From IMG/VR virus record IMGVR_UViG_3300029448_000379, positions 1 through 25,808 of that record: a stretch of 25,808 nt of DNA. One strand, 5' to 3'. A program made the translations under genes and the position numbers. Shown piece after piece: positions 1 to 25,808 of the stretch (positions within the stretch are counted from its first letter, which is position 1; every line of letters begins with the position of its first letter). The stretch is from a virus. The notes under the pieces are model-generated. The model was not told the origin of the DNA, ran no database searches, and saw nothing but the letters and a program-made list of their open reading frames with translations.

Positions 1-2
1 CT

Positions 3-485
3 AATGCAAATCAAACAGGTTCATCAAATGTTTGGAGAAATACAGCACCAACATCTAGTGTTTTTAAAGTAGGATTAACTTCTGTTGCTCCTGCTGATGG
101 AAGAACTATGATTGCCTATTGTTTTGCACCAATTAAAGGTTACAGTTCATTTGGTAGCTACGAAGGTAATGGTAATTCAAATGGGGCATTTGTTTACACA
201 GGCTTTAAACCCGCATATGTTGTAACAAAACCAATAGACGCAACTGGTAACTGGAATATAAATGATAATGCTAGATCACCTTCTAATTCTTCAGATGAGA
301 GATTAAGAGTTAATTCTAACATAGCTGAACAAACAGGAACAGATAGAATGGATATGCTTTCAAATGGATTTAAAATTAGAGATAGTGGAACAGCATATAA
401 TCAAAATACGAGTACCTACATTTACATGGCATTTGCAGAAAGCCCATTTGTATCATCAAAGGGTGTACCAACAACAGCAAGATAA
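3..485 (+). CDS. Tail-fibre-like protein, C-terminal part (5' truncated)
   Basis: The frame is open from the window edge, so only the last 160 residues are seen. The visible part reads like a receptor-binding or fibre-associated module common in marine phages: an IAYCFAP core, a GYSSFGSYEGNG glycine/aromatic stretch, FVYTGFKPAYVVTK, a D-N-R segment, LSNGFKIRDS, and a closing IYMAFAESPF. I recognise this as the DUF7483-like domain often found at the C-terminus of long phage fibres or adsorption proteins. The exact biochemical role is unknown. It is followed with a one-base overlap (TAATG) by the next gene. An internal ATG at 108 is not a credible start, because the domain already begins before it. 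Confidence 0.7.
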   Translation, partial: NANQTGSSNVWRNTAPTSSVFKVGLTSVAPADGRTMIAYCFAPIKGYSSFGSYEGNGNSNGAFVYTGFKPAYVVTKPIDATGNWNINDNARSPSNSSDERLRVNSNIAEQTGTDRMDMLSNGFKIRDSGTAYNQNTSTYIYMAFAESPFVSSKGVPTTAR

Positions 486-1054
486 TGAAACCTATTTTTA
501 TTGGAATTGTATTAGCAACAATAATAATATTTTTTTTAAATAGTACGATAAACTCTGCTCTTGGCGCAGATACAAACACAGTATCAAGCACAGTCGTAAC
601 AGACAAAGCTCCTCCAACTGCTAATGCTCCAAGTGTTGTAGTTAATAATTCAGATATTTGTAAAACAGCAACGAGTGGTGCAGTACAAACTCAAATTTTT
701 GGTATTGCTAGTGGTATAACAATCACTGATGAAAATTGTGAGCGTATAAAACTTGCTCGCAGTCTTTATTCTATGGGTATGAAAGTTGCGGCAGTTTCAA
801 CATTATGTACTGATCATAGAGTGTTTGACGCTATGTGGTTTGCCGGAACTTATTGTCCTTACGATTCAAAGATAGGTACGGAAGCAAAAACAGGTTGGGA
901 AAATAATCCAGAAATGGTGCCAAAAGGTAGTGTAGTTTTTAATCAAAAAGAAAAAATTATTAAATCAGAGGAGCAGATAAAAAGTGATAAAGAATTCGCA
1001 AAATTTATTTTTATGGCTATGGCTATGTATATCGGTATTCCTATCCTTTTCTAG
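485..1054 (+). CDS. Exported protein of unknown function
   Basis: 189 residues starting at a TAATG overlap with the fibre gene. A strongly hydrophobic N-terminus (IGIVLATIIIFFL, then NSALGA) looks like a signal peptide with cleavage near residue 28. The mature part has a low-complexity T/S/V-rich stretch, then a conserved-looking core around residues 75-140 with three or four cysteines (ENCERIKLARSLYSMGMK, STLCTDHRVFDAMWFAGTYCP). The C-terminus is again hydrophobic (FIFMAMAMYIGIPILF). It was not matched to a named family. Its position between fibre and lysis genes suggests a virion or periplasmic role, which is inference. Its last 71 bases overlap the start of the next gene in another frame. 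Confidence 0.75.
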   Translation: MKPIFIGIVLATIIIFFLNSTINSALGADTNTVSSTVVTDKAPPTANAPSVVVNNSDICKTATSGAVQTQIFGIASGITITDENCERIKLARSLYSMGMKVAAVSTLCTDHRVFDAMWFAGTYCPYDSKIGTEAKTGWENNPEMVPKGSVVFNQKEKIIKSEEQIKSDKEFAKFIFMAMAMYIGIPILF

Positions 1055-2480
1055 TCAAGCTGTAGATTGTGATACTGACACCATAGGTCTTTGTACTCCA
1101 ACAATAGAAGAAATAATTGAACAATCTATAACGGAAACTATTGAATATGAATCTGATGGTTACACAATAACTACAACCACAACAACTGATACTACAACAA
1201 CTACTGTAACTAACGAAGACTCTGGCGATTTATTAGATGGTGATAATGGTTATGTTGTTAGTTCCAAAGAGGGCGATATGGATATTGATTGGGGAGGTCA
1301 AGGACCTGCAACAATGTCTAGTGGTAATACTTGTGGTCAATTAGGAACTGATAAATGTGCTCAAATAACTGGTTCTGGTAATTCTACATCTGCAATGGGC
1401 GTACCTAATATGGGAACGACATTTATACAAACTGTAGATATTTCTAATTTAAGTTTCGATAAGGGTGGTCGCACAAATTATTCTATAAAAGTAGATAAGC
1501 AAGATTCTAATGACTCTATCTATATGCATATTACAGGCAGAAATGGAAAAACAAATGTATTTAGTGGTACTGATATTTTATCTGCTAGTGGAACTAATTC
1601 TGGTTATCAATCATATGAGGGAGGTTGGGATTTTTCTGGTAGTTTAACAACTGTAATTATAGAAATAGGAGGTAGAGATATTAGTCTTTCTATCGGACCC
1701 TTGTTTGATGATGTCACAGTCAATGTGCTTTATAATGTTGTCAATACCATTATCACGCAATCAATAACCTCTGTAGAAATGTTCGTTGCTTTAAATATTG
1801 ATGCGCCAGAAGATGTTATTGATGTCGTTGAAGATATTTTTGATTCTAATGAAATGAATGATGACTTTGTTTTAGAACCTATACAAATTGATGAAGTTGA
1901 TTATGATGCTGTTGTTGTTGAAATAGAAGAAATTGAAATGGCAGAAATTGAAATTGAGGTCATGGAAATGGAAATAGAAGTTGAAGCAGAGTTAGAGTTA
2001 GAGATTGAGGAAGTTGTTGAAGAAACCATTGAGGTAGCAGAAGATATAAAAGAAGAAGCACCGAAAGAAACGGAAGCAAAAAAAGAAGAATCTGAATCAC
2101 AAACCGAAGTAACTGCAAACAAAGAAGAAAAACCCCAAGAAGAAAAACAAGAAGAAAAAGAAAAAGTTGAAAAACCAAAAGAAGTAACGAAGAAAGAATC
2201 ATCTAAAGAAAAAGCTGTTAAAAAGATTATGAAAAAAATTGATGATAAGAAAAGATATGATGATGTAAGCCAAACTAAAACTCTTGTCGTTATGCAAGTA
2301 TTAGGCAACACTAAAACTTTTTTTGATACTCAACAAGCATTAAATGATAGAGTTGATTTTTTTTCAGATCTATCTTTGCCTGATACAGTTATTTCTGATA
2401 ATAATATGGCAAGTTATTTGTTATTCGCAGGGAGTGACGGATTAATGAATGAAATAGTAGATAGTCAATGGCAGAATTAG
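984..2480 (+). CDS. Secreted or virion protein with beta domain and Glu-rich stalk
   Basis: 498 residues. The start is a GTG at 984, chosen because a GAGGAG ribosome site lies at 968-973 and the first 26 residues form a signal peptide (LFLWLWLCISVFLSFSSQA, cleavage before VDC). The start is nested 71 bases inside the upstream gene. After a threonine-rich linker (residues about 55-75), residues about 90-250 look like a beta-rich domain with G/S/N/D turns. Residues about 306-350 alternate acidic and aliphatic residues (EIEIEV-type). Residues about 350-415 are K/E-rich and probably helical. The C-terminal 80 residues are ordinary globular sequence. No family was recognised. It is plausibly a tail-associated or envelope-interacting structural protein. 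Confidence 0.75.
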   Translation: MIKNSQNLFLWLWLCISVFLSFSSQAVDCDTDTIGLCTPTIEEIIEQSITETIEYESDGYTITTTTTTDTTTTTVTNEDSGDLLDGDNGYVVSSKEGDMDIDWGGQGPATMSSGNTCGQLGTDKCAQITGSGNSTSAMGVPNMGTTFIQTVDISNLSFDKGGRTNYSIKVDKQDSNDSIYMHITGRNGKTNVFSGTDILSASGTNSGYQSYEGGWDFSGSLTTVIIEIGGRDISLSIGPLFDDVTVNVLYNVVNTIITQSITSVEMFVALNIDAPEDVIDVVEDIFDSNEMNDDFVLEPIQIDEVDYDAVVVEIEEIEMAEIEIEVMEMEIEVEAELELEIEEVVEETIEVAEDIKEEAPKETEAKKEESESQTEVTANKEEKPQEEKQEEKEKVEKPKEVTKKESSKEKAVKKIMKKIDDKKRYDDVSQTKTLVVMQVLGNTKTFFDTQQALNDRVDFFSDLSLPDTVISDNNMASYLLFAGSDGLMNEIVDSQWQN

Positions 2481-2950
2481 AAGTCGCAGGAATAAAATTT
2501 AGAGGTGGACGCATATTTGTAGTGCTGACTATTATAAGTAGTCTAGTCGGTGTTTTATGGGGTGGCTTCACTTATTATCAAAAGTTTCTTGATATGGAAA
2601 AAAAAATAGATGGCTATATTGCGCCAGATTTAAGTGGCTTTGATAAAAGACTAGAATTACTGCAACAAGAAACTGAAATGATAACTCAAGAAATGAGTAT
2701 GATAATTCAAGAAGTACAATTAGTTTCTGATGTTGCTAACGAACTTAAAAATGATTTACGACAAGATGTAAGACGAATTGAAAAAATTGTTAATGATGTA
2801 GAGCAACAAGTTAAGGAAGATGGTAGAGAAAATTCTAAAGACTTAAAAGAAACTGTTAATGATTTAAAAGATGATATGAAATCATTAGAAGAAAAAATTG
2901 ATAAAAAAATAAAACTTGCTTTAGAAAATCCATTATCAAATATGAAATAA
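2468..2950 (+). CDS. Membrane-anchored coiled-coil protein
   Basis: 160 residues, starting 13 bases before the end of the upstream gene. One transmembrane segment lies at about residues 15-36 (RIFVVLTIISSLVGVLWGGF). It is followed by a long charged region with heptad-like spacing from about residue 55 to 150 (QQETEMITQEMSMIIQEVQL, then DLRQDVRRIEKIVNDVEQQV), so it should be a type II or signal-anchored coiled coil. Such proteins recur next to lysis genes in marine phages, but I do not know a proven function. A spanin-like or tail-associated role is possible. There is no lipobox and no obvious partner, so no spanin call is made. Confidence 0.75.
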   Translation: MAELEVAGIKFRGGRIFVVLTIISSLVGVLWGGFTYYQKFLDMEKKIDGYIAPDLSGFDKRLELLQQETEMITQEMSMIIQEVQLVSDVANELKNDLRQDVRRIEKIVNDVEQQVKEDGRENSKDLKETVNDLKDDMKSLEEKIDKKIKLALENPLSNMK

Positions 2951-3090
2951 TGGTAAAACAGACTTTAGTTCAAAAAACAGATTTTGATAAAGTAGTTAAA
3001 AGAACATCAATAGGAAATTCTTCTCGTTCCAAGCCAAAGAATAAACATAAATTAAAGTCATGGAAAAAATATAATAGGCAAGGCAAATGA
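2950..3090 (+). CDS. Small basic protein (46 aa)
   Basis: A 46-residue gene with TAATG coupling at its start (2950) and an ATGA overlap with the next gene at its end (3087/3090). The sequence is strongly basic: after a KTDFDKVVKRTSIGNSSRSK core it ends in K/W/R/Y-rich residues (KLKSWKKYNRQGK). The net charge is highly positive, consistent with nucleic-acid or membrane-surface binding, but no function can be assigned. The exact coupling at both ends and the complete filling of the gap between neighbours are the main evidence that it is real. Confidence 0.75.
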   Translation: MVKQTLVQKTDFDKVVKRTSIGNSSRSKPKNKHKLKSWKKYNRQGK

Positions 3091-3641
3091 TTAAAACAGT
3101 TTGTGCCACATTAGTTTTATTATGTAGTGCTTTTAATTATCAATGGGATTTTAATTATAAAAATAAAGATGAATTTGTTTTAGGTATTACAGAATGTACG
3201 ATTGAGTTTAATTCTAAAATTCCACCACAATCAAGAGTAATAGTAGTTGTTTCTGTTGCACAAGCTATACTTGAATCTAATTGGGGTTTATCAAGATTTG
3301 CTTTAGAGGGTAATAATTTTTATGGAATGATAGAAACTGACAAAACACAGCCTCATATAAAAGCATTAAATAGCAATGTAATGATAAAAAAATATGAAAG
3401 AAAATGTGAAAGTGTTGCTGATTATATTACCTTACTTAATAGAGGTACAGATTTTAAAGAATATAGAGAACTAAGAAATAAACAAACACTATTACAAGAA
3501 ATAAATTTAGATGAATTAATCAATAGCTTACATACTTTTGCAATAGATAAAAATTATACAAAAAAGATTAGTAAAACAGTTTATTTTCTACTACAAGAAT
3601 ACCCAGAAATTTTTAAAATAGAAAGTATGCAAGATGTCTGA
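3087..3641 (+). CDS. Bax/FlgJ-like glucosaminidase, probable lysin
   Basis: 184 residues with an ATGA start overlap. A short hydrophobic N-terminus (MIKTVCATLVLLCSA) suggests export. The core SVAQAILESNWGLSRFALEG at residues 56-75, followed by NNFYGM, is the hallmark of the glucosaminidase superfamily (Bax, FlgJ C-domain), with the expected catalytic glutamate at E63. A second conserved block, ESVADYITLLNRGTDFKEYR, matches the family's SV-Y-LN segment. The predicted activity is cleavage of N-acetylglucosaminyl bonds in peptidoglycan from the periplasmic side. It could act in lysis or as a tail-associated wall hydrolase. It precedes an XhlA-like membrane protein, and a second unrelated lysozyme is encoded at 5187. 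Confidence 0.85.
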   Translation: MIKTVCATLVLLCSAFNYQWDFNYKNKDEFVLGITECTIEFNSKIPPQSRVIVVVSVAQAILESNWGLSRFALEGNNFYGMIETDKTQPHIKALNSNVMIKKYERKCESVADYITLLNRGTDFKEYRELRNKQTLLQEINLDELINSLHTFAIDKNYTKKISKTVYFLLQEYPEIFKIESMQDV

Positions 3642-3837
3642 TTGGGAAAAAGAAAGAGTTATTATTGCTGAATTAAAAACAGATGTTAAATATATTCGTG
3701 AAGATATAAATATTATGCAAAAACAAATTCGTGATCTCAATAGTATATCTAATAAAGGCATGGGTGGATTAAAGGTTGCGTTATTTATAGGAACAATTTT
3801 AGCAGGAATTTATACTTTTGTTAAATTACTAAAATAG
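3634..3837 (+). CDS. XhlA-like small membrane protein, putative holin
   Basis: 67 residues, overlapping the upstream lysin by 8 bases. It has an N-terminal amphipathic or coiled-coil half (ELKTDVKYIREDINIMQKQI), then a glycine hinge and one C-terminal transmembrane segment (VALFIGTILAGIYTFVKLL). This is the layout of XhlA-type holin or haemolysin accessory proteins. Coupling to the glucosaminidase supports a lysis role. A three-TM holin also occurs at 5886, so this may be an auxiliary holin or an antiholin-like protein. Confidence 0.65.
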   Translation: MSDWEKERVIIAELKTDVKYIREDINIMQKQIRDLNSISNKGMGGLKVALFIGTILAGIYTFVKLLK

Positions 3838-3844
3838 CCAATTT

Positions 3845-3871
3845 TTGCAAAACTATAAAAATTAGTATAAT
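3845..3871 (+). promoter_or_regulatory. Candidate sigma70-type promoter for a leaderless mRNA
   Basis: A perfect TATAAT lies at 3866-3871 with a weak -35 TTGCAA at 3845-3850 (15-base spacer; TTTGCA one base earlier gives 16). The usual start site 6-8 bases after the -10 falls on or next to the ATG at 3880. No Shine-Dalgarno sequence precedes that ATG. This is one of the few real gaps in the plus-strand block. Confidence 0.5.
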
Positions 3872-3879
3872 AATCTTCT

Positions 3880-4959
3880 ATGGAAGATAAGGAATGGGAC
3901 GAGCTAAAACTTATCCAAGAAAAACTTCATGAAGCATTAGACAAAGGTTATCCACCTATGGGCAAAGGTGGAATAAATAATCCTACAGGTGCAAGAAAAA
4001 TTGTTGAAGATGTTTTAGATATTCCAAGAACAACACTTCAAAGAAAAATAGATAAAATAGAAAAGTTGGCATTAGGTAGTTCTCATTGGACTATTGAATG
4101 GCATAGATACAAAGATACTAAGCCACAAGTAATTATAGAGGAATATAAAAAACCGATTGTCAGAATAGCTGCTCAATCAACAACATTTTCTGATCCAACA
4201 AAAGTATTTGTAATTCCAGATGCCCATGTTGCACCTGATGAAGATTTAGATAGATTTTATTGGATAGGAAAACAAATAAATGAATACAAACCAGATTATG
4301 TTGTTTGTATAGGCGACTTCTGTTCTTTTGATTCTTGTTCTACCTTTGATAAAAATCATACTGTTAAAGGGCAAAAGAAACCAAACATATTAGCTGATAT
4401 AAATATAACAAAAGAAGCATTAGATTTATTACACAAAGGAATAGGCGATCATGAATGTTATAAGCACTACTGCTTAGGTAATCACGAATTACGATTATAT
4501 AAATATGAAAACGAACACAAAGAAGTTGTTGGTGCTTTTTCACAGCAATACGAAAACTTATGGCGATTAAGAGGTTGGGGAATTAGTGAGTATGGTGATT
4601 TTTATTTTATAAAAGGAGTTGCTTTTGTTCATGTGCCTTTAAATGAAATGGGGCGAGAGATTGGTGGTAAAATGGCAGAAGCAAGTCAAATATCTAATTC
4701 TGCTACCCATGACATAGTATTTGGTCATAGTCATAGAGAGAGATCATGGCGAGCAAGTAAATTAGGTAGAGGTAATTATGTAAAAATTGTAAATGTAGGA
4801 ACAGCAATGAACTTTGGTCATATAGAAAATTATGCTATAAATAGTGCGAATGGGTGGTCTTATGGTGTTTCACAGTTATTGTTATCTGATGGGCATATTC
4901 AAGGACATAATTTTATATCAATGATAGAACTAAAGGAGAAGTATGGACACACCAGATAA
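3880..4959 (+). CDS. Calcineurin-like metallophosphoesterase
   Basis: 359 residues. The phosphoesterase signature is complete and in order: PDAH (D114, H116), CIGDF (D146), GNHE (N201, H202), and GHSH (H283, H285), with a candidate metal histidine near H251. These bind two metals and hydrolyse phosphomonoesters or phosphodiesters. The N-terminal 60 residues (NPTGARKIVEDVLDIPRTTL) read like a small helix-turn-helix segment, suggesting DNA association. The natural substrate is unknown: DNA ends, cyclic nucleotides and RNA are all possible. The start lacks a ribosome site and lies 9 bases after a TATAAT. The end overlaps the next gene by 17 bases. Confidence 0.9.
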   Translation: MEDKEWDELKLIQEKLHEALDKGYPPMGKGGINNPTGARKIVEDVLDIPRTTLQRKIDKIEKLALGSSHWTIEWHRYKDTKPQVIIEEYKKPIVRIAAQSTTFSDPTKVFVIPDAHVAPDEDLDRFYWIGKQINEYKPDYVVCIGDFCSFDSCSTFDKNHTVKGQKKPNILADINITKEALDLLHKGIGDHECYKHYCLGNHELRLYKYENEHKEVVGAFSQQYENLWRLRGWGISEYGDFYFIKGVAFVHVPLNEMGREIGGKMAEASQISNSATHDIVFGHSHRERSWRASKLGRGNYVKIVNVGTAMNFGHIENYAINSANGWSYGVSQLLLSDGHIQGHNFISMIELKEKYGHTR

Positions 4960-5185
4960 ACTTGTAAAAAGAGTAATGGATAAAATGGCTTTACGAGCAA
5001 ATCAAGGATTAATTAAATATGGTAATACTATGGAAGAAACAACAAAAACTAAAATTGAATGGTTAAAAGAAACTCAAGAAGAATTATTAGATGCTGCAGT
5101 TTATTTAGAAAAGTGTATTGAAGATGAATCTGTTCTTACTTGGGAAGCAGAATCAGTTAAGGTAAAAGATATAAAAGGGGATTGA
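4943..5185 (+). CDS. MazG-like nucleotide pyrophosphohydrolase, short
   Basis: 80 residues with a ribosome site AAGGAG just upstream (about 4932-4937). The arrangement RANQGLIKYGNTM, then W-L-K, then EELLDAAVYLEK matches short phage MazG-like or dATP/dGTP diphosphohydrolase-like proteins. The acidic EExxD motif (E46, E47, D50) is a typical metal-binding helix. A full MazG fold needs a second acidic helix, which is not obvious here, so activity may depend on oligomerisation. The likely role is hydrolysis of nucleoside triphosphates or interference with (p)ppGpp-type signalling. Confidence 0.6.
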   Translation: MDTPDKLVKRVMDKMALRANQGLIKYGNTMEETTKTKIEWLKETQEELLDAAVYLEKCIEDESVLTWEAESVKVKDIKGD

Positions 5186-5186
5186 T

Positions 5187-5621
5187 ATGAATATAGAAAA
5201 ATTAAAAGATCATTTAAAAGAAGAAGAGGGTTATCGTGATACTGTCTATAAAGACCATCTTGGATTTGCCACGATTGGCTATGGGCATTTAGTTAAACCT
5301 CACGAACATTTTATAAAAGATAAAAAATATGACAGAAAAGAATTAGAAAAAATATTTGATTATGATGTAGCAATATGTGTTCAAGATGCTAAAAGTTTAT
5401 GTGAGGGATTAGACATACACGAAGATGCTATTGAAATTATTGCTCACATGTGTTTCCAATTAGGAAAGCCAAAAACTGCCAAATTTAAGAAGATGTTTGA
5501 AGCATTAAGAAATAAAGATTATACTACTGCTGGATTTGAAATGGAAGATTCGTTATGGGCGAAAAAACACACACCAGCGAGAGCACACAGACTGAGCGAA
5601 CAGATGAAAAGATTGACATGA
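5187..5621 (+). CDS. T4-type lysozyme (GH24), endolysin
   Basis: 144 residues, AAGGGG ribosome site just upstream. The catalytic triad spacing is exactly that of T4 lysozyme: E14, D23 and T29 in EEGYRDTVYKDHLGFATIGY, followed by GH. The C-terminal WAKKHTPARAHRLSEQM corresponds to the conserved W-x-TP-RA-R segment. It hydrolyses the MurNAc-GlcNAc bond of peptidoglycan. There is no signal peptide, so it should need a holin, which fits the three-TM protein at 5886. It is followed by an ATGA-coupled small gene. Confidence 0.93.
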   Translation: MNIEKLKDHLKEEEGYRDTVYKDHLGFATIGYGHLVKPHEHFIKDKKYDRKELEKIFDYDVAICVQDAKSLCEGLDIHEDAIEIIAHMCFQLGKPKTAKFKKMFEALRNKDYTTAGFEMEDSLWAKKHTPARAHRLSEQMKRLT

Positions 5622-5758
5622 GAACAATGCGAAAAAGATTAACAACTGCTGATGAAATAAAAGAGATACATGATAATAGAAAAAAATATAAAGAAGAAGA
5701 TTTACGAGAAAAAATGCAAAGAATATCAGATCAATTAAGAGAGTGTGGTAAATTATGA
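5618..5758 (+). CDS. Small charged helical protein (46 aa)
   Basis: The ATG at 5618 overlaps the lysozyme stop as ATGA, and the stop at 5756-5758 overlaps the next ATG the same way. An in-frame ATG at 5555 would give 67 residues, but the extra N-terminus would lie wholly inside the lysozyme gene, so 5618 is preferred. The product (RKRLTTADEIKEIHDNRKKY, then EEDLREKMQRISDQLREC) is a highly charged, probably helical peptide. No function was recognised. Confidence 0.65.
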   Translation: MRTMRKRLTTADEIKEIHDNRKKYKEEDLREKMQRISDQLRECGKL

Positions 5759-5886
5759 AAAAGAAAAAAATAGTTAAGAAAAAGAAAAAAGAAAATAAAA
5801 AACCAAAATTAAATGAATTGGGTTATCCTGTTAATGATCCTTATGGTTTGATTGCGGCTTTTTATAAAGCATTTGGTGGTAAGTAA
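5755..5886 (+). CDS. Lysine-rich small protein (43 aa)
   Basis: ATGA coupling at the start and TAATG coupling to the holin at the end. The first 18 residues are almost all lysine. The rest (LNELGYPVNDPYGLIAAFYK, then AFGGK) is conserved-looking and mildly hydrophobic. A basic tail plus short amphipathic segment could bind nucleic acid or membranes. The function is unknown. Confidence 0.65.
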   Translation: MKKKKIVKKKKKENKKPKLNELGYPVNDPYGLIAAFYKAFGGK

Positions 5887-6302
5887 TGGTGCTAGGTAAA
5901 ATATTTGGTGGTGATACAATTAAAACAATTGGTAATGTTGTTGATGATATGCACTTTTCAGGAGAGGAAAAAGAAAAGTTAAAATTACAATTTGAAGAAA
6001 TACAAGCCAAGTTAAAATCTAAACAAATGGATATTAATTTAGCTGATGCTCAAAGTACTGCAGGTGGTTTAAGTGGATTTATGCAAAGGTCATGGCGCCC
6101 ACTTATCGGAATGTCTTGTGCCTTAGCAATTTTTTGGGAGTTTGTTTTATCAAAATTTATTTTATTTATTTGTGGTTTATTTCAATATGAAGTGGTAAAC
6201 ATACCGCAACTTGATATGGGGACTTTAATGCCTCTTGTCATGTCGCTTCTTGGTATGGGAGCATTGAGAACTTTTGAAAAAACAAAAGGAGTCACGAAAT
6301 GA
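5886..6302 (+). CDS. Three-TM holin (GTA/3TMs family)
   Basis: 138 residues. The first 55 residues are charged and helical (SGEEKEKLKLQFEEIQAKLK). They are followed by DAQSTAGGLSGFMQRSWRPL, the signature of the three-transmembrane holin family first described in gene-transfer agents. Hydrophobic segments follow: IGMSCALAIFWEFVL, FILFICGLF, and MPLVMSLLGMGAL, the last just before the conserved R-T-F-E-K end. It should permeabilise the inner membrane to release the GH24 lysozyme encoded 260 bases upstream. It starts by TAATG coupling and ends by ATGA coupling. Confidence 0.9.
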   Translation: MVLGKIFGGDTIKTIGNVVDDMHFSGEEKEKLKLQFEEIQAKLKSKQMDINLADAQSTAGGLSGFMQRSWRPLIGMSCALAIFWEFVLSKFILFICGLFQYEVVNIPQLDMGTLMPLVMSLLGMGALRTFEKTKGVTK

Positions 6303-6412
6303 AAGAGAGAATTGAAAAATGGTGGGATTCATTTATGGAATTAAAATGGTGGATACAAGCAATTATAATTGTAGGTATTACTATTGGAATTCATAATTGG
6401 ATTTTGCATTAA
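6299..6412 (+). CDS. Single-TM peptide after the holin (37 aa)
   Basis: The ATGA overlap with the holin and TAATG overlap with the next gene make this tiny frame credible. The N-terminal half is charged and tryptophan-rich (ERIEKWWDSFMELKWW), followed by one transmembrane helix (IQAIIIVGITIGIHNWIL). The position suggests a lysis accessory role such as a holin modulator. This is inference. Confidence 0.65.
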   Translation: MKERIEKWWDSFMELKWWIQAIIIVGITIGIHNWILH

Positions 6413-6495
6413 TGCCTAGTGGCAAAGGGACTTATGGCTCTAAAAAAGGCAGACCCCCTAAAAAGAAAAAGAAAAAGAAATCTAAAAAGAAATAA
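6412..6495 (+). CDS. Poly-lysine micro-protein (27 aa)
   Basis: TAATG-coupled to the preceding peptide. It begins MPSGKGTYGSKKGRPPKK and continues as almost pure lysine. The G-R-P-P/K content resembles an AT-hook-like DNA-binding tail. Similar short K-rich proteins with this SGKGTYGS start are familiar in marine phages, but no function is known to me. Its lysine run overlaps the basic N-terminus of the next frame. Confidence 0.65.
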   Translation: MPSGKGTYGSKKGRPPKKKKKKKSKKK

Positions 6496-6736
6496 TATTC
6501 CTTATGATTTCCACGAGATAGTGTGGGAAGATATCGTAGGCGATTCTACAATAGTTAGTTTAGAAGATTTTTGCAAAATGAAAACTGCCATTATAAGTAG
6601 TTTCGCCTATGTTTTAAAAAAAGAAAAAGGATATTTATATACATTTTCAAGTTACTCAGATGATGGTTATTTTGGCGATAGAAACATAATACCCATTGGT
6701 TGCATTAAAAGTATGCGAAAAATACCTCTAAAATAG
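6434..6736 (+). CDS. Conserved phage protein of unknown function
   Basis: The conserved part (YDFHEIVWEDIVGDSTIVSL, then FCKMK, then SYSDDGYFGDRNIIPIGCI) resembles a short, probably beta-rich marine-phage protein family of unknown role. The start is uncertain. In-frame candidates are GTG 6419, ATG 6434 (preceded by AAAGGGA, spaced rather tightly) and nothing canonical after the overlapping gene stops at 6495. I chose ATG 6434, which gives 100 residues. The first 20 residues are then K/R-rich only because they reread the lysine tract of the overlapping gene in the +1 frame. A shorter native protein with a non-canonical start near 6500 is possible. Confidence 0.65.
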   Translation: MALKKADPLKRKRKRNLKRNNIPYDFHEIVWEDIVGDSTIVSLEDFCKMKTAIISSFAYVLKKEKGYLYTFSSYSDDGYFGDRNIIPIGCIKSMRKIPLK

Positions 6737-6791
6737 CCTCTCAGAGAGGTTTTAGGGGGGATAAGGTATATTCATACCCCCCCTATTCTTT
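6737..6791 (+). terminator. Bidirectional terminator hairpins between convergent units
   Basis: Two hairpins sit right after the last plus-strand gene. The first is CCTCT/AGAGG (6737-6741 with 6745-6749, loop CAG). The second is TAGGGGGG (6753-6760) with CCCCCCTA (6778-6785), plus an inner GGTAT/ATACC stem, followed by TTCTTT. They lie where plus- and minus-strand transcription converge. Confidence 0.8.
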
Positions 6792-6829
6792 ATCGTAATA
6801 GACGATTGAATTAAGTAGCACCTTATAAA

Positions 6830-6911
6830 GCCAGTATCCTCTAAACTACAAAGCATCCAATCTATAATATCCTCATACTATTACTTACGAGGTCGAAAGG
6901 CGAGGACTGGC
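6830..6911. repeat. Inverted repeat in the convergent intergenic region
   Basis: GCCAGT (6830-6835) and CCTC (6838-6841) pair with GAGG (6902-6905) and ACTGGC (6906-6911), enclosing 60 bases. It starts three bases after the stop of the minus-strand nuclease gene. It looks like a structured 3' region or small RNA. A tRNA fold was tried and does not fit. Confidence 0.45.
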
Positions 6912-6913
6912 AA

Positions 6914-7705
6914 CTAGTAACCCCAAACTTCGATTCTGGCTTTTACAAGACTTTCTTCGTTCCACCACCAATCTGATGGATCAGGAATTATTGATCTAAC
7001 AATATCCTCTTTATCATCCATACGAAGTAAGTAGTGTTCCATAGAAAGTACCATGTGATTAACCATCTTCAAATATTGGTTAGTGTTTCCTACTTCAAAA
7101 GGAACTACTGCAGTAGGTTTTGTTTTATAGTAAGTACCATATAACAAATTTTGCCTAGCATTAGTTGCTTTTGCATAAATCGATTGTTGCATAGCATGAG
7201 TATTTGGTATTGATTTAGGCATAGTCTTAGAAGTTTTAAGATCTATATAAAAATCTTCTTTAGTTTCTTTATCTTCAAAATGAAAATCAGTATAACCAAT
7301 AATAGGAATATCCATTATTGTAGTTTCAACTTTTTCTTGAAACCCTATTAATTCCCAATTTTGTTTTTCAAAGTATTTATAAAATTCTTCTAATAAAGGT
7401 AATAAAGAATTTCTTTCTTTAGTAATATCATCATGAAAAACATCTTTTAGTTTTTCGTCATATTGATAATACATGCTTTTCTTAGCATTTTCTAAAGTAT
7501 CGCCTTTCAATAACATATGCAAACCATGTTCTACTGAACTACCTCGTTCCATCGCAGGACTAGTCGGAAATTTAAAACCGAATATTCTTTGCAATGCCCA
7601 TTGAGGTCTTTTAGTAGCAAATTGATTTATATGCGACCAAGATAATGGGAGCAGAGGTTTCTCTAACTCCCATTTATCAAAACATAATGTATCTATTGAT
7701 TTCAT
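6914..7705 (-). CDS. PD-(D/E)XK nuclease (RecB/Cas4-like exonuclease)
   Basis: 263 residues. Core motifs appear in order: ERGSSVEHGLHML (E59), GYTDF (D140), YIDLKTSKT (D155, K157) and QQSIYAKAT (Q174, Y177). These form the metal-binding active site of the RecB/Cas4-type PD-(D/E)XK superfamily. It probably degrades or processes DNA ends during replication and recombination. There are no cysteine ligands for an iron-sulphur cluster, so it is closer to phage lambda-exonuclease-like or RecB-domain proteins than to true Cas4. It is the last gene of the minus-strand operon and starts by ATGA overlap with the 57-residue gene upstream. Confidence 0.85.
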   Translation of the reverse strand: MKSIDTLCFDKWELEKPLLPLSWSHINQFATKRPQWALQRIFGFKFPTSPAMERGSSVEHGLHMLLKGDTLENAKKSMYYQYDEKLKDVFHDDITKERNSLLPLLEEFYKYFEKQNWELIGFQEKVETTIMDIPIIGYTDFHFEDKETKEDFYIDLKTSKTMPKSIPNTHAMQQSIYAKATNARQNLLYGTYYKTKPTAVVPFEVGNTNQYLKMVNHMVLSMEHYLLRMDDKEDIVRSIIPDPSDWWWNEESLVKARIEVWGY

Positions 7706-7875
7706 TTTTTCTTACCGAAATGTTTTTTGAAATCTTTAGACAACATTTTATTAACAGCAGAACTACTATAAGGTTGTTTCGCTAAATGCGGATTTTCTTT
7801 TAGTATTTTTCTTTCTAACTGTTTTTCTTCTTCTTTAAGGTTTTCTTCGTAAGCCCATTGACTAGATTTACTCAT
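7702..7875 (-). CDS. Small charged protein coupled to the nuclease (57 aa)
   Basis: This 57-residue frame has a perfect AGGAGG site 5 bases before its ATG (start at 7875), and its TGA overlaps the nuclease ATG. The product is very rich in K and E (YEENLKEEEKQLERKILKEN) and ends in KDFKKHFGKKK. It is mostly helical by eye. It could be a partner of the downstream nuclease. No family was recognised. Confidence 0.8.
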   Translation of the reverse strand: MSKSSQWAYEENLKEEEKQLERKILKENPHLAKQPYSSSAVNKMLSKDFKKHFGKKK

Positions 7876-7883
7876 TATACCTC

Positions 7884-8078
7884 CTATTGTATAAGTTTAT
7901 ATTCAGCAAAATGCTTACCATTTTTGCTAATATTAGTGCATTCTATATTATAACCCATTTGATTTAAATCAAATATTCTAGCACTAAGACGAAAACAACC
8001 AAACAATTTGAGTGCTTTCATAGGGTTTAATTTTTTACCTTTTTTAAGGTAATTAATTATATCGTTATTTTGGCTCAT
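7884..8078 (-). CDS. Small helix-turn-helix protein
   Basis: 64 residues with an AAGGAGG site. The sequence INYLKKGKKLNPMKALKLFG, then CFRLSARIFDLNQMGYNIE, fits the short phage helix-turn-helix type (HTH_39-like): a first helix ending in KKGK, a recognition helix starting at MKALKLFG, and a wing of N-I-E-C. Such proteins are candidate regulators of early transcription or parts of excision/replication machinery. No regulated site can be named from the sequence. Confidence 0.75.
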   Translation of the reverse strand: MSQNNDIINYLKKGKKLNPMKALKLFGCFRLSARIFDLNQMGYNIECTNISKNGKHFAEYKLIQ

Positions 8079-8087
8079 AAAACCTCC

Positions 8088-8447
8088 TTAGATATGTTTT
8101 GCCAATTCCCTTTCATTAACAGATTTAGTTCGTAAATCATTACGAAAGGACTTAAAGGTTTCGTATCTAATTTTAGCACGATTCCTTTTCCCCAGAACTT
8201 TTTTATAAAGTTCTAGAAACTCTTTGTATTGCCCACTAGTATAAATGTGCGCATTTAATTCAGCAGTATTTTTATATTCGCTGTTCATGAACATTTTAGT
8301 AAGTTCACTAATTAATACTTTCTCATTTTTTTTTAAAACATCAAGAGCAGTATCTTCGTCAGCAAATAATAATCCAAGTTTATCTTCTAAGTAAGATAAA
8401 GCATTAGGATCAAAACCTATATTTGCGTATTCAGTATTTTCTTCCAT
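8088..8447 (-). CDS. Hypothetical helical protein
   Basis: 119 residues; the ATG directly abuts the stop of the HNH gene, and AAAGGAGG precedes it. It is acidic at the N-terminus and basic at the C-terminus (KRNRAKIRYETFKSFRNDLR). Mostly helical pattern, no cysteines, no transmembrane segment. No family was recognised. Placement between HNH and HTH genes suggests DNA metabolism, which is weak inference. Confidence 0.7.
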   Translation of the reverse strand: MEENTEYANIGFDPNALSYLEDKLGLLFADEDTALDVLKKNEKVLISELTKMFMNSEYKNTAELNAHIYTSGQYKEFLELYKKVLGKRNRAKIRYETFKSFRNDLRTKSVNERELAKHI

Positions 8448-8720
8448 TTAACCTCCTTTTTCTTTAATCATAAACTTAACTACATTTTTAAGTTCTTCAT
8501 TAAACTGTTTATCTTTATCTGTTTTAATATGACATTCCCTACAAAGAGGAATTAAATTATCAATTGAATCTCTGATTTTTTTAGGATCGCCACCTTGACC
8601 ACGACCTATTATATGATGAATATCTACTGCAGGTTTTCCGCAATTCTGTGCCCAACAATCTGGTGTGTATTGATCGCCGAAACCCCAATATTTAAAAAAA
8701 ATTCTGGTATGTCTTTTCAT
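8448..8720 (-). CDS. HNH endonuclease
   Basis: 90 residues. It shows the HNH signature: DIHHIIGRGQGGDPKKIRDS around H35/H36, then DNLIPLCRECH with N55 and H64. A zinc knuckle is formed by C22/C27 and C60/C63. It probably cuts or nicks DNA using one divalent metal. Its small size matches phage NinG-like or recombination-associated HNH proteins rather than the 100-150 residue packaging HNH enzymes, and it is far from the terminase. No clear ribosome site precedes the ATG. The 5' region instead contains a long inverted repeat (8725-8828). Confidence 0.9.
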   Translation of the reverse strand: MKRHTRIFFKYWGFGDQYTPDCWAQNCGKPAVDIHHIIGRGQGGDPKKIRDSIDNLIPLCRECHIKTDKDKQFNEELKNVVKFMIKEKGG

Positions 8721-8724
8721 CTTT

Positions 8725-8828
8725 TATGAGGAGTAAGGTATAATATAATGGGTGGATAATAACCACAAACTCCTATTATACTTTTATTAAAAATAACTAG
8801 TATATTTTTAACTACGATACTCCTCATA
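8725..8828 (-). promoter_or_regulatory. Structured 5' region of the HNH operon (11-bp inverted repeat)
   Basis: TATGAGGAGTA (8725-8735) and TACTCCTCATA (8818-8828) are perfect inverted repeats. Inside lie further pairs: TTAAAAATA with TATTTTTAA, GTATAAT (8738-8744) with ATTATAC (8774-8780), and GTGG with CCAC. The minus-strand transcript could fold into a three-way junction. TATAAT-like -10 sequences occur on both strands, so a promoter or operator is equally possible. The region follows a terminator, so the HNH operon probably needs its own promoter here. Confidence 0.5.
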
Positions 8829-8841
8829 GAAAATGAAATAA

Positions 8842-8859
8842 GGGGGAAATTAATCCCCC
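8842..8859 (-). terminator. Rho-independent terminator
   Basis: GGGGGA/TCCCCC stem (8842-8847 with 8854-8859) with a six-base loop. In the minus direction it is followed by TTATTTCATTTT. It lies 7 bases beyond the stop of the OB-fold-like gene. Confidence 0.8.
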
Positions 8860-8866
8860 ATATATC

Positions 8867-9277
8867 TTATATAAAATATTTTTGATAAGTAGCCATAGCC
8901 ATAGAAGTAAGGGCATCAATATCATTAATTTGAAAGTTGCCACTACCCATAGCACGACCAACAACACCTGTGACGAAAATATTTCTATTTGGATCATTAG
9001 ATACTGCTGTTCTTGTAGGCTCTGGTGTATATGTTTGTTGAGGTGCTTGTTGCACTTGTGGTTGTTGACCTTGCGCCATAACACCCATAACATTCGTATA
9101 AGTATTACCATTCTTGCTAGTTTTAGTATTTATAGCAGTATAAGTAATATCGTCACCATCATTGATATTAATAAATTCACGACAATATAATCTTTGCCCA
9201 TCTATTAAATCAATCGTATAGTTTGGTTCATTATTTTCTGTATTGTTCCAAACTTTTTTCACTTTGCCATTTTGCAC
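8867..9277 (-). CDS. OB-fold-like small protein, candidate ssDNA-binding
   Basis: 136 residues starting at GTG 9277, chosen because AGGAGG lies 4 bases before it. The first 65 residues alternate beta-like strands (YTIDLIDGQRLYCREFIN, ITYTAINTKTSKNGNTYTNV) as in an OB fold. A Q/P/T-rich linker follows (residues about 68-90). The last 40 residues (RNIFVTGVVGRAMGSGNF, then INDIDALTSMAMATYQKYF) form a conserved-looking helical tail. The layout is like single-stranded DNA-binding proteins with a flexible linker, but the typical acidic SSB tip is absent, so the call is tentative. Confidence 0.55.
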   Translation of the reverse strand: MQNGKVKKVWNNTENNEPNYTIDLIDGQRLYCREFININDGDDITYTAINTKTSKNGNTYTNVMGVMAQGQQPQVQQAPQQTYTPEPTRTAVSNDPNRNIFVTGVVGRAMGSGNFQINDIDALTSMAMATYQKYFI

Positions 9278-9298
9278 AAATCCTCCTTCGGATTATTA

Positions 9299-9598
9299 TT
9301 ATTTATTTAGGACATTATATCCTCTACCCTCTAAACAATTATTGACCAAATCATCTTTGGTTTTTAGTTTAGGGGATAGCCATAGCACTCGCCATCTAAG
9401 GGCATTATATACTTTTTTAGAAGCATTTGAAACCTCATTAGTATTGTCGTTTGCTATATCTTTGCAAGTATATAAGTCATCATGAAATCTATTATGATCG
9501 CCCTGTATATTTGCAGAACTCTTACCCCTACTATCTACAATAGGGGTATGAGAACAACTGATTATAAAAAGAAAAGATAAAACAATAAAAATTTTCAT
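9299..9598 (-). CDS. Small lipoprotein
   Basis: 99 residues. A signal peptide with lipobox, MKIFIVLSFLFIISC, gives a lipid-modified C15. The following serine rather than aspartate favours outer-membrane sorting. The mature part has two more cysteines (YTCKD, NNCLEGRGYNV) likely to form a disulphide. The style resembles small bacterial lipoproteins with a D-L-x-x-C motif. Phage lipoproteins expressed early often block superinfection at the receptor, and this one sits in the early-type minus-strand operon, so that role is plausible but unproven. Its start overlaps the upstream small gene as ATGA. Confidence 0.8.
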   Translation of the reverse strand: MKIFIVLSFLFIISCSHTPIVDSRGKSSANIQGDHNRFHDDLYTCKDIANDNTNEVSNASKKVYNALRWRVLWLSPKLKTKDDLVNNCLEGRGYNVLNK

Positions 9599-9756
9599 AT
9601 TAACTCCCTCATTAAATGTTTTCTTTTTTTATTAAACATTACATACATTTCTAGATTTTTTTCTTTTCTGCACTGACATAAGAAACCTACGATTATTTCG
9701 TAGGCTTCTATGTTGTGATCAGCATAAGATGTTTGTCTAGTAAGTAGTTTAATCAT
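9595..9756 (-). CDS. Small protein between DUF932 and lipoprotein genes (53 aa)
   Basis: 53 residues with ATGA overlaps at both ends: its ATG (9756) overlaps the DUF932 stop, and its TGA (9595-9597) overlaps the lipoprotein ATG. The product has a TSYADHNIEAYEIIVGFLCQ segment and a C-C pair (CQCRK), then a basic helical tail. No family was recognised. The exact coupling is the main support. Confidence 0.75.
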   Translation of the reverse strand: MIKLLTRQTSYADHNIEAYEIIVGFLCQCRKEKNLEMYVMFNKKRKHLMRELI

Positions 9757-10670
9757 AGTAATTGATTACTTCTGATAGGATCAAAAGCAATATTTTCCCA
9801 TTGTTTAGATCTAAAGAATAATAAAACTTGATTTTTATTACTTTCTTCAATGTTATAAAACTTTGAATCTTCTTTATAATCATATAACTCAGGGTGTGTT
9901 GCCCAATTAGTTAAAGCATTATAAAATGCCCAAACAGTATCATCTAAATTTACTGCTTCTTTTTTATATTGAGCTAACAACCAACCAAGCAATTTTTCTT
10001 TATGGTCAGTATTTTTTTTCTTAGTGGCTTTTCTTTTACAAATAGTTTGCTTTAATGCTAACTCAACATCTTTTACAGATATTTTTGTAGTAGCCATAGT
10101 TTTAAAATAAGGTTCCATTTCAAAAAATTTTTCGGTTGATGAATTAAATATACTCACTAGGTTTTCTACATCAAAACCAACAGTATGACGAAAAGCGAAT
10201 ACTAATTGCCAAATGGCTTGTAGCATTCCATTATCACATTCTAATCGTTTAGGAGTAGAGTCAGAAATATTACAAAGTGATCCGTCATGTGAAGATTTTG
10301 CAGTTTGTGTAAACTGAACTAGATCGCCAACTTTCGGCTCAATAGTTAAATCTTTCATAATAACTTCTCGCTTGAATCTTCTGCCACCATCAATTAAAAA
10401 GTCTTTGCATATAAAATTACTATTTTTTAACAAACCAGATTTTTCTAATCCTTCAGTTTGTTTTTCAATAATATCATAATATTGCGTAGGCTCATAACGA
10501 TTACCAACGATTGATAAAGGTTGTTCAGTATCAGTGCGTACTAAAACGCTATGATCTGGAACATCAATTCTATCATCTACACTGTTTAGAAATGACATAG
10601 GTTTTAGCTCAACCTTAAAATGTAATTTTTCAGGAATTGCTAAATTATTTTCTTGAGTATGTATTAACAT
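9753..10670 (-). CDS. DUF932 (phage/plasmid-like) protein
   Basis: 305 residues, perfect AAAGGAGG site. The N-terminal VLVRTDTEQPLSIVGNRYEP, followed by TQYYDIIE, is the DUF932 hallmark, supported by VGDLVQFTQTAKSSHDGS, CDNGMLQAIW and FRHTVGFDVENL. This family is widespread on phages and plasmids. Its function is unproven, though association with replication or DNA transfer is often suggested. The 5' untranslated region contains a hammerhead ribozyme (10687-10742) ending just before the ribosome site, so the mRNA should be processed to a short leader. Confidence 0.85.
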   Translation of the reverse strand: MLIHTQENNLAIPEKLHFKVELKPMSFLNSVDDRIDVPDHSVLVRTDTEQPLSIVGNRYEPTQYYDIIEKQTEGLEKSGLLKNSNFICKDFLIDGGRRFKREVIMKDLTIEPKVGDLVQFTQTAKSSHDGSLCNISDSTPKRLECDNGMLQAIWQLVFAFRHTVGFDVENLVSIFNSSTEKFFEMEPYFKTMATTKISVKDVELALKQTICKRKATKKKNTDHKEKLLGWLLAQYKKEAVNLDDTVWAFYNALTNWATHPELYDYKEDSKFYNIEESNKNQVLLFFRSKQWENIAFDPIRSNQLL

Positions 10671-10686
10671 AATACCTCCTTTTAAT

Positions 10687-10742
10687 TTTCTGTTTCGTTC
10701 TTAATGAACTCATCAGGCATACAAAAAAGTATACGACAGAAA
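10687..10742 (-). ncRNA. Type III hammerhead ribozyme 1
   Basis: Read on the minus strand. Stem III is UUUCUGU (10742-10736) with ACAGAAA (10693-10687), 7 bp. The cleavage triplet is GUC, ending at 10735. Stem I is GUAUAC (10734-10729) with GUAUGC (10722-10717), 6 bp with one G-U, loop of six U. The core CUGAUGA is at 10716-10710. Stem II is GUUC/GAAC (10709-10706, 10700-10697), loop AUUAA. GAAA is at 10696-10693. Cleavage is predicted between 10735 and 10734. Every conserved hammerhead core base is present. It sits immediately upstream of the ribosome site of the DUF932 gene. Confidence 0.95.
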
Positions 10743-10762
10743 GGGGGATAATTAAATCCCCC
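10743..10762 (-). terminator. Strong hairpin directly 5' of hammerhead 1
   Basis: GGGGGAT (10743-10749) pairs with ATCCCCC (10756-10762), loop of six A/T bases. In the minus transcript it is followed by UUUCUGUC, which is also the 5' strand of hammerhead stem III. It may act as a partial terminator. After ribozyme cleavage it would cap the 3' end of the upstream RNA. Confidence 0.7.
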
Positions 10763-10769
10763 CCTATAT

Positions 10770-10841
10770 TTAAAGCCAATGTGGTAATGCTAACATTAAA
10801 GTGCTAGCAAATAATAATAAAATAAACCAATGAGTAGGCAT
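10770..10841 (-). CDS. Single-TM micro-protein (23 aa)
   Basis: A 23-residue frame preceded by AAGGAGG, 5 bases before the ATG. Nearly the whole product is one transmembrane helix (WFILLLFASTLMLALPHWL), after a short polar start. Such peptides in phages can be inhibitors or modulators of membrane proteins. No specific function is known. The strong ribosome site is the main evidence. Confidence 0.65.
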   Translation of the reverse strand: MPTHWFILLLFASTLMLALPHWL

Positions 10842-10877
10842 AAACCCTCCTTATAGTTAGTGATCTGTCATCTTCAG

Positions 10878-10920
10878 TACAGGTAGATCAATTCCTGTAG
10901 AGAGGGATATAAATCCCTCT
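10878..10920 (-). other. Tandem hairpins between two small genes
   Basis: AGAGGGAT (10901-10908) pairs perfectly with ATCCCTCT (10913-10920). Next to it TACAGG (10878-10883) pairs with CCTGTA (10894-10899). They lie between the 41-residue and 23-residue genes. There is no U-tract in the minus direction, so RNA stabilisation is more likely than termination. Confidence 0.6.
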
Positions 10921-10925
10921 TTCGA

Positions 10926-11051
10926 CTATTTTTTATTTGGATAAATTTTATAAAAAAAAATATCGCCATTAATCCAATAACTAGTACCCCAAACAAAATA
11001 ATTAATATCATTTTTATCTAAGGTGCATGGACTTGGTAATAAATGTCCCAT
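10926..11051 (-). CDS. Small protein (41 aa)
   Basis: The ATG at 11051 overlaps the preceding stop (TAATG) and has AAGGAGG before it. The product is rich in aromatics (DINYFVWGTSYWINGDIFFY). It has no signal peptide and no recognised family. A tandem hairpin follows. Confidence 0.7.
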   Translation of the reverse strand: MGHLLPSPCTLDKNDINYFVWGTSYWINGDIFFYKIYPNKK

Positions 11052-11386
11052 TATTCCTCCTTGTTTTTAAGTTCTGGTAATTCAACTTGTGAAACATGAA
11101 AAACTGAAAATCTTTTAAATTGTGGTTTCTTAGGATTTTCGTTATTAAGAAATCGCACAAGACTCGCAACAGTTTTAGTTTCTTTCGGTACAATACCACC
11201 GATAGAAAAAGTTTGATTAAAAGTGATAAACTCCCCATCATAACCAGTCTTTTTTAGAATATCTAAATTTTTGCCTGTGTAAGCAATTTTAGTAACATAG
11301 TTAATATACTTTTTTTCTTTTGGTACTGTAAATTCAACACCATTTTTCATAAAAGTATTTTCGTTTATTTGGATTATATTTGACAT
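11051..11386 (-). CDS. Hypothetical early protein (111 aa)
   Basis: 111 residues, ribosome site AAGGAGAG. The sequence has several beta-like strands (NGVEFTVPKEKKYINYVTKI, FITFNQTFSIGGIVPKETKT) and ends in an acidic KNKEE tail. No family was recognised. Its leader carries hammerhead ribozyme 2, ending about 20 bases before the start codon. Confidence 0.7.
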   Translation of the reverse strand: MSNIIQINENTFMKNGVEFTVPKEKKYINYVTKIAYTGKNLDILKKTGYDGEFITFNQTFSIGGIVPKETKTVASLVRFLNNENPKKPQFKRFSVFHVSQVELPELKNKEE

Positions 11387-11407
11387 AGTCTCTCCTTATT
11401 GTAATTT

Positions 11408-11457
11408 CTGTTTCGGTTATACAAAACCTCATCAGCATAACTATTTGTTATGGACAG
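11408..11457 (-). ncRNA. Type III hammerhead ribozyme 2
   Basis: Minus strand. Stem III is CUGU (11457-11454) with ACAG (11411-11408), 4 bp. The GUC triplet ends at 11453. Stem I is CAUAAC (11452-11447) with GUUAUG (11441-11436), loop AAAUA. Core CUGAUGA is at 11435-11429. Stem II is GGUU/AACC (11428-11425, 11418-11415), loop UUGUAU. GAAA is at 11414-11411. Cleavage is predicted between 11453 and 11452. Stem I is perfect. Stem III is short, and a stable hairpin (11459-11484) abuts it. Same orientation and layout as ribozyme 1. Confidence 0.9.
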
Positions 11458-11458
11458 T

Positions 11459-11484
11459 GCTAGTTTCTGTTGCCAAGTACTAGC
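11459..11484 (-). other. Hairpin directly 5' of hammerhead 2
   Basis: GCTAGT (11459-11464) pairs with ACTAGC (11479-11484), 14-base loop. It is one base away from the ribozyme stem III, matching the hairpin that precedes ribozyme 1. It could stack on stem III or protect the 3' end after cleavage. Confidence 0.65.
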
Positions 11485-11498
11485 GAACTCCGATACAA

Positions 11499-11720
11499 TC
11501 AATTATTGAGTAATAAACTTCTATAAGAAGCACCAACAAAGCTACTTCCATAAGAAATTTGTTTACCAGCAAGAATTTTTAATTCTGATTTTAATTCTTT
11601 AATATATTCAGAATTATCAATAACTATATCTAAACTATTTTTTTTAGATAAACTTTCTTGCAACTCAATGAAATTGACCAAATTATCAATTTTTAATTTT
11701 AATTGTTTTTGATCTATCAT
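11499..11720 (-). CDS. Hypothetical protein, first gene of the minus-strand block (73 aa)
   Basis: The ATG at 11720 gives 73 residues. An in-frame TTG at 11735 would lie inside hammerhead 3 and is rejected. The N-terminal half is helical and charged (MIDQKQLKLKIDNLVNFIEL), with a second helix (YIKELKSELKILAGKQ) and a S/Y/G-rich end. No ribosome site precedes it: hammerhead ribozyme 3 ends at 11722, one base before the ATG. It is the first gene after the divergent region. No family was recognised. Confidence 0.65.
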   Translation of the reverse strand: MIDQKQLKLKIDNLVNFIELQESLSKKNSLDIVIDNSEYIKELKSELKILAGKQISYGSSFVGASYRSLLLNN

Positions 11721-11721
11721 A

Positions 11722-11773
11722 TTTGTTTCGACCAAGTAGGTCTCATCAGTTTAGCTTAATTGCTAAAAACAAA
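11722..11773 (-). ncRNA. Type III hammerhead ribozyme 3
   Basis: Minus strand. Stem III is UUUGU (11773-11769) with ACAAA (11726-11722), 5 bp. The triplet is GUU, ending at 11768. Stem I is UUUAGC (11767-11762) with GCUAAA (11755-11750), loop AAUUAA. Core CUGAUGA is at 11749-11743. Stem II is GACC/GGUC (11742-11739, 11733-11730), loop UACUU. GAAA is at 11729-11726. Cleavage is predicted between 11768 and 11767. GUU is a permitted but less usual triplet than GUC, so activity may be lower than for ribozymes 1 and 2. Confidence 0.87.
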
Positions 11774-12119
11774 AGGAGGAGGATTTTTCGCATAAACTTA
11801 TTCCTAATTAAAAATGATGATAAGCCAATCAATTTAGTCTATGACCAATGCCCTAACGCAAAGGAGAATGTTTTTTTTAAATATGAAAACTCTTATCAGT
11901 ACCGAATGAAAGTACTACGAACGATAAAGAGAACAAAAACAATCGGACACATTCGTATCTCTATTCGCCACTGTTAATGAAAACTGACATTGAATAGAAA
12001 ATCTTATTAACATACTAAAAATAAAAGTTGCCCAAAGGTAGCTGAAAGAACTAGAATTTGCTAATAAACTAGAAACAATATTCCCCTGCAATGGATTTTT
12101 AGATTTTTTTGTTAATATG

Positions 12120-12136
12120 TGAAACCGAGAATTTAA
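12120..12136 (+). repeat. Repeated motif, copy A
   Basis: TGAAACCGAGAATTTAA, flanked by TGTTAA (12110-12115) pairing with TTAACA (12133-12138). It shares 14 consecutive bases with copy C and 14 of 17 bases with copy B. Confidence 0.6.
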
Positions 12137-12248
12137 CATAGGTTAACTATAAATTGTTCTAGTTTAAAAAAAACAATTATTTTATAAATTTATAATTTTT
12201 TTTATGATTTAATGGTTTTGTTGGTTTTTATTGCTATAGTTCAATATT

Positions 12249-12265
12249 TAAAACGCAGAATTTAA
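12249..12265 (+). repeat. Repeated motif, copy B (diverged)
   Basis: TAAAACGCAGAATTTAA, about 130 bases from copy A and 150 from copy C. The same AGAATTTAA end is kept, with changes in the middle. Confidence 0.45.
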
Positions 12266-12323
12266 TGCTACAACGATAAAACTGTATAGGGTGGTATGAT
12301 TAATCAACTTTTTATCTTATTAC

Positions 12324-12351
12324 TTGACGAGGTGGTTTAAATTTATATATA
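12324..12351 (+). promoter_or_regulatory. Rightward promoter for the replication/late block
   Basis: TTGACG at 12324-12329 and TATATA at 12346-12351 with a 16-base spacer (TATAAA at 12348-12353 gives 18). The transcript would begin near 12358 and include the hairpin at 12387-12424 before the ATG at 12430. Confidence 0.6.
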
Positions 12352-12386
12352 AAGTTTGAAGCATATACCTCCTAGTAATGCAATTA

Positions 12387-12424
12387 GCGAGGGGAATTGA
12401 AACCGAGAATTTTAACCCCCTCGC
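12387..12424 (+). promoter_or_regulatory. Leader hairpin containing repeat copy C
   Basis: GCGAGGGG (12387-12394) pairs perfectly with CCCCTCGC (12417-12424). The loop side carries repeat copy C (TGAAACCGAGAATTTTAA, 12398-12415). The stem ends 5 bases before the ATG at 12430, and there is no ribosome site, so it could control translation or transcription of the first rightward gene. Confidence 0.65.
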
Positions 12425-12429
12425 ATTTT

Positions 12430-12801
12430 ATGACAAAAGAAATAGATATTCAAATTGCCTGTAATTACTTTTTAATTGAATTAAGTAAAAAATATAAGTT
12501 TAGACATTTTCATGTTCCAAATGAGGGCAAAAGAAAACCACAGTACCAGATAAAGTTAAAAAAAATGGGATTACGAAAAGGTTGTCCAGATTTTGTTATT
12601 GAATATCCAAAAGGTAAACTAATTTATATTGAATTAAAAAATGAAAAAGGAAGTTTATCAAATGCACAAAAATTGTGGTTAGTACAATCTAGTTGTTTTA
12701 AAACCCCTCATTTTATTTTAAAAGGAAATATTAAAAAATGCTTAAAGGAATTATCAGATATTATTGTAAAATATGTCCCAAGTCGTAAAAATACAAGATA
12801 G
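12430..12801 (+). CDS. VRR-NUC domain nuclease
   Basis: 123 residues from ATG 12430; an in-frame TTG at 12397 lies in the hairpin and is rejected. VRR-NUC features are visible: FHVPNEGKRKPQYQIKLKKM, then GLRKGCPDFVIEYPKGKLIY, then IELKNEKGSLSNAQKLW. The PD (in GCPDF) and ExK (in IELK) residues form the restriction-endonuclease-like active site. VRR-NUC proteins act on branched DNA structures in phage replication and recombination. The gene opens the rightward block, and its 3' end overlaps the next gene by 29 bases. Confidence 0.88.
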   Translation: MTKEIDIQIACNYFLIELSKKYKFRHFHVPNEGKRKPQYQIKLKKMGLRKGCPDFVIEYPKGKLIYIELKNEKGSLSNAQKLWLVQSSCFKTPHFILKGNIKKCLKELSDIIVKYVPSRKNTR

Positions 12802-13009
12802 CTATATTCAAATTCCTACTGACATAATAGAGATGGATAAATTTATTGGTCGTTGGAGAAATTGTCAAGAATTAGCTATTAAAGATATTGAAGAAAAAGG
12901 ATTAACTTACAAAAATAATATTGATGATATAATTGATGCATTAACAATACAACATTACAAACAACTTAGGAGGTTAAATGTTTATAGAAGAAAACTCGAC
13001 ACCGAGTGA
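12773..13009 (+). CDS. Hypothetical protein between nuclease and replication genes
   Basis: 78 residues from ATG 12773. It overlaps the VRR-NUC gene by 29 bases and the DUF1376 gene by 32. The sequence is helical and charged (IDDIIDALTIQHYKQLRRLN). No transmembrane segment or known motif. The overlaps suggest it belongs to the replication module. Confidence 0.65.
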   Translation: MSQVVKIQDSYIQIPTDIIEMDKFIGRWRNCQELAIKDIEEKGLTYKNNIDDIIDALTIQHYKQLRRLNVYRRKLDTE

Positions 13010-13793
13010 AAAATTAAAAGCATGGTATTTATTTACAGATGACTTTGTTGCTGGTACTCAGCATTTAAGTCCATTAGCAGTAGGTATTTATGTGCGACTT
13101 TTGTGTTGGAATTGGAATAAAAAATGTCGTGGTATTCCAGACGATGCTGAAATATTAAATCGTATTGCGGGAACTCGTTCAGATATTGAACAAGATACTT
13201 GTGGCGATGTTATCAATGAATTTTTTGTTCATATTGTTGCTGAAAATCCAGAAAACAATAAATGGCAAAATACTCGTCAGTTAAAAGAATGGCTGTATAT
13301 TAATAATAAAATTGCTAATGCTAGGGAAAATGGCAAAAAAGGTGGTCGTCCTAAAAACCCAGCCAAAACCCCCCTACCCCTAACCCCAACCTCTACCAAT
13401 AATAATATATATATGGAGGAATTTAAAAATGAAATATGGGGCAAAGTTAAACTTAAAAAAGGGAGTAAGGTAAAAGCATTTGAAAAATGGTTATCTAAAA
13501 AAGATAAAACTACAAATAATATTATTGTAGAAAAATATAATGCTTTAATATCTAAAACTGATGATACTAATTATATCCCTCATTTAGCTACTTGGCTTTA
13601 TGGAGAAAGGTGGGAAGAAGATTTAGCAGATAAAATAAAAGAAAATGAGTTTGGTGTTCAACCAAAAAAATCACATAAAGATTATGTTGGTTTTGTTAAA
13701 AAAGGTATTCGTAGTACTAATATTTCAGACGATATGGTTCGACTTATGTGGAAAGAAAAATTAATTACTGAAGAAGAATATAAAGCATGGTAA
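12978..13793 (+). CDS. DUF1376-type replication initiation protein
   Basis: 271 residues, perfect AGGAGG site. Residues about 14-65 (KAWYLFTDDFVAGTQHLSPL, then GIYVRLLCWNW, then GIPDDAEILNRIAG) match the DUF1376 N-terminal domain common in phage replication proteins, likely a winged-helix origin- or helicase-loader-type module. A G/K/R-rich linker (ARENGKKGGRPKNPAKTPLP) then leads to a C-terminal helical domain (KAFEKWLSKK, IPHLATWLYGERWEED). The C-terminal part resembles helicase-loading regions of lambda O- or DnaT-like proteins. This is inference. Confidence 0.8.
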   Translation: MFIEENSTPSEKLKAWYLFTDDFVAGTQHLSPLAVGIYVRLLCWNWNKKCRGIPDDAEILNRIAGTRSDIEQDTCGDVINEFFVHIVAENPENNKWQNTRQLKEWLYINNKIANARENGKKGGRPKNPAKTPLPLTPTSTNNNIYMEEFKNEIWGKVKLKKGSKVKAFEKWLSKKDKTTNNIIVEKYNALISKTDDTNYIPHLATWLYGERWEEDLADKIKENEFGVQPKKSHKDYVGFVKKGIRSTNISDDMVRLMWKEKLITEEEYKAW

Positions 13794-13823
13794 AATAATT
13801 AGTTTTTGTATATTGTTCAGGCA

Positions 13824-14021
13824 ATGAGCGATAAATATAAATTAATAAATAATTTTTATAAAACTTATTTTGTCGCAGAAGATGTTAATGACACATTTTC
13901 TGCTTTTATACAGGTGCAAGGTTTTGAATCTGAATCAGATGCTAAATTATATTTGGCAAATCAAGTAAAATGTGATACCTCAGAAATATTAAGTACGAAT
14001 GATAAAATAACATTTCATTAA
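13824..14021 (+). CDS. Small hypothetical protein (65 aa)
   Basis: I chose ATG 13824 (MSDKYKLINNFYKTYFVAED) over a TTG at 13806, because the upstream 6 residues add nothing and the ATG is canonical. The product is a small mixed alpha/beta protein with no recognised family (FVAEDVNDTFSAFIQVQGFE). The stop immediately abuts the ParB-like gene ATG. A TATATT at 13809-13814 could be a weak -10. Confidence 0.6.
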   Translation: MSDKYKLINNFYKTYFVAEDVNDTFSAFIQVQGFESESDAKLYLANQVKCDTSEILSTNDKITFH

Positions 14022-14669
14022 ATGGCAAAGATAGATAATATCATATTACGAAAAACAAATACTTTAAAACCCCACCCTCGTAATTATAAAAAACATCCAG
14101 AAGATCAAATAAAACATATTTGTAAATCTATTCAAGAAAATGGCATTTATAGAAATATAGTTATTACAACAGATGGAACTATTTTAGCAGGTCATGGAGT
14201 AGTATTAGCTTGTGAAATTTTAAAAATTGATACAGTTCCTACATTTCAAATTAATATAAGCCCTAATAGTTCACAAGCATTAAAATTATTGGCTTCAGAT
14301 AACGAAATTGGTCATTTGGCAGATGTAGATGATAGACAATTATCTGAAATATTAAAAGAAATATTACAAGAAGATGATTTATTAGGAACAGGATATGATG
14401 AAATGATGTTGGCTAATTTAGCCTTTATTACAAGACCTGAAAGTGAACTTTCTAGTATTAATCATGCAGAAGAATGGGTTGGTTTACCAGAATATGAAAG
14501 AACTCTTACACCAAGAACTATGACAGTATCTTTTGAAAATGATACTGATAGAGATTCTTTTGCAAAACATTTAGGAATTACAATTACTAATAAAACTAAA
14601 TCTATTTGGTGGCCACATAAAGATAATGATGATGTAAAATCAATAAGATTTGAAAATGAAAAAACCTAA
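14022..14669 (+). CDS. ParB-like nuclease domain protein
   Basis: 215 residues. The N-terminal 95 residues are a ParB/sulfiredoxin-fold domain: LKPHPRNYKKHPEDQIKHIC, then SIQENGIYRNIVITTDGTIL, then AGHGVVLACEILK, with the conserved GH motif in AGHG. Residues about 150-215 form a second domain (TMTVSFENDTDRDSFAKHLG, then TKSIWWP) of unknown function. ParB-fold proteins in phages often accompany DNA base-modification genes, and here the next gene is a TAGT-type glycosyltransferase. CTPase or ATP-dependent activity on modified bases is conceivable but unproven. Confidence 0.85.
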   Translation: MAKIDNIILRKTNTLKPHPRNYKKHPEDQIKHICKSIQENGIYRNIVITTDGTILAGHGVVLACEILKIDTVPTFQINISPNSSQALKLLASDNEIGHLADVDDRQLSEILKEILQEDDLLGTGYDEMMLANLAFITRPESELSSINHAEEWVGLPEYERTLTPRTMTVSFENDTDRDSFAKHLGITITNKTKSIWWPHKDNDDVKSIRFENEKT

Positions 14670-15531
14670 ATATCCAGTTTATGTAATATCTAAAGGACGA
14701 CATGATTGTTGTTATACAGCCGATTTTTTAATAGCTGATAAAGTTCCATTTAAAATAGTAATAGAACCACAAGAAAGAATATTATATGAAGAAAAATATA
14801 GTAAACATATATTATTAGATTTACCTTTTAGTAATTTAGGTCTTGGAAGTATTCCTGCTAGAAATTGGGTTTGGGAACACTCAATTAAAAACAAACATAA
14901 AAGACATTGGTTATTAGATGATAATATAAAAGAAATTTATAGATCATATAAAGGGAAAAGAATTAGGTCTGTATCTTTACCGGCTTTTTTTACAGTAGAA
15001 GAATTTACAGACAGATATGAAAATATTGCTATTGCAGGTTTAAATTATACAATGTTTTGTTTGCCACATTTACGAGCATTTTCTTTAAATCAGCATGTGT
15101 ATAGCTTTATGTTAATTAATAATAAAGTTACAAATAGATGGAGAGGTAGATACAATGAAGATACTGATTTATGTTTACAAGTATTGGCAAATAATTGGTG
15201 TACAGTATTAATTAATGTTTTTTCATGTAATAAAGTAAGAACAATGACTATGAAAGGTGGTAATTCTACCGAATTATATAAAGGAGATGGAAGATTAGAT
15301 ATGGCAAATTCTTTAAAAAGATTATGGCCAAAAGTAGTTGATGTAAAAAGAAGATTTAAAAGACCACAACATGTTATTAAAGATCAATGGGGAAAATTTG
15401 ATACCCCCTTAATAAAGAAAAAAAATATTCACATATCAAAACAACCTAATGAATTTGGATTAAAAATTATACAAAAAGATAAAATAAAAAGTCAAAGATT
15501 AAAAAATATAACAAAAGGATTTAATGGCTAA
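14656..15531 (+). CDS. TET-associated glycosyltransferase (TAGT family)
   Basis: 291 residues from ATG 14656; a TTG at 14650 is also in frame. Family signatures are strong: [10 protein letters not shown] at the start, [36 protein letters not shown] (D88, D89; the metal/nucleotide-sugar DxD-like site), [24 protein letters not shown] (E168, D169, D171) and [20 protein letters not shown] enzymes transfer sugars to hydroxymethylated cytosine in phage DNA when paired with TET dioxygenases. No TET or methyltransferase gene is in the window. The adjacent gene makes UDP-xylose, the likely donor. Confidence 0.88.
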
Positions 15532-16483
15532 AATTTTAGTTACAGGTGGGGCGGGTTTTTTAGGCTCACATCTTTGTAAAAAACTTATTTCACATGAAAA
15601 CGAAGTTGTTTGTTTGGATAATTATTATACAGGAAATACAAAAAATTTTGAGTCTATAATGGCTAAATCTAATTTTAATTATGTTGAACATGACATAACT
15701 GTTCCTTTTTTAAATATGAAAGATGGTTTAGGTTTATTTAGTATAAATAATGTTAGTCAAATTTATAATTTAGCTTGTCCAGCTAGTCCTATACATTATC
15801 AAAAAAATCCTGTTCAAACTATTAAAACAACAACCTATGGTATGGTAAATGTTTTGGAATTTGCTAAAAGAATTGGTGCAAAAGTTTTCCAAGCAAGTAC
15901 TAGTGAAATTTATGGTGATCCTTTAGAACATCCACAATTAGAAACTTATTGGGGAAATGTTAATCCAATTGGAGTTCGTTCATGTTATGATGAGGGTAAA
16001 AGATGTGCTGAAACATTATGTTTTGATTATAAAAGACAATATAATTTAGACATTAAGGTTGTTAGAATATTTAATACTTATGGGCCAAATATGAGTATTA
16101 ATGATGGTAGAGTAATAAGTAACTTTATTTGTCAAGCATTACAAAATAAAAATATTACTATTTATGGGAAAGGTAATCAAACAAGAAGTTTTTGCTATGT
16201 AGATGATTTAATAAATGGATTTATAAAATTTATGGAATCAGATGAAATTGGACCAATTAATCTAGGAAATCCAAAAGAATTTACTATTTTAGAATTAGCA
16301 AATAAAATTATTACATTAACAAATTCACAATCTAAAATTGTATTTAATGATTTACCTAAAGATGATCCCCAACAAAGAAAACCAGATATTACATTAGCAA
16401 AAGAAAAATTAAATTGGCAACCAACAATAAATTTAGAAAATGGATTAATTCATACAATTGAATATTTTAAAAAATTACTATAA
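15524..16483 (+). CDS. UDP-glucuronate decarboxylase / UDP-xylose synthase-like
   Basis: 319 residues of the extended short-chain dehydrogenase type. GGAGFLG (8-14) and D32 bind NAD. The block [20 protein letters not shown] and the sequence [32 protein letters not shown] (Y155, K159) are typical of UDP-xylose synthases rather than generic epimerases. The reaction is oxidative decarboxylation of UDP-glucuronate to UDP-xylose. The end of the TAGT gene overlaps its start by 8 bases, so the two are coexpressed and it probably feeds the glycosyltransferase. A dTDP-glucose dehydratase or other epimerase is less likely. Confidence 0.85.
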
Positions 16484-16513
16484 ATCAACCATTCTGTTAA
16501 AAAAAAGGATTAT

Positions 16514-16828
16514 ATGAAAAAAAAAGTAGGCAGACCAAAAAAAAAACTTGATACAAAATTAATAGAAAGATTATCAAGTATTTTTTGTACAAATGAGGAA
16601 ATAGCTACTGTTGTAGGGTGTCATTCAGATACTTTAGCAGATAATTTTTCCGAGTACTTAAAAAAGGGAAGATATAGAGGAAAAATGTCTTTACGAAGAA
16701 TGCAATTTGAAAAAGCCCAAACAGGAAATACTACTATGTTAATATGGCTAGGTAAACAAATGTTAGGTCAAAAAGATAGAATAGAAACTTCAGAAGAAGC
16801 AGAACCATTGCCTTGGTCGTATGATTAG
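16514..16828 (+). CDS. Small terminase subunit-like protein
   Basis: 104 residues, AAGGAT ribosome site. A basic start (MKKKVGRPKKKLD) precedes a helix-turn-helix (TNEEIATVVGCHSDTLADNF), then SLRRMQFEKAQTGNTTMLIW, LGKQMLGQKDR, the standard arrangement of small terminase subunits. It should recognise the packaging site and hand DNA to the large subunit encoded next. Confidence 0.85.
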   Translation: MKKKVGRPKKKLDTKLIERLSSIFCTNEEIATVVGCHSDTLADNFSEYLKKGRYRGKMSLRRMQFEKAQTGNTTMLIWLGKQMLGQKDRIETSEEAEPLPWSYD

Positions 16829-16910
16829 CAGTTGTATAAACATACCACTGATACTAGTTTTATTGCTCTATGAACGATTACTGCGTTTTTATTTGCGTAT
16901 TTTTTAATAA
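16829..16910 (+). other. Gap between terminase genes with imperfect direct repeat
   Basis: 82 bases with no ribosome site before the large terminase ATG. It carries an imperfect tandem repeat of 12 bases, TGCGTTTTTATT (16882-16893) and TGCGTATTTTTT (16894-16905). A packaging or regulatory site is possible. Confidence 0.35.
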
Positions 16911-18125
16911 ATGGGATTAACTTTACCACAAACAGAGGTAATTCAAAGTAAATCTAGATTTAGAATACTTGTCTCTGGTCGCAGATTTGGAAAGACATTT
17001 GTTGCTATTAATGAATTAGCAAGATTTGCTAGGTGGCCAAATACTAAAGTTTGGTATGTTGCACCTACTTATCGTCAAGCAAAAAGTATATGTTGGGTGG
17101 CTTTAAAAGAAAGACTAGATCAACATAATTGGATTAAAGAAATCAATAATAGTGATTTAACTGTAATATTAAGAAATAATTCTACTATATCATTACGAGG
17201 TGCAGATAATGAACAGTCATTAAGAGGAGTTGGATTAAATTTTTTGGTTATGGATGAATTTGCAGATATACACCCACATGCTTGGTACGAGGTTTTAAGA
17301 CCTACACTTTCAGATACAAAAGGACATGCTTTATTTTGTGGCACACCAAAGGGTTTTGGTAATTGGGCTTATGATATGTATGTAAAAGGACAGGGAGATA
17401 AGGATTGGGAAAGTTTTAAATATACTACACTAGAAGGCGAGCAAGTTCCTCAAGAAGAAATAGAACAGGCTTCATCTGACCTTGATGAAAGAACATTCCA
17501 ACAAGAATATATGGCTAGTTTCGTAAATTATTCTGGTATGATTTATTATAACTTTGATAGAAAATTACATTTAAGAGAAAATTATAATCAACATTTAAGT
17601 ATTATTCATATTGGTTTAGATTTTAATGTGGACCCTATGGCAGGTGTCGTTTGTGTAATAGAAAATGATAGAATTATTGTTATAGATGAGATACAAATAT
17701 GGAGTAGTAATACTAATGAAATGTGTGATGAAATTAAAAGAAGATATAATTGTAAAATTAAAATTTACCCAGATCCAAGTGCCAAACAAAGAAAAACTTC
17801 TGCTGGTGGTATGACAGATATAGCAATTTTAAAAAATGCTGGCTTTGAAGTTTTTGCTCGTAACTCAGCTCCCTTTGTTCGTGATAGAATTAATGCAGTA
17901 AATGCAAAATTAAAAAATGCGAAAGGTATTAGTTCGTTGTCTATTGTTAATTCTTGTAAAAATGTGATAAAAAGCATAGAAAGACAGATATACAAAGAGG
18001 GCACTCATGTACCAGATAAAGATAGTGGTTATGACCATTTCAACGATGCTTTAGGTTATATGATTGAATATAATTTTCCTTTGCGTAGAGATTTTAAACC
18101 AAGCAGACCTAAAAGGTGGAGTTGA
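16911..18125 (+). CDS. terL: Large terminase subunit (TerL)
   Basis: 404 residues. Walker A-like VSGRRFGKT at 21-29, Walker B LVMDE with D115/E116, and the coupling motif FCGTPKG at about 142-148 define the ATPase. The RNase-H-like nuclease shows IGLDFNVDP (D237), IKIYPDPSA (D288) and YDHFNDALGYM (D375, D379). It cuts and translocates DNA into the prohead. No clear ribosome site, so it may depend on coupling or on a leaderless start. Confidence 0.95.
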   Translation: MGLTLPQTEVIQSKSRFRILVSGRRFGKTFVAINELARFARWPNTKVWYVAPTYRQAKSICWVALKERLDQHNWIKEINNSDLTVILRNNSTISLRGADNEQSLRGVGLNFLVMDEFADIHPHAWYEVLRPTLSDTKGHALFCGTPKGFGNWAYDMYVKGQGDKDWESFKYTTLEGEQVPQEEIEQASSDLDERTFQQEYMASFVNYSGMIYYNFDRKLHLRENYNQHLSIIHIGLDFNVDPMAGVVCVIENDRIIVIDEIQIWSSNTNEMCDEIKRRYNCKIKIYPDPSAKQRKTSAGGMTDIAILKNAGFEVFARNSAPFVRDRINAVNAKLKNAKGISSLSIVNSCKNVIKSIERQIYKEGTHVPDKDSGYDHFNDALGYMIEYNFPLRRDFKPSRPKRWS

Positions 18126-19546
18126 TGGCTGAATACGATAGAGATTTTTTAACAGCAAAACATGATTTGTATGAAAATAACATACGAAATTGGGAATTTT
18201 ATATTAGGTCTTTTCTTGGTGGTAATGATTATAAAAATGGATACAATTTACATAGATATATTTTAGAAACACCAGAAGAATACGATCAACGAATTAGACA
18301 TACCCCAGTTGATAATCATTGTCGTAATGTTGTGCAAATTTATTCTAGTTTTTTGTGGCGAGTTCCACCTAGTCGTGATTATGGCAAATTAAATGGCGAT
18401 CCACAATTAGAAGCATTTATTGTAGATGCTGATTTAGATGGAAGAAGTTTTAACAATGTTATGAGAGAAATGCAAACTCAAGCATCTATTTATGGTAATT
18501 GTTGGGCAGTTGTAGATAAACCACAAGTTAATACAAAAACAAGAGCAGAAGAATTAGAACAAGATATAAGACCATATATTTCAATTTATACTCCAGAAAA
18601 TGTTGTTAATTGGCATTATTCAAGAGCAAGAAGTGGAAGATTTTATTTAGATTTATTAGTTTTATTAGAAGATGTTAATCAAGATAGAGCAATCGTTAAA
18701 GTATTTACTGAACAAGATATATGCACTTATGAAGTAAAAGATTATTTAAAAGAATATACAAGTAGAGAAGTTAAATTAATTGATGAAGTAATAAATCCTT
18801 TAGGAAAAATCCCTGCAGTTAATTTATATAACCAACGATCACATAAAAGAGGCATAGGCATTAGTGATTTGTCAGATGTTGCAGAATTACAACAGTCAAT
18901 CTATAATGATTATTCTGAAAAAGAACAATTAATCAGATTAGCAAACCACCCCTCATTAGTAAAAACACCAAATGTAAATGCTTCTGCTGGCGCTGGTAGT
19001 ATTATTGAAATGCCAGAAGATATGGATGCTAATTTAAAACCTTATATCATACAACCATCAGGGCAAAACTTAGATGGGATTATGAAATGTATTCAAAATA
19101 AAATAGAAGCCATTGATAGAATAACACACATGGGTTCTGTAAGAGCAACAACAGGTCAAATTGCAAGTGGAATAGCATTACAAACTGAATTTCAATTATT
19201 GAATGCTAGATTAAGTGAAAAAGCAGACCATTTAGAAAATGCAGAAGAATCAATATGGTCATTATTTGCTATGTGGCAAAATCAAACTTGGGATGGTTTT
19301 GTTGAATATCCTGATACTTTTGATATTAGAGATTGGGCAAGTGATATACAATTACTACAAACTGCTAAAGCTAGTGGTGTTAAATCAGAAACATTTACAA
19401 AAGAAATAGATAAACAAATAGTTTCAGCTGTAATAGATGATGACGAATCAATTAATACAATTAATAATGAAATAGATAGTAGCACTACTGCTATTGGCAC
19501 ATTTGCAACTCCAAGTATAGAGGGGCAAGAAACTTTAGAAGAATAA
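18125..19546 (+). CDS. Portal protein
   Basis: 473 residues from ATG 18125, which overlaps the TerL stop as TGATG with AAGGTGGAG just before; an in-frame GTG at 18116 is less likely. The sequence matches DUF4055-type portals: NWEFYIRSFLGG near the start, PVDNHCRNVVQIYSSFLWR, a long central region with HPSLVKTP and IQPSGQNLDGIM, and a helical stretch TGQIASGIALQTEFQLLNAR. It forms the ring through which DNA passes. The C-terminus is acidic and disordered. Confidence 0.9.
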   Translation: MAEYDRDFLTAKHDLYENNIRNWEFYIRSFLGGNDYKNGYNLHRYILETPEEYDQRIRHTPVDNHCRNVVQIYSSFLWRVPPSRDYGKLNGDPQLEAFIVDADLDGRSFNNVMREMQTQASIYGNCWAVVDKPQVNTKTRAEELEQDIRPYISIYTPENVVNWHYSRARSGRFYLDLLVLLEDVNQDRAIVKVFTEQDICTYEVKDYLKEYTSREVKLIDEVINPLGKIPAVNLYNQRSHKRGIGISDLSDVAELQQSIYNDYSEKEQLIRLANHPSLVKTPNVNASAGAGSIIEMPEDMDANLKPYIIQPSGQNLDGIMKCIQNKIEAIDRITHMGSVRATTGQIASGIALQTEFQLLNARLSEKADHLENAEESIWSLFAMWQNQTWDGFVEYPDTFDIRDWASDIQLLQTAKASGVKSETFTKEIDKQIVSAVIDDDESINTINNEIDSSTTAIGTFATPSIEGQETLEE

Positions 19547-19803
19547 TGGCAAAATATAAAGGCAGAACAGTCAAGCTAAATAAAATTATGCGAGGCGATG
19601 TTAAAAAATTTAAAGTTTTTGTAAAAGATAAATCAACAGGCAATGTAAAAAAAGTGAATTTTGGTAGTAAAACTATGAGTATAAAAAAACATATTCCTGC
19701 AAGAAAAAGATCATTTATGGCAAGAATGGGTGGAGTATTAAAAAAAGTCAAAGGGCAAAAAAATTTAAGTCCTGCATATTGGGCGATAAAAAGTTGGCGA
19801 TAA
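19546..19803 (+). CDS. Small conserved head-module protein (85 aa)
   Basis: TAATG-coupled to the portal gene. The product begins MAKYKGRTVKLNKIMRGDVK, then KKFKVFVKD, then VNFGSKTMSIKKHIPARKRS, ending in SPAYWAIKSWR. This resembles a family that appears between portal and head morphogenesis genes (KYKGRTV... ARYWSCK type), but the cysteines usually seen near the end are missing. No function is known. Strongly basic, it may be a virion or internal DNA-associated protein. Confidence 0.7.
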   Translation: MAKYKGRTVKLNKIMRGDVKKFKVFVKDKSTGNVKKVNFGSKTMSIKKHIPARKRSFMARMGGVLKKVKGQKNLSPAYWAIKSWR

Positions 19804-19812
19804 TGGATATGT

Positions 19813-20607
19813 ATGAGCAGACAAGAAATATTAGAACAATTAGCTGATCAACACGAAGCACAATTAAAACGAACTTTAAAAGAACTAGAAGAAGAAATAT
19901 TAAGCAGTATTTCACGAGCAACAGGTGGTAGTGAATTAATAGACACTAGAATAGCAATAGAATTACGAAAAGATATTAAAAGGCATTTACAAGAAACATA
20001 TTTATTTGTTGCTGATAAAGTGGTCAGAGATTATGATAAAGTTGTTAACGAATTTATAAAAGAATTTGGAACTTTAAAAATACCAGATAAATTTAAATCA
20101 TTAACTAAAATAGATTTAGACACTATAACTGCATTAAAATATCAAGCATTTAGTGGCTTTGAAGATTTAGCAAATAGATATTTAACAGAAATATCAAACA
20201 ATGTTTATGCTAATGCGATAGCAGGTCGCCCATTTAAAGATATGGTCAAAGATATAAGAGCGAAAATAACAGGCGAAGTAGATGTTAGAGGTAGATCAAT
20301 GTCTGGTTATGCAGGACAAATAGCACATGATTCAGTTATGCAATTTGATGGACAGTTTACAGTTTATAAAGCAAAGGCATCAGGATTAAAAAGTTTTAAA
20401 TACACAGGCACATTAGTTGAAACAACAAGAGATTTTTGTCGTAGGCATGTTGGCAATACTTATAACGAAAAACAAATAAGAGCAATTTGGACAGGAAATT
20501 GGAGTGGTAAATCTAGTGGCGATCCATTTATAGTAAGAGGTGGTTATCGTTGCAGACATACTTGGTTGCCTGTTGACAAAGATTGGGATATAAACGAATT
20601 AATATAA
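19813..20607 (+). CDS. Head morphogenesis (minor capsid, SPP1 gp7/Mu F-like) protein
   Basis: 264 residues. The C-terminal domain carries the family signature: FKYTGTLVETTRDFCRRHVG, NTYNEKQIRAIW, then SGDPFIVRGGYRCRHTWLPV, with C and H residues likely to bind a metal. The N-terminal half is a long coiled coil. It should help assemble or eject the head contents next to the portal. The ATG at 19813 has no good ribosome site. A 14-codon frame starting at 19803 overlaps its start. Confidence 0.85.
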   Translation: MSRQEILEQLADQHEAQLKRTLKELEEEILSSISRATGGSELIDTRIAIELRKDIKRHLQETYLFVADKVVRDYDKVVNEFIKEFGTLKIPDKFKSLTKIDLDTITALKYQAFSGFEDLANRYLTEISNNVYANAIAGRPFKDMVKDIRAKITGEVDVRGRSMSGYAGQIAHDSVMQFDGQFTVYKAKASGLKSFKYTGTLVETTRDFCRRHVGNTYNEKQIRAIWTGNWSGKSSGDPFIVRGGYRCRHTWLPVDKDWDINELI

Positions 20608-20620
20608 AAGGAGTTATACT

Positions 20621-21334
20621 ATGGCTGACGAGCAAAAAGATACTGTTTTAGAAACTGCACCAGAAACTAAAGCAGAAGAAACTAAAGTTGAAGAAAATAC
20701 AGTAGCTGAAACTACCTATACTGAACAGCAAATGTCAGATGCTATTAGAACAAGAATAGGTCAAGAACGAGAAAAAATTTTAAAAAAACTAGGTACAGAA
20801 AATTTTGATAATGCTATTAAAGCAATAAAACAAAAAGAAGAATCTGATTTAGAGCAAAAGAAAAAAAGAGGCGAATACGAAGATATAATAAAACAACAAG
20901 CAGAAAAATCTAATTCTGAAATTAAAAATTTAAAAATACAATTAGAACAAATAAAAATTAATGATAGTTTATTATCTAGTGCAAGTAAGCATAAAGCTAA
21001 TGTACCAGATCAAGTTGTTCAATTATTAAAATCACAAGTAAAATTAAATGATGAGGGGAAGGTAGAAGTACTTGCAGAAAACAGTCAACCTCGTTATAAT
21101 AAAAATGGAGAGTTGTTGAGTGTAGAAGAATATGTTCAAGAATTTTTAACACAAAACCCGCACTTTCAAAGTGCCACTCCTAGTGGGTCTGGAAGTCAAG
21201 GAAATGTGGCTAGGGTTACGCCAAAACCTTTTAATATTGGTGAATTAGATATGACAAAACCTGAAGATAGGAAGCGATATGCTGAATATAAAAAGGAAAG
21301 GGATAGTAAACCCACAGTCATAAATTTAACTTAA
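20621..21334 (+). CDS. Capsid scaffolding protein
   Basis: 237 residues, AAAGGAG site. Acidic, low-complexity N-terminus (ETKAEETKVEENTVAETTYT), then a helical, coiled-coil core (LEQKKKRGEYEDIIKQQAEK, IKNLKIQLEQIK), and a C-terminal region with PHFQSATPSGSGSQGNVA. This is the usual composition of phage scaffold proteins just before the coat gene. It should guide prohead assembly and then leave. Confidence 0.85.
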   Translation: MADEQKDTVLETAPETKAEETKVEENTVAETTYTEQQMSDAIRTRIGQEREKILKKLGTENFDNAIKAIKQKEESDLEQKKKRGEYEDIIKQQAEKSNSEIKNLKIQLEQIKINDSLLSSASKHKANVPDQVVQLLKSQVKLNDEGKVEVLAENSQPRYNKNGELLSVEEYVQEFLTQNPHFQSATPSGSGSQGNVARVTPKPFNIGELDMTKPEDRKRYAEYKKERDSKPTVINLT

Positions 21335-21353
21335 ATATTAAAGGAGATTAGCA

Positions 21354-22205
21354 ATGGCTGATGAAACGACAAGTTCAACGATCTCGGAACTATATACAGA
21401 GATCATAGCAGAGGCAATGTTCGTAGCAAATGAGAGATCACTTATGCGAGGATTAGTTAAAAATTATACTATTTCTGGTGGCGGAAAATCGGTAGAAGTA
21501 CCTATTTATGCGGCTGTGAGTGCTGCGGCAGTATCAGAAGCGGCAGATTTATCTAATACTGCAATCAATCCAAGTTCAGTAACAATTACTGCTTCTGAAA
21601 TTGGAATCATGACAACATTAACTGATCTGGCTAGAAATAGTGCATCAAGAAATGTTGCGAGTGATATTGGTAGATTATTTGGTGAAGCAATCGCTAAAAA
21701 AATTGATGTAGATTTAATCGCATTATTTGATGGATTTAGTAAAATCGTAGGTGGAGCAGATGTTGCTTTTTCTGCGGCAAAACTATTTGAAGCAGTAGCT
21801 GAATTAAGAAACTTAGCAGTACCATCATCAGATTTAGCTTGTGTGGTACATCCATACATAGCTTATGATATGAAATCAGGAGTATCTAATACTTTTGGTG
21901 CAGGATCTGGTGCTACTACAGATATTGGTAATGAAGCAATGCGATCTGGATTTGTAGGTACAGTAGCTGGTGTTCCAGTTTATGAATCTGCAAACATTTC
22001 TAACACTGGTACAACTGGTGATTATAAAGGTGCTGTATTCCACAAAGATGCTTTAGGACTAGCGATGATGCAAGACTTAAAACTTGAAACTCAAAGAGAT
22101 GCTTCTCTAAGAGCAGATGAGATTGTTGCTACAGCAGTTTATGGAGTTGCTGAATTAAACGATACTTATGGTGTTGAGTTAATGATGGATTCATCATTAC
22201 TGTAA
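21354..22205 (+). CDS. Major capsid protein (HK97-fold)
   Basis: 283 residues, AAGGAG site. The sequence is typical of HK97-fold coats: alanine-rich helices (DIGRLFGEAIAKKIDVDLIA), a beta region (SAAKLFEAVAELRNLAVPSS, CVVHPYIAYDMKS), the loop RSGFVGTVAGVPVYESANIS, and a strand-rich end (LRADEIVATAVYGVAELNDT). It is the largest virion component, followed by a strong hairpin. There is no clear delta-domain cleavage region; the scaffold is encoded separately. Confidence 0.9.
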   Translation: MADETTSSTISELYTEIIAEAMFVANERSLMRGLVKNYTISGGGKSVEVPIYAAVSAAAVSEAADLSNTAINPSSVTITASEIGIMTTLTDLARNSASRNVASDIGRLFGEAIAKKIDVDLIALFDGFSKIVGGADVAFSAAKLFEAVAELRNLAVPSSDLACVVHPYIAYDMKSGVSNTFGAGSGATTDIGNEAMRSGFVGTVAGVPVYESANISNTGTTGDYKGAVFHKDALGLAMMQDLKLETQRDASLRADEIVATAVYGVAELNDTYGVELMMDSSLL

Positions 22206-22219
22206 ACAATTAATTAATT

Positions 22220-22240
22220 AGAGGGGGTTAATCCCCCTCT
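22220..22240 (+). terminator. Strong hairpin after the major capsid gene
   Basis: AGAGGGGG (22220-22227) pairs with CCCCCTCT (22233-22240), 5-base loop. No long U-tract, so it could be a partial terminator or a stability element that keeps the coat mRNA abundant. Confidence 0.7.
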
Positions 22241-22256
22241 TACACAAGGGGATTTT

Positions 22257-22439
22257 ATGGTAATAGATAACAAAGTAACAATGAGTGGAATTATGGACGA
22301 TCAAATTATTGAATTAACTAATGGTGTAAAAATTATCAAAAGAAAAAAAGTTGATTGGGAAAGAAATGAAGATGTTTGGAAATTTAGAGGATATAGTTTA
22401 GTAGAAGATAAACCTAAAAAGAAAAAAGGAAAAAAATAA
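22257..22439 (+). CDS. Small hypothetical protein after the coat gene (60 aa)
   Basis: 60 residues with a GGGG-type ribosome site. Beta-like strands (IDDQ-type core DDQIIELTNGVKIIKRKKVD) and a lysine-rich C-terminus (KPKKKKGKK). The stop overlaps the next micro-gene as TAATG. Position suggests a small head or connector accessory protein. No family was recognised. Confidence 0.65.
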   Translation: MVIDNKVTMSGIMDDQIIELTNGVKIIKRKKVDWERNEDVWKFRGYSLVEDKPKKKKGKK

Positions 22440-22477
22440 TGTGTCATTGTAACGGTAACTGTGTTTGTGGTAAATAA
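22439..22477 (+). CDS. Cysteine-rich micro-protein (12 aa)
   Basis: ATG 22439 to TAA 22475-22477 encodes MCHCNGNCVCGK. It overlaps the upstream stop and downstream start as TAATG at both ends, exactly filling the gap between two genes. The CxC...CxC pattern with a histidine could bind a metal ion. The exact double coupling argues for translation, though the peptide could equally serve only to keep ribosomes coupled. Confidence 0.55.
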   Translation: MCHCNGNCVCGK

Positions 22478-22953
22478 TGGCTACTTCTCAATTTAGTGTA
22501 GCTAATAGTGACTTACAAAAAATACAACCAGATATTCTAGGTTTTGGTATTACTGATTTTGGTGTTCAATTACAATTAGCAGAAAATGATGTATTAAGAC
22601 AAATTAGAGCTGAATGGTGGGAAAGATACAGACACCAAGTTAGATACAAAGATATTACAAAAGTTACTTCTGTTGAAATGACTGATAGTAAACTTACTAA
22701 TAGTCAATGGATTTACTCTGTAGTTTATTTATGTTTATGGAAATATGTTTATCCGCAACTAACTAAATGGCGAGACGGAAATACAGGAGAGGGCAAAGAT
22801 GCTTTTCAAGTTCAAATAGAATTTTATAGAGATAGATTTGAAGAAGAATTTTCACAAGTTTTAAAAGATGGTGTTGAATATGATGAAGATGGGGGAGGAA
22901 CAATATCAGATAGTGAAAAAGAAACACTACATACAGGTCGCCTTGTTAGATAA
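22477..22953 (+). CDS. Head-tail connector protein
   Basis: 158 residues, TAATG-coupled at both ends. The helical sequence (LAENDVLRQIRAEWWERYRH, LCLWKYVYPQLTKW, FYRDRFEEEFSQVL) and the C-terminal DEDGGGTISDSEKETLHTGR are typical of gp6-like head-tail adaptors (rings that seal the portal). Position directly before a gp10-like tail gene supports this. Confidence 0.75.
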   Translation: MATSQFSVANSDLQKIQPDILGFGITDFGVQLQLAENDVLRQIRAEWWERYRHQVRYKDITKVTSVEMTDSKLTNSQWIYSVVYLCLWKYVYPQLTKWRDGNTGEGKDAFQVQIEFYRDRFEEEFSQVLKDGVEYDEDGGGTISDSEKETLHTGRLVR

Positions 22954-23426
22954 TGGTTGCAGATGTTAAGATTAAAGCTAACACAATAGAGGTTGTTAAA
23001 TTTTTAAAATCAATAGAGCGAAAAGTACCAAGAGCAATAGAAGAATCATTAAATAGAGTTTCTGCTTATGGTGTTAAACAAATAACAGAAAAAACTCAAA
23101 AAGGGGAATTACCAGATGGTGGTAGATTAAAACCTTATGCGCAATCAACAAAAAAAGCTAGACAAGAAAAAGGGCGACAAGTTTCTTTTGTGGATTTAAC
23201 TGATACAGGACAAATGTTTCGTTCACTAACTTGGAAAGCTGATAGAAAAAAATCTACTTTATTTTTTAGACGACAATCAGAAAATAAAAAAGCAGCATAC
23301 CATGATTTTTTTGGTGCAGGTAAAAAGAAAGTAGTAAGACCTTTTTTTAGTATTGGACGAAAAGATGAAATTCAGATACAGAAACGATTTGCACAACATT
23401 TATTTAGATTGACAGGAATAAGATGA
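22953..23426 (+). CDS. HK97 gp10-like tail completion protein
   Basis: 157 residues. VVKFLKSIERKVPRAIEESL, then NRVSAYGVKQITEK and later DTGQMFRSLTW, FHDFFGAG-type and RPFFSIG segments match minor tail or tail-completion proteins (gp10/gpG-like). Basic composition. Starts by TAATG and ends by ATGA coupling. It probably joins head and tail. Confidence 0.8.
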   Translation: MVADVKIKANTIEVVKFLKSIERKVPRAIEESLNRVSAYGVKQITEKTQKGELPDGGRLKPYAQSTKKARQEKGRQVSFVDLTDTGQMFRSLTWKADRKKSTLFFRRQSENKKAAYHDFFGAGKKKVVRPFFSIGRKDEIQIQKRFAQHLFRLTGIR

Positions 23427-23866
23427 GTGAACGAGAAGATATAGCTGGTGATATAATAACTAAGCTTACTGCTGTAAGTTCGCCTATTACATTTAAAAAG
23501 ATAACTAGAGAGCCATTTGAACCAGATGAATTAAGCAATGCACAATTCCCGGCAGTATATGTTCAAAGCGGAGATGAAACAAGAGAACCAAGTACAATGG
23601 GTGCAGTTGGTGTAGGTAAAAGGCAAGGAACAATTGATTTTGTTATTGTTGGTTTTGTTAAAGGAACAACGAGCAATATTGACACATTAAGAAATCAATT
23701 AATAGAGGTTGTGGAAGAAACATTAGATGCAGATATAACAAGAAATAATAATGCATTAGATACACAAATTATAGAAACTAATACTGATGAGGGAGTGTTA
23801 TTCCCTTATGGTGGTGTTAGATTAGTTGCACGAGTTTTTTATCAATTTACTAGAGGAACAGCATAA
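23423..23866 (+). CDS. Tail terminator protein
   Basis: 147 residues, ATGA start. ITREPFEPDELSNAQFPAVY, then VQSGDE, then GTIDFVIVGFVKGTTSNIDT and a C-terminal GGVRLVARVFYQFTRG match phage tail terminator (gpU-like) folds, alternating helices and strands. It should cap the tail tube and attach to the connector. Confidence 0.8.
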   Translation: MSEREDIAGDIITKLTAVSSPITFKKITREPFEPDELSNAQFPAVYVQSGDETREPSTMGAVGVGKRQGTIDFVIVGFVKGTTSNIDTLRNQLIEVVEETLDADITRNNNALDTQIIETNTDEGVLFPYGGVRLVARVFYQFTRGTA

Positions 23867-23882
23867 TTGGTAAAATATATTT

Positions 23883-23910
23883 TGACTAACTTTGAAAAAA
23901 AGGTTAGTTA
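23883..23910 (+). other. Hairpin between tail terminator and next gene
   Basis: TGACTAAC (23883-23890) pairs with GTTAGTTA (23903-23910) including one G-U; a TTT/AAA extension has one bulged G. It is not followed by a U-tract. Termination or leader function is undecided. Confidence 0.45.
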
Positions 23911-23932
23911 ATGAATAACAAGGGAGTCATTT

Positions 23933-24097
23933 ATGGGCACAAATAGAGTAGTTTTAGTTTCAGCAAATAATGGAACTGAACGAGAAGTTTTTGCAAATGA
24001 AGTTGAAAATCTTGTTAAGAATGGGTGGAAAGTGAAAGGCAAGACTATGCCTCAACCGAAACCAGAAACTAAACCAAAACCAAAAACAGAGGAGTAA
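23933..24097 (+). CDS. Small conserved tail-module protein (54 aa)
   Basis: 54 residues with AAGGGAG before the ATG. The product starts MGTNRVVLVSANNGTEREVF, then ANEVENLVKNGWKVKG, and ends in a K/P/E-rich tail. Such small proteins, N-terminally beta-like with a K/P tail, often sit between the terminator and tail-tube genes. No function is known. Confidence 0.75.
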   Translation: MGTNRVVLVSANNGTEREVFANEVENLVKNGWKVKGKTMPQPKPETKPKPKTEE

Positions 24098-24100
24098 GAC

Positions 24101-24490
24101 ATGGGTAATCACACAGGACAAAGTGGTACAGTGAAACTAGGCTCAAATGCTGTCGGTAGTGTTTCAGGATTTTCACTTGACACTACAGGCGATGTAATTG
24201 AGAGATCAAATTTAGGCTCAACAGCTAGAGAATATTTGGCAGGCAGAACAAGTTGGTCTGCAAGTGTTGAAGCACATTTTGACGAAACAGATACAAGTGG
24301 ACAACAAGCATTAACAGTTGGTAGTTCAGTTACTTTAAACCTTTATCCAGAGGGTTCAGATTCAGGCGATTATTATTGGTCTGGAACTGCTTTAGTAACA
24401 GGAGAATCACACTCAGTTACTTTAGATGATACAATTAAATCATCTTTTACAGCACAAGGCACAGGAGTATTGACTAGATCAACAGTATAA
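24101..24490 (+). CDS. Major tail tube protein
   Basis: 129 residues, GAGGAG site. G/S/T-rich beta-strand composition (SVSGFSLDTTGDVIERSNLG, TSWSASVEAHFDETDTSG, GDYYWSGTALVTGESHSV) typical of tail-tube proteins. Placed between tail terminator and tail chaperone as expected. It polymerises around the tape measure. Confidence 0.85.
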   Translation: MGNHTGQSGTVKLGSNAVGSVSGFSLDTTGDVIERSNLGSTAREYLAGRTSWSASVEAHFDETDTSGQQALTVGSSVTLNLYPEGSDSGDYYWSGTALVTGESHSVTLDDTIKSSFTAQGTGVLTRSTV

Positions 24491-24495
24491 ATTGA

Positions 24496-24846
24496 ATGGC
24501 TGAAAAAATAGACTTTTTTGAGGGAGTCAAAGGACACTTTGAATCGCTTGAAACAAAAATTATAGAAGTTCCTGAATGGGGACTTATAGGCGACAAAGCT
24601 ATTTATAGTAAGCCATTTAATATGCAAGAAAAGGCAAAACTTTTCAAAGGTGCTAATGAGAGCGATCTTAATGTTCTCATTGATGTTATTATTACTAAAT
24701 CATTAACTAAAGATGGCGAAAGAATGTTTACTTTAGAACATAAAATGCCTTTCAAATTAAAAGCAGATACAGATGTTATTGCAAAAGTTGCTTCTGAAAT
24801 TATGGCATCTGAAAATCAAGACCTCCAAGCACTTAAAAAAAAATAA
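24496..24846 (+). CDS. Tail assembly chaperone, short form
   Basis: 116 residues: EGVKGHFESLETKIIEVPEW, then GLIGDKAIYSKPFNMQEKAK, and LNVLIDVIITKSLTKDGE, the typical composition of gpG-like tail chaperones. It ends in three lysines at a run of nine A. The short protein should be the main product. A fraction of ribosomes would slip into the -1 frame to make the long form ending at 25019. Confidence 0.85.
   Translation: MAEKIDFFEGVKGHFESLETKIIEVPEWGLIGDKAIYSKPFNMQEKAKLFKGANESDLNVLIDVIITKSLTKDGERMFTLEHKMPFKLKADTDVIAKVASEIMASENQDLQALKKK
24835..24843 (+). promoter_or_regulatory. Slippery site for -1 frameshifting
   Basis: A run of nine A ending just before the 0-frame stop TAA (24844-24846). 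AAA AAA codons in the P and A sites can re-pair one base back, giving the A-AAA-AAA pattern. The -1 frame is open from 24837 to the stop at 25017-25019. Confidence 0.8.
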
Positions 24847-25019
24847 AAAATACAGTAGAACTTCATAATATATTTTCTTTAGCTGAAGTATTGCATAAGA
24901 CAGTAAGTGAAATCTTGCAAATGTCAGTGACAGAGTTTAATATGTGGATTGCTTATTTTGAACTTAAAAGAGAAGAACAAGATAGGCAACAAAGAATCGC
25001 TCAAATGAAAAGAAGATAA
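24837..25019 (+). CDS. Tail assembly chaperone, frameshift extension
   Basis: The -1 frame has no start near its beginning but reads as protein: IKNTVELHNIFSLAEVLHKT, then VSEILQMSVTEFNMWIAYFE, LKREEQDRQQRIAQMKRR. This is the T-like extension of the GT tail chaperone. It is made only by slippage from the upstream gene and ends by TAATG coupling to the tape-measure gene. The frameshift fusion is nearly universal just before tape measures, which supports both calls. Confidence 0.85.
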   Translation, partial: KKIKNTVELHNIFSLAEVLHKTVSEILQMSVTEFNMWIAYFELKREEQDRQQRIAQMKRR

Positions 25020-25808
25020 TGGCTACAAAAAAAGTAAATATTGATATCGTTGCAAAGGATAAGTCAAAACAAGCATTAAATAGAGTTCAAGGTAATCTTA
25101 ATGGTGTTAAGCAATCAGTATTTAATTTAAAAAATGCTTTAGTAGGTTTAGGTGCGGGATTAGTTGTTAAGTCATTTATTGATGTTGGAAAACAAGTTGA
25201 ATCATTACAAGTTCGTTTAAAATTTTTATTTGGTAGTGTTGAAGAGGGGGCAAAAGCATTTGATGAAATGGCAAAATTTGCAGGTGAAGTTCCTTTTTCA
25301 TTGGGAGAAATACAAAAGGGTGCAGGTGTATTAGCTGTTGTAAGTGATGATGCAGAAGAATTAGCAAAAAATATGCGATTAACAGGTAATGTTGCCGCAG
25401 TTACTGGTCTAGATTTTAAAACTACTGCAGAACAAATACAAAGATCATTATCAGCTGGTATAGGTGCTGCCGATTTATTTAGAGATAGAGGTGTTAAATC
25501 TATGCTTGGTTTTAAAGCTGGCGCCAAAGTATCAATAGAAGAAACAGCAGAAGCATTAGAAAGAGTATTTGGTGATGGTGGTGAATTTGATGGTGCGACT
25601 AAATCTTTAGCGAACACATTAGAAGGAACTTTATCTATGATTGGAGATAAATATTTTAATTTCCAAAAAACAGTAGCAGAAGAATTTTTTGTAGGTCTGA
25701 AAAAAGAATTTGGCGCACTAGATAAAGCATTAGCAGAAAATGAAAAAATGTTTCAAGAATTGGCAACATCAATAGGAACTGGTTTATCAGATGCAGTTAG
25801 TGCAACAG
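25019..25808 (+). CDS. Tail tape-measure protein, N-terminal part (3' truncated)
   Basis: At least 263 residues run off the window edge. The frame starts by TAATG coupling. The N-terminus MATKKVNIDIVAKDKSKQAL, then NRVQGNLNGVKQSV, is the usual tape-measure start, followed by GLGAGLVVKSFIDVGKQVES, LQVRLKFLFGSVEEGAKAF and MAKFAGEVPFSLGEIQKGAG, the conserved lambda-like tape-measure head. It sets tail length and aids DNA entry. Confidence 0.9.
   Translation, partial: MATKKVNIDIVAKDKSKQALNRVQGNLNGVKQSVFNLKNALVGLGAGLVVKSFIDVGKQVESLQVRLKFLFGSVEEGAKAFDEMAKFAGEVPFSLGEIQKGAGVLAVVSDDAEELAKNMRLTGNVAAVTGLDFKTTAEQIQRSLSAGIGAADLFRDRGVKSMLGFKAGAKVSIEETAEALERVFGDGGEFDGATKSLANTLEGTLSMIGDKYFNFQKTVAEEFFVGLKKEFGALDKALAENEKMFQELATSIGTGLSDAVSAT

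Follow-up and report, generated by a model that had tools for sequence, protein, structure and literature searches.

Clusters of hammerhead ribozymes around prophage genes were described by Perreault et al. (2011; PMC3088659), who proposed that long transcripts are divided by them into mRNAs of operon or gene length; cleavage of the clustered prophage elements, including a triple array around ardA in Agrobacterium, was shown both in vitro and in E. coli, and type II forms were described there, as were pseudoknots in which loop I pairs with bases following helix II. The HDV-like theta ribozymes of gut phages (PMC10879173) likewise self-cleave at defined places in the transcript, but they belong to another ribozyme class and are tied to tRNA genes. 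The locus analyzed here resembles the prophage clusters in its serial, same-strand hammerheads between phage genes; it differs from them in being mostly type III, with one probable type II, in belonging to marine phage contigs, and in having an extra hairpin 5' of helix III, which in one case is the terminal hairpin of a tmRNA. The main text of PMC3088659 mentions neither the word "terminator" nor an abutting hairpin, and a literature search with most subscription papers outside its coverage returned no report of such a hairpin or of hammerheads in pelagiphages. Within the literature searched, the rule that an upstream hairpin accompanies type III as opposed to type I hammerheads seems to be new; the idea of segmentation itself dates from 2011.

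The window, that is, the whole stretch of DNA analyzed (IMG/VR record IMGVR_UViG_3300029448_000379, 25,808 nucleotides), is a 25.8-kb virus record and probably a fragment. Its capsid protein shares 66-72% identity with the capsid proteins of Pelagibacter phages HTVC026P, HTVC112P, HTVC202P, and HTVC111P, and the source is a marine phage related to phages of SAR11 bacteria. From 11.8 kb to 9.7 kb, the minus strand carries ORFs of 73 aa (11499..11720, no function assigned), 111 aa (11051..11386), 41 aa (10926..11051), and 23 aa (10770..10841, a hydrophobic peptide conserved in contig L008), followed by the DUF932 gene (9753..10670, 305 aa; PF06067 E 3.8e-17, phrog_1221). The 41-aa ORF overlaps the stop of the 111-aa ORF and is translationally coupled to it, with no ribozyme between the two; every gene start of this stretch without such coupling has a hammerhead, if the probable element C is included. 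The 111-aa ORF, for which a Pfam search gave no match, has a weak anti-restriction PHROG match (phrog_7245, E 3.4e-4), and the Agrobacterium triple array of 2011 likewise flanks an anti-restriction gene, ardA. Promoter-like matches for the leftward transcript are at chance level and lend no support to the label "early" given to it in an earlier note on this DNA. A match to the rpsL leader RF01774 in the window (E 3.9) was rejected as chance.

Three type III hammerheads lie on the minus strand where the earlier note had placed them: A (11722..11773) in the leader of the 73-aa ORF, B (11408..11457) before the 111-aa ORF, and D (10687..10742) before the DUF932 gene, whose label is borne out by the Pfam match. 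In each, the core CUGANGA, the GAAA, and the NUH triplet (GUU in A, GUC in B and D) are complete, and three helices are formed with helix III open, as in the type III permutation of Rfam RF00008, with which they share core and helices; helix I has 6 bp and helix II 4 bp throughout, and helix III has 7 bp in D, 4 bp in B, and 5 bp in A. The cuts predicted at 11768/11767, 11453/11452, and 10735/10734 would give 5'-OH positions identical to the 5' ends claimed before (11767, 11452, and 10734). A script requiring the core, an NUH site, and three helices returned exactly A, B, and D from the two strands of the window and 0 elements in 300 Markov-1 copies of the strand. We trained a covariance model on 36 type III hammerheads, all from phages outside the lineage of the window. 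It gave D 52.0 bits (E 1.2e-14), A 40.6 bits (E 6.2e-11), and B 38.2 bits (E 3.7e-10); the fourth-best match in the window had E 1.4, and nothing besides these three fell below E 1. The simulated strands and the model scores rule out a chance origin. By core, helices, and model score, A, B, and D are type III hammerhead ribozymes, predicted to self-cleave after H17. Hammerhead B, whose lowest-energy fold is not the hammerhead (-9.2 vs -7.4 kcal/mol), is on these folding predictions the weakest of the three. The Rfam search suggested in the earlier note bore it out in part: RF00008 matched D (37 bits, E 9.5e-5), below its gathering score of 48.5, which is a curated threshold and not a structural feature, and did not list A or B. 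Rfam, used with the gathering score or at E 10, is too insensitive for these two of the three type III elements; in other phages, RF00008 gave matches in 37 contigs, with 1 above the cut-off.

The earlier count of three holds for the type III elements and is probably incomplete, since it missed a candidate type II hammerhead, C (10861..10926, minus strand), situated after the 41-aa ORF and before the 23-aa ORF, with a predicted cut at 10900/10899. Its sequence, GUC-GAA-(AGAGGGAU UUAU AUCCCUCU)-C-(UACAGG AAUUGAUCUA CCUGUA)-CUGAAGA-U-GAC-AGAUCA, presents in order GAAA, the helix III hairpin, C17, helix I, CUGAAGA, a 1-nt bulge, a 3-bp helix II, and the pseudoknot. Helices I and III are closed and helix II is open; CUGANGA, GAAA, and UH are all present, and loop I pairs as a pseudoknot (UGAUCU/AGAUCA). 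The lowest-energy fold is the type II structure without the pseudoknot, and a relaxed script finds C-like elements at ~1 per 5 Mb of simulated sequence. A reading of C as a separate H-type pseudoknot was dropped, the upstream GAAA and hairpin making it a type II hammerhead. Helix II (10.1-11.1 pairing) reaches its 3 bp only with one U bulged after A9, so that the activity of C is uncertain; a homologue in the cultured Oceanotoga phage vB_OteS-UFV02 has the same bulge. This homologue (OR420712.1 1031-1092) is a 65-nt stretch, 80% identical, between two genes, and its pseudoknot is changed on both sides in a compensatory manner, to UGACCU/AGGUCA; an Rfam search there returned nothing. Homologues in L023 and L166 have the same layout, with paired bases differing at 5 of the 8 positions of helix III and at 3 of the 6 of helix I. 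On this comparison, C is probably a fourth hammerhead, a pseudoknotted type II that Rfam does not detect.

Covariation in related genomes, to which the earlier note had looked for support, was found: A, C, and D are kept in related phages with compensatory pair changes in their helices, and the core is unchanged apart from a U7 to C substitution in A of L166 and L029. Four other contigs (L021, L024, L023, and L166) have an orthologue of D before the DUF932 gene, with helix I reading GUAUAC/GUAUGC in the window vs GCAAGU/ACUUGC in L023; helix I of A reads UUUAGC/GCUAAA in the window vs UGUUGC/GCAACA in L021, and A is identical in sequence in L023. For B, no orthologue was found, and its support comes from its own fold and model score. 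One covariation table is partly circular, its members having been chosen by pairing; the conclusions rest on the covariance model, flank shuffling, and the orthologue comparison. In L166 (IMGVR 3300006736_000224, 2956-5928, minus strand), five hammerheads, four type III and one type II, occupy one 3-kb leftward operon, with one hammerhead in each gap without coupled translation. One hammerhead of this contig, with the core CUGAAUGA (one extra base), still scores 33.8 bits. No hammerheads were found in 54 more distant contigs at the loci around the neighboring VRR-NUC gene, which indicates that the array belongs to a sub-lineage, and their absence from the loci of most wider relatives indicates that a phage of this kind can do without the elements.

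To characterize phage hammerheads more widely, we scanned a viral collection twice with patterns comprising the core and helix II; 47/49 and 124/129 of the matches completed to a full hammerhead, compared with 2-2.5% when the flanks were shuffled. Same-strand clusters of two to five hammerheads occur in many phage contigs, and an ATG ORF start lies within 60 nt in 64 of the 66 type III copies of the first set (median 22 nt downstream), vs 31% for random positions. In the cultured Pelagibacter phage HTVC112P, a type III hammerhead with a pseudoknot (3937-4003, minus strand; 7-bp helix III, pseudoknot UUUAGC/GCUAAA) lies before gp09, its first leftward gene, and a type III hammerhead of Flavobacterium phage elemoA_7-9A (19086-19138, minus strand; E 2e-10) likewise stands before the first leftward gene, gp62. 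The latter phage, also cultured, contains a weak second hammerhead match at 17315-17352, and two other contigs, L127 and L134, mix type I and type III, with six to seven hammerheads per stretch.

The type III copies are distinguished by what precedes them. A perfect hairpin of -8 kcal/mol or better, ending 0-6 nt before helix III, is present in 73/105 type III copies (70%) vs 3/138 type I copies (2%; Fisher p 2e-32); the 105 are non-redundant copies that fall by context similarity into 19 groups, 13 of them with the hairpin, and the separately fetched second set alone gives 28/39 for type III vs 3/122 for type I. When hairpins of -5 kcal/mol or better are considered (n = 79), the gap to helix III is 0 nt in 62. 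Such hairpins accompany 72 of the 88 copies in which an ORF ends no more than 150 nt upstream, vs 4 of the 13 in which none does (p 3.5e-4). The frequency drops to 1% with shuffled flanks and to 3% at the same offset before other genes; a hairpin somewhere in the gap, however, is found in 35% of other gene gaps of the same contigs vs 76% here, so that part of the association may reflect ordinary 3'-end hairpins. The specific part is the abutting position (3% in controls). The distance from ORF stop to ribozyme is mostly 20-48 nt, which leaves a 3' UTR of little more than the hairpin, and TTTT near the junction occurs in only 4 of the 73 hairpin copies, so that the hairpins do not qualify as standard intrinsic terminators. 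Within type I and type II hammerheads, a hairpin of this kind is part of the ribozyme's own fold, as helix III.

The hairpin rule holds in the window. D is preceded at gap 0 by a 20-nt hairpin, GGGGGAUUUAAUUAUCCCCC (10743..10762, minus strand; -12.2 kcal/mol), B by a hairpin at a gap of 1 nt, and in C the helix III hairpin belongs to the ribozyme itself; no hairpin abuts A, which lacks a nearby upstream gene. In relatives, the hairpin before D is always present and its sequence varies (GGGGGA.. in the window, GGGGGG.. in L023 and L166, AGGGCAAA.. in L021 and L024). The hairpin before B (GCUAG..CUAGC, 11459..11484, minus strand; fold -9.1 kcal/mol) is the 3'-terminal hairpin of a permuted, alphaproteobacterial-type tmRNA: complete phage tmRNA genes have the same loop, GUACUUGGCAACAGAAAC, preceded by the same CGGAGU. 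RF01849 matches at 11456-11579 with 26.1 bits (E 3.5e-4), below its gathering score of 50; the coding and acceptor pieces are incomplete, and the terminal part alone matches. The window thus shares the terminal hairpin with permuted tmRNA genes (RF04321, RF01849) and lacks the rest of the tmRNA. It looks as though the hairpin was taken from a phage-type permuted tmRNA and given a new use as a ready-made 3'-end hairpin. The tmRNA terminal-hairpin loop GNACTTGGCAACAGAAAC occurs in at least 119 viral contigs, and in each of the 13 contigs scanned it was located inside a complete permuted tmRNA gene; a search for hammerheads near complete phage tmRNA genes found none. An interpretation of the tmRNA piece as attB was rejected: 30-base and 18-base patterns yielded no matching tmRNA in 84,980 genomes, the three exact 18-mer matches have unrelated flanks, and the window shows no integrase.

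The ends produced by hammerhead cleavage, a 2',3'-cyclic phosphate and a 5'-OH, are substrates for ligases. We consider it probable that the four hammerheads cut the leftward polycistronic RNA in cis into short messages with structured ends and individual stability. One cut would fall before each gene or coupled gene group, so that the downstream mRNA would begin with a 5'-OH and the upstream mRNA would end, immediately after a hairpin, in a 2',3'-cyclic phosphate. After a type III cut, the new 5' end would start with helix I and the 5' strand of helix III would be removed, so that the upstream RNA, if no hairpin came first, would be left with a short single-stranded tail; in copies that follow a gene end, the extra hairpin abutting helix III would form that RNA's 3' end. 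Types I and II would instead leave their own helix III hairpin there. The products would be monocistronic or oligocistronic messages made with neither terminators nor RNases. Cleavage in the cell and the gain in stability are what we infer, the end chemistry being that of hammerheads generally, and the upstream hairpins, to which the earlier note did not refer, are the main evidence that the segments have separate stability; the anatomy of the elements, their conservation and covariation, their position before genes, and the hairpin association are established by the analysis. The covariance scores, the proximity of start codons, the hairpin association, and the five-element operon of L166 support segmentation; the fold of B, the bulge in C, the hairpins of other gaps, and the absence of elements in distant relatives weigh against it. 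The segmentation proposed in the earlier note thus gains from leader position, same-strand clusters, and covariation, with the qualifications that the idea was published in 2011 (PMC3088659) and that there are probably four elements, not three. More tentatively, we suggest that a type III hammerhead and its abutting hairpin form one "cut and cap" device replacing terminators and RNase processing in several phage groups, the permutation being chosen so that each cut leaves the upstream RNA behind a hairpin, extra in type III and built in as helix III in types I and II.

The predominance of a gap of exactly 0 nt could also mean that the hairpin is part of the ribozyme, stacking on a short helix III and aiding its folding, with no relation to the 3' end of the upstream mRNA. 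We regard this as unlikely: the hairpin-bearing copies do not have a shorter helix III (5.08 bp vs 5.00 bp without the hairpin), the occurrence of the hairpin depends on a gene ending upstream, and the open helix of type I is also short, yet has no abutting hairpin on either side.

Somewhat less likely again, in our estimate, is that cleavage serves mainly as a translation switch, in which the strand 5' of the cut (UCCUCCUCC, 11775..11783, minus strand) would pair with the Shine-Dalgarno sequence and cutting would release it. This strand, just upstream of A, is conserved and is complementary to the Shine-Dalgarno sequence in relatives, with pairing predicted in L023 and L021 and UCCUCCU preceding A in five contigs, and predicted Shine-Dalgarno accessibility at A rises on cutting from 0.04 to 0.43 in L023, from 0.25 to 0.77 in L021, and from 0.39 to 0.53 in L166. 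For B, C, and D in the window, however, predicted accessibility is unchanged by cutting; the 73-aa ORF of the window has no clear Shine-Dalgarno sequence, and many phages of the set have none near the ATG. Translational release is a possible second effect at leader element A on these accessibility predictions.

A patchy distribution, together with a base added between core and helix II in element A of L008 and L021, might be expected if mobile ribozyme elements had left decaying relics that no longer have a role; the compensatory changes around an invariant core in orthologues and the fixed position before start codons make this very improbable. Least credible of all is that two successive cuts release gene-length RNAs to be ligated into circles, for although their 5'-OH and cyclic-phosphate ends would suit a ligase, the locus shows no sign of one, and Perreault et al. 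(2011; PMC3088659), who considered the idea, observed no circles.

Under the segmentation model, a specific prediction for both RNA ends follows from the hairpin rule, which does not extend to type I and which depends on a gene lying upstream, and the copies in cultured HTVC112P, elemoA_7-9A, and UFV02 make the rule testable in infection. Together, the hairpin and ribozyme also offer a compact natural module with which a synthetic operon could be cut. In a further contig, L161, a pseudoknotted type III hammerhead at about 5995-6069 (plus strand) has a 9-bp helix III whose 3' strand holds the Shine-Dalgarno sequence GGGAGG, which cutting would free.
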